Source: Bacillota bacterium
GTDB taxonomy: Bacteria > Bacillota_I > Bacilli_A > Izemoplasmatales > Hujiaoplasmataceae
Reading direction: 5' to 3'
Assembly: GCA_018816905.1 (NCBI GenBank)
Contig: JAHIVB010000003.1
Span: forward strand, 62,001-126,000
DNA: 64,000 bases
This document shows positions 1 through 64,000 of the stretch, piece by piece. The position numbers and the translations under genes are program-made. Under the pieces are notes generated by a model. That model worked only from the letters and a program-made list of their open reading frames with translations. It did not search any database and was not told the origin of the DNA. Every line of letters begins with the position of its first letter. Within the stretch, counting starts at the first letter, position 1.

Positions 1-511
1 GGAATGAAATAAATATAAATGGTCGATTTCTGTAAAATCTCAATTTCTCTACACTATCAGTTGGCAACCTTCCAACTCGGGCATATACATATTCACAAGA
101 AAATACTTCATCAAGAGGAATATCCAAATCTTCAATATTTTTGATTTGAATTAGTGCGTCCTGATACTTTCGAATCAATTCTAAAGTATCCTTCTTTTGC
201 ATCACATAATTCTGTAATTGACGATGAGTGCTTGAAACATATGAACGCATCATTTCAAAAGAATCGTCAATGGAACAAACAACGACATTTTCAATAACGA
301 ATTGATACTCTTGTTCTATTTCCGATATTTCATTCAAAATATTAATGCAGGGGTTTTCAGATGTAAAAGAGGTCAGACCATGTACTCGGTCGACGATTTG
401 ATTGGAGGGTACTGGATGGATGCAGTCAAGATCGACAAATCGGCTCAGTACTCTGTCCAAATATTCTAGTTCAGCAGTAATATTTACAAGTTTTGTTTTT
501 GCTATGGACAT
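1..511 (-). CDS. ntpI: V-type ATPase subunit I (partial, continues beyond window start)
   Basis: This is the N-terminal 170 codons of a V/A-type ATPase subunit I, the stator subunit that links the peripheral stalk to the membrane rotor; the rest lies outside the window. The ATG at 511 follows an AAGGAG site six bases upstream. The start (MSIAKTKLVNITAELEYLDR) and the stretch around residues 140-165 (CEYVYARVGRLPTDSVEKL) match the gene just upstream almost residue for residue, so the two are tandem paralogs. Because that upstream copy has no membrane part, this copy is presumably the full-length one that carries the C-terminal transmembrane domain. That cannot be confirmed here. Confidence 0.85.
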   Translation of the reverse strand, partial: MSIAKTKLVNITAELEYLDRVLSRFVDLDCIHPVPSNQIVDRVHGLTSFTSENPCINILNEISEIEQEYQFVIENVVVCSIDDSFEMMRSYVSSTHRQLQNYVMQKKDTLELIRKYQDALIQIKNIEDLDIPLDEVFSCEYVYARVGRLPTDSVEKLRFYRNRPFIFISF

Positions 512-544
512 ACTCTACTCCTTGATAAGAGAATGTAATTCTAA

Positions 545-1522
545 TTAACCACAAAGTTTCCGAGTGATTTTTCTTGGAGCCTTTAATCTTTTGTCAAAAT
601 CAGCCGGATGAACCTCTACAGATACATCTTCCATATCTTTAAACAGTGCTGAAAATTTTTCTTCATCTCTAGCATCGATAAAGCCGGTAATGGAAAATCT
701 AGAGCCCAAAATTACAATATATTTTTCTGCGCGATGAATCTTAGAAATTAACTCTAGTTCAGCTTTCATGCGCGTGACGATATCTTGATGTATTTTCATG
801 AAACCGTCCAATTCTAATTTAGTCAATTCCATTTGTCTGTTTGTCTCATCAATCTCCAAAGATATTACCTTTTGAGCTTCTTCGGGAGTGCCGTGAACGA
901 AATCAGGAATATATACTCGTTCAAAAAGCAGAGATGAAAAAATATTGTCGACGGCTCTCTCATAACCATTACTTGTGAAATACATACACCAACTGATGTT
1001 ATTTTCTACAGCGAAGGAGGTAAAAATAAAAGGTGCACTGGAATAATATTTTAACTTCTCAACACTATCCAGAGGAAGTTTTCCGACTCGAGAAACAACA
1101 TATTCACACTTAAATATATCATCAAGAGACACTGACAATGATGATAGATATTGAAGTTGCTTGGATGCATTCTCATATTTCTCACGCAATTCATTCAGCG
1201 CCATCAGTTGCGAAGAATACTCGTCTAACATTTTATGCACGCTTTTAATCTCATAAGCAATCGCATCCATGGAATCACTAATTCCGGTTATTTTTAACTC
1301 TTTGAATTCGGTGTGATATCCATCTTCTATCGTAGTAATTTCTTCTAGCAGAGGAGTTGCATAATCGGTTGTTACATAATGTTGACTGCCATGAACAGAT
1401 TCAATAATTTTATCGGATGAGACGGGATCAATACAAGGGAATTTCATAAGTTGGACCAATATTTTGTCAATATTTGTAGTATAAGCTAGAATGTTTACTA
1501 GTCTTAATTTTGAATTTGACAT
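545..1522 (-). CDS. Stand-alone cytosolic domain of V-type ATPase subunit I
   Basis: 325 residues. It is homologous to the soluble N-terminal half of subunit I and clearly paralogous to the next gene (CEYVVSRVGKLPLDSVEKL here, CEYVYARVGRLPTDSVEKL there). It has coiled-coil-like stretches near residues 85-125 and 215-260 and no hydrophobic segment long enough to span a membrane. It stops at APRKITRKLCG, where complete subunit I proteins read (A/P)PTKLKN and enter the membrane domain, so it ends at a domain boundary rather than at a random frameshift. GGAGGAGG precedes the ATG. It lies between subunit C and the second I gene in the same operon. It may form a second peripheral-stalk arm or regulate the ATPase, which is inference. 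Confidence 0.75.
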   Translation of the reverse strand: MSNSKLRLVNILAYTTNIDKILVQLMKFPCIDPVSSDKIIESVHGSQHYVTTDYATPLLEEITTIEDGYHTEFKELKITGISDSMDAIAYEIKSVHKMLDEYSSQLMALNELREKYENASKQLQYLSSLSVSLDDIFKCEYVVSRVGKLPLDSVEKLKYYSSAPFIFTSFAVENNISWCMYFTSNGYERAVDNIFSSLLFERVYIPDFVHGTPEEAQKVISLEIDETNRQMELTKLELDGFMKIHQDIVTRMKAELELISKIHRAEKYIVILGSRFSITGFIDARDEEKFSALFKDMEDVSVEVHPADFDKRLKAPRKITRKLCG

Positions 1523-1537
1523 GAATGATCCTCCTCC

Positions 1538-2575
1538 CTAGTAGATTAACATTTTTTCGATTTCTTTATCATTTAGATTGTATCGAATTCCTTCGATGAT
1601 GTTGAATAAATTTTCTCTTTCAATTTCATTTAGAATCAAAAATGAAGCAAACACTTCAGGTGCATCATTTGAAAAATACATATATCTCTTGGCAAGATTG
1701 TATTTAATCTTTTCTGAATAATATTCGATGTATACATAATCATCTTCGTCTGTAAACTTAGCGAGTTCAGACTTCGACAAATATTTTAATATGTCGTCGG
1801 CATCAAGTAAATTGATGATTTCAGTTAATCGTTTTGAAACAATCCTTGATTTAGAAGTAATCAATGCCGATTTGATTTGTTCGGGCGAAGCTTGATAAAA
1901 CTTCTTTAATCGATAAATTTTAACTATATTAGACAATTCTATTTTTGTTAAAAATATATTATAGAGATTACGTTTCAATTTGCCTGAATAATATTTATCA
2001 ATAACTTGAAAGGCTCTTTCATAATACACATCGTCCAGCGCTCTTTCAATCTCAACATACTTAATTTGATTTGGATCCTTCTCTTCAAAGGGGATAAGAA
2101 CATGATGATACATCGTCCCTTCCAAAGCATTAATTAATCCTGAGAAAGTATCAACTCTGGATAGTTTATCAATATCAAAATTCGCGTGTCTTCTAAAAAA
2201 TATTGGAAACTCAGCAATGGCCAGTGTGATAGATCCAGAAATAACGGATCTGATAGTAGCTAGAATCAAGTCGATTTCTCTCATGACAATGTTCAACTCA
2301 TAAAAGTCTTTGTCTTTGGTCTGCATGAACATGATTAGTTTGATGATGTTCTTGAAGTTATTCTTCTTTATCCACTCTTCTAACTGACCGCGATGGACCG
2401 TATCTTCTTGAATGTCAGAAAGAGTCTCTTTATAATTACTATGGCTTTTTAGATATTTCGCAACTTCAGAGACACTTTTTTTCTTAACCAGTTCTTGATA
2501 ATCCTCAGATTTCAGGCGATTTCCATAGATTGCTTTTGCTTTTGTGACAATGGCATTTCCTGCCTGTGAACTCAT
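1538..2575 (-). CDS. ntpC: V-type ATPase subunit C (AC39 family)
   Basis: 345 residues with the overall pattern of the vATP-synt_AC39 family, the d/C subunit that couples the central stalk to the membrane c-ring in bacterial V/A-ATPases. It is all-helical and has no membrane span. The start (MSSQAGNAIVTKAKAIYGNRL) is typical of the family, and AAGGAG lies nine bases before the ATG. It sits between the stalk subunit at 2597 and the subunit I genes, with short gaps, in one minus-strand operon. The catalytic A and B subunits are not in the window and should lie beyond its left edge. Confidence 0.85.
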   Translation of the reverse strand: MSSQAGNAIVTKAKAIYGNRLKSEDYQELVKKKSVSEVAKYLKSHSNYKETLSDIQEDTVHRGQLEEWIKKNNFKNIIKLIMFMQTKDKDFYELNIVMREIDLILATIRSVISGSITLAIAEFPIFFRRHANFDIDKLSRVDTFSGLINALEGTMYHHVLIPFEEKDPNQIKYVEIERALDDVYYERAFQVIDKYYSGKLKRNLYNIFLTKIELSNIVKIYRLKKFYQASPEQIKSALITSKSRIVSKRLTEIINLLDADDILKYLSKSELAKFTDEDDYVYIEYYSEKIKYNLAKRYMYFSNDAPEVFASFLILNEIERENLFNIIEGIRYNLNDKEIEKMLIY

Positions 2576-2596
2576 GGAATCATCTCCTTAATGTGG

Positions 2597-2908
2597 CTAC
2601 TCTTTTACACAATACTCGTAAATTGAATCAATCCATCCATTTTTATTTTTTAATATGGTTTCTTCCAATTTATGAAATTTTTCATCAAATTCAGCATTGG
2701 CTTCTTGTTTCTTTTTTTCAAGGTCATCAAGTAATTTTTGCTTGGTTGCTTCCACTATTTTTTTGGCATCCGCTTTATACAATGCTTCAATTTCTGATTT
2801 TTTTTGATTAATAAACTCACTGATTTTTGATTTTTCAATTTCAAGAAGTTCTACTTCTGTTCTTGCTTTTTTATCTAGTTCAATAACTTCCTTGATTAAG
2901 TTTTCCAT
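2597..2908 (-). CDS. ntpF: V-type ATPase peripheral stalk subunit G/H
   Basis: 103 residues, highly charged and helical (long Lys/Glu-rich coiled coil from about residue 10 to 90), as expected for the G/H (NtpF) subunit that pairs with subunit E in the peripheral stalk. It is the first gene of the V-ATPase operon. AGAGG precedes the ATG at 2908, and a TATAAT-like -10 lies about 30 bases upstream. Short coiled-coil proteins resemble one another, so the call rests largely on its position before subunits C and I. Confidence 0.75.
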   Translation of the reverse strand: MENLIKEVIELDKKARTEVELLEIEKSKISEFINQKKSEIEALYKADAKKIVEATKQKLLDDLEKKKQEANAEFDEKFHKLEETILKNKNGWIDSIYEYCVKE

Positions 2909-2938
2909 GGAACTTACCTCTTTTCATAATAAATACTA

Positions 2939-2967
2939 ATTATACCTCTAGGATGTTCAAATTGAAA
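2939..2967 (-). promoter_or_regulatory. Probable promoter of the V-ATPase operon
   Basis: A perfect TATAAT (complement of 2939-2944) is preceded, after 17 bases, by TTTCAA (complement of 2962-2967), a weak -35. It ends about 30 bases before the ntpF start codon. Confidence 0.5.
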
Positions 2968-3023
2968 TCAATTCATAGAAATTTTAATAGATAAAGTCTG
3001 TATCGATATCTAAAAAGAAAATA

Positions 3024-3043
3024 AAAAGCTCGCGAGAGCTTTT
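3024..3043 (-). terminator. Intrinsic terminator after the HMA gene
   Basis: Perfect 8-bp stem AAAAGCTC / GAGCTTTT with a GCGA loop, just past the stop codon at 3048, followed on the minus strand by T-rich sequence. Confidence 0.75.
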
Positions 3044-3047
3044 CTTG

Positions 3048-3254
3048 TCATATCTTTACAATTTTTTCAAGATGATACCCTTCTTCTAATAACGCTTGTG
3101 AAATTACCTTGTCGGATACATACCCTTCAAAAGTGGCATAACCGCCTTCAAAAGAGACTTGCACATTAGACACCCCATAGACGTGTTCCAACACATTCTT
3201 TATGTCTTTTGCGCATCCTTCACAATGGATGTTTGAAATAATTGCTTTTTTCAT
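3048..3254 (-). CDS. Small heavy-metal-associated (HMA/CopZ-like) protein
   Basis: 68 residues forming a single ferredoxin-like HMA domain. The metal-binding motif is HCEGC at residues 10-14 (CxxC at 11 and 14), and the fold ends with the usual GY..EKI strand. Such proteins carry Cu(I) or a related soft metal to a P-type ATPase or a sensor; no partner is seen nearby. The reading frame is open further upstream, but the ATG at 3254 has GAAGGGG eight bases before it and begins with the canonical first strand (MKKAIISNI), so this start was chosen. The gene has its own terminator and lies downstream of a terminator that ends the TPR regulator gene. Confidence 0.8.
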   Translation of the reverse strand: MKKAIISNIHCEGCAKDIKNVLEHVYGVSNVQVSFEGGYATFEGYVSDKVISQALLEEGYHLEKIVKI

Positions 3255-3390
3255 TGTTCTGACCCCTTCGAATAAATGACGTTTTCTACATTTCATTATA
3301 TTACTTTTGCCATAGAGTGTCAAACAAGAAAACCAAATCAATTTCATAAAATGGCAAACTGAATATGCATTCAATGCTTGAAAAATCTGC

Positions 3391-3422
3391 AAAAAAAATG
3401 GTACCCCTAGGGATGGGGTACC
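3391..3422 (-). terminator. Intrinsic terminator of the TPR regulator gene
   Basis: Stem GGTACCCC (3400-3407) / GGGGTACC (3415-3422) with a 7-base loop, followed on the minus strand by eight consecutive T (complement of 3391-3398). It lies 18 bases past the regulator stop codon and separates this locus from the HMA gene. Confidence 0.85.
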
Positions 3423-3439
3423 GGTCAAGGGAGAAAACC

Positions 3440-4729
3440 TTATAGAATGTATCCTGCAAGGTCTGAATCAGCAACGTTTTTAGAAGTTTGTTTTTTGCCT
3501 TGAACATTCTCATAGATTGTTTTGGCAACTTGTTGAATGTAACTACCGCGAAGACTATATCCTGGCATCTCTTTTTCAGCAATTCGATAGGCTTCGTCAA
3601 GATTATCTTCTTTATTAAAGTAAGATCTAAAGAATAGAATTAAACTCAAATACTCGAATGGATACTTATCTTCTCTATTGAGTAAGACTAATTCTTTTGA
3701 ATACTCGTTCGCTTCGTCTAGTTTGTTTAATTTATATAAACAGTACGTGCGCATGATCGATTCATAGTCGGGCTTTTTAAGGAGCTTCTCAAGAATGATG
3801 TCATAATGTTCTAGTGCATCATTATAATTGTATTCCATTAAGAGACAGTCTGCGTAGTTAAGTTCGGTAGACCTTTTTAACTTTTCAAGATTGCTAAAGG
3901 TAATATAAATTAAGTTTTTTCTCAAGAGTCTTTTCGCTTCGTCAATATTGCCTAGTTTTTTATATAAAGCCGCGATGTTTGTCCGACAGAATATTGCTCT
4001 TTCATAATTCAACTGTTCTTCTAGTTTAGGTAACGCCTTGTTCGCGTATATTAAAGCGTTAATGAAGTCTCCTACCAGTGAATAGCTAAATGAAATATGA
4101 TAATTGACAGTCGGTTCAAGTTCTTGATAGTTAATAGACAAATATGCGGTCAATCTTGCATAATGGATAACATTTTCGCGATTTTTATTAACTGCTGATT
4201 TTATACACATATAATTGTAATACAAGAATCTATGTTCGCTCGACATTTTATCTACAAATCCTTGAAGAAAATCAATGGCCTCATCTTGTTTTTGTCGATG
4301 TAGAGTTGATGAGTAGTTATTTCCAGTAATATAGTAGATTAATTGTGCAAGATAATAAACAATTAATAATATAGAATTTTCATATTCAGGGAGCTTCTCA
4401 ATTATTTTGTTATAGTAGAATTCAGCTTCTGATTCTTGAGCAAAACAAATACAAGTGTAAAAACGACTAAAATTATTATCCAATTCATCAATTGTCAATT
4501 GGCTTGTTTTAGTCTTAATGTCGAGATATGAAGAAATTTTGTCAACCATGTCGTCATAACCTGCAAAGTTCTTTAATTGAGCTCTCCGGTAACTAGACGT
4601 AGCGATTCCTGTTGCTTCATTGATCTCTTTTTGGGTAATCTGTTTTTGTTTTTTTTCGTACTCAATCATGACAAGTTTGTCATAATTTTCTCGAAAGTAA
4701 AAAGAACACGAAAAGTCATAGATAGTCAT
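3440..4729 (-). CDS. HTH plus TPR regulator, candidate peptide receptor (RRNPP-like)
   Basis: 429 residues. Residues about 20-70 look like a Cro/XRE-type helix-turn-helix (TQKEINEATGIATSSYRR at about 32-49, then a helix ending in KISSYLDI). From about residue 75 to 410 it is a continuous series of paired helices with TPR character (for example NIAALYKKLGNIDEAKRLL and ADCLLMEYNYNDALEHYD). HTH plus TPR solenoid is the architecture of RRNPP receptors (Rgg, PlcR, PrgX, AimR), which bind short re-imported peptides. The ATG at 4729 was chosen over 4738 because AGAGG lies nine bases before it but directly abuts the earlier ATG. The gene lies 88 bases downstream of the repeat-peptide precursor on the same strand, which suggests ligand and receptor. 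No recognisable family member could be named, so the receptor role is inference. Confidence 0.7.
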   Translation of the reverse strand: MTIYDFSCSFYFRENYDKLVMIEYEKKQKQITQKEINEATGIATSSYRRAQLKNFAGYDDMVDKISSYLDIKTKTSQLTIDELDNNFSRFYTCICFAQESEAEFYYNKIIEKLPEYENSILLIVYYLAQLIYYITGNNYSSTLHRQKQDEAIDFLQGFVDKMSSEHRFLYYNYMCIKSAVNKNRENVIHYARLTAYLSINYQELEPTVNYHISFSYSLVGDFINALIYANKALPKLEEQLNYERAIFCRTNIAALYKKLGNIDEAKRLLRKNLIYITFSNLEKLKRSTELNYADCLLMEYNYNDALEHYDIILEKLLKKPDYESIMRTYCLYKLNKLDEANEYSKELVLLNREDKYPFEYLSLILFFRSYFNKEDNLDEAYRIAEKEMPGYSLRGSYIQQVAKTIYENVQGKKQTSKNVADSDLAGYIL

Positions 4730-4751
4730 GCAAATCATCCTCTATATATGT

Positions 4752-4815
4752 AATCCTAGAAATTACGTTCTTAAATAAATTCACTAGAGGAAAATAACCT
4801 TAAAAAGTGAATGTA
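4752..4815 (-). terminator. Possible weak hairpins between precursor and regulator genes
   Basis: On the minus strand the gap holds TTCACT...AGTGAA (6-bp arms, 20-base loop) followed by TTTATTT, then a small GTAAT/ATTAC hairpin ahead of the regulator ribosome site. There is no strong GC stem or T-tract. This could be partial termination that makes more precursor than receptor, or it may be chance. Confidence 0.25.
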
Positions 4816-4817
4816 GA

Positions 4818-5264
4818 TTACAGAGTGAACGTTACTCCTAGTTGGTCACCATTGGATAGTGAAGTGTTGCAATACATGAATTCTGGTTCGTCATCATCGA
4901 TACCTGCGCAATACATGAACTCTGGTTCGTCATCGTCGATACCTGCGCAATACATGAATTCTGGTTCGTCGTCATCGATACCATTACTTGCGTACATGAA
5001 CTCTGGTTCATCGTCGTCGATACCTGCACAATACATGAACTCTGGTTCATCGTCGTCGATACCATTACCTGCGTACATGAACTCTGGTTCGTCGTCATCT
5101 ATACCATTTCCTGCGTACATGAATTCTGGTTCGTCGTCATCGATTCCAGCTAAATACATGAATTCTGGTTCATCATCAGTTGCTGCATTAACAAATACCA
5201 TTGATCCAAACAATAAAGCTGCAAAAAATACTACCATTAAAGATTTTCTGAATAAGTTTTTCAT
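4818..5264 (-). CDS. Secreted precursor with eight DDEPEFMY repeats, candidate multi-copy signal peptide
   Basis: 148 residues. Residues 1-27 form a Sec signal peptide (positive MKNLFRK, hydrophobic core, VNA cleavage site). Residues 30-131 are eight copies of DDEPEFMY, seven of them preceded by a third Asp, separated by the spacers LAGI, AGNGI, AGNGI, CAGI, ASNGI, CAGI, CAGI; a 17-residue tail follows. Every core is identical in protein sequence, while the DNA varies at wobble positions. AGGGGG lies eight bases before the ATG. A signal peptide followed by identical short units resembles a polyprotein pheromone precursor, in which proteases would release many copies of one peptide. The gene precedes an HTH-TPR regulator. 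I know of no described family with this repeat. Alternatives are a secreted acidic repeat protein or a modified-peptide substrate, although no maturase is nearby. Confidence 0.8.
   Translation of the reverse strand: MKNLFRKSLMVVFFAALLFGSMVFVNAATDDEPEFMYLAGIDDDEPEFMYAGNGIDDDEPEFMYAGNGIDDDEPEFMYCAGIDDDEPEFMYASNGIDDDEPEFMYCAGIDDDEPEFMYCAGIDDDEPEFMYCNTSLSNGDQLGVTFTL
4872..5177 (-). repeat. Tandem array of eight 39/42-bp coding repeats
   Basis: Eight units encode (D)DDEPEFMY plus a 4- or 5-residue spacer. The roughly 30-base cores differ almost only at third codon positions (GAC/GAT, GAA/GAG, one ATA for Ile). Spacer types of 13-residue units (CAGI) and 14-residue units (AGNGI/ASNGI) are interspersed, as expected from past duplication and slippage. 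Because the unit is a multiple of three, all frames stay open across it. Confidence 0.95.
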
Positions 5265-5323
5265 AAAATTGCCCCCTGAATGTGCTTTAGTATAAAGCGT
5301 TTTGTGCTACATGACTAAAAACT

Positions 5324-5356
5324 GTGTGTTCTATGATTAATATCATATTAACACAC
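5324..5356. promoter_or_regulatory. Nested dyad at the precursor promoter (candidate operator)
   Basis: Outer arms GTGTGTT (5324-5330) and AACACAC (5350-5356) enclose inner arms TATGAT (5332-5337) and ATCATA (5342-5347). The two dyads share almost the same centre (5340 and 5339.5). The site covers the putative -10 and start of transcription of the repeat-precursor gene, so it is a good candidate for binding by the adjacent HTH-TPR regulator. Confidence 0.55.
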
Positions 5357-5373
5357 CATTCAAGGTTTGTAAA
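5345..5373 (-). promoter_or_regulatory. Putative promoter of the repeat-precursor gene
   Basis: TTTACA (complement of 5368-5373), a 17-base spacer and TAATAT (complement of 5345-5350). It predicts a transcript starting near 5338 with a leader of about 74 bases. The -10 lies inside the nested dyad. Confidence 0.5.
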
Positions 5374-5510
5374 TATTCTCATTCGATAATATTTTATAAA
5401 TAGATTATAACATATTCTCACATATTGTCGATACAAATATTCTAAAAAAAGAACATTTTAGTTTTTTGACCGATTTGCGATGCTCTAAAAACCAGTATAA
5501 TAAAATGGTT

Positions 5511-5534
5511 AAAAAAAACAGCCCTCAGGGCTGT
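5511..5534 (-). terminator. Intrinsic terminator after the PQ-loop gene
   Basis: Stem ACAGCC / GGCTGT closed by CTCAG, followed on the minus strand by eight T (complement of 5511-5518). It ends the acyltransferase/PQ-loop transcript and isolates it from the peptide locus. Confidence 0.85.
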
Positions 5535-5543
5535 CCTTCTAAG

Positions 5544-5831
5544 TTATAAGGTTTTTGTCTTCAGTGCATCTAAACGGTGATTTCGAACATAGATTAGAGC
5601 GTAGACGAAGACCATAGTGAAGTTGATTATGTATGCCAAAATCACAAAATTTACTTTCCCACTTAAAATCTTATATATGATACCAAATGCATATCCAGTT
5701 AATATCAATAATGCAAAAACGAGACTAATCCCTTTTGTTGTTCTTCCTCTATAAGCCTTAACACACGCTATAGGCCAAGAGAACCCAAAACATAATAACA
5801 TACCAACTTCAAATAATTGAGCAATAATCAT
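5544..5831 (-). CDS. PQ-loop / SemiSWEET-like membrane protein
   Basis: 95 residues with three hydrophobic helices (about 3-20, 33-52 and 58-82). The first helix runs into WPIACVKAYRGRTTKGIS, which fits the PQ-loop pattern P-x(n)-K-x(n)-T-x-G-x-S. Bacterial proteins of this size with one triple-helix bundle are SemiSWEETs, which dimerise to move sugars, but the substrate cannot be read here. Its ATG overlaps the acyltransferase stop codon (ATGA), so the two are translationally coupled. Confidence 0.65.
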   Translation of the reverse strand: MIIAQLFEVGMLLCFGFSWPIACVKAYRGRTTKGISLVFALLILTGYAFGIIYKILSGKVNFVILAYIINFTMVFVYALIYVRNHRLDALKTKTL

Positions 5832-7084
5832 TTAATTAACTCTCTCTTCTCTTTCAGTTTCATCTTGTAAAGTTCTTCTGTAGCAAAATGTAACTTCGTC
5901 ACAACGTTTTGTTTGTGAATCGGATAGATATAATATGTATCATTTAAAGTAGATAAGTCGATACAGTCCAAGCCTTTTCCTAAATAATCGTATTCAATAT
6001 GCAATGAATACAAGGACAAAGGATCTTTATCTAATTTGAATTCTTCACCATCGAAGTTTCCAAACAAATGAAATCCATCCATATCATGAATCAGTTTGGC
6101 TTGTCCTAGTCTAATATAGCCTTTGGAATTCGGAAGAGAATCAACATAGACATCATCCTCAAAATAGTATTCGTTATTTTCTATTTGTTTTTTCACAGTC
6201 TCTCGTTCAAATTCATACCAATCAGGTATGTGACTAAACTCTGTGATTCCTTCTGTGGCTTGTATTCTTCCTAGTTCATCCATCTGGTATTCCTTATGAC
6301 AATGTTCGCATTTGAGAATATTATGATTGGAACTCATCATATACTCTGTTTTGCAGCTGGGGCAAATATATAAAACTTTATGAAGACCCTTCGCCCGTTC
6401 TTTATAATCAATTTTAATGTTGTTCTGTAATTGGTACTTGTATTCATCATAAACAAATGCATTCTTAATCCGGTTGTTAATTTCCTTACTAGATAACGAT
6501 AATATTTCTTCTTGGTTAACAATTTGAGTCATATCTGCAGTCAAATTTACTTTTCGTTGAGTTAAGTTCCATACCGGTTGGGATAAATAATCTCCGTGCA
6601 TGTTTAATACAACGACCGGAACTTTCATCATTTTGCATAGTTTTCCCAATGAATCCGGGATAATCGCAGTCGTTCCTACGAGTGTGTATCTTGCTTCGGG
6701 GTAAATCGCACATACATGTTTGTTCACATGAAGAGAATGATGAATGTGCTTTACGAGCAAGGTATCATTCGTAAATTTTCTCTTGCATATGGATCCAACA
6801 TTTCTGAGGAGCCATTCTCTTCCAATAAAGCCATCGATGGCTACAACATAATTAGCTGATTTCGGAAAAATAGCTGCGGTTGTAACAGAAAAATCTACGA
6901 AGGCATGGTGCGTGCAAAGCAAAATATATGGGTTCTTTAAACCTTTCATATTTACTTTGTTAATTTTCAAATGGTGTTTCCAAATCGTTGGGTAAGCTAT
7001 GAGCCAAGCTACCGGTTTCAGATACCATTTTTGTTTTTTTGGTTTCGCCGTCATGTCAAATCTGATTTCGGTAGAATCTCTCAT
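5828..7084 (-). CDS. PlsC-type acyltransferase with an extra zinc-ribbon C-terminal region
   Basis: 418 residues. Residues about 45-210 form a 1-acylglycerol-3-phosphate acyltransferase-like domain, with the catalytic HX4D motif HHAFVD at 59-64 and YPEARYT at 128-134 in place of the usual EGTRS block. Residues 241-262 hold two CxxC pairs (C241/C244, C259/C262), a zinc ribbon that ordinary PlsC enzymes lack. About 150 beta-rich residues of unknown role follow. It probably acylates a membrane lipid or glycolipid precursor at the inner membrane face. The ATG at 7084 has AAGGAG six bases upstream and was chosen over an earlier in-frame ATG at 7129, which would overlap the preceding gene. Confidence 0.75.
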   Translation of the reverse strand: MRDSTEIRFDMTAKPKKQKWYLKPVAWLIAYPTIWKHHLKINKVNMKGLKNPYILLCTHHAFVDFSVTTAAIFPKSANYVVAIDGFIGREWLLRNVGSICKRKFTNDTLLVKHIHHSLHVNKHVCAIYPEARYTLVGTTAIIPDSLGKLCKMMKVPVVVLNMHGDYLSQPVWNLTQRKVNLTADMTQIVNQEEILSLSSKEINNRIKNAFVYDEYKYQLQNNIKIDYKERAKGLHKVLYICPSCKTEYMMSSNHNILKCEHCHKEYQMDELGRIQATEGITEFSHIPDWYEFERETVKKQIENNEYYFEDDVYVDSLPNSKGYIRLGQAKLIHDMDGFHLFGNFDGEEFKLDKDPLSLYSLHIEYDYLGKGLDCIDLSTLNDTYYIYPIHKQNVVTKLHFATEELYKMKLKEKRELIK

Positions 7085-7103
7085 GTCGTTCTCCTTGATT
7101 GTG

Positions 7104-8675
7104 TTAGTTTTGTTTGATTGTGTCTGCAATCGTCACAGTAACCTGGTTTTTTCCATTTTTCTTCGATTGATATAACGCTTCATCTGCTAGTTGAATACAT
7201 TGAGACACTGTATGCTCACAACCCGGAGTATGAACGGATGCACCTACACTGATTTTAATCTTAGTTTGAAAATGATCACCAACAAACAATGAGCTTTCGA
7301 TTTTTTGCCGAATCAATTCTCCCAAAGCCAAAGAACTAGTTTTGTCTCCGGATCTTAAAAGGATGGTAAACTCTTCTCCGCCAAATCGAGCAAAAACTCC
7401 CTCTTTAGGAATCATTTCACTGACTAATCTTGAAAATTCTTGTAATACATAATCGCCAGCAACATGGCCATAATTATCATTTACATACTTAAAATCATCA
7501 ATATCAATCATAATAATAGAATAACTCAAATCTTTGTGTGTTTTATTTTCTAGGTATAAATTCAACTGTTCTAGAAATGCTCTTCGATTCAATATCTTCG
7601 TTAAAACATCGTGTGTTGCGTCGTAGCGAAGGTTTTCTAATCTTTCCATGTACGATGTCATATCGTTAAGTTTAATCAAATATCCTGAATTTTTGCCTTC
7701 GGTCTTTCCTATAAGAACGGCTTCAACAATAAAATGTTTGCCCTTATATTTGTAACTATATGGTAAATCGTTTAAAACTGCATCGGTTAATTCCGAATCT
7801 TTAAAAACTGTATTAATCGACTCGTGATAAAACCCGTTCTCACTACTGGAAAAGAAGGATTCTGCAGATTGATTCCAATCAACGATATCGAATTTATCGT
7901 CCACTGCAAAAATCGGATCCGTAGATAGTTCGAATGAAGCTAAGTAAGCAGAAGGTTTTAAGTCGATAATTTCATACTTCATGATGCTATACAAGGTAAC
8001 AAATCCAGTAATAACAATAATAAAGAAAGCCGTGTCCAACCCTGTTGATACTGGAGAGAATAGTGTAAATATGATAGCCACAATTCCTAACAAACTAGAT
8101 AACCCTAAAGCAAGGGATTGCTTCTTCCGAATTCCGGAGGTTTGAAAAAATATTCTTATATATACATAGAAAACGAAACTGGTCAAAAACAGATTACTTA
8201 TTGAGTTTAAATAATAGAAAACCCCTTTTTCTAAATACAATACAGGAAAAGAAACATTTCCCATCATCCATGACCAATCGATTGATTCGTTCGTGTAATA
8301 AAGATTTACAGGAGTAAAAAATGAAAGTTCAGCTGTTATAAACACCATAATCGGTATTATCAATAAAGGAAAAGTCTTTTTTAAGTTAGGTACAAAATGA
8401 TGATTTTGGAATTTTTTAGCGATATATAGCCAAGTTATTGCGAAGAATGGTAAGGCGAGATATTGAAAATGATTTGCAAACATTTTCAATTCCAAAGTTG
8501 AAAATACGCATTCAAACAAATAGCCTAATGCATATATGAATTCCAAAACAAAAAGAAAACCGATTTGCCATATTCCTTTTGATTTTCTAACGTTCATAAA
8601 AACCAGTAATGAAATCAATAAAGAAATAACAGCAATGGTGAGGGTTATGCCAACAAAAATATAATCATATCTCAT
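7104..8675 (-). CDS. Membrane-bound diguanylate cyclase (7TM-like sensor, PAS, GGDEF)
   Basis: 523 residues. Residues 1-235 hold seven or eight hydrophobic helices, like the N-terminal 7TM region of many histidine kinases. A PAS-like domain spans about 240-340, and a GGDEF domain spans about 345-520 with an intact active site GGEEF at 432-436 (ARFGGEEFTILL). It should make cyclic di-GMP from two GTP. No RxxD inhibitory site is seen five residues before the active site. A paralog with the same start (MRYD) and layout lies at 57222. The gene is 19 bases upstream of the acyltransferase and probably co-transcribed with it. Confidence 0.85.
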   Translation of the reverse strand: MRYDYIFVGITLTIAVISLLISLLVFMNVRKSKGIWQIGFLFVLEFIYALGYLFECVFSTLELKMFANHFQYLALPFFAITWLYIAKKFQNHHFVPNLKKTFPLLIIPIMVFITAELSFFTPVNLYYTNESIDWSWMMGNVSFPVLYLEKGVFYYLNSISNLFLTSFVFYVYIRIFFQTSGIRKKQSLALGLSSLLGIVAIIFTLFSPVSTGLDTAFFIIVITGFVTLYSIMKYEIIDLKPSAYLASFELSTDPIFAVDDKFDIVDWNQSAESFFSSSENGFYHESINTVFKDSELTDAVLNDLPYSYKYKGKHFIVEAVLIGKTEGKNSGYLIKLNDMTSYMERLENLRYDATHDVLTKILNRRAFLEQLNLYLENKTHKDLSYSIIMIDIDDFKYVNDNYGHVAGDYVLQEFSRLVSEMIPKEGVFARFGGEEFTILLRSGDKTSSLALGELIRQKIESSLFVGDHFQTKIKISVGASVHTPGCEHTVSQCIQLADEALYQSKKNGKNQVTVTIADTIKQN

Positions 8676-8739
8676 CCTATCACTTCCTTTTTCGATTATT
8701 ATATCATTTTTTATCGATTATGTTGAAAAATGAGCAAAA

Positions 8740-9900
8740 TTATTTCATTTCCTCCTCTAAAACAGAGGGCTTGGGTGTAAACAAAATGAAGTACACAATT
8801 CCCAATACAATCAACAATGTCAAAATCATATACAAGAAATTATATCCGTATATGTGAATAAAATATCCAAAAATGTAATTTCCAACTCCAATGAAGATTG
8901 AGAAAAATAAAGTTAAGATTAGAATGGCGGTTGTGATATTTTCTAATTTGACTATTTTAATAATATATTTGATGTTCATGTATATAATGGTACCCCATGA
9001 TACTCCTCTGAACATTGTAATAATGATAATGACAGATAATGGAAGATTGAGTGCATAGGTGATAAACCGAACAACAAATAGAATGGATGCGAACAAAATC
9101 ATGTTTCTTTCTTTAAGTAGTGCGCCTTTGATTGTCAAATACCTTAGGGTTACCACTTCGACAAATACAAAAGCTGAATAGAGCAATCCATATCCGGATA
9201 AACTAAGCCCGCTTTCAGAAATTAAGAATACTCCGAAAAATGAGTCTCCGATTCGAACAGCCCCTATGACTATTGTATAAAATATTAAATACTTATAAAA
9301 CTCTTTGTTTCTGACAAGTGCCTTGAAATCTCTTTGTTTAGTTTCTAAAATAGGCATGTTTTTTTCAATCGGTTTAATCCAAAATGCTATCAAAGCTGTG
9401 GAAGCGAAGAACACGCCAGAAAGGATAAAAGGTAATCCATAACCCACGTATTGAATAATGAACCCAGCAATTGCTGATGCAATTACATACGCTATGGATG
9501 CATAGATTCTAATTGATGAGTACTCAATTTTATGCGTATTGGTATACGTCGAAGTGTATCCATCTTGAATATTAATAAAGGGAGAACAGAAGAATGCAAT
9601 CATTCCCACCATCAAAGCGTATAATTCAATTCCGTTAACCTGAGTGATTGCGATTATGAATATACCTTCAAGCAATGTCATGATTTTTAATATCAAACGA
9701 CTAATTCTCATGTCTTTTACGATATAATTCCAAAACGGATTGACCAAAATAGTTGTGATAGGAACAATCGCAAGAATAATCCCTAGATTTTGCTCACTGA
9801 TTCCTTTTGAAAGAAAATACATTGACATAAACGGATAGAAAAAAGCATCACCGAAATACCGGATAAAATAAAAGATTTTGAATTTATTTGTTTCAGACAC
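8740..9900 (-). CDS. MFS transporter (MFS_1-like, LacY/nucleoside symporter type)
   Basis: 386 residues with about twelve hydrophobic helices and a short C-terminal tail. The beginning (YFIRYFGDAFFYPFMSMYFLSKGIS) has the pattern of the MFS_1-like group, which includes LacY-like sugar and nucleoside:H+ symporters. The substrate is not evident. The start is a GTG at 9900; the next in-frame ATG would remove the first helix. A TATAAT promoter lies about 35 bases upstream. Confidence 0.75.
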   Translation of the reverse strand: MSETNKFKIFYFIRYFGDAFFYPFMSMYFLSKGISEQNLGIILAIVPITTILVNPFWNYIVKDMRISRLILKIMTLLEGIFIIAITQVNGIELYALMVGMIAFFCSPFINIQDGYTSTYTNTHKIEYSSIRIYASIAYVIASAIAGFIIQYVGYGLPFILSGVFFASTALIAFWIKPIEKNMPILETKQRDFKALVRNKEFYKYLIFYTIVIGAVRIGDSFFGVFLISESGLSLSGYGLLYSAFVFVEVVTLRYLTIKGALLKERNMILFASILFVVRFITYALNLPLSVIIIITMFRGVSWGTIIYMNIKYIIKIVKLENITTAILILTLFFSIFIGVGNYIFGYFIHIYGYNFLYMILTLLIVLGIVYFILFTPKPSVLEEEMK

Positions 9901-9933
9901 AATGGATCAGCTCACAATCATTTTCGACACGAT

Positions 9934-9963
9934 ATTATACATTATTTTTGGATGCAAATGCAA
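9934..9963 (-). promoter_or_regulatory. Putative promoter of the MFS transporter gene
   Basis: TATAAT (complement of 9934-9939) with TTGCAT 18 bases upstream on the minus strand. The predicted start is near 9926, about 26 bases before the GTG. Confidence 0.5.
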
Positions 9964-10291
9964 TAACTTTGGTCAAGATTAAACACAATTGGCAAATAAT
10001 TTATAAACGATTAAAAAACACGAGAGACAATCATTTCACTTCTTTGAAATTGCGAATAAAAACACCAAAAATTAATAAATAAACAAAATGAATCTTTTCG
10101 TAAAAAAAATGAAAATTAGGAAACTCTCTCCCCTTTTGTTTTCTTATTTTCTGAAAAAGGAATAAAAACATATTAATGAATTTTTATGTAAAAAATAATT
10201 TATTTAAATCTGTTTTGCTTGAATTCGCTTAATGTCGCAATTCTCATTGGTTTCACATAAATTTCTCACAAAAATTATTTCAGGAAGACTA

Positions 10292-10320
10292 TTGACAAAC
10301 ACTTTTTTCCTTTATATTAT
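10292..10320 (+). promoter_or_regulatory. Promoter of the nrdJ-nrdD-nrdG operon
   Basis: Consensus -35 TTGACA at 10292-10297, a 17-base spacer and TATTAT at 10315-10320. It predicts a leader of about 130 bases before the nrdJ ATG. Confidence 0.8.
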
Positions 10321-10347
10321 CATAACTAACCTAATTGGCATATTCTG

Positions 10348-10367
10348 ACATCACGCGTGCATGATGT
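10348..10367 (+). repeat. Short inverted repeat in the nrdJ leader
   Basis: ACATCA (10348-10353) and TGATGT (10362-10367) are separated by the 8 bases CGCGTGCA. It lies about 25 bases after the predicted transcription start and could be an operator or a small RNA hairpin. Confidence 0.35.
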
Positions 10368-10394
10368 TTTATTTATGTTTTATATGGTATGAAC

Positions 10395-10424
10395 TAAGAA
10401 TGAAACAAACTTGTTTCATTCTTA
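10395..10424 (+). promoter_or_regulatory. Perfect 14-bp dyad just upstream of the nrdJ ribosome binding site
   Basis: Arms TAAGAATGAAACAA (10395-10408) and TTGTTTCATTCTTA (10411-10424) are exact inverted copies separated by AC. No T-tract follows, so it is not a terminator. It ends 17 bases before the GAGGTG ribosome site. It could be a repressor operator or an RNA hairpin that affects translation of the reductase operon. Confidence 0.6.
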
Positions 10425-10455
10425 ACTATTTTTCACTTAGATGAGGTGTAAAGAA

Positions 10456-12642
10456 ATGCATGTAATCAAACGAAACGGATCCAATGAGCAATTCGATGTA
10501 ACAAAAATCGCTCATGCTATTTTTAGGGCTTACCAAAGCGTTGGTAGAGACTATACTAAAGAAGAATGTCTAAAACAAGCTACAAATATCACAAGCAGCT
10601 ATTCTCCAAACGAAGATGTTAATATCGAGAAAATTCAAGATGATGTTGAATTGTTCTTAATGCAATCCGGAGAATTCGAAACAGCAAAATCATACATTAA
10701 GTATCGAGAGAAACAGAAACTTGACAGAGAAAACCCATGGTCAGACAATGATGACCGTCAAGACTTAATTTTACAGAAGTATCTCTTACGAAATGAGACT
10801 AAAAAAGACTTCATAAAAAGAGTCTCTTTAGGGAAGCCTTCGCTTGAAAAAATTCTTAGAAAAAAAGAAGCCATTTTCGGTGGGCGCAATCTATACGCAA
10901 TCGGAAGAGAAGGTAACATTACCGGTAGTAATTGTTACGTAACTGAAGATCCAGAAGATAATCTTGAAAGTATCTATAAAGTCGACTATCAGATTGCTAG
11001 AACTTACAGTTATGGTGGTGGACAAGGGATGAATTTATCCAAAATTCGTCCGAAGGGTGCAAAAGTAAATAACAGTTCTAATACAACCCCAGGTGTCATG
11101 GTTTTTGCGGAAAAGTACTCACACACTACCCTGAACACCCAACAAGACAATCGTCGTGGTGCATTGATGTTGGTTATGAATATCGATCATCCTGACATTA
11201 TCGATTTTATTACCACAAAATTAGATTTGAATAAAATCAACGGCGCCAACATCAGTATCGCATTGACAGACGCTTTCATGCAAGCAGCTAAAGACAATAA
11301 ACCCTGGTATCTCAAATTTGAAACGCCCTATGAAACCATCGAAAAAAAGGTAAGAGCTAGAGGCTTGCTCGAGTTGTTGGCATATGCTGCTCACACAATG
11401 GGTGATCCTGGCGTAATGTTTATTGACCACATTAACCAATATCATTTACTAAGTGAATATCCAGAAATTCGTTTCACCGCAACGAACCCTTGCGGAGAAC
11501 AGCCATTAGTAGCTCATGGTTCATGCAATCTAGGAAGTATTAACCTAAATGCTTTCGTAAAAAATCCTTTTACAGAAAAAGCAACTTATGATTGGGAACG
11601 TTTCGATTTTGTCGTTTCTGAAATGATTTATGCCCTTGACGACCTTTTGACTCTATTAGGCAATCGACATGCACTCCCAGAACAAAGAGAGCATGTGAAA
11701 GATTATAGAGAGGTTGGACTCGGTGTTATGGGTCTTGCAGACCTAGCGTTAAGTCTTCGATTACCCTATGGAAGCAAGGAATTCATTCGTTTTCTTGAAA
11801 CCCTCATGAGCAAAATGATAAATTCAGCTGCTTATGCTAGTGCACTCAGAGCAAAGGAAACAGAACCATTCCCAAAATTCGATTACCATAAAATTAGTTC
11901 TTCTACTTTCTATAAAAACGTCATAACCCCCGAAACAGATACCATCATTCAAAAATACGGAATGAGAAACAGTCGCCTATTGAGTATTGCGCCAACAGGT
12001 TCCATCAGCAATATCTTCGGCGTCAGCGGAGGGGTAGAACCTTTCTTTCAAATCAATTATACGAGACGAATTGTCAGTATGTTCGATGAAGAAAAAACCA
12101 TCTCAATCTGGGAGAAAACTCCTCTGGCAATGGCAAAAGCTTTAGGTGTTGATCCCGAGGATCTTCCTGACTGGACTAAAATTACTTCACAAAACATTAA
12201 TTTCCTTGAACGTGCTAACGTACAATCTACCATTCAAAAGTATGTAGATACCGCTATTAGTTCAACCTTTAACATTCCAAACTCCGCATCTGTAGAAGAT
12301 GTGATGACTATCTTCCAAACCGCTTGGGAAAAAGGATTGAAAGGTGCAACTGTATTTAGAGACAGATGCGCAAAAATCGGTATTTTGGCGGGAATCAATG
12401 AAAATACGGAAGATTTAAATCCCGCTACTCCACCTCACTTAGATATTGAAGAATCATGGTTCGACAAAAAGAAACAAGAGGCGAAGGAATACGTTACACA
12501 CATTAACATTCACAGCACTGGATATACCCCTGAAAAGATTGAAAGAGAATTGTGTCCGCTTTGCGGAGGAATACTTGTTAAAAGACAAGGTTGTATTCAA
12601 TGTAGTAACTCTGAATGCGACTACGAAAAATGTTCTATCTAG
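10456..12642 (+). CDS. nrdJ: Class II (adenosylcobalamin-dependent) ribonucleotide reductase
   Basis: 728 residues. An ATP-cone domain occupies residues 1-90 (VIKRNGSNEQFD). The reductase barrel follows, with the first active-site cysteine in TGSNCYV (C160) and the NPCGEQPL motif at 344-351. The C-terminus has a Cys-rich tail (CPLCGG, CIQCSNSEC, YEKC) that may bind zinc and supply redox cysteines. It makes deoxyribonucleotides using a B12 radical, independent of oxygen. The ATG at 10456 was chosen because the earlier ATG at 10441 lies inside the ribosome site (GAGGTG, eight bases before 10456). The neighbours are the class III reductase and its activase, so both oxygen-independent routes are encoded together. 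PduO at 42071 can supply the cofactor. Confidence 0.92.
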   Translation: MHVIKRNGSNEQFDVTKIAHAIFRAYQSVGRDYTKEECLKQATNITSSYSPNEDVNIEKIQDDVELFLMQSGEFETAKSYIKYREKQKLDRENPWSDNDDRQDLILQKYLLRNETKKDFIKRVSLGKPSLEKILRKKEAIFGGRNLYAIGREGNITGSNCYVTEDPEDNLESIYKVDYQIARTYSYGGGQGMNLSKIRPKGAKVNNSSNTTPGVMVFAEKYSHTTLNTQQDNRRGALMLVMNIDHPDIIDFITTKLDLNKINGANISIALTDAFMQAAKDNKPWYLKFETPYETIEKKVRARGLLELLAYAAHTMGDPGVMFIDHINQYHLLSEYPEIRFTATNPCGEQPLVAHGSCNLGSINLNAFVKNPFTEKATYDWERFDFVVSEMIYALDDLLTLLGNRHALPEQREHVKDYREVGLGVMGLADLALSLRLPYGSKEFIRFLETLMSKMINSAAYASALRAKETEPFPKFDYHKISSSTFYKNVITPETDTIIQKYGMRNSRLLSIAPTGSISNIFGVSGGVEPFFQINYTRRIVSMFDEEKTISIWEKTPLAMAKALGVDPEDLPDWTKITSQNINFLERANVQSTIQKYVDTAISSTFNIPNSASVEDVMTIFQTAWEKGLKGATVFRDRCAKIGILAGINENTEDLNPATPPHLDIEESWFDKKKQEAKEYVTHINIHSTGYTPEKIERELCPLCGGILVKRQGCIQCSNSECDYEKCSI

Positions 12643-12684
12643 TATATAGAACTTATCGATAAACCCGAGGGAGAGATCAATCAT

Positions 12685-14802
12685 ATGATCACAAAAATTA
12701 TCAAAAGAGATCAAACAACCGTTCCTTTTCGAAAAGAAAAGATTGTTTTGGCAATATTCAAGGCAGCAAGTTCTGTTGGGGGCACAGATTTTTCTAAGTC
12801 CGAAGAGCTTACTGAAGAAGTTTGCAAAATAGCGGAAAAGGCCTATCCTAAGGGAATTGCTGATGTTGAAGGAATTCAAGACATCGTTGAAAAAGTATTA
12901 ATCGAAAACGGTCACGCTAAAACAGCTAAAGCGTATATTCTTTACCGAGAAAAGAGAAGAGCATCAAGAGAATCGAACGCTTTAATTGGAGCTACCATTG
13001 AAATGTTTAGCGGGTATCTTGCAGATAGAGATTGGCAGATTAATGAAAATGCAAATACTCAAAAATCTATTAATGGGTTGAACAATTATGTTAGAGAGGA
13101 GTTTACCAAAAATTATTGGCTTCATGAAATCTACCCCGAGAATATTAGAAAAGCTCATCAAGATGGAGACATCCACATTCATGATTTGGGCTTCTTCGGT
13201 CCATACTGTGCGGGTTGGGATTTAAGACAAGTCATCACAGATGGTTTTGGCGGCGTCTCAAACAAAGTTGAATCAAAACCTGCAAAACATCTAAGAAGTG
13301 TGTTGGGGCAGATTGTTAATTCAACCTTCACGACTCAAGGCGAAACCGCCGGTGCACAAGCTTGGTCTTCATTCGATACATACCTAGCTCCATTTGTAAG
13401 ATACGATAATCTAAATTATTATCAAGTCAAGCAAGCATTACAAGAGTTCATATTCAATCTCAATGTACCAACAAGAGTAGGGTTCCAATGTCCATTTTCA
13501 AATTTGACATTTGATATTCAAGCTCCAAAAACATTGAAAGATCTCAATGTTATTATAGCTGGCAAATTGATGCCAGAAACCTATGGTGACTTCCAAGAAG
13601 AAATGGATATGATTAACATGGCTTTTTGCGATGTTATGATGGAAGGTGACGCCAAAGGAAGAGTATTCACTTTCCCAATACCAACGATTAATGTTACTAA
13701 AGATTTTGCTTGGGATAGTCCTGTCGTTGAAAAATATATGGAAATAACAGCGAAGTATGGAATCCCTTATTTCTCAAATTATATTAATTCAGATCTTTCT
13801 CCAGAAGATGCATTATCAATGTGTTGTAGATTGAGACTTGACACAACCGAACTCAGAAAAAGAGGCGGCGGCCTATTTGGCTCGAATCCCCTTACGGGAT
13901 CCATAGGAGTTGTGACGATTAATCTGCCCAGACTAGCATATATGTCTCATTCGGAATCTGAATTTTTTACTCGCCTTTGGGAAACCATTCATCTTGCAAA
14001 AAAGAGTTTGGAAATCAAAAGAAATATTATCGAAGAACAAACCGAAAAAGGATTGTATCCATACAGTGCTCATTATTTAAGAGATGTTAAACTAAAAAGT
14101 GGATCATACTGGTTTAATCACTTTAATACTATCGGTTTGATTGGCATGAATGAGGCTGTCCAAAACTTATTCAATGAACAAATGACATTGACAACCGAAG
14201 AGGGTCAAGCGTTCGCAAAAAGAACTCTTCTTTATATGAGAGATGTCATCAAAGACATTCAAGAAGAGACAGGACATTATTACAACCTTGAAGCAACTCC
14301 AGCAGAGGGAACGGCATACAGACTGGCAAAACATGACAAAGAAAGATTTCCGGATATCATAACATCCGGAAGTGAAATACCTTATTACACTAATTCAAGT
14401 CAACTACCCGTTGGCTTTACCGATGACATCTTTGAAACTTTGGATCTTCAAGATGAATTGCAGTCTCTATATACCGGAGGCACTGTTCTTCATCTTTATC
14501 TTGGAGAAAGAGTGAAGGACATTCAAACAACAAAGACACTGATTAGAAAAGTCTTTGAAAAATATAAATTACCTTATATTTCAATTACTCCTACATTTTC
14601 AATTTGTAATGAACATGGATATATTTCCGGAGAACACTTCGCGTGCCCCACTTGTGGTAAGCCTGCCGAGGTGTACACCCGTGTCGTTGGTTACTTAAGA
14701 CCAGTACAAAATTTCAATAAAGGCAAGAAAGCTGAATATCACGACAGGGTTAAATATGTGATTAAAGACCACTTTCCTTCAAAAGAGGGCCACAAGGCAT
14801 GA
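12685..14802 (+). CDS. nrdD: Class III anaerobic ribonucleoside-triphosphate reductase
   Basis: 705 residues. An ATP cone spans residues 1-90, and the glycyl-radical reductase follows (IHIHDL near 165, FTFPIPTINV near 330). The C-terminal zinc site uses C641, C654 and C657, and the radical glycine is in RVVGYL at about 669. It reduces NTPs to dNTPs anaerobically after the adjacent NrdG installs the glycyl radical. It lies 42 bases after nrdJ, and its stop overlaps the nrdG start (ATGA), so the two are coupled. It is full length, with no missing key residue seen. Confidence 0.95.
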   Translation: MITKIIKRDQTTVPFRKEKIVLAIFKAASSVGGTDFSKSEELTEEVCKIAEKAYPKGIADVEGIQDIVEKVLIENGHAKTAKAYILYREKRRASRESNALIGATIEMFSGYLADRDWQINENANTQKSINGLNNYVREEFTKNYWLHEIYPENIRKAHQDGDIHIHDLGFFGPYCAGWDLRQVITDGFGGVSNKVESKPAKHLRSVLGQIVNSTFTTQGETAGAQAWSSFDTYLAPFVRYDNLNYYQVKQALQEFIFNLNVPTRVGFQCPFSNLTFDIQAPKTLKDLNVIIAGKLMPETYGDFQEEMDMINMAFCDVMMEGDAKGRVFTFPIPTINVTKDFAWDSPVVEKYMEITAKYGIPYFSNYINSDLSPEDALSMCCRLRLDTTELRKRGGGLFGSNPLTGSIGVVTINLPRLAYMSHSESEFFTRLWETIHLAKKSLEIKRNIIEEQTEKGLYPYSAHYLRDVKLKSGSYWFNHFNTIGLIGMNEAVQNLFNEQMTLTTEEGQAFAKRTLLYMRDVIKDIQEETGHYYNLEATPAEGTAYRLAKHDKERFPDIITSGSEIPYYTNSSQLPVGFTDDIFETLDLQDELQSLYTGGTVLHLYLGERVKDIQTTKTLIRKVFEKYKLPYISITPTFSICNEHGYISGEHFACPTCGKPAEVYTRVVGYLRPVQNFNKGKKAEYHDRVKYVIKDHFPSKEGHKA

Positions 14803-15491
14803 TTATTGCCGGAATGGTAAAAACTTCCCTCATTGATTTCCCAGGGAAGATTGCGACGGTTCTTTTTACTCCTGGTTGTGACTATAACTGCTTCTATTGT
14901 CACAATAGAGAATTAATTGAAAATGTCGAAGATACGTTAGATATCAATGAAATTGAAGCTTTTCTAAAAAAGAGACAAGGATTAATCGATGGAGTGGTCA
15001 TAACTGGTGGAGAACCGACCCTTCACAAAGATTTAATTCCGTTTCTTTTGAAAATCAAGCAATACGGCTACATGACCAAGCTTGACTCCAATGGATCTAA
15101 TCCAGAAGTCATCACCGCATGCATCAATGCAAAAGCGGTTGATTATTATGCCATCGATTATAAAGCCCCAGCTCATAGATATCTAGAAATAGCACGAGGA
15201 AACGCTGATGTTGAACAAGTGAAGCGTACCATTCAAATTTTGATTGATACCCGTCAATTTTTTGAAGTCAGAACAACAGTCATTCCACAGCTCTCAATTG
15301 AAGATTTGATTCAAATGGCTGATGAACTCCCTACGGTTCCAAAGTATGTACTTAATCCATACACAAAACCGTCCCTGTTCTTGGAAGAAGATCAAGAGTT
15401 GATTGAAATGCCTCCATATTCAGAATCTCAAATCAAGGAATTTGCAGAAATATTAAAATTATATCAACCAAATATGGAACTGATTTTCTAA
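14799..15491 (+). CDS. nrdG: Anaerobic ribonucleotide reductase activating protein (radical SAM)
   Basis: 230 residues. The radical-SAM cluster motif CxxxCxxC is at C27, C31 and C34 (CDYNCFYCHN), and the SAM-binding GGEP follows (VITGGEPTL). It cleaves S-adenosylmethionine with a [4Fe-4S] cluster to make the glycyl radical on NrdD. The length and the early motif (IAGMVKTSLIDFPGK) fit the NrdG2 subgroup. Its ATG overlaps the nrdD stop by four bases, and an intrinsic terminator follows directly. Confidence 0.93.
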   Translation: MIIAGMVKTSLIDFPGKIATVLFTPGCDYNCFYCHNRELIENVEDTLDINEIEAFLKKRQGLIDGVVITGGEPTLHKDLIPFLLKIKQYGYMTKLDSNGSNPEVITACINAKAVDYYAIDYKAPAHRYLEIARGNADVEQVKRTIQILIDTRQFFEVRTTVIPQLSIEDLIQMADELPTVPKYVLNPYTKPSLFLEEDQELIEMPPYSESQIKEFAEILKLYQPNMELIF

Positions 15492-15513
15492 GCCGACTAA
15501 GTCGGCTTTTTTT
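15491..15513 (+). terminator. Intrinsic terminator of the nrd operon
   Basis: Stem AGCCGAC / GTCGGCT with a TAA loop and a run of seven T. The stem begins at the nrdG stop codon. Confidence 0.95.
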
Positions 15514-15590
15514 ATGCCTCGTTCTAAAACCGTTTCCATATTGGGGAAAATGTGGTATCATATTACTAACTATCAAAACGAGGAATTTAC

Positions 15591-17459
15591 ATGAAAAAAA
15601 TATTTATTCTTTTAAACATGGTATTGCTTTCAATTATGATGTTAGGATGTAGCTTTTATTCCGTTACTACAACCACTACTACATCTGTATCTGAAACAAC
15701 AACCACAACTACAACCTCATATGATTCGAGATATCAAATTCTAGAACAGGAATTTGATTATTTAGATTTGCTTATGCCGGAGGCTATGATTTCAGATACT
15801 TATTTACCTGAATTAAATAATACTGAAATCACTTCTTATATTACAATTGATGGAGTGGAACTAGAATCGAACTTAATACAATATGTTCTTTCTCCCATCG
15901 ATTTATATTGTACTTTATCGGTAACTTTGTATTATGAAGAATTATCCTTAACGAAGGATTATACGGTTATAATGCTTAGAAACGGAGAACTCTATCAACA
16001 ATATCTGATTGATCAAAAGTTTAATGAACTTAAAGCAATGATTGATGAACAAATGCCTGAAGTCATAGAATCCGATTTCACTCTTCCGATATTGGATAAC
16101 CCTGATGCAACATTTAGTTTTTCTACCGATACTTCTAGAATTTATAATCATAGATTTATCTTCAGTTTTCCTCTTGAACCAACAGAGTTTCACATAACCG
16201 CTAAAATTAGATACAACAACGAAACTAGAACTTACGATTATCCAATTTTAATGAAGGGGCTGAGCCAGCTTCAACAAGTTCCTATTATCTACATCCACAC
16301 AGACAACTCTACGCCGATTACTTCAAAAACAGAATATTTACATGCGACTTTCAGCATGGTAATCTACAATCAAGACCTTGTACCTTTCGTTTTATATTCA
16401 AATCGCTCCATACAAATTAGGGGTAGAGGAAATTCGACATTCTATATGCCTAAAATGTCATACCGATTGAAATTTGACGACAAGACTTCATTACTATTTG
16501 ACCATTCAGAAAACGATTGGGTTCTGTTGGCGAATTTTACAGATCAAACATTGATTAGAAACGCACTTGCTTATAATTTTGCCGCTAGCATAACAGACGT
16601 ATTTCAGCCGGACACCGCATTTGTGGATGTGTATTTAAATGATGTATTTCTCGGAAACTATACTTTAACCGATCAAATCGAAGTGACAAACGATCGAGTC
16701 GATATCGATGAACATTCTACCAATCTCGACACAGGATATTTAATTGAATTCGATCGAAGAATATGGGATTGGCCTGAAGGAACCGAGGGAATTGACTGGT
16801 TTAATTTATATGGGATTCCTTATGTCATCAAATCACCAGATCCTGATGGTGAGTATTACAGTCAGTCACAACTATACTATATTGAAAGCTACATGGCGGA
16901 ATGCTATAATGCTCTTAGAAACAAGCAAGATTATTCTGAATTAATTGACGAAGAATCTTTCATTGATTGGTTTATTGTTGAAGAATTATTTAAAAATGTC
17001 GATTCAGGATATTCCAGTGTCTTTATCACAAAAGACAAAGGTGGAAAATTGAAGATGGGCCCCGTTTGGGATTTTGACCTTTCCACATCCAACCCCGGAC
17101 ATCTCGGAGATGATCTGAGAGGCCCAGAAGGCTGGTATACATCATTGGAATATAAAAATGTATGGTTTTATCATTTAATGCAATATGAAGGTTTTAGACA
17201 ACACTTAAAAGAAAAATGGAATGCAATCTATGATAATCAAATACAAGATTTACTCAATGATATCTACCCGATGGCTGATTCTATTTCTAAATCTCGATAT
17301 TTGAATTTTCAGACTTGGGACGTCATTGGAAAGAATTATGACTGGTATACTTCGACAGAAGTTTACGATGCAAAAACATATGAAGAACAAGTCTATATCC
17401 TTTACAACTATTTGCTTGTGAGAAGTGTTTGGATGAATCAAGCCATAAACGAATTTTAA
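15591..17459 (+). CDS. CotH-kinase-family lipoprotein
   Basis: 622 residues. A lipoprotein signal peptide ends in the lipobox MLGC (C20), followed by a low-complexity Thr-rich linker (residues about 26-43). About 200 residues of beta-rich repeats come next, and residues about 260-620 form a CotH domain: RGRGNSTFYMPKMSYRLKF, LANFTDQTLIRNALAY, VYLNDVFLGNYTLTDQIEV, GYLIEFDRR and GPVWDFDLSTSNP. CotH proteins are atypical secreted kinases; Bacillus CotH phosphorylates spore-coat proteins. Here it would act on the outer cell surface; its substrate is unknown and no spore genes are near. AGGAA precedes the ATG, and a terminator follows. Confidence 0.85.
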   Translation: MKKIFILLNMVLLSIMMLGCSFYSVTTTTTTSVSETTTTTTTSYDSRYQILEQEFDYLDLLMPEAMISDTYLPELNNTEITSYITIDGVELESNLIQYVLSPIDLYCTLSVTLYYEELSLTKDYTVIMLRNGELYQQYLIDQKFNELKAMIDEQMPEVIESDFTLPILDNPDATFSFSTDTSRIYNHRFIFSFPLEPTEFHITAKIRYNNETRTYDYPILMKGLSQLQQVPIIYIHTDNSTPITSKTEYLHATFSMVIYNQDLVPFVLYSNRSIQIRGRGNSTFYMPKMSYRLKFDDKTSLLFDHSENDWVLLANFTDQTLIRNALAYNFAASITDVFQPDTAFVDVYLNDVFLGNYTLTDQIEVTNDRVDIDEHSTNLDTGYLIEFDRRIWDWPEGTEGIDWFNLYGIPYVIKSPDPDGEYYSQSQLYYIESYMAECYNALRNKQDYSELIDEESFIDWFIVEELFKNVDSGYSSVFITKDKGGKLKMGPVWDFDLSTSNPGHLGDDLRGPEGWYTSLEYKNVWFYHLMQYEGFRQHLKEKWNAIYDNQIQDLLNDIYPMADSISKSRYLNFQTWDVIGKNYDWYTSTEVYDAKTYEEQVYILYNYLLVRSVWMNQAINEF

Positions 17460-17463
17460 AAAG

Positions 17464-17491
17464 AAAAACCGATATGTTTATCGGTTTTTTT
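17464..17491 (+). terminator. Intrinsic terminator after the CotH gene
   Basis: Stem AAAAACCGATA / TATCGGTTTTT with a TGTT loop and a T-run, starting five bases after the stop codon. Confidence 0.9.
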
Positions 17492-17530
17492 GTACAAAAA
17501 AAGAGGATCGATTCCTCTTGCTTGTAAGGA

Positions 17531-17615
17531 TGGTGGAGGGGGACGGTTTCGAACCGCCGAACCCAAAGGGAGCAGATTTACAGTCTGCCGCGTTTAGCCT
17601 CTTCGCTACCCCTCC
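17531..17615 (-). tRNA. tRNA-Tyr (GTA)
   Basis: 85 bases with CCA encoded. Acceptor stem GGAGGGG / CCCCTCC, anticodon arm CAGACTGTAAATCTG with anticodon GTA, a long class II variable arm as expected for Tyr, and a standard T-loop GGTTCGAACC. Confidence 0.95.
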
Positions 17616-17765
17616 GATTATTGCCTATTTTATCGGCTATTACATTATAACAAAACAAATTTTAAAAAGCAAGACTAAAATATTGGAATTTGGGAATTGT
17701 CATTCCGTACAAAACTGAATCGTGTTATAATGATTATGAGAGAAGATAGCCAAGGAGTGAAGGAC

Positions 17766-18131
17766 ATGAGAATAGCCTTAATCGCACACGATAAGATGAA
17801 GCCTGATATGATTCAGTTTGCGACAAAGTATAGAAAAGAATTGAGTAAACATGAATTATTCGCAACAGGGACAACGGGACACAAAATAATAGAAGCTACA
17901 GGACTAAATATCCGTTGTTTTAGAAGCGGACCTTTAGGAGGAGATCAAGAAATCGGAGCGAGAATTGCCAATGGTGAAATCGACTTGATTTTCTTCTTTC
18001 GAGATCCACTCACAGCTCAGCCACACGAACCAGACGTATCTGCATTACTTAGATTAAGTGATGTTTATCACACTCCTCTAGCTACAAACCCATCCACAGC
18101 GGAACTTATTGTTCATGCCTTATCCGATTAA
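17766..18131 (+). CDS. mgsA: Methylglyoxal synthase
   Basis: 121 residues. It converts dihydroxyacetone phosphate to methylglyoxal and phosphate, a bypass of lower glycolysis. Diagnostic motifs are TGTTG near 34-38 (phosphate binding), GPLGGDQ at 55-61 with the catalytic Asp at 60, and [15 protein letters not shown] at 77-91 with the family His at 87. The frame is open upstream, but the ATG at 17766 follows AGGAG by eight bases and gives the standard N-terminus ([10 protein letters not shown]). It is a single gene facing the phosphodiesterase gene across a shared terminator. Confidence 0.95.
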
Positions 18132-18134
18132 AAA

Positions 18135-18165
18135 AAGCCAATCGCTGATGATTGGCTTATTTTTT
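18135..18165. terminator. Bidirectional terminator between mgsA and the phosphodiesterase gene
   Basis: Stem AAGCCAATC (18135-18143) / GATTGGCTT (18150-18158), with A-runs before and T-runs after, so it can serve both converging genes. It overlaps the stop codon at 18157. Confidence 0.85.
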
Positions 18166-19272
18166 TGAATGGATAATCAAAGGAACCATGACTTCTTCTT
18201 CTAATAGCCCGGCATGCTGCCCTTTCATAAAATAGGTTCCCTCAGATAACTTGAAATAGTAGTGGTCGATTGCGACTGCTAAATAATCTCCTAAGAACTC
18301 GTTGAATTTTGGATGTTCTTCCCCTTCTCCAAATAGATTTAATGCTTTTACTTCTTCTTTTGTGAAGAGAAGGAAATAATCTCGGAAATACTTTAAAAAC
18401 AATTTCTTGAATTCGCTCTTTCTATCTTCTTGAATAAAAAAGGTTGATGCTCTAGATTCTATTGAAGGCTCATGAACAAAAGTATCCCATAAATCTGCAT
18501 ATCTTCTCAATTCGATAGGACAGACTCCTACTTGGCCGTGATCCGCAATCATAATGACAATTGTATCTTCATCTAGATTTTCTTTGAGGTAAATATATCC
18601 CTCTTCAATTGTTGATAGCATTTTGTTTACTTCAATCGACCCTGGGCCTTTATCATGCATTACGGTGTCAAGTTTATCCCAATAAGCATAGATGAAATGT
18701 TCTCCATCTTCTTCGCATTTTGAAAAGATGGTTTCACATTCTTTCATAAAAGTATCGTGATGTGCTTGACTAAACGCAGGAAAAACTTCCATTGTCTTTA
18801 TCAATGGATTTTTTTCTTCAATCATTTCATAGATTTTTTTAACCGGAGCTGCGACGGAAGAAAGATTTTCCTTGAATACCGTCTTTTCATCATAATAATC
18901 CTTATTCAGGTAAAATACGACGCTCCGATCTACTTCTTTGACGTATTGACACCATCCAAGCCAACCTGTTGTAATAGGAGGAAGCCCTGTTAGTACAGTG
19001 GTTGTTGCGGCGACAGTTGTGGGCGGAAACACCGAGGTGATATCTGCTACACAATCCTTATTGAGTTCATGAGAAACCTGAGAATGTCTTTTCAAAATCT
19101 CCGAACCCATAGCGTCCACAAGAATATAGACAACATTACGAAATTTTTTCTTCAACTCCTCGTCAAGAATCTTGTTCGTGGAATATTTAGAAGAAATACC
19201 GTAGTATTTCAAAATCGATGTCGTGATGTTTAGTATGGAATTTTGATAATCTGGATAAACAATCTTGTACAA
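18157..19272 (-). CDS. Alkaline-phosphatase-superfamily phosphodiesterase / nucleotide pyrophosphatase-like protein
   Basis: 371 residues. Metal and nucleophile motifs of the type I phosphodiesterase (NPP) branch are visible: VDAMGS with Asp53, the nucleophile region VFPPTTVAATTTVLTG (81-96), LDTVMHDKGPGS, ADHGQVG and QHAG near the C-terminus. No signal peptide is seen, so it is probably cytosolic, unlike many NPPs. The substrate is unknown. The start is TTG at 19272 with AGGTGAT just upstream; no ATG competes. It stands alone between terminators. Confidence 0.75.
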   Translation of the reverse strand: MYKIVYPDYQNSILNITTSILKYYGISSKYSTNKILDEELKKKFRNVVYILVDAMGSEILKRHSQVSHELNKDCVADITSVFPPTTVAATTTVLTGLPPITTGWLGWCQYVKEVDRSVVFYLNKDYYDEKTVFKENLSSVAAPVKKIYEMIEEKNPLIKTMEVFPAFSQAHHDTFMKECETIFSKCEEDGEHFIYAYWDKLDTVMHDKGPGSIEVNKMLSTIEEGYIYLKENLDEDTIVIMIADHGQVGVCPIELRRYADLWDTFVHEPSIESRASTFFIQEDRKSEFKKLFLKYFRDYFLLFTKEEVKALNLFGEGEEHPKFNEFLGDYLAVAIDHYYFKLSEGTYFMKGQHAGLLEEEVMVPLIIHSKK

Positions 19273-19292
19273 ATTATCACCTACTTATTTCA

Positions 19293-20711
19293 TTATATCA
19301 TTTCACGTTTATTTTTGAAGATATTTTCTCTTATTTTTGGTATAAACTTTACCTTTGAATACAAGAAGATTCCAACGAATACCATCACAAAATTACTGAT
19401 TAGAATAGCATACCAAATTCCAGCCGGACCCAGATTGGTGAATTTCATTGACAAGAATACAAGCGGAATTCTAATCACCCATAAGCGAATAATTGCCATG
19501 ATAAAAGAAAATTTAGTGTCTCCGCTACCTTGGAAAGTTGACAAGAATGTTTGAAAAATAGCCATAAGCGGTAATCCTAAATGTAAGAAAAGCGTATATT
19601 GTGCCGCATAGTCTAGTGTAGATGGTTCATGATTAAACAAACTAACAAGTGAAAAACGGAATGGAATGATGATTAGTGCTCCAACCGTCATCAAACCAAT
19701 TGCCAACTTCATTCCAGTCGCAAAAGCGTGCTTTGCTCTTGGAACATTTCCCGCTCCGATGTTTTGAGCTACATATATCGCCACAATGGAGCTAACGGAT
19801 AGAACCGGAAACATAATAAGAGAGTTTATTCGATTCCCTATATAGAAAGCCGCAGAGACATCCTCTCCGAATGAATAGACACTTGCATTTAATATCACAA
19901 ACCCGATTGCTTGGATCGCTTGTCCTAAAGACGCCGGCAAAGCAATTTTAAATATGTCCTTTGATATCTCCAAATCGAACACTTCTTTTTTTATATGCAC
20001 TTTAATCCCTGTTTTTGAAAAAGCCAAATAGTATAAAATGATTGGCATCATCACGACGTTCGCAATCAAAGTAGCTGTTGCTGCACCTGCAATTCCCCAA
20101 CCAAGAACCAGGACAAATATACCTGTAAGGATAATATTACATAGAATTGAGAATGCGCTAATTGAAACAGGAGTAACTGTGTCCCCTGTAGCTTGCCTAA
20201 CGGCTTGAAATCCAAAAGACAGAAACAGGAAAGGCAACTCAAAACTTCTAATTCGCAAATAAGTTATTGCGTATTGCAATTCTAAATCTTTTGCGCCCAT
20301 CAAAAGCAAAATCTGAGGTGTAAAGAAGTAAACAATTGCCGTAAATGCCACTCCTAAGAATACAGAAAGCAATATAACGTTTGATGCATACCGGTTTGCA
20401 TAGTCATGGTTACCTTTACCGATATATTGTCCTATCAGAGCGTTTCCCGCAACGCTGAGTCCCATTCCAAATGAAATGAATATAAAGTATACTGGCCATG
20501 TTAATCCGATTGCGCTTTGCATGGATGTCGATATCGATACTCCATCCACATCAGGAACGGTACCTAAAAATATTCCGTCCACGAGGTCGTGAAGGGTTTT
20601 AAGGATGTTAACTAAAAACACAGGAAAACTAAGTCTAACGATACCTTTCCAAATAGGTGTTTCGAATAGAATCATCTTTGTTTTTTTATCTTGTACTATC
20701 GTAGCTGACAT
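19293..20711 (-). CDS. MATE-family multidrug/sodium antiporter
   Basis: 472 residues in twelve hydrophobic helices arranged as two similar halves, with the usual MATE features (PVFLVNILKTLHDLVDGIFLG at the start, GNALIGQYIGKGN in the first half, the equivalent YVAQNIGAGNVPRAKHA in the second). It exports cationic drugs or metabolites in exchange for Na+ or H+. AGGTGAGGTGA precedes the ATG. The promoter overlaps a 24-bp dyad at 20791, which suggests control by a MarR- or TetR-type repressor encoded elsewhere. Confidence 0.9.
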   Translation of the reverse strand: MSATIVQDKKTKMILFETPIWKGIVRLSFPVFLVNILKTLHDLVDGIFLGTVPDVDGVSISTSMQSAIGLTWPVYFIFISFGMGLSVAGNALIGQYIGKGNHDYANRYASNVILLSVFLGVAFTAIVYFFTPQILLLMGAKDLELQYAITYLRIRSFELPFLFLSFGFQAVRQATGDTVTPVSISAFSILCNIILTGIFVLVLGWGIAGAATATLIANVVMMPIILYYLAFSKTGIKVHIKKEVFDLEISKDIFKIALPASLGQAIQAIGFVILNASVYSFGEDVSAAFYIGNRINSLIMFPVLSVSSIVAIYVAQNIGAGNVPRAKHAFATGMKLAIGLMTVGALIIIPFRFSLVSLFNHEPSTLDYAAQYTLFLHLGLPLMAIFQTFLSTFQGSGDTKFSFIMAIIRLWVIRIPLVFLSMKFTNLGPAGIWYAILISNFVMVFVGIFLYSKVKFIPKIRENIFKNKREMI

Positions 20712-20773
20712 CTATTCACCTCACCTAGTCATATATGTTGGTATATACCTAAAAGTCGACAGTTAATTTTAAC

Positions 20774-20802
20774 ATAATATAAGCTGAATTGATACATTGT
20801 AA
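20774..20802 (-). promoter_or_regulatory. Putative promoter of the MATE gene
   Basis: TTACAA (complement of 20797-20802), a 17-base spacer and TATTAT (complement of 20774-20779). Confidence 0.5.
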
Positions 20803-20814
20803 TTACTTTGTATC
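20791..20814. promoter_or_regulatory. 24-bp dyad over the MATE promoter (candidate operator)
   Basis: GATACA (20791-20796) and TGTATC (20809-20814) flank the palindrome GTAATTAC (20799-20806). The whole element is symmetrical except for two TT pairs. It covers the proposed -35, the usual place for a repressor site. Confidence 0.5.
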
Positions 20815-20836
20815 GGTTTGCTGTAAAGACATTAAT

Positions 20837-22570
20837 TTACTCTGTCTTCTTTGAATATAGATGGTATGTAATGATTGAAAGTAGTGCGAATGCGAAAAAT
20901 AAATCCGTGTAGATTAATGAATCATTGAAAATAATGTATTTTCCAGGTGCATCGAAAGTGAGTAAGTGAACATAGTCCTCTCTCCAATTATAAGAAAAAA
21001 CTTGATGCTCGGTAAAAAATATAGAATTATACCCAATATCAGCGATGTTTATCAGTTTCCCCTTCGAATTTAAGGTATACAAAAACCTTTCTCCGGATTC
21101 ATCTTCAGCAATGATTCTATAAAAATCTCCATCATAATGAAATTTCCTCACTTCTACATTCTCAACAGGCACTACAAATAATGGAGCCTTGTCTGTATTC
21201 AAGTAATTAGTTGCTTCATACACTCTGTACTCTAAATCTTCAAAAACAAGAACTCGATTCATACTATAACTTTGATCTTGAAGAAAATTGGATTTAACAG
21301 AAGTCAAATAGTTATTAGATTCATAAATGAGTAATTCGTCTGATATATAAAAGATAGAAGAATCTTCAAGCACAGTTCGTGGAAGATACTCCCAAGTATA
21401 GGAAAAGATATCTGTCAAATCTACACCTGTAATGATTGTTGAAAAAGCAGAGTATGGTTCCGCACATGATATATTACCTTCATATTCGAAAAAAGCACAA
21501 TCCGTAGGGCTACCATCTACCATTTGCTCAAATCTGAATCCTTCACCCTCATAATAAAGGTAAAGACCTCTAAAATTGGAATCCATTATCTCATCAGTTA
21601 CATATCCAAGTCGATCATTATACTTCAAGAAAGACTGAGAGTCCTCCGGAGTATCAAGAGACTCAATATATGCCATATCTAGGGTATATACTTCGATTGA
21701 CTCAATATAGATGAGATATATTTGGTTATTCGCCTGAATCAAATTTCTTAAGTAAGTATTAGATTCATCCGTCGCAAACGAATTTTCCATAGATATAACA
21801 TTTGTTGTTAATTGAATGTCTAGTGGTGACTCCCTTCCTAGAATGATTCTATGTGCAGCGATACTATTAAATACAAAGATAATAATCGAAATTGATAAGC
21901 TTACGATGAATACCGGTTTGATTACCTTGGGAAAGATTGCTTCTGAAAAGAAAGCTTTTTTTATCAAAATCAAGCAAGAAATGATAATTGAGGAAATGGT
22001 ATAATTTAGCGCAATATTCTGAATTGGCAACAATGAAAATAGTGATACATACAGAACAAAAAGTAATAACGCTGATGATGCTACCTTCATTCTGGGATAA
22101 TGATACAAAAATAAGACTCGATTTTCATTTGCGTAATGCATTATCGAAAACATGATAGCTAAAACAGCGTAAACAATTAAATTGATAATATTAAATACAT
22201 CCCTAAGAAATATTAAGAAAAACAATGAGTTTGATAATAGTAGGATTGATAAAATGGAAATGACTTTGTGTACGATTATCACTTGATGGTCATATTCAAT
22301 TTTAGTTTTCTTTTTGTACAATATTTCACTTCTATACAAATATAAAATAAAAGAACCTATGACCGTCGTGCTTAAAGAAAGAAACACATAGTTTAGGTTC
22401 TCAATTACATTTAGTGCAAATCCCATACCAACAAAAACAGCTGAAAAAATCGCAACTGAAATCAAGGCGTTCTTCAAAACATCAATTTTATTTTCAATGA
22501 CTGGGTTCGTTTTTTTCGCATATAAAATAGCCTCATATTTTCCCATGAAGCTTTTAAATTTTTCTATCAT
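20837..22570 (-). CDS. Uncharacterised membrane protein with a large extracytoplasmic domain
   Basis: 577 residues, family not recognised. Residues 1-245 contain about seven hydrophobic helices. Residues about 250-550 are polar, rich in Tyr, Asp and Ser and predicted beta-rich, with a possible disulfide pair (TDCAFFEYEGNISCAEP). A last hydrophobic helix near 553-570 is followed by a short Lys-rich tail. This suggests a long loop or domain outside the cell held between membrane segments. AAGGAG lies seven bases before the ATG. It follows a small two-helix membrane protein on the same strand and is probably co-transcribed with it. Confidence 0.6.
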   Translation of the reverse strand: MIEKFKSFMGKYEAILYAKKTNPVIENKIDVLKNALISVAIFSAVFVGMGFALNVIENLNYVFLSLSTTVIGSFILYLYRSEILYKKKTKIEYDHQVIIVHKVISILSILLLSNSLFFLIFLRDVFNIINLIVYAVLAIMFSIMHYANENRVLFLYHYPRMKVASSALLLFVLYVSLFSLLPIQNIALNYTISSIIISCLILIKKAFFSEAIFPKVIKPVFIVSLSISIIIFVFNSIAAHRIILGRESPLDIQLTTNVISMENSFATDESNTYLRNLIQANNQIYLIYIESIEVYTLDMAYIESLDTPEDSQSFLKYNDRLGYVTDEIMDSNFRGLYLYYEGEGFRFEQMVDGSPTDCAFFEYEGNISCAEPYSAFSTIITGVDLTDIFSYTWEYLPRTVLEDSSIFYISDELLIYESNNYLTSVKSNFLQDQSYSMNRVLVFEDLEYRVYEATNYLNTDKAPLFVVPVENVEVRKFHYDGDFYRIIAEDESGERFLYTLNSKGKLINIADIGYNSIFFTEHQVFSYNWREDYVHLLTFDAPGKYIIFNDSLIYTDLFFAFALLSIITYHLYSKKTE

Positions 22571-22618
22571 TTTTTCTCCTTCCGAATTTTAGAATACTTG
22601 ATCTAAAACGGAAGGTTT

Positions 22619-22984
22619 TCAGCAGCGCATTACTCTAAATTTAAATGTGGTTGCTGGTATAATAAATAAATCTCTGATTTTTCGGATTAAGACAATAGAT
22701 GAAATATGAAATCTGTAATGTAGTTTCTGTAAAAAGTTACGAGATAATCTAGTCTTAAGGTATATGACAAACTCCTCATAATCAAAATACAGATTAATAA
22801 GCAAAAGCATAGATAAGAGAGTAACGAATAAATTGATGATGAAAATGCTAGATTCTGAATTCCAATTTATGGTCGTTTTGGTAAACATAGTTATTAGTCC
22901 AAAAACGAAAGATAAGATTAGAGCAATCTTGAATATTTCGAAATATCGAACATCACCGTTTTTAGTAATCGGATTTTTAAACAA
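22619..22984 (-). CDS. Small two-helix membrane protein of unknown function
   Basis: About 121 residues, not recognised. There are two hydrophobic helices (about 19-38 and 48-68) and a basic C-terminal half. The start is uncertain. TTG at 22984 lies five bases after GAGGTGA and gives MFKNPITKNGD; a TTG at 23008 in the same frame would put that ribosome site inside the gene. It sits 48 bases upstream of the larger membrane protein and may belong to one complex with it. Confidence 0.5.
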   Translation of the reverse strand: MFKNPITKNGDVRYFEIFKIALILSFVFGLITMFTKTTINWNSESSIFIINLFVTLLSMLLLINLYFDYEEFVIYLKTRLSRNFLQKLHYRFHISSIVLIRKIRDLFIIPATTFKFRVMRC

Positions 22985-23068
22985 GTTACTCACCTCGTTT
23001 CTCTTCAAATTAATTATATCAAATTTGGAGATAAAATAAACACATAAATCAAAAAATGTTTTTATAAA

Positions 23069-23095
23069 AAATAAGATGGAAATTCCATCTTATTT
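23069..23095 (-). terminator. Intrinsic terminator of nfnAB
   Basis: Perfect 13-bp stem AAATAAGATGGAA / TTCCATCTTATTT, overlapping the nfnB stop codon and followed on the minus strand by T-rich sequence. Confidence 0.85.
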
Positions 23096-24487
23096 TTGAT
23101 TCAAGGATCTAATTTTCATATCAATTGCATGTGCAGATTTTCTTCCCGCTCCCATAGCTAAAATAACTGTAGCTGCTCCTGTAACCACATCTCCACCAGC
23201 AAAGACCATCTCTCGTGATGTTTTACCACTATCGTCTTTGGTAATGATGCATCCGGATGAATTGGTATCCAGTCCTTTTGTCGTTGAAGTAATTAAAGGA
23301 TTTGGAGTTGTGCCTATGGCCATAATAACTGATTCGACTTCGATTATAAAATTCGAATCTTTTTTAATAAGAGGTCTTCTTCTTCCTGAAGAGTCAGGTT
23401 CACCTAGTTCCATTTGAACACATTCAATGCTTTGAACATATCCTTTCTCATCTCCAATGATTTGGACAGGATTTGTCAATAATTTGAATATGATTCCTTC
23501 TTCTTCGGCATGTTCAATTTCTTCTAATCTTGCGGGTAGTTCTTTCATTGACCTTCTGTAAACTATCGATACCTCTTCCGCACCAAGTCTTTTTGCACAC
23601 CTAGCTGCGTCAACTGCGACGTTCCCGCCTCCGATGACCGCAACTCTCTTGGCCATCTGAATCGGAGTCGCGCTGGACTGATGATATGCTTTCATCAAAT
23701 TTACTCGTGTTAAAAATTCGTTTGCGGAATACACTCCATTCAACATTTCTCCAGGAATATTCATGAACTTAGGTAATCCTGCCCCGGTTCCTATGAATAC
23801 CGCTTCAAATCCATCTTCAAACAGATCTTCTATTGAAAGTGTCTTTCCAATAATTACATTTGTTTCAATCTCGACGCCCAAATCTTGAAGAGTTTTGATT
23901 TCAGTACGTACTATTTCTTTGGGTAATCTAAATTCTGGAATTCCGTAAACCAAAACTCCCCCTGGGATGTGTAAGGCTTCAAACATTGTCACTTTGTACC
24001 CTAGCTGAGCTAAATCGTAAGCACAGGAAATACCTGAAGGGCCAGAACCAACAACCGCTATCTTGTGATTATTAGATTGGACATGCTCGATTAAGAGATG
24101 CTTGTTATTATGATGATAATCTGCAACAAATCGTTCTAACCTTCCGATAGCAACAGATTCTCCCTTGATTGCGCGTACGCATAATTCTTCGCATTGTGTT
24201 TCTTGTGGGCACACTCTTCCGCAAACCGAAGGAAGAGAACTGGACTCTCCGATGATTTGATATGCTTCTTCAATTTCTCCTTGAGTGATTTTTTGAATAA
24301 ATCTTGGAATATCGATTTCAACTGGACAACCTTTAACACAAGGTTTATGTTTGCATGCAAGACACCTTTTCGCTTCATCAATCGCTTGCTCAAGCGAATA
24401 ACCTAAGGATACTTCGTCAAAATTATTGATTCTTTCCTTCGGATCTTGTAATGGCATTTCATTTTTTTTAAGAGATAAGTTAATCAT
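23090..24487 (-). CDS. nfnB: NADPH-binding large subunit of the Nfn transhydrogenase (GltD-like)
   Basis: 465 residues. N-terminal cysteines for two [4Fe-4S] clusters (CLACKHKPCVKGCP near 41-54, CGRVCPQETQCEELC near 89-103) precede an FAD site (VVGSGPSGISCAYDLA) and an NADPH site (VIGGGNVAVDAAR). With the adjacent subunit it forms the electron-bifurcating NADH-dependent ferredoxin:NADP+ oxidoreductase, which links NADPH to NADH and ferredoxin in anaerobes. The family is also labelled glutamate synthase small chain, but no large chain is present and the NfnA partner overlaps it (23090/24480 genes share eight bases), which supports Nfn. Confidence 0.88.
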   Translation of the reverse strand: MINLSLKKNEMPLQDPKERINNFDEVSLGYSLEQAIDEAKRCLACKHKPCVKGCPVEIDIPRFIQKITQGEIEEAYQIIGESSSLPSVCGRVCPQETQCEELCVRAIKGESVAIGRLERFVADYHHNNKHLLIEHVQSNNHKIAVVGSGPSGISCAYDLAQLGYKVTMFEALHIPGGVLVYGIPEFRLPKEIVRTEIKTLQDLGVEIETNVIIGKTLSIEDLFEDGFEAVFIGTGAGLPKFMNIPGEMLNGVYSANEFLTRVNLMKAYHQSSATPIQMAKRVAVIGGGNVAVDAARCAKRLGAEEVSIVYRRSMKELPARLEEIEHAEEEGIIFKLLTNPVQIIGDEKGYVQSIECVQMELGEPDSSGRRRPLIKKDSNFIIEVESVIMAIGTTPNPLITSTTKGLDTNSSGCIITKDDSGKTSREMVFAGGDVVTGAATVILAMGAGRKSAHAIDMKIRSLNQK

Positions 24488-25325
24488 GCTTTACTCCCCT
24501 CAATAAATTACAGTTTTCATCCAACTGTCTTTTTTCAAAAGGAGAATACATTTGATTTCTTCTAATGGCTTCGTCGAAATCCACGAGATGCCCATCAAAG
24601 TCAGGTCCGTCTACACAAGCAAATTTCATTTCATTTCCTACAGTAACACGGCACCCACCACACATGCCCGTTCCATCAATCATGATGGGATTCATGCTAA
24701 CGATGGTTTTGATATTGAATGGTTTTGTGGTTAAACTGACAAATTTCATCATTGGAAGCGGACCGATGGTAAAAACTTCATCATATCTTTCTCCGCTTTC
24801 CAAAAGTTTCTTTAAAGCGTTAGTGACAAATCCTTGATTACCGTTCGATCCGTCATCGGTAGTAACAATTAACATATCGCTGCACTGATTAAATTCATCT
24901 TCAAGAAATATTAAATCTTTATTTCTAAAACCAATAATCGTATGAACAATTGCCCCTTGGTCATGAAGAGCCTTCGCAACGGGGTAAGCAATGGCGCAAC
25001 CCACTCCACCTCCAACAACAGCGACTTTTTTTAATCCCTCCAGCTCGGATGCTCGGCCTAACGGACCGACAAAATCATGCAGGTAATCTCCTGCATTCAG
25101 TTGATTCATTTTAAAGGTAGTCGCGCCAATCTCTTGAAAAATAATGGTAATGGTTCCATCGACTCTATTAGCTTCAGTGATTGTCATCGGAACTCGTTCG
25201 CCATTTTCTTCGACTCTTAAAATAACAAATTGACCAGGTTTAGCATGTTTCACGACATATGGCGCTTTCACTTTCATTAACGATACTTTCGGTGCCAATG
25301 CTCTTTTTTCTGTAATTAGGAACAT
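24480..25325 (-). CDS. nfnA: NAD-binding small subunit of the Nfn transhydrogenase
   Basis: 281 residues. A flavin-binding ferredoxin-reductase fold covers the first 100 residues (PGQFVILRVEENGERVPMTI). An NAD site follows (VVGGGVGCAIAYPVA), and a C-terminal [2Fe-2S] ligand set is seen in MCGGCRVTVGNEMKFACVDGP. This is the sulfide dehydrogenase/DHODH electron-transfer subunit layout found in NfnA. It overlaps nfnB and precedes it in the same transcript. GAGGAG lies six bases before the ATG. Confidence 0.88.
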   Translation of the reverse strand: MFLITEKRALAPKVSLMKVKAPYVVKHAKPGQFVILRVEENGERVPMTITEANRVDGTITIIFQEIGATTFKMNQLNAGDYLHDFVGPLGRASELEGLKKVAVVGGGVGCAIAYPVAKALHDQGAIVHTIIGFRNKDLIFLEDEFNQCSDMLIVTTDDGSNGNQGFVTNALKKLLESGERYDEVFTIGPLPMMKFVSLTTKPFNIKTIVSMNPIMIDGTGMCGGCRVTVGNEMKFACVDGPDFDGHLVDFDEAIRRNQMYSPFEKRQLDENCNLLRGVKHD

Positions 25326-25476
25326 AATATCTCCTCAAAAAAATCATTATCTTATTATATCACTATCAAGCCACTCACTCAAGAAAGAATCATGTTCCCC
25401 AAGTGAAAAAACTGTAAAAGGAAGTATCATTTCATAGGCATAGTAAAAAAATATTTATCTTTTTTTTAAATTCAAC

Positions 25477-25504
25477 TTGAAAACTCATTTCTCTATGATA
25501 TAAT
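25477..25504 (+). promoter_or_regulatory. Promoter of the T-box/asnB transcript
   Basis: TTGAAA at 25477-25482, a 16-base spacer and TATAAT at 25499-25504. The transcript should begin near 25511. Confidence 0.75.
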
Positions 25505-25510
25505 CGTCCT

Positions 25511-25776
25511 AATATAAAAAAGCGTTGAGAAAGAGAAGTAATTCAATTTCGATGGAAAAGCGAATCTAGGATGGTGCAAGCTAGAGACCAAAGATTGAAT
25601 GAATAACACTTTTTAGCTACTTATCGAAAGAGAAATCAAGTAGGTTAAGTCGGGGAGCATGCCGTTATCAATTGCGACTTTTCATCGGAAAGTAAAGCAG
25701 GCTTTTTTTAAAGCAATTTGGGTGGTACCGCGGATCAAGTGATTCGTCCCTTTCTAGGGATGAATCACTTTTTTTA
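25511..25776 (+). ncRNA. T-box leader, Asn specifier, upstream of asparagine synthase
   Basis: The leader shows the full T-box layout. Stem I begins with GAGAAAGAGAAGTAA and has the apical motif GGTGCAAGC (25573-25581). The 3' side of the specifier loop reads GAATAACAC with the Asn codon AAC at 25605-25607, followed by the conserved A. The T-box sequence AATTTGGGTGGTACCGCGG is at 25715-25733. It is followed by a terminator hairpin (25737-25770, GTGATTC...GAATCAC) and T-run. Uncharged tRNA-Asn should bind and prevent termination, raising asparagine synthase expression when asparagine is scarce. Confidence 0.95.
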
Positions 25777-25794
25777 TTTATAAGGAGGAATATT

Positions 25795-27366
25795 ATGTGT
25801 GGAATCATTGTATCTGAAATGGAAGTAAAAGGCTTGGAATCCGGTTTGAAAAAGATCACAAAAAGAGGGCCTGATTCTTCTTCGGTTATCCAATATAAGG
25901 ATAATGTATTCATGTTCAACAGACTAGCAATCATGGATCTTCATGAAACCGGAATGCAGCCATTTGTGTATGGAAACAACATTCTTGTTGCGAATGCTGA
26001 AATCTATAATTACAAACTATTAAAGAATGAATATTGTTCTCTTATCGATTTTAAAGGAGCTTCCGATTGTGAAGTGTTATTGCCATTATATGAGCAATTC
26101 AAATGCGAAATGTTTTCGATGCTCGATGCTGAATTTGCGATTGTATTGTATGATTCATCTCTTGATGGACTGATAGCCGCAAGAGACCCTTTGGGAATTC
26201 GCCCTTTATTTTACGGGAAATTGAAATCCAGTTCAAAAATAGTTTTTGCCTCGGAGGCCAAAGCAATCATTGATATCGTCGATACAGTGATTCCTTTTCC
26301 GCCAGGACACTATTATAAGAATGGAAATTTCACTAAATTCACAGACTTTTTGGATGTCACACATTATGTCGATGATTCATTTGAAGTCATTCTTAAAGAG
26401 ATTCGCACAAGGTTAATAGAGTCGGTGATAAAGAGAATGGATAGTGACGCCCCCCTTGCATACCTGTTGAGTGGAGGGCTTGATTCTTCTCTTGTCTGTT
26501 CCATTGCCTCACGGCATTTGAACAAAAAAATTAAAACATATAGTATAGGAATGGATACAGATCCTATTGACTTAAAATATGCAAAGCAGGTTGCAAAATA
26601 CCTTAATACAGAACACGAAGAAGTCATTATAACAAAAGAACAGGTGCTTGACTCTCTTGAAGAAGTCATTATCGCTTTGGAGACTTATGATATAACCACG
26701 ATCAGAGCGAGCGTTGGAATGTATCTTCTTTCAAAACATATTCATGAGACTTCAGATGTTAAAGTATTGTTGACGGGTGAAGTCAGTGACGAGCTTTTCG
26801 GATATAAATATACGGACTTCGCTCCGACACCGGAGGCGTTTCAAAGAGAATGCGTGAAAAGAATTGAAGAAATTCATATGTATGACGTCCTTCGTGCAGA
26901 CAGATGCCTAGCAAGCAATAGTCTAGAGGCTAGAGTTCCATTTGGAGATATCGGATTTGTATCTTATGTTATGAGGATTCCGCCTAAATTCAAAATGAAC
27001 AGCTACAATCAAGGGAAATACTTGCTTAGGAAGGCATTTGAAGGGGATTTTCTACCAAAAGAGATACTATACCGAGAAAAAGCTGCATTTTCAGATGCCA
27101 TAGGTCACTCGCTTGTAGATTGTTTGAAAGAGTATGCAGATGCAGTATATACCGATGATGAATTTATACAATTATGTCAAATATATACAAATCCATCTCC
27201 TTTCACAAAAGAATCGTTATTATATAGAGAAATTTTCGAACGGCATTACTCAGGTCATTCAAGCATGGTGAAGGACTTCTGGATGCCAAATAAGGAATGG
27301 CCGGGATGCCAAGTAGGTGATCCATCTGCTCGAGTTTTGTCCAATTACGGTAAATCAGGTGAATAA
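25795..27366 (+). CDS. asnB: Glutamine-hydrolysing asparagine synthase
   Basis: 523 residues. The class II glutaminase domain starts with the nucleophile Cys2 (MCGI), which requires this start codon; AAGGAGG lies seven bases before it. RGPDSS and NAEIYNY bind glutamine. The synthase domain begins near 200 and has the PPi-loop SGGLDSSLV and the later ATP/aspartate contacts LLTGEVSDELFGY. It makes Asn from Asp, Gln and ATP. At 523 residues it is near the length of E. coli AsnB. The Asn-specific T-box in front agrees with the product, and a strong terminator follows. Confidence 0.95.
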   Translation: MCGIIVSEMEVKGLESGLKKITKRGPDSSSVIQYKDNVFMFNRLAIMDLHETGMQPFVYGNNILVANAEIYNYKLLKNEYCSLIDFKGASDCEVLLPLYEQFKCEMFSMLDAEFAIVLYDSSLDGLIAARDPLGIRPLFYGKLKSSSKIVFASEAKAIIDIVDTVIPFPPGHYYKNGNFTKFTDFLDVTHYVDDSFEVILKEIRTRLIESVIKRMDSDAPLAYLLSGGLDSSLVCSIASRHLNKKIKTYSIGMDTDPIDLKYAKQVAKYLNTEHEEVIITKEQVLDSLEEVIIALETYDITTIRASVGMYLLSKHIHETSDVKVLLTGEVSDELFGYKYTDFAPTPEAFQRECVKRIEEIHMYDVLRADRCLASNSLEARVPFGDIGFVSYVMRIPPKFKMNSYNQGKYLLRKAFEGDFLPKEILYREKAAFSDAIGHSLVDCLKEYADAVYTDDEFIQLCQIYTNPSPFTKESLLYREIFERHYSGHSSMVKDFWMPNKEWPGCQVGDPSARVLSNYGKSGE

Positions 27367-27382
27367 TATATTAAAGATTATT

Positions 27383-27419
27383 AAAAAAGTAGACTGCTTA
27401 TAAAAGCGTCTACTTTTTT
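27383..27419 (+). terminator. Intrinsic terminator of asnB
   Basis: 12-bp stem AAAAAAGTAGAC / GTCTACTTTTTT with a 13-base loop. Confidence 0.9.
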
Positions 27420-27485
27420 GAGTTCATTTCCATTTTGACTCTTTGTTATTCGTGAAACATAAACCCTGTACTACACAAGCACTTC

Positions 27486-29144
27486 TTAATTGACCGATTC
27501 AAGTTGCGAATGTTGAGCAGTAAGTGTAGGAACACAAGTGGCCATATGGTTCTTTACATAGATGATTTCATCATACATATCTTTATTCTCTTCTATAATC
27601 ACATGACTTACATTCACAACTGTTACATCCTTTAATGACAGTAAGCGTTCTTCGATTTCCTTTGCCTTCTCATAGTCTAAAGATGCAAATGCTTCATCCA
27701 AAAAGATGATGTCTGCTTGATTCAATAGACCTCTAGCAATTGCAATTCGACTTTTTTCTCCACCTGAAATATTCTTACCGTTATCGAGTATCATTCGCTC
27801 AAGTCCATCCGGGTGTGATTTGACGAATTCAATGAGTCCCGCCCTGTCGATTGCATCCATTACTTCAGTATCGCTAAAATTTTTATAGAGCGTCAGGTTA
27901 TTTCTTAATGTCTCTTCAAATAAGAAAATCTGTTGCTCGATGTTCGCAATTTTTGAAAAATAGTCTACTTTTTTGATATCAGCTAAATTTATACCATCAA
28001 TATAAATGGCTCCGCTATTTGGTGAAAAGTACTTTCTAAGCAGACGAAGAACGGTTGACTTTCCTCCACCACTTGGTCCAACAACCAAATACTTTTTCCC
28101 TTTTTCAAAACGTATGTCAACATTGTCTAATACTATGTTGTCGCTATATGAAAATGATACGGCTTTGAATTCGACGCTTTCTTTCAATCCATCAAACGAT
28201 TTCGTTTCAACAAATACGGATTGGTTTTTAAGTGTTTCTTCAATTCGAACGAACAGTGATTTCACTGAAAGAATTCTTGGAAGCGCATCCGAGAATTGCG
28301 CAACCGGGCCAATGATGTTGTCAATATTTTGAGCAACTACCGCTACTCCCGAAAACAGAATTATTCCTTTGAGAGTTAGGAAAGACACAAAGAACATCAG
28401 CCCTAAAAAAGTAATTCCGAAATTCATGTTTTGGATTGCATATACATAAGACATTATTCTGTCGATGACGTATTTCTTTTCTTGGATTTTTTTGCTTTCT
28501 GAATGGTATGTCTCTGTAATCCGAGATTCCAGATCATTCGTTTTGATGATATGGAAAGCGGATAGGACTTCCTTGATGAACCCACCATATTTTGACATCA
28601 TTTCCGACCGTTCTTTGTTATGCTTTTTAATAGGTTTTGAAGAAAGAACAGAAATGACGGCGTTTAGTCCAATCATTGCGACTCCAATTAAAATAATCAA
28701 TGGATTGATTAAAAGGATAATTAAGATGGAGGTTGCAAAGTTAATAAACCCTTCCAACATATTTATTATCTGTTCGACATAGTCTTTTTCAATCAGATTA
28801 AAGTCATTTGTCAACGCGGATACATACAAAGCGTTATTCTCGCTTTGAAATTCGCTGATATTCTTTTGAAATACTTTTTTGATGTAATCGCCTTTCATAT
28901 GAACCATCGCGTCTCTTACCACAAAACTTTTGACAAAAGATGTGACTAGATTTACCGGCAATAACAATATTGCAAAGAGCATTACCAATTTAGCTTGATC
29001 TAAAAACAAGCCCCATTCTCCCTCAAGAGCAATATTGATTAAATCATACAAAGCAAAGGAAAGTTTGAAATTGATAAACGCGAACAATATAAATATCAAC
29101 AATGCAAGATATAGTTGTTTAAAATACAATATTTTCTTTTTCAT
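27486..29144 (-). CDS. ABC exporter half-transporter, second subunit
   Basis: 552 residues. An N-terminal membrane domain of six helices (about 1-300) is followed by an ATPase domain with Walker A GPSGGGKST, Q-loop NIEQQIFLF, signature ISGGEKSRIAIARG, Walker B IIFLDEA and the H-loop region NVSHV. It overlaps the upstream half-transporter by four bases (ATGA), so the two very likely form a heterodimeric exporter of the multidrug/lipid/peptide type. The substrate cannot be read from sequence. Confidence 0.85.
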   Translation of the reverse strand: MKKKILYFKQLYLALLIFILFAFINFKLSFALYDLINIALEGEWGLFLDQAKLVMLFAILLLPVNLVTSFVKSFVVRDAMVHMKGDYIKKVFQKNISEFQSENNALYVSALTNDFNLIEKDYVEQIINMLEGFINFATSILIILLINPLIILIGVAMIGLNAVISVLSSKPIKKHNKERSEMMSKYGGFIKEVLSAFHIIKTNDLESRITETYHSESKKIQEKKYVIDRIMSYVYAIQNMNFGITFLGLMFFVSFLTLKGIILFSGVAVVAQNIDNIIGPVAQFSDALPRILSVKSLFVRIEETLKNQSVFVETKSFDGLKESVEFKAVSFSYSDNIVLDNVDIRFEKGKKYLVVGPSGGGKSTVLRLLRKYFSPNSGAIYIDGINLADIKKVDYFSKIANIEQQIFLFEETLRNNLTLYKNFSDTEVMDAIDRAGLIEFVKSHPDGLERMILDNGKNISGGEKSRIAIARGLLNQADIIFLDEAFASLDYEKAKEIEERLLSLKDVTVVNVSHVIIEENKDMYDEIIYVKNHMATCVPTLTAQHSQLESVN

Positions 29145-30784
29145 ACAGCCGCCTCCGAAAAGTACTCTAGCCCATCATACTTAGTCAAATAGCCGTCTTT
29201 AATTTCCAACACAACATCGTATTGGTCCGTAATCCCATCAAAATATTTATGGCTGATTGCGATTACTGTAGAATCCAAATCCAGAATTGTCTGTTCAATT
29301 TGTCTTCCGAGTTCATCATTTAAAGAGGACGTTGCCTCATCGATAAACATAATCTCAGCTTTTTTACAGAGCGCTCGCGCAATTGAAACTCTTTGCCTTT
29401 CTCCTCCAGACAGGTTTTTGCCATTTTCCGAAATCAATGTATGAATTCCGTTTTCTAGAGAATCAACAAATTCTAACAACCCAGCCTTTTTGCACGCTTG
29501 ATATACTTCTTCGTCTGTGTATGGTTTGAATAGGGTGATGTTGTCTTTTAGAGACGCTTCAAAAAGAAAGACATCTTGGTACACATAAGATACTTTTTCG
29601 TTAAAAGACGTAGAAGAAATCAGTTTCATATTTGTACCGTCGACAATAATGTTTCCATCGTAGTCGTCAAGCATATGTGACAACAGTTTGAATAGGGTCG
29701 TTTTCCCAGATCCTGACGGTCCTTTGACAAGATGTTTTTTTCCTTTTTCCAATGTGAAATGAATCGATTTGAAAACCGGTGTTTCATCATAAGCGAAACT
29801 AACCTGATTCACATCGATTTTTTCTTTGAACACGAATGGTTTGCGTTTTTCTTCTTCTTCAATTACAGCTTCCTCATTTGTTATTTTTTCAAATATGGCC
29901 TTCGAGGATTTTAAGACGTTTACCAAAGGAAACAAGTTCACGAGAGGGAAGATTGCGGAAGAGGAGAGTTGAATCGTCAACATCATCAAACCATATCCAA
30001 CTCCCGCTTGAGTTTGATACGTTAGGTATACAATTAGTCCAATTAAAACAAAATACCCTATGGTAGCGTTAAAATTCAATTGGAACGAAGTAAATACGTT
30101 ATATGAATACTTTTTGCCCTCCAAAGCAGCAATCTGTTTCTTGTTTTTTTTCTGGAAGGCTTCTTCCATATTGTTCAATTTCAAGATTTCTAGCCCAGTA
30201 AAAACATTGGATGCATTGACAGTAAACTCTTCATTGGCAGTGGATACCTCTTTTTGAAGTGAAATAGTCTTTTTCTCGAAAAGCTTCGAAACAACAAGTA
30301 CAAATATAGATACTCCGAAAATGATGAGTGCCAATTGCCAATTGACAAATGCAAGGATTACCATAACTGAGACGTACATCGCAATTCGAAAGATAAAATT
30401 AATCAAAGATACAAAGAATGAGTTTTCAAACGTATTGATATCGTTTATTAGATTTGATGCATATACATCCCTTGACTGTTTATTGAACTGTTTGTAACTC
30501 ATCTTAATGATTTTGTCAAACGCTCTGATTCTTAGTGATAGCAAAATGTCTCTCATATAGGAGATTCTCATCAATCTTGAAATAACGAAAAAGGCACCAT
30601 CTAAAATTAAGTAGACAATTGCAATAATCAATACCAAGTAAAAAAAACTCATCGAGTTTCTTTGCACAATCTCAAAAATCAGAGATACGATAACGATTTG
30701 TGCTAAATTTCTGAACACCGGAAATAAACAAGCAACCAAGTATAATGCAAATTTCCCTTTATGTTCAAGAAGCATATTCTTCAT
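29141..30784 (-). CDS. ABC exporter half-transporter, first subunit
   Basis: 547 residues. Six N-terminal membrane helices precede an ATPase domain with Walker A GPSGSGKTT, signature LSGGERQRVSIARAL, Walker B IMFIDEATSS and an H-loop His (AISHKYFD). AAGGGTGA precedes the ATG. The glutamate after Walker B is present in both subunits, so no catalytic asymmetry is obvious. The promoter is bracketed by two copies of TGTGTYTTACACA, which predicts repressor control and perhaps an inducing toxic compound. Confidence 0.87.
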   Translation of the reverse strand: MKNMLLEHKGKFALYLVACLFPVFRNLAQIVIVSLIFEIVQRNSMSFFYLVLIIAIVYLILDGAFFVISRLMRISYMRDILLSLRIRAFDKIIKMSYKQFNKQSRDVYASNLINDINTFENSFFVSLINFIFRIAMYVSVMVILAFVNWQLALIIFGVSIFVLVVSKLFEKKTISLQKEVSTANEEFTVNASNVFTGLEILKLNNMEEAFQKKNKKQIAALEGKKYSYNVFTSFQLNFNATIGYFVLIGLIVYLTYQTQAGVGYGLMMLTIQLSSSAIFPLVNLFPLVNVLKSSKAIFEKITNEEAVIEEEEKRKPFVFKEKIDVNQVSFAYDETPVFKSIHFTLEKGKKHLVKGPSGSGKTTLFKLLSHMLDDYDGNIIVDGTNMKLISSTSFNEKVSYVYQDVFLFEASLKDNITLFKPYTDEEVYQACKKAGLLEFVDSLENGIHTLISENGKNLSGGERQRVSIARALCKKAEIMFIDEATSSLNDELGRQIEQTILDLDSTVIAISHKYFDGITDQYDVVLEIKDGYLTKYDGLEYFSEAAV

Positions 30785-30798
30785 AGATTCACCCTTAC

Positions 30799-30811
30799 TG
30801 TGTCTTACACA
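30799..30811. promoter_or_regulatory. Palindromic operator box 1 (ABC exporter)
   Basis: TGTGTCTTACACA, placed at the predicted transcription start. It is nearly identical to the complement of the second box 33 bases away, about three helical turns. Confidence 0.6.
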
Positions 30812-30839
30812 TTATTAGAATATCATAGTACTGTGTAAA
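30811..30839 (-). promoter_or_regulatory. Putative promoter of the ABC exporter
   Basis: TTTACA (complement of 30834-30839), a 17-base spacer and AATAAT (complement of 30811-30816). The -35 is embedded in operator box 2. Confidence 0.5.
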
Positions 30840-30844
30840 ACACA
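30832..30844. promoter_or_regulatory. Palindromic operator box 2 (ABC exporter)
   Basis: TGTGTAAAACACA (complement TGTGTTTTACACA), which differs from box 1 at one position. It covers the -35 of the exporter promoter. Confidence 0.6.
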
Positions 30845-31017
30845 ATACCTAATTTTATTTTTTTGATTTACATCGATAAAAAGAAAAAAGTCATATTAGA
30901 ATTCCTAATATAACTGTGTTCCCAATCCTAATTTGTGTGGCTCCGTGTCGTATGAAAAGTCAACCTATATTATACTTCATCTAGAGCGCAAGAAAAAATT
31001 AAGTCTATATTTATGTT

Positions 31018-31407
31018 TTATGTTTGGTTGGACTCCCAAACGCTTTTGTCAATGTAAAATTGAGTGATTTGATTGTCGATTTCATCAGTAGATAAGACAT
31101 ATAGTTTTCCAGTTCTAACATCTTCTTCAACATAATGAGATTGTATTGTTGTGAAAAATTGCTCATAGCTAAATTCTGAATCTTCGATTGGTTGATACAA
31201 ATAGATGAATTGAGATTCTCCTACTCCTAAATATTTAGCGCTAAGAGTATCTTTTCCATCATCTGGATTGATGTAATAAAATAGTTCTTCATCAACAACA
31301 ATGACATGAACTTCATAATAATCGCTTTGAATATCACTGCAACCAAGCAAATTCAATACCAAGAGAAATGCACAAATTGACAAACTCAAAATCCTTTTCA
31401 GTTTCAT
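31018..31407 (-). CDS. Small lipoprotein of unknown function
   Basis: 129 residues. A lipoprotein signal peptide ends in NLLGC (lipobox Cys at about 23), so the protein should be anchored on the outer face of the membrane. The rest is acidic, with no domain I recognise. The ATG at 31407 gives a proper signal peptide and has GAGG eight bases upstream; the frame continues further upstream but without such signals. It is probably a single gene. Confidence 0.65.
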   Translation of the reverse strand: MKLKRILSLSICAFLLVLNLLGCSDIQSDYYEVHVIVVDEELFYYINPDDGKDTLSAKYLGVGESQFIYLYQPIEDSEFSYEQFFTTIQSHYVEEDVRTGKLYVLSTDEIDNQITQFYIDKSVWESNQT

Positions 31408-31591
31408 TCCTTTCGCCTCACTTTGTATTTGAAAAATCATTTTAAAGAATCAATTAATCCATTATCCTGAACATAATAATATCATAATAAAATATAGAAA
31501 AAAAGAGGGGTTAAGTGGAAACCGAACAAAGGATAAAAAAAATAATTTGTCCATCAATTAGGCGAGAAACAACCAAAATAATAGAAAATAT

Positions 31592-32842
31592 CTATTTGTA
31601 TAAATTAAGATATACTTCTTCCGAAATTGCCGGCACCATATAATTCACATACTGCGCCATGAACTCATCCTCAAATATCGTTCTATAATAATCAAAATCC
31701 AAATTTGAAGAATAGACATTAGCAAGGAAGTCTTCAGAATAATAAGACTGACTGAGTCCAAACGAATCTAAATCTCCTTCGTCAGGATAAATATCAAATT
31801 CTAATATCCCGTTACGAATAAAGCAATTTTGAACCTCTTTCTCGCTAGCAATCACATCATCTAGATAAATAGTACAAGAATCATCATCTTGATGAATCAA
31901 TAGTTGATTCCATTCATCAAGAAATAATAAGTTATATGTAGTTTGGGTAATTTCTCCACTTGGATTATAATATGTCTTTGATACCGTGCGTAGTTCACTA
32001 TCTAAAATAGCAATAGAATCAATAGCATAATCTAATTCATCATCATCATTTCTGTAAAAGTTAATTGAAATATCGGCATTATTTGTTTGATCGTAATATG
32101 TGAAAGAATAACTATTACTCGTCTCGAGAAAAATCGAATCTTGACGACTAAATAGATTATCAGAACCTAATAATGATACGTAATTATACTCCCCTATAAA
32201 TTGATGCCCATAATGAATGAAATGGTCTCCTAATTTCACTTCATAAACCAAAGTAAATTCAGTTTCCATAGTTCGGGAATTTTCCCACATGAATGTATAG
32301 TTATAGGTTGGAGATTCGGAGATAGTATAATCAACAATAAGCCTCTTATAATATATCCTATTACTATCCATATTTTGATAATAGACTTCAAAGACCGAAA
32401 ACGGTTCATTAAGTTCCATTCTATACACATACTTTGTTGTTACTTCATAAGAAGTATCTTTGTGGTAGACTACTTTGCAATGGTTATTTGTTGATTCCGT
32501 AAAAGTCGGACATTGATCATACAAGGAATCAAAAGTAGACTTTAGGTCATTAACTACAGTAACGAAATATTTTGCTGTTGAGTTCTCGGTGTATCTCTCG
32601 CCCGGAATAGCAATTTCACTTCGATCAATATATCCTCCGTTTGTAGACTCTACTCCTAAGCTATGAGGATAAGCAGGCTCCAACACAGAGAGTTCATCGA
32701 ATGTTTCTAAATCTGGAAATTGACTCAGAAAATTTGTATAGACAAGGTCATTTTCAATTCTTTGGTTCCTTTTTATAAGTGTAAATGCTGTTATCGTACT
32801 TCCGACAACAATAATCGAAAGGACAATGATTAGTTTTTTCAT
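31592..32842 (-). CDS. Uncharacterised membrane-anchored extracytoplasmic protein
   Basis: 416 residues, family not recognised. Residues 3-23 form a single hydrophobic helix followed by KRNQR, which looks like an uncleaved signal anchor. The remainder is polar, Tyr/Asp/Asn-rich and predicted beta-rich, in composition like the outer domain of the protein at 20837. GGAGACTGAAG precedes the ATG, and a TATAAT lies about 65 bases upstream. No neighbour suggests a pathway. Confidence 0.55.
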   Translation of the reverse strand: MKKLIIVLSIIVVGSTITAFTLIKRNQRIENDLVYTNFLSQFPDLETFDELSVLEPAYPHSLGVESTNGGYIDRSEIAIPGERYTENSTAKYFVTVVNDLKSTFDSLYDQCPTFTESTNNHCKVVYHKDTSYEVTTKYVYRMELNEPFSVFEVYYQNMDSNRIYYKRLIVDYTISESPTYNYTFMWENSRTMETEFTLVYEVKLGDHFIHYGHQFIGEYNYVSLLGSDNLFSRQDSIFLETSNSYSFTYYDQTNNADISINFYRNDDDELDYAIDSIAILDSELRTVSKTYYNPSGEITQTTYNLLFLDEWNQLLIHQDDDSCTIYLDDVIASEKEVQNCFIRNGILEFDIYPDEGDLDSFGLSQSYYSEDFLANVYSSNLDFDYYRTIFEDEFMAQYVNYMVPAISEEVYLNLYK

Positions 32843-33195
32843 CTTCAGTCTCCGTCAAAGAAAAGAATATAATATGGATACAGATGCTTTGCTATAATAA
32901 AGTAATTATATCATAAAATAATATTAATAAAAGACTGTATATTATTTATAACTATTGATGATGTGATTTTTGTCTTTCGGGTTTCAATAGAAATTTGTGA
33001 AAAATAGGTCATATCGAATCATCTTAATGTAAATAACTCTCATTCTCATTTCCATATTGAAGAAGCTTGTAAAGTCGCATATTCAAGATTTCTTAATTTG
33101 AAATCAATGTATGATAATCAACAAAAAAAGATGGAGGTTAGCCATCTTTTCTTGTATGAACAAAAGAACAATGTTACTTTTGTTTATTCGCAGAA
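32843..33195. other. Intergenic region before the tRNA-Thr/Val pair
   Basis: About 350 bases. The left part holds a probable promoter for the 31592 gene on the minus strand (TATAAT, complement of about 32910-32916). The right part holds the tRNA terminator. The middle has a short open plus-strand stretch (about 33010-33150) without a start or ribosome site. I see no gene. Confidence 0.5.
33123..33150 (-). terminator. Intrinsic terminator of the tRNA-Val/tRNA-Thr transcript
   Basis: Stem AAAAGATGG (33126-33134) / CCATCTTTT (33142-33150), followed on the minus strand by a T-run (complement of 33123-33129). Confidence 0.8.
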
Positions 33196-33272
<77 letters not shown>

Positions 33273-33273
33273 A

Positions 33274-33349
33274 TGGTGGAGGTTGACGGGATCGAACCGC
33301 CGACCCTCTGCTTGTAAGGCAGATGCTCTCCCAGCTGAGCTAAACCTCC
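33274..33349 (-). tRNA. tRNA-Val (TAC)
   Basis: 76 bases with CCA encoded. Acceptor GGAGGTT / AACCTCC, anticodon arm CTGCCTTACAAGCAG with anticodon TAC, T-arm GCGGTTCGATCCCG. Confidence 0.95.
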
Positions 33350-33528
33350 ATGGTTATCTTTGCTATTAAATTTCTGTTTTTTCATTTGTCTTGCATTACA
33401 ATTTTACTAAATAGGCAATGCATTGTCAAGAAAAAGATTTAAAAAATGCGATTTAAAAATCGATTGTTTTACCTTTCTATTATTCGTTTATAAAATCGGT
33501 AAAATCGAATAGATAAATGTAACTAAAA

Positions 33529-34788
33529 TCATTGATCCTGCGAAGTGAAAAAAAGGGTTCTAACTTTATGTAAAAATACTGCAACAATCAGCAAATCTGC
33601 GCTTCCGCCAAAGGTTAGATTGTTTTCGACACAATACTCAGAGACTTGTCTAATTTCGTTGATGTCAGATAAGTCAATTCGTGCAAACATCTGTTTTATT
33701 AAGTATAAAGTGTTGATGTCAGCTCTTTTCAATAAAGTTGTATCTTCTATACTTCTGATGAGTTCAACCAACGCTATATACAAACTGTGTTCGTCGGTAT
33801 CTTTCATAGTAGAAAGAACTGATTGTACAGAGGGTAACCCTAAAGACATTTCTTTTCTAGCACCACCAATTCCATACTTGTGATAAGCTTCAAGGCCAAA
33901 AGAAACTGGAGTTGAATCTAGTTCAGAAATCAATGGCTGTGCCATTAATTTTAATTCATCAAATATTGTATTGAATGGAAGATGCAATCTAAGCGCTCTA
34001 CCAAATGCAGTTACGACAAAACCAAGATTAAAAATCAAACCTTTATAAGCATTGACTCCACCGGTTGCTTTCAACATCGCTCTTTCAGCTTGAAGGCCAA
34101 CCTCGCGAATGTCTCTCATCAATTCGATAGGTGATTTATTCGATAGAACACCGATTTCGAACATTTGAATAAAATAAGGAAGAATGGCATCCTTTGCTTT
34201 CAACATCAATCGATAATCCATATCGGAATGGCTTCCTGAACTTGTAGGCGTAACAAGTCCAAACTTTGGATCTAAATGTAGTTCACAAAGAACACTCTCG
34301 TGAATTAGTTGACTCACGACTTGTAATAAGTAACTCATGGTATTATCCTGAATTACTTTGATTACTTCTTCAGGAGTGTGCCTTTCAGATTTTTGGCAAA
34401 TTCTAGAGTCAAACTCATGACATACAATACAATTTCTTGGAGTCATTCGATGATGTTCTTGACTCAGTGAATAAACGTCAATATCAACAAATCTTCCAAG
34501 TGAATTTTCATCTTCAATTCGAATGCATTGCTCTTTAATTTGAATGGGGTCTCCCGAAGTTAAAGGGATAATCAAAAACGGTCCATCCGCTGACTCGTTC
34601 AGAGATCTTAAACATTCATATTCAAATTTCATCAAATTAGAAAAAAGACGAACCAAGAGATGAGCAGGAAATCTGTTTTTATCCTGCCCAGGAATGTTCG
34701 CTTTTAATGATATGATTATTGGAAAATCATTTAATAACTTCTTGATTTTATTTGATCTTTTCTCTCTCTCAACTAAGATATCAGACAT
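33529..34788 (-). CDS. citXG: CitX-CitG fusion for the lyase prosthetic group
   Basis: 419 residues joining two enzymes. Residues about 1-155 resemble CitX (apo-citrate lyase phosphoribosyl-dephospho-CoA transferase). Residues about 165-419 resemble CitG, the triphosphoribosyl-dephospho-CoA synthase (TPTSSGSHSDMDY, LKATGGVNAYKGLIFNLG). Together they build and attach the 2'-(5''-phosphoribosyl)-3'-dephospho-CoA group on CitD. The ATG at 34788 overlaps the end of citF by eight bases; an in-frame ATG at 34839 lies well inside citF and is rejected. It is the last gene of the glutamate operon. Confidence 0.85.
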   Translation of the reverse strand: MSDILVEREKRSNKIKKLLNDFPIIISLKANIPGQDKNRFPAHLLVRLFSNLMKFEYECLRSLNESADGPFLIIPLTSGDPIQIKEQCIRIEDENSLGRFVDIDVYSLSQEHHRMTPRNCIVCHEFDSRICQKSERHTPEEVIKVIQDNTMSYLLQVVSQLIHESVLCELHLDPKFGLVTPTSSGSHSDMDYRLMLKAKDAILPYFIQMFEIGVLSNKSPIELMRDIREVGLQAERAMLKATGGVNAYKGLIFNLGFVVTAFGRALRLHLPFNTIFDELKLMAQPLISELDSTPVSFGLEAYHKYGIGGARKEMSLGLPSVQSVLSTMKDTDEHSLYIALVELIRSIEDTTLLKRADINTLYLIKQMFARIDLSDINEIRQVSEYCVENNLTFGGSADLLIVAVFLHKVRTLFFTSQDQ

Positions 34789-36301
34789 TTGATTCGACCT
34801 GATACAAAGAATCGATAATGGACCCATCACGGTATTCAACGAGTCCTATTCTTTTTGAACTTCTTGGAATTTTGTTTGGAATACCAGTTATTGAATGAGC
34901 TTCATCCAATAATTGTTTCATGGTAAGCGTTGGAATCTTTTTCTTTGCCAATAATTCAAGCAAATCTTTTCTTATCGGATTAATCGCAATTCCTCTTTCG
35001 CATACAAAGACATCTACATTTTCTCCAGGTGTAGATATTGTTTGTACTTCTTCTTTGATAATAGGCAATCTAGATTTAATCAACTGAGAGACTATGACAG
35101 TGCAAAAAGCTCCATGTGCAATATCACTATGACCTCCGCTTCCTCCAATGATTCTTCCAAACGAATCGGTAGTTACATTGACATTAAAATCAAGATCTAT
35201 TTCTGTCGCGCCAAGAATGACGAAATCTAATTGTTCACAAATTGGACTGTCCTCGAATGGGTTTCCATATTTAGAAGCTGATATTGCAATGTGATTTGAA
35301 TTTTTCTGAACCGATTGAACTGCATCCAAATCAAAACATTGAACGTCATAAAGATTCTCAAATAATCCTTCTTCTAACATTTTTACATAATATGAGGTGA
35401 TTCCACCAGAGGCAAATCTGCCCTTAATATTTTTTTTCTTCATCAAAGATCTTACATAATCCACAACCGCCAATGATGTTCCTCCGGCACCGGTTTGCAT
35501 TGAAAATCCGTTTTTAATCAAACCTAACTTATCAAGTAATATTGAAGTGTCTTTCGCTATTTTAAGTCCCACGGGGTCTCTTGTTATTTTTGTGGTTCCT
35601 GATACAATTCCTTCTGGATTTCCAATTTTATCAACCACAATGACTGCATCCACAAAATTCTTGGAAAAATGTATTTGGTCCAAAGCATCCACTAGATTGT
35701 CAGTAACCAGAATAACTTTGTCTGCATACTCAAGATCACTTATTGCGTATCCTAATACTCCGCACGCGCTTTTACCAAACGCTCCGTATCCATTACCAAG
35801 TTTATCAACTGTTGGAGTAGCAAGAAACGCAACGTCGATGTGAAGTTCTCCACTTTCGATGGATCGAGCTCTACCTCCGTGTGTCTGCATGACAAGTTCT
35901 CCTTGAAGGAGTCCTTTTTGGACCACTGTAGAAACTGGTCCATTCATATAAGAAGTATGAATTAAAGTAATGTTTCCTCCCTCTATGCAAGGCACGAGTT
36001 CGGTATAACTTTCAAAAATAGAACTAGGTGCGATATGAATATCTTTTAGTTTTTTTTCTTGAATGACTTTAGCAACTTCATTGATGACTCCATCGCCACT
36101 TCTTAAGTGGTGATGAAAGGAAAAAGTCATCCCTGATTTTAAATTAAAATAGTCGAATGCCTCTGCGTAAGAAGAGAAAAATTCGACTTTTTTTGATTTC
36201 GTTTTTTTAGAAACGCATTTCCTTGAATCATCTTTATAATCATCACTGGAAAAAAACGGTTTATGTTCTGCCGGAACAAACCGACCTAGACTATTCTTCA
36301 T
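34781..36301 (-). CDS. citF: Citrate/citramalate lyase alpha subunit (CoA-transferase)
   Basis: 506 residues, the usual CitF length. Motifs include FSFHHHLRSGDGVINEV near 61-77, VQKGLLQGELVMQTHGGRARSIESGE and GGSGGHSDIAHGA. The alpha subunit exchanges the acetyl group of the carrier protein for the substrate acid. The operon context (glutamate mutase, methylaspartase) makes (S)-citramalate the likely substrate, as in Clostridium tetanomorphum, rather than citrate; that is inference. Its ATG overlaps the end of citE, with GGTGAAAGACG just upstream. Confidence 0.9.
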   Translation of the reverse strand: MKNSLGRFVPAEHKPFFSSDDYKDDSRKCVSKKTKSKKVEFFSSYAEAFDYFNLKSGMTFSFHHHLRSGDGVINEVAKVIQEKKLKDIHIAPSSIFESYTELVPCIEGGNITLIHTSYMNGPVSTVVQKGLLQGELVMQTHGGRARSIESGELHIDVAFLATPTVDKLGNGYGAFGKSACGVLGYAISDLEYADKVILVTDNLVDALDQIHFSKNFVDAVIVVDKIGNPEGIVSGTTKITRDPVGLKIAKDTSILLDKLGLIKNGFSMQTGAGGTSLAVVDYVRSLMKKKNIKGRFASGGITSYYVKMLEEGLFENLYDVQCFDLDAVQSVQKNSNHIAISASKYGNPFEDSPICEQLDFVILGATEIDLDFNVNVTTDSFGRIIGGSGGHSDIAHGAFCTVIVSQLIKSRLPIIKEEVQTISTPGENVDVFVCERGIAINPIRKDLLELLAKKKIPTLTMKQLLDEAHSITGIPNKIPRSSKRIGLVEYRDGSIIDSLYQVESNV

Positions 36302-37166
36302 CGTCTTTCACCAAATTGAATTTCTTTGCTTTTTCAATAACGTTTATTGCTCTTTCCACAACAGGTTTATCTACCATTTTACCATCAACAGTAAAAGACC
36401 CTTTGCCTTCAAGTTCAGCGTTTTTTTTCGCTTCAACCACTTTGTAGGCATGCTCGATTTCTTCTTTGGTTGGTGAAAATGCTTGATTGATAAATTCAAT
36501 GTGTCTTGGATGAATTGCGCATTTTGCTTTCATCCCTAGGGCAGCAGCGTTCAAAGTATCCTTTTCAAAACCCGAGTCGTCATAAACGTCGGTATATGGA
36601 GTATCGATAGAAGTAATCTTATAAGCGGCACAGGCCATTATGATTCTACTCCTCGAGTATAAGAGTTCATTCCCTTCAGACGTTCTTTTAACTTCCACAT
36701 CTTTGGTTAAGTCTTCGCCTCCTAAAATAAGACCAATCACTCGAGGAAGCGATGCAATTTGGTCTACTTGTAAGATTGAAGTGGCTTGTTCTATGATTGG
36801 AATGATATGAATCATTTTTTGTAATTCTTTTGATTTTTCAATGTTTGACAAAGCTCTTTCTAAAGTTTGTACTGATGAAACGTTTGCTTTAGGCAACACG
36901 ATTGCATCAATGTTATCCGAGACGATCAATTCCAAATCGTCTTTATAGAATTCGCCTCCAACTTCATTAATTCTAATAAAATTCAAAGTGTTTTTTTTGT
37001 TTGAATTCTTCGACAAAAATTCTCTTATTAAATTTCTCGCATTATCTTTTTCGCTTGGAAGAACCGCGTCTTCCAAATCGAATATAATCGCATCTGCATC
37101 AAAAAGATAGGCATTTTGAATCATATTAGGTAAATTCCCTGGTATAAACAGCAGGCTTCTCATCAT
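36291..37166 (-). CDS. citE: Citrate/citramalate lyase beta subunit
   Basis: 291 residues of the HpcH/HpaI aldolase-like CitE family: RSLLFIPGNLPNMIQNA at the start, DADAIIFDLEDAVLPSEK (metal and substrate Asp/Glu), and LGGEDLTKDVEVKRTSEG. The subunit cleaves the acyl carrier-bound substrate into acetyl-carrier and pyruvate (citramalate) or oxaloacetate (citrate). It overlaps both citD and citF by a few bases, which indicates tight translational coupling. Confidence 0.92.
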   Translation of the reverse strand: MMRSLLFIPGNLPNMIQNAYLFDADAIIFDLEDAVLPSEKDNARNLIREFLSKNSNKKNTLNFIRINEVGGEFYKDDLELIVSDNIDAIVLPKANVSSVQTLERALSNIEKSKELQKMIHIIPIIEQATSILQVDQIASLPRVIGLILGGEDLTKDVEVKRTSEGNELLYSRSRIIMACAAYKITSIDTPYTDVYDDSGFEKDTLNAAALGMKAKCAIHPRHIEFINQAFSPTKEEIEHAYKVVEAKKNAELEGKGSFTVDGKMVDKPVVERAINVIEKAKKFNLVKDDEE

Positions 37167-37417
37167 AAGGCGTTCATCCTTTCAATTGCAGTGATGAGCC
37201 TTGCTTTGATTGTTGAATCCAAGGCTCCTCGGTCGATGACTTCAACTTTTACATTTTCAACTTTTAATTCTTTCAAAGTATTTATAATCAATAATTTGAT
37301 TTGGTCATGGAAAAAAGCACCGACAACACTGTCAATCAAAATTTCTTGATGATCCTGTTTCGTGACTGTAATAATGCAGTCGCTTGATTCTTTGGATCCT
37401 GCTGTGCCTTTCATCAT
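37163..37417 (-). CDS. citD: Citrate/citramalate lyase acyl carrier protein (gamma)
   Basis: 84 residues. The serine that carries the prosthetic group lies in GTAGSKESSDC near residues 4-14, the family hallmark. AGGAGG precedes the ATG. It starts the lyase block and lies eight bases after methylaspartase. Confidence 0.9.
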   Translation of the reverse strand: MMKGTAGSKESSDCIITVTKQDHQEILIDSVVGAFFHDQIKLLIINTLKELKVENVKVEVIDRGALDSTIKARLITAIERMNAL

Positions 37418-37425
37418 GATTCCTC

Positions 37426-38664
37426 CTATTTGTTTGCTCTAGCGAGTACTCTGTTCATTTCATTTTTAACAATCATGTACCCTGCGTCTACACCCATTCC
37501 GGGTTTTGCAAGACATTGTTTTGCGCTGCATGCAATGGCAATATTCGTTGTAACTTCAGCAGATATGTTGGTTTCATTGCATGTTCCACCGCAATAAGAT
37601 CCTACTCCGTATTGATTACAGTAAAGTATGGATTCAATAATATTGTTTACTCCACCCAAATCCGGTGTTTTGATTTGAAGCATATGACCGGCTTGGTTTT
37701 CTGCAAAATACTTGACATCTTCAAGTGTATTACACCACTCGTCAGCTACAACTTCTACGGTGGACTTTACTTGATTCAATCTATCCGTTAAATCTTTAAG
37801 AAATAACATCGTCGTTTCTCTGTGCCCGGTGTCGATTGGACCTTCGATTCTTAGAATGAAAGGATATGCTACCTTTTCAAGAATCAACATATAATCAATC
37901 ATTTTGTTGATATCATTGTCAAACGCAATCCCGATTGTTCCATATACATCAATGTGCAAGATCGGGGAATAGTTTTCTGATACTTTATGCGACAATATCC
38001 GATCATGAAGCCATTTAATGTAATCCATCAGTTTTTCGCCTTTTCGGCCAAGTTTTGTATCAACATTATTGATTAAAGCGTGAGGAAGTACATCCGCTTC
38101 TTTCATAATCATCTTATCAACGTTGGTGTAACGATCGTCTCCACTTTGTGTAAAAACGGGAACGGGTTTATAAATCGAATCCTCGATATGATATTCTTTT
38201 CTGACAATTTCAGCCATCGTTACTTTGTATAGATTTGCTGTTACGCTTAAAATAGCTTGAGTAATTCCGTATCGAATAGCTGTATGAAGACGCGTACCAT
38301 TAACCAAAATTCTGTCATATTTTTCTGCTAGTGGCTTAAACTCTTTTAAATCTTCTTTAAGTAATAAAGGAACAATTTCCTTTTCTAAAAAAGGAATGTA
38401 ATCTTTTGCTAAAAACAAAGGGTCTCTTCCGCCCATGCCAGAATACTGTACTGCAGCACAGTCTCCGTATCCTACTGTCCCGTCTTCTAAGATAATTTGA
38501 ATCGAGATTGCTTCGCCTTTCTGACGAATGGCTGTGAATCCTTCTAAAACCGGTTTGCCGAGATAGAACAATCCATCATTGAGTGCTCCATTCTTGATGG
38601 CTTGTTGGTCATCAAAGAAAAAACCAGTATACGATTCTGTTAATAATACTTTTTTAATTTTCAT
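37426..38664 (-). CDS. mal: Methylaspartate ammonia-lyase
   Basis: 412 residues, matching the family length. It converts (2S,3S)-3-methylaspartate to mesaconate and ammonia. It belongs to the enolase superfamily; visible motifs are QYSGMGGRDPLFLAKDYIPFLEK, the metal-binding stretch LHIDVYGTIG, EGPIDTGHRE and the catalytic lysine region LQIKTPDLGG. It follows directly on glutamate mutase E in the operon, as the pathway order demands. The next enzyme, mesaconate hydratase, is not in the window. Confidence 0.95.
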   Translation of the reverse strand: MKIKKVLLTESYTGFFFDDQQAIKNGALNDGLFYLGKPVLEGFTAIRQKGEAISIQIILEDGTVGYGDCAAVQYSGMGGRDPLFLAKDYIPFLEKEIVPLLLKEDLKEFKPLAEKYDRILVNGTRLHTAIRYGITQAILSVTANLYKVTMAEIVRKEYHIEDSIYKPVPVFTQSGDDRYTNVDKMIMKEADVLPHALINNVDTKLGRKGEKLMDYIKWLHDRILSHKVSENYSPILHIDVYGTIGIAFDNDINKMIDYMLILEKVAYPFILRIEGPIDTGHRETTMLFLKDLTDRLNQVKSTVEVVADEWCNTLEDVKYFAENQAGHMLQIKTPDLGGVNNIIESILYCNQYGVGSYCGGTCNETNISAEVTTNIAIACSAKQCLAKPGMGVDAGYMIVKNEMNRVLARANK

Positions 38665-38677
38665 GTTATTCTCCAGT

Positions 38678-40132
38678 TTATTTTTTGTGACCGATTAATT
38701 TACCCAATCCAACGGAATAGACGTCATCTACCGTCATTTGGAATGAGATAGGACGATGTTGAAAATCTGCTCGCTCTTGAATCTTTTTACGATGAAATTC
38801 CTTGATTTCATCTGAAAAGCAAGTGCGACCAAATTCTAGAATTCGAATGTTTCCTTCTAAATCTCTGGCTGGTAATATTTTGCCAGCGTTATATTTGCTA
38901 GGTGCAAAAGGTACATCAATCAATCCTTGTTCAAAAGCTCTTACAACACCTTTTGCCAAATCGCCTTCTCCAGCTCCATAAATGCAAGTCATCAAACAGG
39001 TGACTTCCGCTTCAATCTGGTTCATTTCAATTCTTAGTTTTTCGCTATCTACCATCTGTTGATCTTGCAACATATTGATGATGTATTTAGATTCTTTGAC
39101 ACCATATCCATTGGCTTCCATTGTCGGAATTCCAACAGATTCCTGTGGCGATTTCGTAATCATTTTTGTTGCTTTAGAGAGCGCGGCTACCGTTGAACTG
39201 AAGGCAATCAATCCCGCTGCTTCAGCTTCATTTTCCGGGAAGCCTCCCATCCATTGATGGAATACAGTAGAAACAAAAACATCATGATATCCTTTTTCTT
39301 TTAGATATCGTTCAGTCATTATTTGCAAGGTTCTAATCGCCGCAACGTCTTGAACGATGTTGCCACCCATTCCATATCCAACAGTGATGTTTTTGACTCC
39401 TTGTTCAGCAGCAAGCAAAGCCTCACAAATAGCCACAGTGCTTGATATCGACGGCGGAACCAAAGTTCCAGTCAAGGGTCCAAATGGTTCTCTATTTATG
39501 TGTACTCCGTGTTCTTCATAATATCCAACCAAACGATCACAGTATTGCCAATTTCGAATCGAAGTTTCTAATGGAACGCTTTTTGCATAGGGAATGTTAT
39601 AAGATATTCCCCCACCTTCATTCGATGTCCATCCTGATGCGAGAATAATTTCTGAAAGTAATCTTGCATCTGGAGTACCGTGTCTCGCTTGTAAAGGAGC
39701 GTGTACAGATTCTTGTACTTTTTTACACCCCTCGACTCCGTGATTGACTGCTGGAAATCCATTGAGAAGTGCTCTTCCAAGTTCTTCACTTTCTTTAATT
39801 CCTTTTTCAGCTTCCAAGTATCTATTCTGTCTAGTATAACTGTCGATTGTGGATGGAAGAACATCCGCCCCACAGCTCTCGAGATGTTGTAATAATTTGA
39901 TGTGTTGTTCTAAGACAGGCACCCCGGCTCTGGGTTGAACCAATGTCCTATTCTCTTTTTTCGCCTTCATCAAAAGCAGTGCCAGATTTTTACTCTCAGG
40001 TAAGCTTTTAGAATACGCAATAGCATGATCTAAATTGAGCTCAGGACTAGAACCGGTTTTCCAATCGGAAAGCACTTGTTCTCTTTCTTTTAAAAACTGT
40101 TCAAGCGGTATTTTCTTGTTTTGAAGTTCCAT
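38678..40132 (-). CDS. glmE: Glutamate mutase (methylaspartate mutase) epsilon subunit
   Basis: 484 residues, the full family length. It is the TIM-barrel catalytic subunit that pairs with GlmS to rearrange L-glutamate to 3-methylaspartate with adenosylcobalamin. Recognisable stretches are [46 protein letters not shown] and [12 protein letters not shown]. It lies between glmL and mal. Confidence 0.95.
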
Positions 40133-40147
40133 ACGTTTTCCTTTTTT

Positions 40148-41533
40148 TTATTCGATAGAAATGACATATTTTTTCATGATTTGCAATGCAAGCAAAGGAT
40201 CTTTTTGACTTAGCAACCCCATAGCGGCTAGCAAATAGGTTTTATCAAGCAAATAGTGTGGATGCTGAGGCCGTAATTCTTGTTGCTTATGAAGAATGTT
40301 CGTTGTTTTTGAAAGAATTGAAATCGGATTGTTTGAGTGTATGACAACCCCTCCGGTTCCGATGACATATTCGACCTCGCTTAAGTCTTTTCCAATTTGA
40401 TTATATACTAAACCCATTGGTGTGAAAATCTGTTCGATTCTTCCAACGTGACGATGCATCGATCGATAGGCACACATTTCTGCAAGTAATTGATCTATAA
40501 ACTCATCATGAGGGTTCTCAGGTAGAGAAGATACATTTTGATATCTGAATGCGACTTCTTCTACAATGTTCACTCCGTGTTCTTTATCTAAAAATTGGAT
40601 TTCTTCTTTTGTTAATGCTTTGATGATTCCAGGCGCAGAATAACGCATCCCTAAATCGCCTTCAACGGTTCTTTTCGCAAAGGGTTCTTCCATTCCGTGG
40701 ATGATGACATCACTTCGATTGGATGCGTTGCATATGGAATACATATCCGTTGTCGCGCCTCCGATGTCGACTACGACAATGTCTCCAAGCCCTTTTTCGT
40801 GAAGATATCCCTTTGATAACAATTCAGAAGCTAACAAGACGGCTTCGGGAGTTGGTAGAAGGATTTCATCGATTTCTTCTTCTATTTTCTTGATTCCTTT
40901 TGCGACGATAATATTTTTTAAAAATATGTCTCTAATTTTTTCTCTTGCACATTTTACATTCAATACATTGATTTTTGGCATGACATTGTCACAGATGACA
41001 TAATTCAAATCATACTTAATGAATATCTCTTCAATTTCATCTTGGCATGATTTGTTTCCGGCATATACAATCGGAATTTTGATTTTCATTTCGCCAAGGA
41101 GTTTTGCATTAAAAAGAACACATTCGGAATTCCCTCCGTCTGCGCCACCAGCAAGTAATATGATATCTATCTTTTGACGAATGATTTCTTCTACTTCTTT
41201 ATGATTCAAATGATGAGAAAAAATGAGGTCAACTTTGGCTCCAGCACCAAGGCATACTCTTTTCGCGGCTTCCACAGTAAGCTCCTCAACTAGACCAATA
41301 GCGGCCATTTTCAGGCCGCCAGCTGCCGATGAACAGGCAATGACTTGATCAAATTGTATCACTTTTCCCATTTTTTCATAAAGCTGATCCAATGCCTTGT
41401 GATACCCTATCGCAATGTCTTCACTCACTGTTGTAAAATGTGAAGAAGACCCAATAACATCACGCAAAGCGGTGTCAACTGCCGTAAGTTTGGTAAAAGT
41501 GGATCCGAAATCTACAAGCAAGTAAGTACTCAT
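40148..41533 (-). CDS. glmL: Glutamate mutase accessory protein GlmL (MutL)
   Basis: 461 residues. It is an actin/Hsp70-type (ASKHA) ATPase of the MutL family: phosphate-1 loop VDFGSTFTKLTAVD at the start and a second phosphate loop VVVDIGGATTDMYS. It probably reactivates or assembles the glutamate mutase complex. It lies between glmS and glmE, the standard clostridial order. Confidence 0.92.
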   Translation of the reverse strand: MSTYLLVDFGSTFTKLTAVDTALRDVIGSSSHFTTVSEDIAIGYHKALDQLYEKMGKVIQFDQVIACSSAAGGLKMAAIGLVEELTVEAAKRVCLGAGAKVDLIFSHHLNHKEVEEIIRQKIDIILLAGGADGGNSECVLFNAKLLGEMKIKIPIVYAGNKSCQDEIEEIFIKYDLNYVICDNVMPKINVLNVKCAREKIRDIFLKNIIVAKGIKKIEEEIDEILLPTPEAVLLASELLSKGYLHEKGLGDIVVVDIGGATTDMYSICNASNRSDVIIHGMEEPFAKRTVEGDLGMRYSAPGIIKALTKEEIQFLDKEHGVNIVEEVAFRYQNVSSLPENPHDEFIDQLLAEMCAYRSMHRHVGRIEQIFTPMGLVYNQIGKDLSEVEYVIGTGGVVIHSNNPISILSKTTNILHKQQELRPQHPHYLLDKTYLLAAMGLLSQKDPLLALQIMKKYVISIE

Positions 41534-41534
41534 T

Positions 41535-41939
41535 TTACTCTCCTAGGTCTTGATGGATGTCTCCCAAAGCTTGATCTATTGGAGTACCGGGTGGATAAAC
41601 CCGGTTGAAGCCCATTTTTGTAAAACGATTTTTGACTTCATCAAAATTCTGTTTTCCGACTACGATGTTTCCCCCGACATAAAGTAAAATGTTCTCAATT
41701 CCAGCTTCAACGCACTTATCTCTCATGCCGCGACAATCAAGTTCGCCATGACCATATAGGCTTGAAACCATAATAAGGGAAGCATTGGTTTCTATGGCCG
41801 CATTAATAAAGTCTTCTTGGGAAGAGAGGACGCCTATATTAACAACATTATATCCAGCATTTTCTAAGGTGTACTCAATGATTTTATTTCCAACGGCATG
41901 CACGTCGGAACCGATAACGCCAATTACGATTGATTTCAA
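41535..41939 (-). CDS. glmS: Glutamate mutase cobalamin-binding sigma subunit
   Basis: 134 residues with the B12-binding Rossmann fold. The lower-ligand motif DxHxxG is seen as [10 protein letters not shown] at about residues 10-19, followed by SLYGHGE and GGNIVVGK. Together with GlmE it forms the mutase. The start is TTG at 41939, six bases after AGGAG. It is the first gene of the glutamate operon, directly behind a consensus-like promoter and a cre-like site. Confidence 0.95.
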
Positions 41940-41957
41940 AGTAGTCTCCTTTAGTCT

Positions 41958-41971
41958 TGTAAGCGTTTTTA
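41958..41971. promoter_or_regulatory. cre-like site (CcpA) at the start of the glutamate operon
   Basis: TGTAAGCGTTTTTA matches the cre consensus TGWAANCGNTNWCA at all fixed positions but one. It sits at the predicted transcription start, where CcpA binding would repress. Confidence 0.6.
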
Positions 41972-41978
41972 CACAAAC

Positions 41979-42007
41979 ATTATAACATACTGAAAACGAA
42001 GATTCAA
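41979..42007 (-). promoter_or_regulatory. Promoter of the glutamate fermentation operon
   Basis: TTGAAT (complement of 42002-42007), a 17-base spacer and TATAAT (complement of 41979-41984), giving a start near 41972. Confidence 0.75.
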
Positions 42008-42070
42008 AGGTTAATTTCTGTTTTACACTAATTCTGCTTTTTGGCTTTTTTACGGCAAAAAATCGATTAT

Positions 42071-42610
42071 TTATTTCTGATTGTCGTTTAGGTATCTTGC
42101 CAAGACAAATAGATAATCGCTCAGCCTATTGATGTATTTCATTGTCGTTGTTAGATCTGTTCTTTGGGTCTCTTTAACAAATCTTACCAGTGTACGTTCT
42201 GCTTTTCTTGCGATGCTTCTGGCAACGTCAATATACGCTCCGCCAAGTGAAGTATCGCTACCAGGCAAACAGAATTTCGGCTCCAAAGGACATAAATTCA
42301 ATAAATTGGCCATATTACTTTCTATTTGTTCAATTGGTTCATCAGTCAGTTTCTTAATCTTTTTGTATAATATGTGATTTGGATTGGTTGCGACAATCGT
42401 ATTGATTTCTTGAATGGTTCTTTGAATAATCAAAAGTTCTTCTTTTTTCACATAATGATAAGATAATCCAATGAATGAAGATAGTTCATCCATTGTTCCA
42501 AGCACTTCAAACAAGAGATCGTCTTTTCCGAACGTCTCATTCACAAAATTCTTGGATTGTCCTTTATCTCCTGTTTTTGTGGAGATTTGATTCACTTCAG
42601 TGATAGGCAT
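42071..42610 (-). CDS. pduO: PduO-type cob(I)alamin adenosyltransferase
   Basis: 179 residues of the PduO/EutT-like trimeric family: [13 protein letters not shown] (ATP-binding N-terminus), [17 protein letters not shown] and [14 protein letters not shown] with the conserved Arg. It transfers adenosyl from ATP to cobalamin. It is the last gene of the lysine operon, 20 bases after kamE, and supplies coenzyme B12 for lysine aminomutase, glutamate mutase and NrdJ. AGGAGG precedes the ATG. Confidence 0.92.
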
Positions 42611-42630
42611 ATAATTCCTCCTAAAAATGA

Positions 42631-43359
42631 TTATTTGTTTTTTTCAATCAAACGTTCTACTGCATATGCAGCAACATCTTCAGCGTACTTTTTCGGACCA
42701 AATCCAGCATCATACCCAAGCTCTTTTGCTAACTCGTTTGTGATTCTTGCTCCACCCGCTATCAGTATAACATCTTTCCTCATATTTTCCGCTTCGAGAA
42801 GTTCCACAAGATGAATCAAATTCTTAATATGGACGTCTTTTTGAGTCACTGTTTGGCTGACCAACAAAACATCGGCTTTTACTTTTCTAGCAAAGCGAAC
42901 AAATTCTTCGTTTTCCACTTGAGAACCTAGATTATAAGCTCTTATTCCTTTATACCGTTCCAAGCCATAATGCCCTGCAAAACCCTTCATGTTCATTATC
43001 GCGTCAATTCCAACGGTATGAGCATCACTTCCGGTTGATGCGCCAACAAATACAAGTTCTCGGTTAAAGTTTCTTTCTATTAAAGCTTCGATGTCTTCTT
43101 TGGAAAGAGAAACATTTTCGATTTCTTCGTTTTTTAATAAATCCGTTTCAATTTCATAAGGAACACTTCCATAGACAACAAAAAAGCAATATCCTTCGTG
43201 AATGTCTTCCATATGGACGACTTGAGGATTAACAAGACCCATTTTCTTTGCGAGTTCCTTGGCAGCGCTTATTCCGAGCCCGTTTGAAGAAACAGGCAAT
43301 GTAAATGATAGTTGAACTTTGCCATCGTGTGAAGTATCCCCGTAAGGTCTAATTTTCAT
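42631..43359 (-). CDS. kamE: Beta-lysine 5,6-aminomutase beta subunit
   Basis: 242 residues. It is the cobalamin-binding subunit, with DxHxxG in GSDAHTVGIDA near residue 109. The N-terminal region (PYGDTSHDGKVQLSFTLPV) contains the lysine that in this family forms an internal aldimine with PLP. With KamD it moves the terminal amino group of beta-lysine to make 3,5-diaminohexanoate. It overlaps the kamD end by 11 bases, and GGAGGTGAG precedes its ATG. Confidence 0.95.
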   Translation of the reverse strand: MKIRPYGDTSHDGKVQLSFTLPVSSNGLGISAAKELAKKMGLVNPQVVHMEDIHEGYCFFVVYGSVPYEIETDLLKNEEIENVSLSKEDIEALIERNFNRELVFVGASTGSDAHTVGIDAIMNMKGFAGHYGLERYKGIRAYNLGSQVENEEFVRFARKVKADVLLVSQTVTQKDVHIKNLIHLVELLEAENMRKDVILIAGGARITNELAKELGYDAGFGPKKYAEDVAAYAVERLIEKNK

Positions 43360-44908
43360 TGAATCTCACCTCCAGGGCATCACTGACCACATTGATGTAA
43401 TCAGATGATTTCAGAAAAACTCCATCCAGACCTTTTCCGCCTGAAAATGGTCTTTTTACACCGGCAAAAATGCCATTCTCAAGTGCATCGAATAGAGAAG
43501 TGGATGCGATTTGTGACAAAAGTTGATTTGCCTTTTCTAAGACTTCAGATGCTCTTTTTTGAATGATTCCATCTTGTTTGAATAGAAATTCTTCACGGAT
43601 TGAAGCCATCGATTTTTGGATCATCTTGGCATTTGAAATCGCAAGGAATCGATCCGCAAGAAAAGGCGTATGAATTGCTTCTGTCATCATCCCAAGAAGA
43701 TGAATCGATTGTCCGGTTAATTGAGTTGCGATATTAAACAATGTATTCTGTTCATATGCTTTAAACACATTGCCAGAGATATGTTTTGTTGGAGGCATAT
43801 ATTTTAATGGCGCATTAGGAAAAATTTCTCTTGCCATCTGGGCTTGCGCAACTTCATATAGGAAGCTGTCCTCAATTTCTGGATCTATTTCAAACGCATG
43901 TCCAAGACCCATCAGTTCTTCTTTTAGATGAGCTCTATAAGCAAACTCCTCATTAATAAATTGACTTGCAAGCACGGTATGAGCTTCACTATAAGCATCG
44001 CTTGTAGTTAAATAATTATCTTCACCTGTATTGATGATGATACCCGCAAATGCATTAATCATTCTAGAAAAGTGTTGATCGATGAAAGTTCTTTGCATAT
44101 TGATGTCTCGGAATATGATTCCATACATGCTGTCATTTAAAAGAACGTCAAGTCTTTCAATAGCTGCCATTGCGGCGATTTCTGGCATGCATAACCCCGA
44201 TGCATAGTTGACTAATTTGATATATCTTTTTTCTTCCAAGCCAACTTCATCAAGTGCTTTTCTCATAATCTTGAAATTTTCTTGTGTCGCAAATGTACCG
44301 CCAAATCCTTCGGTTGTTGCGCCATATGGTACATAATCCAAAAGAGACTGTCCAGTTGAACGAATGACCGCAATGATGTCGGCCCCTGCCTTTGCTGCAG
44401 CTTTGGCTTGAACAACGTCCTCGTAAATATTTCCTGTCGCTACGATAACATATAGATCAGTAGGATTCTTTCCATATCGTTCGAAAAGCTTATTCCGTGT
44501 TTTTCTATTTTCAAGGATACGTTCAAAAGAAGCCTTTATATAAGGCTGTAATATTTCTTTGGCTTTATTCGTTTTAATAAGAGGATACTTTGTCAAACAA
44601 TTATCAGAATGATTGTAGTTATTAATTAATTGTTCCAATGATAAACCAGAATGATATAAGGCACTTGCAATATAGATAGAAATACCTTTAGATATATCGC
44701 CTTTTTCAACAACTTCATCCACCATTTGATTGGGTAGAGGTTCATCGAATTGATTGACACCATCGACTCCCAATAATCTCAATACCGTTCGTTCTACAGT
44801 CACGGTTGATCTTGTTTTGATTTCTTTTTCTACTTCATCTGTTATTTTTTTCGCAAGGGTTCTACATTCTTCAATCAGAGATTGATTGAGTTTTAATTTG
44901 CTTTCCAA
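43349..44908 (-). CDS. kamD: Beta-lysine 5,6-aminomutase alpha subunit
   Basis: 519 residues. It is the TIM-barrel subunit that holds PLP and adenosylcobalamin (TVTVERTVLRLLGVDGV near 32-48, VIRSTGQSLLDYVPYGATTEGFGGTFATQENF, LGHAFEIDPE). The start was set at TTG 44908: it lies eight bases after GAAGG and gives the family N-terminus (LKLNQSLIEECRTLAKKI). An in-frame ATG at 44932 has no ribosome site and lies inside kamB. That places the start one base after the kamB stop. Confidence 0.92.
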   Translation of the reverse strand: MESKLKLNQSLIEECRTLAKKITDEVEKEIKTRSTVTVERTVLRLLGVDGVNQFDEPLPNQMVDEVVEKGDISKGISIYIASALYHSGLSLEQLINNYNHSDNCLTKYPLIKTNKAKEILQPYIKASFERILENRKTRNKLFERYGKNPTDLYVIVATGNIYEDVVQAKAAAKAGADIIAVIRSTGQSLLDYVPYGATTEGFGGTFATQENFKIMRKALDEVGLEEKRYIKLVNYASGLCMPEIAAMAAIERLDVLLNDSMYGIIFRDINMQRTFIDQHFSRMINAFAGIIINTGEDNYLTTSDAYSEAHTVLASQFINEEFAYRAHLKEELMGLGHAFEIDPEIEDSFLYEVAQAQMAREIFPNAPLKYMPPTKHISGNVFKAYEQNTLFNIATQLTGQSIHLLGMMTEAIHTPFLADRFLAISNAKMIQKSMASIREEFLFKQDGIIQKRASEVLEKANQLLSQIASTSLFDALENGIFAGVKRPFSGGKGLDGVFLKSSDYINVVSDALEVRFNEN

Positions 44909-44909
44909 G

Positions 44910-45908
44910 TCATTCACCTTCTTCCAAAACATTCAATATAGGCAGTTGAATATGTTCTTTCAATTTCAAATTCATCATTTCTCCATCGAAAGCTGCTCGA
45001 TATGGAGAAGTTGGATTAATACATATCGCGACAACATTATATGGATATAATACAGTAATGTCGTTTCTATATTTAACTAATTGCTTCATTGTTGAATCCT
45101 TAACTAATATCGAAGAAGGTGATTTTAAAATCAGTCGAAACGAGCTATTGTTCTTCCTTTTTATCCACTCTTTCGCGAATTCATCGGATAGTGCGTAGGG
45201 AATAAAAACACTTGTTGTATTTTCAGGAAAGGCATCAAAGAGTTTATGTTCGTCAAGAAGTGATGTTGCCGATAATGGATGCATTACCTGGTCGCTTGTA
45301 AAATATGCGATTTGCTTTTCTTCTTTCAAAAAATCATATTTTTCTCCGGCACTTTCTAGTCCGAACAAAATACTCATCTGAGTTGCGTGATCTATAATCT
45401 TATCTAAATCATGAGAGTATCCTCCACCGACACAATAAATGATTGCATCTGCCACATTTGCACTTGATTGTCTCGAAAAAGCACCGTCAATCAGCAAATG
45501 CTCCGGAAGATATAGTTCAAGATATCGTAACGAAACAATCATATCATAAACGCTTGAAGGTCCTGCTAAAAGTACTTTACCTTCTGAATTGGCACGAATT
45601 AAAACCATTTGACCTAGAGAAGTGAAGACGGGTATCTTTTTTAGAATCTCATACTCAAAAAAGGCCATTTTCAGCGTGCTTAATGCAGTTAATACCAGCA
45701 TCCCTGGAAATACGCTGATTCTTGGTTTTGGAAGAAAAGTAATTTGATCTAACTCTTCTCCGTCCAACCCTATCGAAGTAATGGCTAGAGTATGATGCTT
45801 AAATTCTTCAATCAAATGATTCAAGACCGTTGTTTTTCCAGCATTCTTGGCGTTTCCAATAATGCTGATAACCTTATAGTCTTTTGTAATTCTTACTAAT
45901 TCTTTAAT
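44910..45908 (-). CDS. kamB: KamB-like aminomutase reactivase with a probable ATT start
   Basis: 332 residues. It has an N-terminal P-loop (GNAKNAGKT at 18-26) and no other domain I recognise with certainty. In lysine-fermenting clostridia a P-loop protein called KamB lies between kamA and kamD and is thought to help reactivate the B12 aminomutase. No ATG, GTG or TTG occurs upstream of the P-loop before an in-frame TGA (complement of about 45954-45956), and the first TTG (45824) would delete it. ATT at 45908 lies eight bases after AGAAGG, so an ATT start, overlapping the kamA end, is the best reading. The MutS-like KamC found next to KamB elsewhere is absent here. Confidence 0.75.
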   Translation of the reverse strand: MKELVRITKDYKVISIIGNAKNAGKTTVLNHLIEEFKHHTLAITSIGLDGEELDQITFLPKPRISVFPGMLVLTALSTLKMAFFEYEILKKIPVFTSLGQMVLIRANSEGKVLLAGPSSVYDMIVSLRYLELYLPEHLLIDGAFSRQSSANVADAIIYCVGGGYSHDLDKIIDHATQMSILFGLESAGEKYDFLKEEKQIAYFTSDQVMHPLSATSLLDEHKLFDAFPENTTSVFIPYALSDEFAKEWIKRKNNSSFRLILKSPSSILVKDSTMKQLVKYRNDITVLYPYNVVAICINPTSPYRAAFDGEMMNLKLKEHIQLPILNVLEEGE

Positions 45909-47158
45909 CGTCTTTGCCTTCTTTCCATAGCGGCTGGTTCGATAGAAATTCTGTCACCATGCAGTAATCCCGAAACGCCCTTGTATTCTTCGTTTTCGCA
46001 GTCTTTACAATGACATACGTTATCATATTTTTCAGGTTCGGTATAACTTGTAATCACACCTTCATAATTGCGAAGGACCATTCTATTTGGAGACATAGAT
46101 ACAATGTAATTAGGCATCAAAGGAATTTTCCCTCCTCCGCCTGGTGCATCCACAACATATGTCGGAACACAAAAACCACTAACATGACCTCTTAATCCTT
46201 CAATGATTTCAATTCCTTTTGAAATCGGTGTTCTAAAATGTTCAATTCCTAAAGAAAGATCACATTGATAGATGTAATAAGGTCTTACTCTAATTTGAGC
46301 TAAACGAGTAACAAGTTTTCTCATTACGTGAAGGCAGTCATTAACGCCTTTCAGCAATACACTTTGGTTACCAAGCGGAATTCCTGCATCCGCAAGCAAA
46401 TCAATTGCATGTTTGCTTTCTGGAGTGATTTCGTCATAATGATTGAAATGCGTGTTCAACCATATGGGATGGTATTTTTTTAGCATCGATACGAACTCGT
46501 CTGTAATCCTTTGAGGCATTACGACAGGAGTTCTAGTGCCAATTCTAATAATCTCAACGTGATCAATCTCTCGAAGTCTCTTTATGATATCCTCGAGTAA
46601 ATCATTGCTCATTAGAAGTGCATCTCCACCAGATAACAATACATCTCGAATCGCTTTGGTGTTTTTTATGTATTCTATCGCTTTGTCAATTCTTTCTCTT
46701 GGGGCCATGTGATCTTTTTGTCCAGCAAAACGTCTTCTTGTACAATGACGGCAATAGACACTGCACATATCAGTAATTAAGAATAGAACACGATCAGGAT
46801 ACCTATGAGTGAGTCCTGGAACCGGAGAGTCCGTATCTTCTGCAAGTGGATCAAGCAGGTCATTCTCACTGATATGTAATTCGCTATGCGAAGGAATCGC
46901 TTGTTGTCTAATAGGGCAATGTGGATTTTCTGGATCAATTAGGGTTAAATAATACGGCGTGATGGCCATTCTAAATCTAGTAAGAACAGTCTCAATCTCT
47001 TCTTTTTCTTTATCTGAAAGAGGAATAAATTTGTTTAGCATCTCAACACTTGTAATTCTATTTTTAACTTGCCAATGCCAATTATTCCAATCTTCATCAG
47101 ATACGTTTGGAAAGTATTTTTCTTTTCTTTTCAAGTAACTCGAATTGAGTTCAATCAT
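45896..47158 (-). CDS. kamA: Lysine 2,3-aminomutase (radical SAM)
   Basis: 420 residues. The radical-SAM cysteines are C132, C136 and C139 (CSVYCRHCTRRRFAG); SGGDALLMSN and the PLP-binding lysine region (VVDAPGGGGKIPL) follow, and a zinc-site CHCKDC lies near the C-terminus. It interconverts L-lysine and L-beta-lysine, the first step of the pathway. GAGG lies eight bases before the ATG. Confidence 0.97.
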   Translation of the reverse strand: MIELNSSYLKRKEKYFPNVSDEDWNNWHWQVKNRITSVEMLNKFIPLSDKEKEEIETVLTRFRMAITPYYLTLIDPENPHCPIRQQAIPSHSELHISENDLLDPLAEDTDSPVPGLTHRYPDRVLFLITDMCSVYCRHCTRRRFAGQKDHMAPRERIDKAIEYIKNTKAIRDVLLSGGDALLMSNDLLEDIIKRLREIDHVEIIRIGTRTPVVMPQRITDEFVSMLKKYHPIWLNTHFNHYDEITPESKHAIDLLADAGIPLGNQSVLLKGVNDCLHVMRKLVTRLAQIRVRPYYIYQCDLSLGIEHFRTPISKGIEIIEGLRGHVSGFCVPTYVVDAPGGGGKIPLMPNYIVSMSPNRMVLRNYEGVITSYTEPEKYDNVCHCKDCENEEYKGVSGLLHGDRISIEPAAMERRQRRLKN

Positions 47159-47160
47159 AA

Positions 47161-48201
47161 TTATTCCTCTTTTCCGTAACGTTTTTGGAACAAATCAAAT
47201 AGAATTTTAGATTCTCTTAAAAGATTTAGTGTCAATTCTGCATGGCCTTTCGTATATCCGTTTCCAATTACCATGGTACATTCTTTTCCGATTCCTTCCG
47301 CTCCTAAGGCAGCCTTTGTGAAAGAGGTAGCCATAGAAAAGAAATAAACGATGCCGGAATCTTTTGTCGGAAGAATGGATGACATTTCTGTATTTTCTAC
47401 ATTGACAACGTTGATGGTGACATCAACCAATTTCCCACCTGTTGCATTTAATACCTTCTCGAGAACCTCTATAGGATTTCTTGCGTCTGCAACAATAATT
47501 TTGTCGAATATGCCAAGAGATTCCATCTCTTCATAATGCGATTGACTATGAATGATTCCTATAACAAATCCCTTATTTCCTGCATTGATTCTAGATTGAT
47601 AGGCACATAAAGTACCGCTTTTTCCTGAAGCTCCAAGAATCAATACGGTATCATTTTCTTTGACTAAGTTCTTGACTTGAGCTGGTGCTCCAGCAACATC
47701 AAGAGCTGATAAAACCAAGTTTTCCGGTAAATCGCTTGGAATCTTTGCGTAGATTCCGCTTTCGAAAAGAATGGCTTCACCGACGATATCAACTTGATCT
47801 TTATGTAAATCAATGCTGATGATTTTTTCAATCTTTAAAGGTGTTAGGGATAATGAAACCAAAGAAGCTATTTTGTCTCCTGGTTTCAAATCAATATTCA
47901 AATCTTTTCCAATTTCTTTGACAGTTCCAAGAAACATTCCTCCGCTTCCTGTCACTGGATTTTGCATCTTCCCTTTTTCTGAGACAATTCCTTGAATCAT
48001 CTCTTTCATTTTATCGAAATCTCCAGCAGTAGCATTCTTTATTTGAGTAAAGGATGCTGAATCAATATTTAGCCTTTCAACTTGAACTAAAATTTCGTTT
48101 TCTCCACAAATCATTGTGTTGTCAATTTTGGAAGCAGCTTGTGGCAAAACACCTTGCGGTTTTAGTACTCTATGGATTCCGTAAATGGATGGTTTATTCA
48201 T
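47161..48201 (-). CDS. kdd: L-erythro-3,5-diaminohexanoate dehydrogenase
   Basis: 346 residues. It oxidatively deaminates 3,5-diaminohexanoate to 5-amino-3-oxohexanoate with NAD(P). It looks like a zinc-less MDR-type dehydrogenase: nucleotide-binding LILGASGKSGTLCAYQSR near 194-211 and a start (SIYGIHRVLKPQGVLPQAA) typical of Kdd. It lies three bases before kamA and just after kce, the usual order. Confidence 0.93.
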   Translation of the reverse strand: MNKPSIYGIHRVLKPQGVLPQAASKIDNTMICGENEILVQVERLNIDSASFTQIKNATAGDFDKMKEMIQGIVSEKGKMQNPVTGSGGMFLGTVKEIGKDLNIDLKPGDKIASLVSLSLTPLKIEKIISIDLHKDQVDIVGEAILFESGIYAKIPSDLPENLVLSALDVAGAPAQVKNLVKENDTVLILGASGKSGTLCAYQSRINAGNKGFVIGIIHSQSHYEEMESLGIFDKIIVADARNPIEVLEKVLNATGGKLVDVTINVVNVENTEMSSILPTKDSGIVYFFSMATSFTKAALGAEGIGKECTMVIGNGYTKGHAELTLNLLRESKILFDLFQKRYGKEE

Positions 48202-48203
48202 AA

Positions 48204-49025
48204 TTATTCCCTCATTCCTAGTATTTGTCTAGTTTCTTTAACAGTCGCAACTGAACGACCATTTTCAATAATCATCATTTTCACTTTTCTAACCAAATCT
48301 TTGTTTGATGAAGCCAAAACGCCTTTTTCAAGATATAGATTATCCTCAAGTCCTACCCTGACATGTCCGCCGTGTTGAATCGATAATTTCGCCAAAGGAA
48401 ATTCGTATCTTCCAACTCCCGCTACACTAAATGTAGAATCAGAGGGTATGCTATCTTTCAAAAACATAAAATCTCGTTCTTCTCCAGTCATTCCTCCGGG
48501 TACTCCGAGAACAAAACTGAAATGCATAGGCGCTTTGATAATTCCTTGTCTATTAAGCTTTAAAGCAGTATCTACATGCCCTTTTTCGAAGCATTCAAGT
48601 TCGTATTTAACTCCACAATCGTTCATCCTATTTGCAAAATAAGTAATATCATTTACAGTGTTAACGAAATAATCATCCCCACCAAAGTTGACGGTTCCAC
48701 AATCAAGTGTTGCCATTTCAACAGACAAATCAAGAACTTGTCCCCTCTCGGTCCTGGACATTCCGAGTGCTCCTCCGGTTGAAACTTGGATAATAACATC
48801 ACCACATTTTTGCTTGATGGCATCCATCAATTCTTTGAATCTATTTTGATCTTGAGTAGGAGTACCATCATCAAAGCGAGCGTGAAGATGGATGATTGAT
48901 GCTCCCTCTTGCATTGCAAGATATGCTTCTTTTGCAACTTCTTCGGCAGTGTAAGGAACTGCTGGATTTTGTTCTTTTGTTACTTCCGCCCCCGTAATGG
49001 CGCAAGTTATAATGCATGGATTCAT
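48204..49025 (-). CDS. kce: 3-keto-5-aminohexanoate cleavage enzyme
   Basis: 273 residues of the BKACE (DUF849) family. It combines 5-amino-3-oxohexanoate with acetyl-CoA to give 3-aminobutyryl-CoA and acetoacetate. Zinc-binding and active-site stretches include [16 protein letters not shown] near 46-61, [15 protein letters not shown] and [14 protein letters not shown] near the end. The ATG at 49025 overlaps the kal stop (ATGA); the frame extends further upstream but only within kal. Confidence 0.95.
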
Positions 49026-49405
49026 GATTTTCTCTGAAGATGTTTTTGAACTATACAAGTTCCTGTAGCTGAGGCAACAAGAATCTTTTGTTTCAAAACA
49101 TCCGCGCTACTCGGAGAAATATCTTTACGAGTTTCAATGACTTTGTAGCATTCAAATGTCATCTTTCTTGAAGTGTTTCCTGTAGAAATTATTTCTGCGT
49201 GTACTTCAACGAAATCGCCTGCAAATACAGGCGCTAAAAAATCAACTTGGTCATAAGACCTGAAAAGACCTTCATCACCGTCATTCATTATCAAAAGTTC
49301 AGTAGCTGCATCTCCGAACAAACCCATAATCCGGGCTCCGTCCACAAGTTCACCACCATAATGAGCATCTTGTAAGGACATTCTTTGTTTCAAAATTGTT
49401 TTCAT
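49022..49405 (-). CDS. kal: 3-aminobutyryl-CoA ammonia-lyase
   Basis: 127 residues with a hot-dog fold pattern. It removes ammonia from L-3-aminobutyryl-CoA to give crotonyl-CoA. Characteristic stretches are [23 protein letters not shown] and [18 protein letters not shown]. It lies between the CoA-transferase genes and kce, as in known lysine clusters. Confidence 0.92.
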
Positions 49406-49406
49406 T

Positions 49407-50048
49407 TTAGATTCCTTTCATTGGTAAGACTTCATTTATTATCAACTCTGCATCTGTTGCATGTATCACGTCTTCAACTGAAAATTCTGGATGAACTTCT
49501 CTTAGATGAAGCCCCTCCTCACATACTTCAATGACGCACATTTCAGTTACAATTAAATTTGCTTGTTTGAACGCCGTAAGAGGTAAAGAACATTTTTTGA
49601 CAATTTTGGCTTTTCCGCGATTTGAATGAGTCATTGCGATGATTACTTTTTTTGATCCCATCACAAGATCCATTGCACCACCCATACCGGGGACTTTTTT
49701 CCCCGGAATGATCCATGAAGCAATTGAACCATCTTCATCTACTTCAAGTGCCCCTAAAACCGTAACATCAATATGTCCACCTCTAATTAAGGAAAAAGAG
49801 GTTAATGAATCGATGAATGCTCCCCCCTCCGCAATAGATGCTTTAAGCCCAGAAGCGTTCACAGTCAAAGTGTCTTCGGTTAAATAAGGCCCAAGCCCAA
49901 TAATGCCGTTTTCTGCTTGGAAAGTAATTTCTTGGTCTTTATTGACATATTCAGAAACCATGGAAGGAATTCCGATTCCGAGATTCACCAGATTGCCTGG
50001 TTTTAATTCAAGTGCGACTCTCGACGCAATTACTTGTTTTTCATCCAT
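49407..50048 (-). CDS. atoA: Butyrate-acetoacetate CoA-transferase, beta subunit
   Basis: 213 residues. The CoA-transferase catalytic glutamate is in the conserved context [11 protein letters not shown]. Other family motifs are [15 protein letters not shown] at the start and [12 protein letters not shown]. With AtoD it moves CoA between acetoacetate and butyrate (or acetate), which closes the lysine pathway. ATG 50048, seven bases after AGGTG, is preferred to a GTG at 50057; it overlaps the atoD end by eight bases. Confidence 0.93.
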
Positions 50049-50694
50049 GATTTTCACCTACAACAATATAATCTACCAAAGGATGCGGTGTAATGATTAT
50101 TTCCGGATCCAAAAAATCTTTAATTTCATATACTTCTGCAACGACTGTTGTTGCTGCTAATGCCATGATTGGATTGAAATTTCTTGTCGTTGCAACGTAT
50201 CTTAGATTGCCATATTTGTCAGTTATAGCGCCGCCTATTAACGCAATGTCGGCTTTAAGAGGTTCTTCAAGCAAATATGTTATTCCTTTAACTTCAATCA
50301 GTTTTTTATTCAATTCAACTACGGTTCCCTTACCGGTTTCAGTAAGAATTCCACCGAGTCCTGCTCCGCCAGCTCTTATTTGTTCCGCCAAAGTGCCTTG
50401 AGGAACAAGTATCACTTCCATTTGATTTGATTGCATCAGTTCTCCGGCAGTTGGATTTGTTCCTATGTGAGAAGCGATTAACTTCGAAACTCTTCCTGCT
50501 TGAATTAATTTTCCAACCCCTTTATCAGGGTATCCACCATCATTACAAATAATGGTTAAGTTACTCTTGCTACTTTCAAGCGTCCAGTCTATTAATGTTT
50601 CCGGAGTTCCGTTCGTTAAGAACCCTCCAACCATCAAAGTCATTCCATCTTTGATTAGTGAAATGAACTTTTCCTTGTCTATTCTCTTATGCAT
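50041..50694 (-). CDS. atoD: Butyrate-acetoacetate CoA-transferase, alpha subunit
   Basis: 217 residues. CoA-binding motif VGGFLTNGTPETLIDWTL near 22-39, then SHIGTNPTAGELM and the glycine-rich IRAGGAGLGGILTETGKGT. It is the partner of AtoA. AGAGGGA precedes the ATG, and the gene starts nine bases after the MaoC-like gene. Confidence 0.93.
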   Translation of the reverse strand: MHKRIDKEKFISLIKDGMTLMVGGFLTNGTPETLIDWTLESSKSNLTIICNDGGYPDKGVGKLIQAGRVSKLIASHIGTNPTAGELMQSNQMEVILVPQGTLAEQIRAGGAGLGGILTETGKGTVVELNKKLIEVKGITYLLEEPLKADIALIGGAITDKYGNLRYVATTRNFNPIMALAATTVVAEVYEIKDFLDPEIIITPHPLVDYIVVGENHG

Positions 50695-50703
50695 TCTATC
50701 CCT

Positions 50704-51120
50704 CTATTCTCTTGGAGGCATAATTTCAGCCTGTCCTTCGATTACTGTTTCTCCTAATTGATTGATTGAAACACATTCAAAAATAACCCTATTCCGTTCG
50801 ATAATAATTTCAGAGACTGTCACTTTAGCGGTAATTTCATCTCCAAAATAAACGGGTTTTTTGAATTTAAGCGACTGCTTTGTGTAAATACTACCAACTC
50901 CGGGAAATTTCATACCGAAGATTGTTGAAAACATGCTAGAAACCAACATTCCATGGACAATTCTTTTTTTAAACATCGTTTTTGAAGCATAATCCTCGTC
51001 CATGTGCGCGGGATTAAAATCTTGTGTGAGATTCGCGTACTTCTCAGTGTCATCCTCAGTAAATTTCTTAGTGAATGTCTCATAGTCTCCTATGGATATT
51101 TCATGAATAGACTTACTCAT
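50704..51120 (-). CDS. MaoC-like enoyl-CoA hydratase/dehydratase
   Basis: 138 residues with a single hot-dog domain of the MaoC/PhaJ type. The hydratase motif DFNPAHMDEDYA with its Asp and His lies near 33-44 and is followed by RIVHGML. It would add water to crotonyl-CoA to give 3-hydroxybutyryl-CoA, or the reverse. It is the first gene after the lysine riboswitch, with GGAGGAG before its ATG, so it probably has a role in the fate of the C4 product. Known lysine clusters do not usually begin with such a gene. Confidence 0.8.
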   Translation of the reverse strand: MSKSIHEISIGDYETFTKKFTEDDTEKYANLTQDFNPAHMDEDYASKTMFKKRIVHGMLVSSMFSTIFGMKFPGVGSIYTKQSLKFKKPVYFGDEITAKVTVSEIIIERNRVIFECVSINQLGETVIEGQAEIMPPRE

Positions 51121-51137
51121 TTATCTTTCTCCTCCAT

Positions 51138-51171
51138 AAAAAAAAGCCATTATATATGAAATATAACAGCT
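51138..51171 (-). terminator. Terminator of the lysine riboswitch expression platform
   Basis: 11-bp stem AGCTGTTATAT / ATATAATGGCT (two G-T pairs, complement of 51145-51171) with a run of seven T. Its 5' arm contains the bases that follow GGAGAG at the 3' end of the lysine aptamer, so the terminator and the closing stem of the aptamer compete. Confidence 0.7.
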
Positions 51172-51337
51172 CTCCATCTCAAATGGCAGTAATTGAGCAT
51201 TGACTCAAGTACCAAGCAGATGACTATGAACGAATCATCTCTTTCGGCAAAATATTCCTTTTTTTATCGCATCTGAGGTTCATCTCATTATCATCGATAA
51301 AATACCAATATTTTGCGCCTCTGTGTGTATCAAGTTA
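51168..51337 (-). ncRNA. Lysine riboswitch (L-box) upstream of the lysine fermentation operon
   Basis: On the minus strand the leader contains the hallmark L-box segments in order: ACAGAGGCGC near the 5' end, GAGATGAACCTC, TGCCGAAAGAGATG, TCATCTGCTTGG, and the 3' closing GATGGAGAGCT. Spacing and arrangement fit the five-helix lysine aptamer. A competing terminator follows. The P1 helix (ACAG with CTGT) uses the same 3' bases as the terminator 5' arm, which suggests that lysine binding switches the operon on. That suits a degradation pathway but differs from the common OFF switches of lysine synthesis. Confidence 0.85.
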
Positions 51338-51343
51338 CTCCCA

Positions 51344-51373
51344 TTATATCAAAGTCGTGTAAGCGTTGTCAAC
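51344..51373 (-). promoter_or_regulatory. Promoter of the lysine fermentation operon
   Basis: TTGACA (complement of 51368-51373), an 18-base spacer and TATAAT (complement of 51344-51349), giving a start near 51337. Confidence 0.85.
51359..51372. promoter_or_regulatory. Perfect cre site (CcpA) in the lysine operon promoter
   Basis: TGTAAGCGTTGTCA matches every fixed position of TGWAANCGNTNWCA. It overlaps the -35 and the spacer, so CcpA would block the polymerase when preferred sugars are present. Confidence 0.75.
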
Positions 51374-51442
51374 ACCCAGTTGGAGAGAATCGAACAGAAA
51401 GAAAAAATAGACAATTTGTTTGTAAGTAATGAAACAAATCAT

Positions 51443-52474
51443 CTATTTGAATTGGTTAAAAAACGGTAAGAAAGCTGTTGGAACAGAATATTTTTTTTCA
51501 ATCTCTGTTATCTCTATAAAATCATTTTCCATATGGAAAGGAATTTGATCAATCTGAACAACATAAGACTTCATGTTCCATTCTATATGTGTAAATATAT
51601 GCACAAAATTTATTCCGGATAATACTCTCGATGCGGGTAAACCGTTCTGACTTAACCAAAGAAGAACTTCTTCTTTTGATAGATGACCTTCGATATTCGG
51701 TAGTTCCCATAGATTAGAAAGAATGCCGGTTCTGGGGCGCTTCAAAATCAAAACTCTATCCTCTTTCTTAATGAATAGCACGGTTTTTAACTCTTTTCTT
51801 CGATGTACCAATTTTGATTTCAAAGGAATAACATCAATCATTTTATTGCTGTATGCAAAGCATGCATTTGACAAAGGACAAGTATCACATAACGGTTTTC
51901 CATTTGGGAGACAAACAATCGCTCCAATTTCCATTAAAGCTTCAGTAAAATCATTCAGTCGATTTGCCGGATAGATTCCTTCTAAACGAGATTTAATGAC
52001 ATTCTTGGTTGATTCAAGCCGTATGTCATCCGTAATACCAAAATAACGAGAAAATACTCTCAATACATTTCCATCAATGGCTACAGTGTTGATTTGAAAA
52101 GCAATCGCTCCAATTGCCCCTGCAGTGTAAGGCCCTATTCCAGGAAGTGACTCGAGCTCGGAAATCGTATTGGGAATGATTCCACCATGCTTCTCCATAA
52201 TGATGATAGCGGCTTTTTTTAGATTTTTAGCACGATTATAATATCCTAACCCTTGCCAGAGCTTATAGAGCAATTCGTCATCTGCTTTTGCTAAAGATGA
52301 AATCGTTGGTAGTTCCTTCATAAAACGGTTAAAATATGGAATGACGGTATCAACCCTAGTTTGTTGCAACATGATTTCTGAGACCAAAGTTTTGTAAGGA
52401 GTAGGGTTGTTTCGCCAAGGAAGATCTCGTTTGTGCCCATCAAAAAAAGCTAAAATCTTATCTGAGATTTTCAA
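51443..52474 (-). CDS. mutY: A/G-specific adenine glycosylase
   Basis: 343 residues. A helix-hairpin-helix glycosylase domain (ISEIMLQQTRVDTVIPYF-like entry, LPGIGPYTAGAIGAIAF, catalytic Asp in VAIDGNVLRV) is followed by a [4Fe-4S] cluster of four Cys (CLPNGKPLCDTCPLSNAC) and a NUDIX-like C-terminal recognition domain. It removes adenine mispaired with 8-oxoguanine. It overlaps the upstream NUDIX hydrolase gene by four bases. Confidence 0.95.
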   Translation of the reverse strand: MKISDKILAFFDGHKRDLPWRNNPTPYKTLVSEIMLQQTRVDTVIPYFNRFMKELPTISSLAKADDELLYKLWQGLGYYNRAKNLKKAAIIIMEKHGGIIPNTISELESLPGIGPYTAGAIGAIAFQINTVAIDGNVLRVFSRYFGITDDIRLESTKNVIKSRLEGIYPANRLNDFTEALMEIGAIVCLPNGKPLCDTCPLSNACFAYSNKMIDVIPLKSKLVHRRKELKTVLFIKKEDRVLILKRPRTGILSNLWELPNIEGHLSKEEVLLWLSQNGLPASRVLSGINFVHIFTHIEWNMKSYVVQIDQIPFHMENDFIEITEIEKKYSVPTAFLPFFNQFK

Positions 52475-52896
52475 AGTTGAACCTCTTTGTTGTGAACTTT
52501 CAAGTATTGTACCGCAAGTTCAAAAATAGCTTTGTCTGTTTGATATGTAATCAGATTAAATGCTTCTTCTTCCGTAAAAAACGCGGCTTGAGATAATTCT
52601 TCGGTTTGAACCTTTAATTTTGGAGAAAAAGTTTCTCCAACAAAAAATACGACATCTTTAATGACGTTTGGATAGGGAGAATAAGTAATGACCTCTCTAA
52701 AATCTGTATCGATGACGCAATCTAAATTTGTCTCCTCTTTTATTTCCCTCAATGCAGTTTCAAGCTCTGTTTCACCTGAATCCATATGTCCTTTCGGAAA
52801 AGACCAGTGTCCTTGATTCATCTTAATCAAGAGAAACTTAAGTAAATTTGATTCTTTTGTGTACACAACCGCGCCACATGATTTTTCTTTTCTCAT
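52471..52896 (-). CDS. NUDIX hydrolase
   Basis: 141 residues. The NUDIX box GHMDSGETELETALREIKEE (Gx5Ex7REUxEE) is at about 37-56. It hydrolyses a nucleoside diphosphate derivative; the start (MRKEKSCGAVVYT) and length resemble bacterial dinucleoside tetraphosphate hydrolases. The overlap with mutY suggests sanitising oxidised nucleotides as another possibility. The ATG at 52896 has GAGGA upstream and is preferred to 52911. Confidence 0.85.
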   Translation of the reverse strand: MRKEKSCGAVVYTKESNLLKFLLIKMNQGHWSFPKGHMDSGETELETALREIKEETNLDCVIDTDFREVITYSPYPNVIKDVVFFVGETFSPKLKVQTEELSQAAFFTEEEAFNLITYQTDKAIFELAVQYLKVHNKEVQL

Positions 52897-53006
52897 ATTT
52901 TTTCCTCGCAAACTCTAAGGGTATTATATTTCTTTATCGTGTTTTAATCAAGTAAGAAGGGCAGAATGATTGTATGTTATAATAATCTAGAAGGCCGGTG
53001 AAGAAG

Positions 53007-53789
53007 ATGCTTATAACCCAAATCAACATTGATCCTAATCCTGATAATGGATTCCCATTCTTTCTTCCAATATTTCAAAAACCGATTCACGTCACAATTC
53101 ATAAACCGGTATTAATTTTAGTCGGAGATAACGGAACCGGAAAATCGTCATTGATGAAGACTGTACAACAGAAACTTGGTCTGTATGAAATTGAAATGAA
53201 TGATTTTATTAAGAAAGATAAAATTGACGTAACCTCTGTAAATGTATCTTATCATCTCTCAAAGCCTAAGGGATTCTTTTTCGAGTCGTCAAAGTTTATC
53301 ACCTATCTAGAGTATATAAACAAAGAAAAAACCTTAGCTGAGGAAGAGCTAAAAAGAGTCGAAAAAGAATATAGAAACTCCTCTGATTTTGCACAGCAAA
53401 TGGCGTCTACTCCGTTTAAAAGAACTATCGGAGAATTGAATGGCATGTATAAACATGATTTATCCAAATCGTCACACGGTGAAAGTTATCTTGATTTCTT
53501 TACTTCAAGGTTAAGACCAGGTCAACTTTATCTTCTCGACGAACCTGAAACTCCCCTCTCCGTTCAAAACCAATTAACACTTCTAGCCCTCATTCTTGAT
53601 GGAGTGAAACAGGACTGTCAGTTTATCATAGCAACACATTCTCCCATACTTTCCGCCATACCACATGCACAAATTATTGAAATAAAAAATCAGCAATTGA
53701 TAGAAATAAAATATGAAGAGATCGAAAGCATTCAACTCTTGAAGCAATTTATCAACCATAAGGACCAATTCCTAAAACACTTTGAATAA
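53007..53789 (+). CDS. AAA/ABC-type ATP-binding protein
   Basis: 260 residues. Walker A is GDNGTGKSS near 41-49, a signature-like region FKRTIGELNG and HGESYLDFFTSRL lies mid-protein, Walker B is LYLLDEPETPLS and an H-loop is seen in IATHSP. There is no membrane domain, so it is a soluble ATPase of the AAA_21/RecF-like type. The ATG at 53007 has GGTG six bases before it; a GTG at 52998 is possible. Its role is unknown, and it lies 14 bases before a TipAS-domain gene. Confidence 0.75.
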   Translation: MLITQINIDPNPDNGFPFFLPIFQKPIHVTIHKPVLILVGDNGTGKSSLMKTVQQKLGLYEIEMNDFIKKDKIDVTSVNVSYHLSKPKGFFFESSKFITYLEYINKEKTLAEEELKRVEKEYRNSSDFAQQMASTPFKRTIGELNGMYKHDLSKSSHGESYLDFFTSRLRPGQLYLLDEPETPLSVQNQLTLLALILDGVKQDCQFIIATHSPILSAIPHAQIIEIKNQQLIEIKYEEIESIQLLKQFINHKDQFLKHFE

Positions 53790-53803
53790 AGGAGAAGAAA
53801 ACG

Positions 53804-54232
53804 ATGTCAGATCATGAAAAATTTAAACATATGAAAAAGGAAATGATTGAAAAAAACGATCATCAGTATGGTAGAGAAGTTGAAGAAAAATGGGGGAAAG
53901 AGATATATCATAAGTCTCAACAGAAAGTATCAAAAATGACCAAAGAAGACTTTGACGATGCAAACAAACTTGAAAGAGAAATCATACAATTACTGATAGA
54001 AGGCTATGCACTTTCTAACCCCGCTTCAAAACCCGCCCAAGATGCTTGTGAACGACATAAAAATTGGCTGATGCACTTTTGGCCAAGTTATTCAAAAGAG
54101 GCACATCTTGCACTTGTAGATATGTATGTACAAGACGAAAGATTTAAAGTTCATTACGATCAACATCAAGAAGGATTAGCTCTCTTTTTAAATAAATCAA
54201 TGCACATATACTTAGGTATAGAAAACATATAG
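53804..54232 (+). CDS. Stand-alone TipAS-domain protein
   Basis: 142 residues, all helical. It resembles the drug-binding TipAS domain (KLEREIIQLL, HKNWLMHFWPSYSKEAHLAL, MYVQDERFKVHYDQ). In TipA and Mta regulators this domain is fused to a MerR DNA-binding part, which is absent here. In the full-length regulators TipAS binds thiopeptide antibiotics or acts in dimer activation; a free copy could sequester a compound. AAAGGAG precedes the ATG, and the gene pairs with the ATPase upstream. Confidence 0.8.
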   Translation: MSDHEKFKHMKKEMIEKNDHQYGREVEEKWGKEIYHKSQQKVSKMTKEDFDDANKLEREIIQLLIEGYALSNPASKPAQDACERHKNWLMHFWPSYSKEAHLALVDMYVQDERFKVHYDQHQEGLALFLNKSMHIYLGIENI

Positions 54233-54245
54233 AATGAACTACAAG

Positions 54246-54280
54246 AAAAAATGAGAAAGCCAAATCTTCCTCATTTTTTT
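54246..54280 (+). terminator. Intrinsic terminator after the TipAS gene
   Basis: Stem AAAAAATGAG (54246-54255) / CTCATTTTTT (54270-54279) with a T-run. Confidence 0.8.
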
Positions 54281-54344
54281 CTTGTGAAAATCATCAAATA
54301 GGAGTACTATATGAATGAAGAAACTATCAAAAAGGAGGGTCACC

Positions 54345-56048
54345 ATGATCATTCAAGGAATACCCGTCAGCAATGGCTATGCCATTCAAAAAGTTCATAA
54401 ATGGGAAGGCCCTCATTATAACATATTTTCGCAGAGGGTCGATTCAGTTGAAACTGAAATAAAAAGGTTCCAGCAAGCAATTGCATCTGCGAAATCAGAC
54501 CTCATTGATTTGAGGAATCGAACATTGCATGAAATTGATTTGGAGCACGCTAAAATAATTGATTCACATTTACAAATCCTTGAAGACCCAGAGACCTACA
54601 ACCTTACCCTTGAGGCTCTAAAAGCAAATCACTTATGCATAGAGAAAAATTACCTTGATGTGACAGAAAAATTCGCTATCCAGTTAGAAAATGTTGACAA
54701 TGAATATCTAAAGGAAAGAGTAGCTGATATTCGTGACGTTTGTACTAGAGTCTTGTCACACTTAATGAAGACGCCTCTTTCTATTTCGGGTGAAATCACT
54801 GAAGAAGTGATTGTTGTTGCACATCATTTGCCACCAAGCATCATTGCCTCACTTGACAAACGTTTCGCAAAAGGCATTGTCACTGAATCCGGAGGAAAAA
54901 CATCTCATAGCGCTATCATGATGAGAAGTATGAATATTCCAGGCGTTTTTGGAGTCAAAGAACTATATACTTCTGTATTAAATAACCAGATAATGATAGT
55001 CGATGGTTTTTTGGGGCAAATCATTTTGTCCCCAACAGATGATCAATTAGACTTATATACCAAAAAGAGAGACATCTGGCTAGATTCAGTTAAAATAACC
55101 AAACAATCTACTAAGAAAAAAACACAGACTAAGGATCACCATCACATTCAATTGGCCGCAAATATTTTGACACCGGAAGATATCAAAAAAGCTCAACAAT
55201 GCGGAGCCGAAGGTATTGGTTTATACCGAACAGAATTTTTATACATGAAAAGCCAACTTCTTCCTACCGAAGATGAACAACTAGAGGCTTATAAAATTGC
55301 TCTTCAATCGTTTCCAAATCAGAAAGTTGTCATAAGAACACTTGATGTAGGCGCGGATAAAGAAGTACAATCCATACCCTTTGTAAAAGAACTCAATCCA
55401 TTTTTAGGATATCGATCTACCAGATTTCTATTAGGTGAACCAAAACTCTTCAAAACACAATTAAGAGCTTTGTTGAGATCGTCAGTTTATGGTCAACTTT
55501 GCATTTTATTTCCTATGATATCTACTATCGATGAACTAAAAGCAGCTAAATCATTACTCGAGGAAGCTAAGCAAGAATTGTTAAACGAAAACATTTCTTT
55601 AAATAAATATGAAGTTGGAATGATGATTGAAGTTCCCGCGGCGGCTTTAATGGCTGATTTGTTCGCAAAAGAGGTAGACTTCTTCAGTATCGGTACAAAC
55701 GACTTAATTCAATATACTTTTGCTGCAGACCGCATGAATGAGAATGTTTCATATTTATATGAGCCTTGTCACCCCGCTATAATTCGTTTAATACGTAGTG
55801 TAGTCACTTGTGCGCATAATGAAAATAAGTGGGTCGGAGTATGCGGTGAAATTGCAGGGGATGAAAATGCATCCATATTCTTGCTCGGGCTTGGAGTAGA
55901 TGAACTCTCAATGTCTCCCTCTAGAGTCAATCATATTCGAGAGAGAATATCCAAATCTGTTTATGAGAATATTGTCTCTTCAATTCCTTCAATGATGGAT
56001 GAAGAGACAAGTGCAAAGGTATGTAAAAAAATCAAAGAGCTTTTCTGA
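54345..56048 (+). CDS. ptsI: PTS enzyme I (phosphoenolpyruvate-protein phosphotransferase)
   Basis: 567 residues. The phospho-His domain motif GGKTSHSAIMMRS (His in SH) and the PEP-binding barrel (EGIGLYRTEFLYM, FFSIGTNDLIQYTFAADR, GVCGEIAGD) are present. It phosphorylates HPr at the start of sugar uptake. The ATG at 54345 follows GGAGG by five bases and gives the canonical N-terminus (IIQGIPVSNGYAI). ATGs at 54311 (other frame) and 54315 (in frame) lie upstream behind a second AGGAG. No HPr gene is next to it. Its presence agrees with CcpA-type sugar control of the cre sites. Confidence 0.95.
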   Translation: MIIQGIPVSNGYAIQKVHKWEGPHYNIFSQRVDSVETEIKRFQQAIASAKSDLIDLRNRTLHEIDLEHAKIIDSHLQILEDPETYNLTLEALKANHLCIEKNYLDVTEKFAIQLENVDNEYLKERVADIRDVCTRVLSHLMKTPLSISGEITEEVIVVAHHLPPSIIASLDKRFAKGIVTESGGKTSHSAIMMRSMNIPGVFGVKELYTSVLNNQIMIVDGFLGQIILSPTDDQLDLYTKKRDIWLDSVKITKQSTKKKTQTKDHHHIQLAANILTPEDIKKAQQCGAEGIGLYRTEFLYMKSQLLPTEDEQLEAYKIALQSFPNQKVVIRTLDVGADKEVQSIPFVKELNPFLGYRSTRFLLGEPKLFKTQLRALLRSSVYGQLCILFPMISTIDELKAAKSLLEEAKQELLNENISLNKYEVGMMIEVPAAALMADLFAKEVDFFSIGTNDLIQYTFAADRMNENVSYLYEPCHPAIIRLIRSVVTCAHNENKWVGVCGEIAGDENASIFLLGLGVDELSMSPSRVNHIRERISKSVYENIVSSIPSMMDEETSAKVCKKIKELF

Positions 56049-56053
56049 TAAAG

Positions 56054-56079
56054 AATCGACCAAAGAGTCGATTTTTTTT
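56054..56079 (+). terminator. Intrinsic terminator of ptsI
   Basis: Stem AATCGAC (56054-56060) / GTCGATT (56067-56073) followed by a run of T. Confidence 0.85.
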
Positions 56080-56161
56080 AGGGTTTAAAAATCATTTCTT
56101 AGTCTCTACCGAGACAACAAAAAAAGTTTACTTCTTTTCAGAAATAAACCTTACTTTTCAC

Positions 56162-56252
56162 TGGCGGAGAAGAGGGGATTTGAACCCCTGCACCGGGTTA
56201 ACGATCTACTAGCTTTCCAAGCCAGCCCCTTCAGCCACTTGGGTACTTCTCC
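56162..56252 (-). tRNA. tRNA-Ser (GGA)
   Basis: 91 bases with CCA encoded. Acceptor GGAGAAG / CTTCTCC, anticodon arm CTGGCTTGGAAAGCTAG with anticodon GGA, a long variable arm and T-arm GGGGTTCAAATCCCC. Confidence 0.93.
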
Positions 56253-56272
56253 GAATGTGTTTCTTAAAGAAA

Positions 56273-56296
56273 AGGCGATTAAGGTGTTAATCGCCT
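56273..56296 (-). terminator. Terminator between the two tRNA-Ser genes
   Basis: Perfect 10-bp stem AGGCGATTAA / TTAATCGCCT with a 4-base loop, followed on the minus strand by TTTTCTTT. It suggests the two tRNA-Ser genes are separate transcripts. Confidence 0.7.
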
Positions 56297-56308
56297 CGAC
56301 CTTTTTAC

Positions 56309-56399
56309 TGGCGGAGTAAGAGAGATTCGAACTCTCGCGCCGGTTCCCCGACCTACGCCCTTAGCAGGGGCGCCTCTTCGGCCTCTTGAGTATTACTCC
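56309..56399 (-). tRNA. tRNA-Ser (GCT)
   Basis: 91 bases with CCA encoded. Acceptor GGAGTAA / TTACTCC, anticodon arm CGCCCCTGCTAAGGGCG with anticodon GCT, a long variable arm and T-arm GAGAGTTCGAATCTC. Confidence 0.95.
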
Positions 56400-56455
56400 G
56401 TAAAGCAGTTAGCCATTTTATGATATACTATTTTAGGCTAACTGTCAATATTTTT

Positions 56456-57136
56456 TTAATTGACGTAAGTCTCTTCTTGCTTTTCCTCTTCAGGCTGTTG
56501 TTTAGGCAATTCTTTCTCTACTTTTGGTGTTGCTGTGTCTTTCTTTCCTTCGTTTAAAGCTTTGGAAGATTCTCTATATTTTCTGTATCCACCATATCCA
56601 TCATAACCTAAGTATAAACCTCCGCCTACAGAGATAAATAGAACAAGCCATCCTAGGAAATGAATAATGTCTACGCCCATAATGGTTAACACCAAAATGG
56701 ATGGTGCCAACAAGACGCAAATAAAATGGAACCAGAATTTGATTGGCTCTGATTTCTCTCCAAAATAATAGAGCGAAACAAAGTAAATCAATCCTCTTAC
56801 AAAGAAGAAGAATGCTAATAGGTATCCATACAAGTCGGTCCACAAATTCGAAGTTGAATTAGGTGCTACTTTTCCTGAGAATACAACAAATAGCATAAAT
56901 CCACCAACAATGATGTCAAATACAATTTCGAACAAGTTGATAGTTCGAAGCACTTCTTTCTTCAAGGTTTTCAATAAAGGTACTACTCTTAAAGCGGAAA
57001 AAATAATAATCGCAATTCCAGTGACAGCATACACAACTGTTTCATCGTAAATCCTCATCAAAATCCCTGCAGCAATCAAGATCGCTGCCAGAATCCATTT
57101 TAATAACCACCCGTAACCAAATTTTAATTTTGCCAT
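56456..57136 (-). CDS. Multi-pass membrane protein of unknown function
   Basis: 226 residues with about six hydrophobic helices (roughly 9-27, 33-50, 68-85, 100-122, 133-155 and 158-177) and a charged Lys/Glu/Pro-rich tail from about residue 188. The helix spacing resembles HdeD/DUF308 proteins, but I cannot name a family with confidence. It is probably a single gene; AAGGAGG precedes the ATG. Confidence 0.6.
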   Translation of the reverse strand: MAKLKFGYGWLLKWILAAILIAAGILMRIYDETVVYAVTGIAIIIFSALRVVPLLKTLKKEVLRTINLFEIVFDIIVGGFMLFVVFSGKVAPNSTSNLWTDLYGYLLAFFFFVRGLIYFVSLYYFGEKSEPIKFWFHFICVLLAPSILVLTIMGVDIIHFLGWLVLFISVGGGLYLGYDGYGGYRKYRESSKALNEGKKDTATPKVEKELPKQQPEEEKQEETYVN

Positions 57137-57191
57137 AAATTTTCCTCCTTTTTATGACTCACATTATAGACCTATTATATTACAAACATAC

Positions 57192-57220
57192 AAAAAAAAG
57201 TAGTCGAGCTACTTTTTTTT
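57192..57220 (-). terminator. Intrinsic terminator after the second GGDEF gene
   Basis: 12-bp stem AAAAAAAAGTAG / CTACTTTTTTTT with a 5-base loop, two bases past the stop codon. Confidence 0.8.
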
Positions 57221-57221
57221 G

Positions 57222-58805
57222 TCATTCTTTTATTGACACTTGATTTTTTCCATTATTCTTAGAAACATATAAAGCTTCATCGGCTTCCTTCAAAAATTGT
57301 TCAAATGACTTTGTAATCTGCTTGCTGGTTCCGCTCACTCCGAAACTGGCGGTAACCTTAATTTTATGTTTTTCATAGACAAATGAGTGTTTCTCTAAAA
57401 GTTTTCGAATTCTATTTGCAACTTCATAAGCTTCTTCTGGGCTCGCCCCTTTTATAGACATGACGAACTCTTCGCCACCATATCGGGCAAAAAGAATATT
57501 GCCATCCAGTTCTTTTGAAATTGTAGTCGCCATTTCTGCGAGAATATAATCTCCCGCAAGATGACCATAAATGTCATTGATATCCTTGAAATCGTCCAAA
57601 TCAAATATGATAAATGAAATCGGAGTCTTGTTAATAACAGCTTCATCGAAATCTTCTGTTGCTCGAACATAAAAGATTCTTCGATTATATATTTTAGTTA
57701 AATCGTCATAAGTTGCCATATATTCCATTTTCATCATTTCCATTTTGTGAGCAGTGATGTCTTGATATGTCAACAAATAACCTTTCAACTTTCCGCTTCG
57801 ATATAATTCTTCAACAACTACAGAGTAATATGTTTTTTTTCCGCCTTTAGTAAAAACAATCTCCTTGTTTTTATCATGAAATAGGTTTTTGACAAATGGT
57901 GTATTGTTATCATATACCGCTTCAATACTAAAGGGATCTCGAATGTTGAACTTGAATTGATATAGATTTCTTGCTGAATCATTCATGGATAGTACAAATC
58001 GATCTTTGTCGAGAATAAAGACCGGGGATGTAGCTTCTTCATACACTTGCCTATACGCTAGAGGAGTCAAATCAAATAACTCAAACTTAAATAATGCATA
58101 GAAGGCAATTAAGACCGCAATACTGGTGAGTATCGGAGAAAAATCGATTAAAACTGTCTCAGATCTCCAAAATCCAAATCCAGAGAGTGTGGCAAAGAGC
58201 AAAGAAGTCAACACCATTAGATAAGCGTTAGTTTTAGATGACATCTGTTTCTTCTGATACGAGATGTAATAATTCCTAGCCGAAAGGAAATACATGATTA
58301 TATTAAAAGAAATCAAGATATAAAAAACAATTCCCTTTGTAAATATGATTCCAACAAAACCGGAAGAAATATTGGCTTCTAGAATGATTTCATACCCTGT
58401 AAAAAACAGAGATTGAATGAATCCCAAATCTTCAGATACGACATTCCACGGAAAGATTAATTCTGATATTAGAGCGATTGCGGGAATGATGAATAGAATC
58501 GCCAGTCCTCGTTTTTTGATTTTTACCGATTTGTTTTTTTGTTGCGAAGATACTAGATTCCAGAATACGGGTATAAAAATTAGCCCCCAAGCATAGATAT
58601 GATAATAAATTATAATATAAATTTCTTGATCACTTAAGATTACGGCTGCATGTCCTATTAAGTAGAAAACGTTAGCGACAGCCAATAAACCGACTATTTT
58701 AATACCAATCAATAATTCTCTACGTGTAAAAATATAAACAGCCGCAAAAATCAAAAAAGAAGCCATACTGAAATACAGTGTAGCGATAAAGAAATCATAT
58801 CTCAT
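57222..58805 (-). CDS. Membrane-bound diguanylate cyclase (7TM-like sensor, PAS, GGDEF)
   Basis: 527 residues, a paralog of the protein at 7104 with the same layout: seven or eight helices in residues 1-245, a PAS-like domain (about 250-355) and a GGDEF domain (about 360-525) with active site GGEEF at 443-447. The RxxD inhibitory site is not conserved (KELD in that area). It should synthesise cyclic di-GMP in response to a membrane or extracellular cue. GAAGGTGAT precedes the ATG. It lies 21 bases downstream of tex and may share its transcript. Confidence 0.87.
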   Translation of the reverse strand: MRYDFFIATLYFSMASFLIFAAVYIFTRRELLIGIKIVGLLAVANVFYLIGHAAVILSDQEIYIIIYYHIYAWGLIFIPVFWNLVSSQQKNKSVKIKKRGLAILFIIPAIALISELIFPWNVVSEDLGFIQSLFFTGYEIILEANISSGFVGIIFTKGIVFYILISFNIIMYFLSARNYYISYQKKQMSSKTNAYLMVLTSLLFATLSGFGFWRSETVLIDFSPILTSIAVLIAFYALFKFELFDLTPLAYRQVYEEATSPVFILDKDRFVLSMNDSARNLYQFKFNIRDPFSIEAVYDNNTPFVKNLFHDKNKEIVFTKGGKKTYYSVVVEELYRSGKLKGYLLTYQDITAHKMEMMKMEYMATYDDLTKIYNRRIFYVRATEDFDEAVINKTPISFIIFDLDDFKDINDIYGHLAGDYILAEMATTISKELDGNILFARYGGEEFVMSIKGASPEEAYEVANRIRKLLEKHSFVYEKHKIKVTASFGVSGTSKQITKSFEQFLKEADEALYVSKNNGKNQVSIKE

Positions 58806-58826
58806 TTATCAATCACCTTCTTACTT

Positions 58827-61013
58827 TTAGGAATTATTTCCTTCCCGTGGATCAAGCATAGTAAGTTGCAGTCTCTTTCTTTGTAAGTCTGCATTAAGAA
58901 CCCAAACCTTAACAATGTCACCAACACTAACCACTTCGAGTGGATGTTTAATGTATTTTTTACTCAGTTTAGAAATGTGTACCAACCCATCTTCTTTTAT
59001 TCCACAGTCCACAAATGCGCCAAAATCAACAACATTTCTAACCGTTCCTTGAAGTTCCATTCCAGGTCTCAAATCTTCAAGCTTCAGCAGTTCACTCTTC
59101 AATAAAGGTTGAGGGTATTCATCTCTAACGTCTCTTGTCGGAGAAACAAACGCATCCAGTAAATCATCAAGCGTAATCGGATTGATATTGAGTTCTCTCG
59201 CAAGATGTACTTTGTCCATAAAAGATATTTTTAATTTTGCAGTATCTGTTCCAATTTGAGTTTTGTCCAATCCGATTTTTGATAATACCAGTTCGGCCAA
59301 ATCATAACTTTCGGGATGAATCGGCGTTTTATCAAGTGGATTTTTCGAATCCATAATTCTTAAGAATCCAACAGCCTGCTCAAAAGTCTTTGGTCCGAAT
59401 TTCGGTACTTTATTGATAGAACTTCTTGACTTGAAAGGGCCAACTGTTTCTCTATACTCGACGATATTGTTGGCAACGGTTTGAGAAAGGCCGGAAACAT
59501 ATCTTAATAAAGAAGCGGAAGCGGTATTGACGTTAACTCCAACCTGATTTACTGCTGTGGATACAACAAAATCAAGAGAGTCTGTCAATTTTGATTGACT
59601 GACATCATGTTGATATTGTCCAACTCCGATTGATTTAGGGTCAATCTTAACAAGTTCAGACAAAGGATCTTGCATTCTCCTAGCAATTGAGATTGCAGAA
59701 CGTTCTTCAACGTGAAATTCAGGAAATTCCATTCTTGCTTGATCGCTTGCAGAATATACTGAAGCTCCGGCTTCGTTGACAATAACATACTTAACATTAA
59801 GTTTGAATTCCTTAATCAATTCCACAACAAAACTTTCGGTTTCTCTTGATGCCGTACCGTTCCCAATTGCGATAACTTCAATGTGATACTTGTTTATAAA
59901 TCCTAACAAAATTCTTTTTGATGCTTCTACTTTTAAAGGGTCAGCAATGGAACCTATTTTAGTTTCGTGTGGATAAATAACTGATTTATCAATGAATTTT
60001 CCAAATGAATCAATAACTGCAATTTTACATCCGGTTCTAAACGCTGGATCGACTCCTAAAACCATTTTTCCTTTTAAAGGTGGTTGTAACAAAAGGCTTT
60101 TTAGATTTTCAGAAAATATATGAATTGCCTGATCTTCAGCTTTTTCAGTGAATTCAGCTCTGATTTCTCTTTCAATTGAGCCTGAAATCAATCTTTTATA
60201 TGCATCTTCAATTGCTTCTTCTATCAGAGTATTCACGAACGACTTTTTATTACCTACGACTTGCCTATTTAGATATGCAATAATTTCTTCTTTTGATACT
60301 TCAATTTTTGCTGAAATGATTTTTTCGTTTTCAGCACGATTAATTGCCAATATTCTATGCAATTTAATGGTTTTAAACGATTCTTCATAATCATAGTAAT
60401 TTTGATAAGTTAAATATTCATCCACAACGTCTTTTTTAATGGCGGTAACAATCTTTCCGCTTCTAGTCGTGTAATCTCGAATCCATTTTCGATAATTTGC
60501 ATTGTCTGATACAATTTCAGCGATAATATATTTTGCACCTTGAAAAGCTTCTTCTATCGTTGGAACATCCTCTTTCAAAAAAGGTTGTGCTAAATCTTCA
60601 AGTGTTCCGCTCAATGGGAAAGAAAGCATCAATTTAGCCAGGGGTTCTAACCCTTTCTTGATGGCTTCAGTTGCTTTCGTTTTCTTTTTTTCTTTAAATG
60701 GACGGTAAATGTCTTCGATATCAACTAATTTTTCCGCATTCATGATTTGAGACTGAAGTTCTTCTGTTAACAGACCTTTTTCGTCGATTAATCTGATGAT
60801 GTCTTCTTTTCTTTTTTCTAAGTTTTTACCATACTCATATTCTTTTTCTACCGCACGAATTTGTTCTTCGTCCAAAGAACCGGTCATCTCTTTACGGTAT
60901 CTGGCTATAAATGGTACCGTATTCCCGTCTTCTAAAAGACTCAGGACCACTTCGACCTGAGATTTTTTTATTTGTTGGCTTTCAGCCACTTGTTTGATTA
61001 ACAATTCATTCAT
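58827..61013 (-). CDS. tex: Tex transcription/RNA-binding factor
   Basis: 728 residues in the complete Tex order: N-terminal helical region (TVPFIARYRKEMTGSLDEEQIR), YqgF/RNase H-like domain (VLGVDPAFRTGCKIAVID), helix-hairpin-helix repeats (VGVNVNTASASLLRYVSGL, FKSRSSINKVPKFGPKTFEQAVGFLRI) and a C-terminal S1 domain (LQGTVRNVVDFGAFVDCGIKEDGLVHIS). It binds nucleic acid and is linked to transcription and RNA quality control. The ATG at 61013 follows AGGTGAT by seven bases and matches the family start; a longer in-frame ATG at 61040 is less likely. Confidence 0.95.
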   Translation of the reverse strand: MNELLIKQVAESQQIKKSQVEVVLSLLEDGNTVPFIARYRKEMTGSLDEEQIRAVEKEYEYGKNLEKRKEDIIRLIDEKGLLTEELQSQIMNAEKLVDIEDIYRPFKEKKKTKATEAIKKGLEPLAKLMLSFPLSGTLEDLAQPFLKEDVPTIEEAFQGAKYIIAEIVSDNANYRKWIRDYTTRSGKIVTAIKKDVVDEYLTYQNYYDYEESFKTIKLHRILAINRAENEKIISAKIEVSKEEIIAYLNRQVVGNKKSFVNTLIEEAIEDAYKRLISGSIEREIRAEFTEKAEDQAIHIFSENLKSLLLQPPLKGKMVLGVDPAFRTGCKIAVIDSFGKFIDKSVIYPHETKIGSIADPLKVEASKRILLGFINKYHIEVIAIGNGTASRETESFVVELIKEFKLNVKYVIVNEAGASVYSASDQARMEFPEFHVEERSAISIARRMQDPLSELVKIDPKSIGVGQYQHDVSQSKLTDSLDFVVSTAVNQVGVNVNTASASLLRYVSGLSQTVANNIVEYRETVGPFKSRSSINKVPKFGPKTFEQAVGFLRIMDSKNPLDKTPIHPESYDLAELVLSKIGLDKTQIGTDTAKLKISFMDKVHLARELNINPITLDDLLDAFVSPTRDVRDEYPQPLLKSELLKLEDLRPGMELQGTVRNVVDFGAFVDCGIKEDGLVHISKLSKKYIKHPLEVVSVGDIVKVWVLNADLQRKRLQLTMLDPREGNNS

Positions 61014-61070
61014 AAACGCATCACCTTTCATCTTGTACAATATATTTATATCATAAAAATAGAAAAAGAT

Positions 61071-61094
61071 AAATAAAAAAACCCTTTCGGGTTT
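61071..61094 (-). terminator. Intrinsic terminator after the thioredoxin-like gene
   Basis: Stem AAACCC / GGGTTT with a 4-base loop (61079-61094), followed on the minus strand by seven T. Confidence 0.85.
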
Positions 61095-61109
61095 GTTTAT
61101 TGTTTGTTT

Positions 61110-61628
61110 TTAGTTAAATGGAGCGTATGTCCCAGACTCAACTTCATTCAAAACCTGTAGCACATCATCTGTACCGATAAATTTATCCTCATACTGACCA
61201 TCCACTACTGAAACTACCATTGGAGTTCTCATGGACGCTTCATCAACTTCAGTTAAGAATAAATCTTTGAATGTGTCATCATCGGTCATATTTGCAGTAT
61301 CTACTAAAAAGATTACGGATCCATTCTTTTCTGCTTTCTCAATTAATTTCAATGCGTCTTGTTTTATGGACTCGCAGCTTGTGCAAGTATCATTGTAAAA
61401 GTAGACCAAATAATCTGGAATTTGGACAGATGAATCATCTTCTTGAGTAAAGATGTCTTCGTATGCGTCAATCTTAGTAAAATCATCATAAGATCTGGAA
61501 ACTGTCAATTGATCGTAAATGAATGCAACGAGCACGATTGCTAAGACAGTAAGGATAATTCCTACGATAACTTTGAGTAATAATTGTTCTGGAGTTTGCT
61601 TTTTAAAACCTTTTCTATATGTAGCCAT
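61110..61628 (-). CDS. Membrane-anchored thioredoxin-like protein
   Basis: 172 residues. One membrane helix (about 18-42) is followed by a thioredoxin-like domain with CTSC in YFYNDTCTSCESIKQ (about 76-90) and a cis-Pro region in MRTPMVVSVVDG. The domain is probably outside the membrane and may form or reduce disulfides. It resembles short bacterial thioredoxin-fold proteins, but no exact family can be given. GAGGTGA precedes the ATG. Confidence 0.7.
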   Translation of the reverse strand: MATYRKGFKKQTPEQLLLKVIVGIILTVLAIVLVAFIYDQLTVSRSYDDFTKIDAYEDIFTQEDDSSVQIPDYLVYFYNDTCTSCESIKQDALKLIEKAEKNGSVIFLVDTANMTDDDTFKDLFLTEVDEASMRTPMVVSVVDGQYEDKFIGTDDVLQVLNEVESGTYAPFN

Positions 61629-61704
61629 ATTTTCACCTCAGCATGTATCATTTTACATAATTTTTTCTTTTTTTGCAAGTATTATTTGTTTAATGCGAAA
61701 AACT

Positions 61705-62052
61705 TCATATTTCCTTTTTTTCAACTACACAAAAGCCGATTGCATATTCGCGTTCATGTGATAACGACAAGTGGATCGTCTTGTCTGAAAAACTAGGTGA
61801 TTTCAAGTATGGTTTTCCTGCTTCATCATTAAGAACAACCAAGTCGTCCATTCCTGAAAATCCATCGTAAGACTGAAATGCTTTTTTAATGGCTTCCTTA
61901 ACCGCAAAGCGTCCTGCCAAATACTCTTTCTGTCTTTTCTCTGAAAGATACCCGTTTCTTTGGTCTATTTCTTCAGGACTCAAAATTTTTGAGATTAATG
62001 ATTCAGATACCCTTGAAATTTCTACAATATCAATGCCAATGCCTAAAATCAT
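61705..62052 (-). CDS. acpS: Holo-[acyl-carrier-protein] synthase
   Basis: 115 residues. N-terminal GIGIDIVEISRV with the metal-binding Asp, and GRFAVKEAIKKAF with the catalytic Glu/Lys, are diagnostic. It transfers phosphopantetheine from CoA to acyl carrier protein for fatty-acid synthesis. Its ATG overlaps the whiA stop by four bases. Confidence 0.95.
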   Translation of the reverse strand: MILGIGIDIVEISRVSESLISKILSPEEIDQRNGYLSEKRQKEYLAGRFAVKEAIKKAFQSYDGFSGMDDLVVLNDEAGKPYLKSPSFSDKTIHLSLSHEREYAIGFCVVEKKEI

Positions 62053-63002
62053 TCCTCTCCCTCCTCTTCAATCAATAATTTAAGGGCTAAATCTTTGATT
62101 GCTCGGTAACGATGGTTTAGCGCGGATTTTGAAATTTGATCATCATAATGCTCCAAAGAAGCAAAAGAAAGCTCATGTAATGTCGACTCAGGATATGTTT
62201 TTCTCAAGAGTATAGCTTCTTTCATACTATTGGGGATTTGATCATGGAGATGTCGTTCGATGATTTCTATGTATTCAAGTTGCTTGATTCCAGCTTCAAT
62301 CGCTTTTCTTTCATTTGCTATGTCACAATTGATGACTCGATTAATTGAATTTTTAAAATCTCTCTTTATTCTAGAATCTTCATACTCAAATAAAGAATTG
62401 GTTGCACCTACCACTTTTAAAAAGTCAGCAATTTTTTCTGCTTCCTTTATATAAGCGATATAGCCTCTTTTGTTTTTTGATACTTTGGCGTTGAGTGCGA
62501 ATTCTTTTGCAATGTTTTGAATGACTTCCGCTTGAGGTAATGAAAATGTTTGAATTTCGAGATGATAAGAAGCTGTTTCGGGACTATTAAGTGATCCTCC
62601 AGCTAAGAAAGCACCTCTTAGATACGCTCTTTTGCAGCAATCTTTTTCAATCAATTCTGGATTTGTCTCTTGGAAAAACATTCCACTTTTACCTAATAGT
62701 GATAAATCGTTAATAATGAAATCAACCTTATCATGCACTGACAGTAAAAATAAGTCATGCTTTTGAAATTTTGTCTGCTTTTTGCTAAGAATCTGCAATT
62801 CTACTTTATAAATATCTTTTAGCAATTTCGTAACTTTGCGGATAACTGCATTATTTGTGGATTGAAATACAAGTTGAATTCCCAAACTGGAAAGTTCAAT
62901 TGAACCACCAATGTGAAATAAAGCCGATAATTCGGCTTTATTACAACACTCTAAATGATGGAGACTTGACAATTCTGTCTTAACAGTTGTTGAAAACGAC
63001 AT
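62049..63002 (-). CDS. whiA: WhiA-family DNA-binding regulator
   Basis: 317 residues: an N-terminal pair of LAGLIDADG-like lobes (CCKRAYLRGAFLAGGSLNSPE near 121-141) and a C-terminal helix-turn-helix (TLHELSFASLEHYDDQISKSALNHRYRAI). WhiA is near universal in Gram-positive bacteria and affects cell division and chromosome segregation, not only sporulation. It lies upstream of acpS and downstream of lgt. Confidence 0.95.
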   Translation of the reverse strand: MSFSTTVKTELSSLHHLECCNKAELSALFHIGGSIELSSLGIQLVFQSTNNAVIRKVTKLLKDIYKVELQILSKKQTKFQKHDLFLLSVHDKVDFIINDLSLLGKSGMFFQETNPELIEKDCCKRAYLRGAFLAGGSLNSPETASYHLEIQTFSLPQAEVIQNIAKEFALNAKVSKNKRGYIAYIKEAEKIADFLKVVGATNSLFEYEDSRIKRDFKNSINRVINCDIANERKAIEAGIKQLEYIEIIERHLHDQIPNSMKEAILLRKTYPESTLHELSFASLEHYDDQISKSALNHRYRAIKDLALKLLIEEEGEE

Positions 63003-63130
63003 GGAATCACTCCAATATATGATAGTAAATATTGATTATAAGAACGATTAAAAAAGTATTTAGAAGAAGATACACTTAGATAGAAACCAATGTAAATCTT
63101 ATATGTAGAAAAATTACAAACGATATGACA

Positions 63131-64000
63131 TTAGGATTCGACTTCAGCAACATCCGTCTCTTTACTTCCAAAGCAACCAGGAACCGTTTCATACGTCATT
63201 CCTTTTCTCTTAGTCCTAATTAAAACAGATAACAAAATGCCACCGAGAATCATAATCACGCTTGTTACAATTGCTGATTTGAACGTGAACCCAAGAAATT
63301 GGAATACAAGTGGGTCTGTTCTCATCGTCTCGATGAAGATTCTGACGGCTCCATACCATATTAGATATAAACTTAAAAGTTCGCCAAAATGAATTTTCTT
63401 CACTCTTCTCAAGACTAACATCAACGCAAAACCAATTAAATTTAATGAAGATTCATAAAAGAAGGTTGGGTGATAGTAACCCGTTAAAGGTTCAACGCTA
63501 ATCCCGTGTAGACCTCTTAAAATGTACATATTGTTCACAATGAATTCCGGAAGGTGAAGTGAGTATCTTAGATAGTTGAACTGTTCTTCAAGAGTTAGGT
63601 TCGCAACTCCTCCAGTGATGCCACCAACCAAACCACCATGCGCCTCTTGGTTGAAGAAATTGCCCCATCGTCCAAAAGCTTGTGCAATGATAAACCCGAC
63701 GGCAATGATGTCAATGACTTTAAATATATCAATCTTTTTCTTTCTTGTATAGAAGTAAGCGCAAATAACCGCCGTAACAAATGCACCGTGAATAGCTAAT
63801 CCAGACAACCCAAAACTAGAGAAATCTAAGGTTCCGCTTGAAAACCCTATGGCTCGCAAGATGGATGGAAAGAAATCTCCATAAAAGAAAGAGTCCCATT
63901 CAAAGACGACATACCATAATCTTGCTCCCAGAATGGAGACAGGAACAATCCAAAGAAATCCATCAATAAGATCATCTTGTTTGATTCCAGTTCTTTTCGC
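63131..64000 (-). CDS. lgt: Prolipoprotein diacylglyceryl transferase (partial, start beyond window end)
   Basis: 290 codons; the frame stays open to the right edge, so the N-terminus is missing. Membrane helices and the motifs LAIHGAF, GRWGNFFNQEAHGG (the Lgt signature) and PTFFYESSLNLIGF identify the enzyme, which attaches diacylglycerol to lipobox cysteines. It serves lipoproteins such as the CotH-like protein and the small lipoprotein at 31018. The coding starts of only the C-terminal part would be wrong; upstream codons continue the protein (LWYVVFEWDSFFYGDFF). Confidence 0.93.
   Translation of the reverse strand, partial: AKRTGIKQDDLIDGFLWIVPVSILGARLWYVVFEWDSFFYGDFFPSILRAIGFSSGTLDFSSFGLSGLAIHGAFVTAVICAYFYTRKKKIDIFKVIDIIAVGFIIAQAFGRWGNFFNQEAHGGLVGGITGGVANLTLEEQFNYLRYSLHLPEFIVNNMYILRGLHGISVEPLTGYYHPTFFYESSLNLIGFALMLVLRRVKKIHFGELLSLYLIWYGAVRIFIETMRTDPLVFQFLGFTFKSAIVTSVIMILGGILLSVLIRTKRKGMTYETVPGCFGSKETDVAEVES

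Follow-up and report, generated by a model that had tools for sequence, protein, structure and literature searches.

According to surveys, RRNPP peptide signalling occurs in Firmicutes and in the mobile elements of these bacteria. In the NprR-NprX and Rap-Phr systems of Bacillus, a Sec-type propeptide gene adjoins the gene of a TPR receptor of 350-430 aa. The Rgg/ComR systems of Streptococcus use an HTH-TPR receptor and a re-imported short peptide, and their pheromones are single short peptides exported by PptAB, with no duplicates found (PMC9765709). Propeptides carrying several pheromone copies, released by extracellular proteases, have been described as Phr105 and Phr3T (PMC11343458) and for NprR, AimR and PlcR (PMC9765709). 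They are the exception, with two copies in the studied cases and up to six (PMC9765709) or, in Phr, eight (PMC11343458), and their maturation has been termed a mystery (PMC9765709). The strict definition of RRNPP_detector covers propeptides of 10-100 aa (PMC10075063). We found no report of RRNPP systems in Izemoplasmatales, Acholeplasmatales or Mollicutes in the open-access literature, which is not proof of absence; the Izemoplasmatales and Acholeplasmatales groups have lost sporulation and, largely, peptidoglycan (PMC10868615).

We analysed a 64,000-nucleotide stretch of Izemoplasmatales DNA (the window), in which two adjacent genes on the minus strand encode a repeat-bearing secreted precursor and an HTH-TPR protein (Table 1). 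Very probably the pair is a two-gene quorum-sensing cassette of the RRNPP type in which a polyprotein supplies the pheromone. The receptor lineage, the acidic type of pheromone, the regular long spacer arrays and the host group are new, while the RRNPP kind of system and multi-copy propeptides are already known. The initial annotation of this DNA had held one pheromone per precursor to be usual and had called the precursor-first order unusual; copy numbers of up to six (PMC9765709) and eight (PMC11343458) contradict the former, and propeptide genes upstream as well as downstream of RRNPP receptors (PMC9765709) the latter.

NprR-NprX and Rap-Phr resemble the present pair in the features given above and provide the best receptor fold match, but their sequence likeness to the window receptor is barely detectable (NprR, E 0.0015). 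Here, by contrast, the precursor is 148 aa long, lies upstream and carries eight spaced copies of an acidic pheromone, and the host group is wall-less and non-sporulating (PMC10868615). Unlike the known multi-copy propeptides, those of the close relatives all hold 5-9 spacer-separated copies where they are intact. The yeast alpha-factor precursor is also secreted with several spaced pheromone copies. That likeness is an analogy only, since there is no homology and yeast uses eukaryotic processing and a cell-surface receptor.

Table 1. Positions of the features (window coordinates, except the last five rows, which give coordinates within other loci)
Feature	Position	Strand	Remarks
Terminator-like stem-loop	3400..3422	-	intrinsic, then T run; after receptor gene
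HTH-TPR receptor/regulator	3440..4729	-	429 aa; HTH about residues 25-74, TPR helices 77-409
Gap, precursor stop to receptor start	4730..4817	-	without terminator-like site
Secreted polyprotein precursor	4818..5264	-	148 aa; Sec-type signal 1-27, eight DDEPEFMY units, 17-residue tail
Promoter-like site P2, TTTACA-17-TAATAT	5345..5373	-	of precursor; conserved in relatives
Box B, degenerate box A copy over P2 -35	5372..5389	-	candidate operator (putative function)
Promoter-like site P1, TCGACA-16-TATAAT	5404..5431	-	extended -10; 11/12; conserved in relatives
Box A, TTCT-N7-GAATATT	5436..5453	-	just upstream of P1; candidate operator (putative function)
~90-aa gene, locus L081	1468-1740
~90-aa gene, locus L083	3158-3445
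~90-aa gene, locus L043	2675-2944
~90-aa gene, locus L040	4578-4856
~90-aa gene, locus L067 (and others)	2926-3195

The repeat precursor and the receptor

The sequence confirmed the annotated precursor, with 148 residues, a Sec-type signal and eight identical DDEPEFMY units, and likewise the 429-residue HTH-TPR ORF directly downstream on the same strand. The precursor N-terminus (residues 1-27), judged by eye, was of the Sec type found on RRNPP propeptides, with K/R followed by a hydrophobic helix (2-27). The array of exact units spanned residues 30-131, with spacers of 5-6 residues (LAGID, AGNGID, CAGID or ASNGID). Among the 62 non-overlapping ORFs of the window, 7-mers occurring at least three times were found only in the precursor ORF and its own antisense shadow. 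A pattern search over the whole 1.67-Mb assembly confined the DDEPEFMY unit to the array locus, and a protein search found the precursor once in the genome.

At the DNA level all eight units were distinct, and their four variable columns were all third codon positions and all synonymous. Synonymous sites make up 3/24 of a unit, which gave P ~2e-4 for a minimum of four events being all synonymous; this result refers to the window's array only, with every unit in register taken. A first table over all arrays was left unused, because its units had been picked by exact amino-acid pattern and zero non-synonymous differences were therefore automatic. Unlike the units, the spacers varied in both sequence and length. 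Since the DNA copies differ only synonymously while the spacers vary, the array points to selection on the peptide rather than recent duplication. An antisense ORF of 162 codons with YMNSGSSSSIPA units overlies the repeats (4807-5295, plus strand); it was rejected as a gene, since it only mirrors the codons used in the precursor.

The AlphaFold model of the precursor, built on an alignment of the precursors of three relatives, showed a helix for the signal peptide (2-27), past which nothing was modelled with confidence (mean pLDDT 42, 36-39 over the repeats, pTM 0.20), and the chain is predicted to be disordered past the signal peptide. No Pfam or NCBIfam family matched the precursor above cut-off. 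These results bear on the reading of the gene product as an acidic repeat protein that is secreted, functions uncleaved (adhesin-like, ion-binding or matrix) and is merely controlled by the adjoining HTH-TPR regulator. Surface proteins are commonly repeat-bearing and acidic, and the c-di-GMP genes near this and related loci would fit attachment. However, the precursor is without anchor or folded domain, neither AlphaFold nor Pfam nor NCBIfam gave any sign of a folded surface protein, and a core kept identical while spacers are free and copy number runs from 5 to 9 argues against an intact structural protein, as do single-core counterparts described below, which at 49-61 aa with a signal peptide are hardly structural. 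The intact structural surface protein, which the annotation had named as what would overturn its reading, thus failed against the model, and we judge it very unlikely.

Several units of the window precursor are directly followed by a cysteine (YC). Some modified ribosomal peptides derive from precursors with several cores, and this cysteine would fit such a product, that is, a bacteriocin or modified multi-core peptide with a peptide-sensing regulator. Yet the cysteine is missing after the units of two relatives (G013 and G004), and the gene lists of the window and the relatives showed neither a modification enzyme nor a dedicated peptidase, a transporter or an immunity gene beside the pair, the conserved neighbours being acyltransferase-like, SemiSWEET-like, PHP and HMA genes instead. 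A ribosomal peptide natural product is therefore highly improbable.

The receptor gene starts 79-88 nt past the end of the precursor, depending on the start codon; the start at 4729 was favoured because the alternative at 4738 (432 residues) lies too near the ribosome-binding site. The length of 429 aa falls inside the 250-500 aa range of RRNPP receptors with tetratricopeptide repeats, and TPR_12 matched above the Pfam cut-off (8e-8). For the HTH, which RRNPP receptors other than Rap carry at the N-terminus, the window receptor itself had no Pfam match, but HTH_3 matched a homologue of 30% identity (G180; 5.7e-6, 26.7 bits vs a cut-off of 23) and aligned to the same region of the window receptor, and R48, R49, A50 and Q51 were invariant in the HTH of the close relatives. 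The AlphaFold model, resting on a shallow alignment of seven sequences, had a pLDDT of 85.5 and a pTM of 0.76, with helices at 9-68 followed by an all-helical TPR-like superhelix up to 409.

When the model was compared with 350,542 PDB chains by Foldseek, the best 20 matches were all RRNPP receptors (NprR, Rap), several of them pheromone-bound, with E from 1.7e-5 to 6e-4 and TM of 0.43-0.56 by query length. NprR-NprX came first (E 1.7e-5, probability 1.0), followed by RapI, RapF, RapJ and Rap-Phi3T. A profile of the receptor family matched NprR as the sole hit among all PDB sequences (E 0.0015), while a single-sequence search against PDB gave chance TPR matches only. The receptor was not placed in the Rgg/ComR subfamily, as its profile matched only NprR. 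A conserved Asn lies in the RNPP peptide groove (Asn227 in RapF; PMC3601957). In the NprR profile alignment His211 aligned with the Asn in the YNIALAY helix of NprR, and Asn251 and Asn291 were invariant in adjoining TPRs of the close relatives, the placement of the shared RNPP Asn being uncertain. Taken from sequence and model, these results support a lineage related to RRNPP pheromone receptors, with HTH-TPR architecture.

A variant of the cassette reading, not exclusive of it, is a receptor that acts on a protein, as Rap does, instead of or besides DNA. Rap proteins are among its best fold neighbours, and NprR itself works in both modes (PMC4970707), but the HTH_3 of the homologue, the invariant HTH residues and the conserved promoter boxes favour DNA, and we regard protein action as unlikely.

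The pair in relatives and its single-copy counterparts

Of 61 genomes examined, six others, all of the same family, contained the receptor at 50-67% identity; the named records among them are MAGs labelled Candidatus Izemoplasmatales, Acholeplasmatales (UBA12489), Tenericutes HGW-Tenericutes-1 and Bacillales UBA5603. A same-strand repeat precursor lay upstream of the receptor in four of the five relatives with upstream sequence (G013, G004, G011, G003), so the pair does occur together, which the annotation had proposed as its test. The relatives' arrays had 5-9 copies of DDPEPE[FI]xY, numbers that may be wrong where contig ends cut an array or repeats had to be assembled, most genomes being fragmentary MAGs. 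G013 had nine units (eight DDPEPEFAY and one DAEPEFAY), G004 six DDPEPEIVY and G011 five DDPEPEFVY; in G003 the precursor repeats stood at two broken contig ends, and in G002 the receptor locus was cut at a contig end. The core was thus conserved among the relatives, with free spacers. The same-genus genome G001 had a precursor with DDDEPEFMY units at a contig end (L042 1-405); it also carried a DDDEPELMY variant and, near the end, two in-frame TAA codons, which reflect decay or an assembly error.

The gene order was kept as acyltransferase-like, SemiSWEET-like, precursor, receptor, PHP and HMA, with PHP absent in the window. In G018 (L021 / L050) the receptor was intact, the precursor absent and the upstream SemiSWEET-like gene broken, possibly an eavesdropper or a decaying locus; a receptor retained without its precursor speaks against the polyprotein pheromone.

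A class-wide profile search found three further receptor homologues (30, 26 and 30% identity), all in family f18. Upstream of each, on the same strand, was a secreted-type propeptide of 49-61 aa with one PD[DE]RPI[GS]YI core (PDDRPISYI, PDDRPIGYI and PDERPIGYI). These cores and the array units have the common shape D-[DE]-x-P-x-x-(x)-Y, and with this shape shared, the array looks like the amplification of an ordinary core that also exists as a single-copy propeptide. In our view nothing supports the pheromone reading more strongly than these counterparts, and the polyprotein proposed in the initial annotation is further supported by the co-occurrence, the disordered precursor and the RRNPP fold matches of the receptor. 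The f18 propeptides pass the length limit of RRNPP_detector, while the 148-aa precursor fails it, so such surveys would miss the array.

Expression, processing and the proposed circuit

The annotation had given the pair its own promoter and a strong terminator. A terminator-like stem was indeed present, and the promoter sites were supported by conservation but not by the scan, in which promoter-like sites were no more numerous than in shuffled sequence; conservation in relatives is therefore the better promoter evidence. As the gap between the genes has no terminator-like site, precursor and receptor probably form one transcript. Box A was kept strictly and at equal spacing in 6/6 aligned genomes, across which box B was also conserved. 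The dyad at 5324-5356, put forward earlier as the receptor's site, was found only in the same genus, boxes A and B being conserved instead, and a palindrome search found no palindromic operator in the window. The two boxes would be the natural candidates for the receptor operator.

We infer secretion, maturation, re-import, peptide binding, DNA target and direction of regulation as follows. The precursor would be exported by Sec, and extracellular proteases would cut the disordered chain at the spacers, which would release up to eight acidic peptides, either DDEPEFMY itself or some part of DDDEPEFMY. Once outside, this peptide would build up, be taken back in by an oligopeptide permease and bind the HTH-TPR protein at its TPR superhelix. 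The peptide-bound receptor may then alter its action at the precursor promoter, at boxes A/B, and perhaps elsewhere.

The genome encodes an oligopeptide permease: G000:C2 holds an oppBCDFA-like operon that is complete, and there is another opp-like set besides. The last unit of the window precursor is not C-terminal, being followed by the tail, so maturation needs cleavage on both sides. In contrast to multi-copy Phr, this precursor has a non-pheromone tail and an unrelated peptide sequence, and a search of the genome (assembly 86% complete) gave no S8 (subtilisin-type) protease. Subtilisin-type maturation, as by Bacillus WprA, was rejected for lack of such a protease, and processing would have to take another route than that of Phr105, which uses WprA (PMC11343458). 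The need for cuts on both sides, with no subtilisin-type protease found, also counts against the polyprotein pheromone. An S41-like peptidase fragment, recognised by eye at L142 115-531 (G000:C2:100500-108500), lies upstream of the gene of an 883-aa OppA-like lipoprotein and of permease genes and is a candidate peptide-processing player.

A parallel Rgg/ComR-like family

Weak precursor matches led to a second HTH-TPR family of ~306 aa (alignment A3, then A6), present in 52/90 genomes of the order and 61/395 sampled genomes of the class. The A6 profile matched ComR and Rgg-type regulators in PDB, to which the family is nearest by sequence. At 52 of 59 testable non-redundant loci a secreted small ORF was divergent from the receptor start; signals were called by a simple hydrophobicity rule, which at L059 and L065 took the adjoining 90-aa gene for the propeptide, and at a few of the remaining loci (e.g. 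L079, L084, L109, L126) the ORF has probably arisen by chance. The mature part was net negative at 47 of the 59 loci, whereas among 73 other large ORFs at A6 loci, used as controls, 23 had an adjacent secreted ORF and 6 an acidic one. The acidic ligand, which the annotation had considered unusual, is thus no one-species quirk but the rule across a large set of related systems.

The A6 precursors typically had a DFDDxxxPExx core, present once to at least 12 times. Their arrays ran from 4 to 12 or more units (for example nine DFDDRDEPEFINI in L066 and ten DFDDEDFPEFINL in L073) and mostly finished exactly on a unit; L078 instead had three separate one-core propeptide genes. Unlike in Rgg/ComR systems, the precursors are of the Sec type and carry up to 12 or more units. 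The window's genome contains a system of this kind at L081 (G000:C8:14500-19500), with a propeptide at 1755-1904 (minus strand) holding one core (...VQLGFDDDDIPEFINF) and terminating in LGFDDDDIPEFINF, and an Rgg/ComR-like HTH-TPR gene at 1927-2910 (plus strand). Homology of the window receptor family and A6 was not established (hhalign probability 1% and 10%; A1 vs A6 10%), so A6 serves as a parallel and not as proof, and the likeness of the acidic PE[FYL] core means either old common descent or convergence. A viral or plasmid origin was rejected, as neither receptor family occurred in viral contigs and the window receptor was absent from phages and plasmids.

A GGDEF and/or EAL protein was encoded directly after the A6 receptor at 7/7 loci (L040, L043, L054, L061, L066, L069, L072), and in the window a 7TM-GGDEF gene (7107-8675) lies three genes upstream of the precursor, which is no more than suggestive of c-di-GMP as the output of these systems. 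Much more tentatively, and with the odds somewhat against it, wall-less Bacilli might share a class-wide acidic-pheromone language with a D-D-x-P-E-[FYL] core, read by two distantly related HTH-TPR families (NprR-like and Rgg/ComR-like), in which tandem copies (1 to at least 12) would set the dose and c-di-GMP turnover would be the output. If the pheromone reading is right, these bacteria would have extensive peptide communication, overlooked partly because the precursors exceed search length limits. The natural copy series, with and without spacers, allows maturation tests, and an acidic unit so short and so nearly constant lends itself to easy synthesis and assays.

Two minor observations are added. 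In many A6 loci the propeptide is followed by a ~90-aa gene (QEFxIELxGIIGTIxTYTRNPFxVGYTKELKKA; Table 1), for which no Pfam family scored above cut-off. Elsewhere in the window, Rfam identified a T-box leader at 25516-25754 (plus strand) and a lysine riboswitch at 51159-51331 (minus strand).
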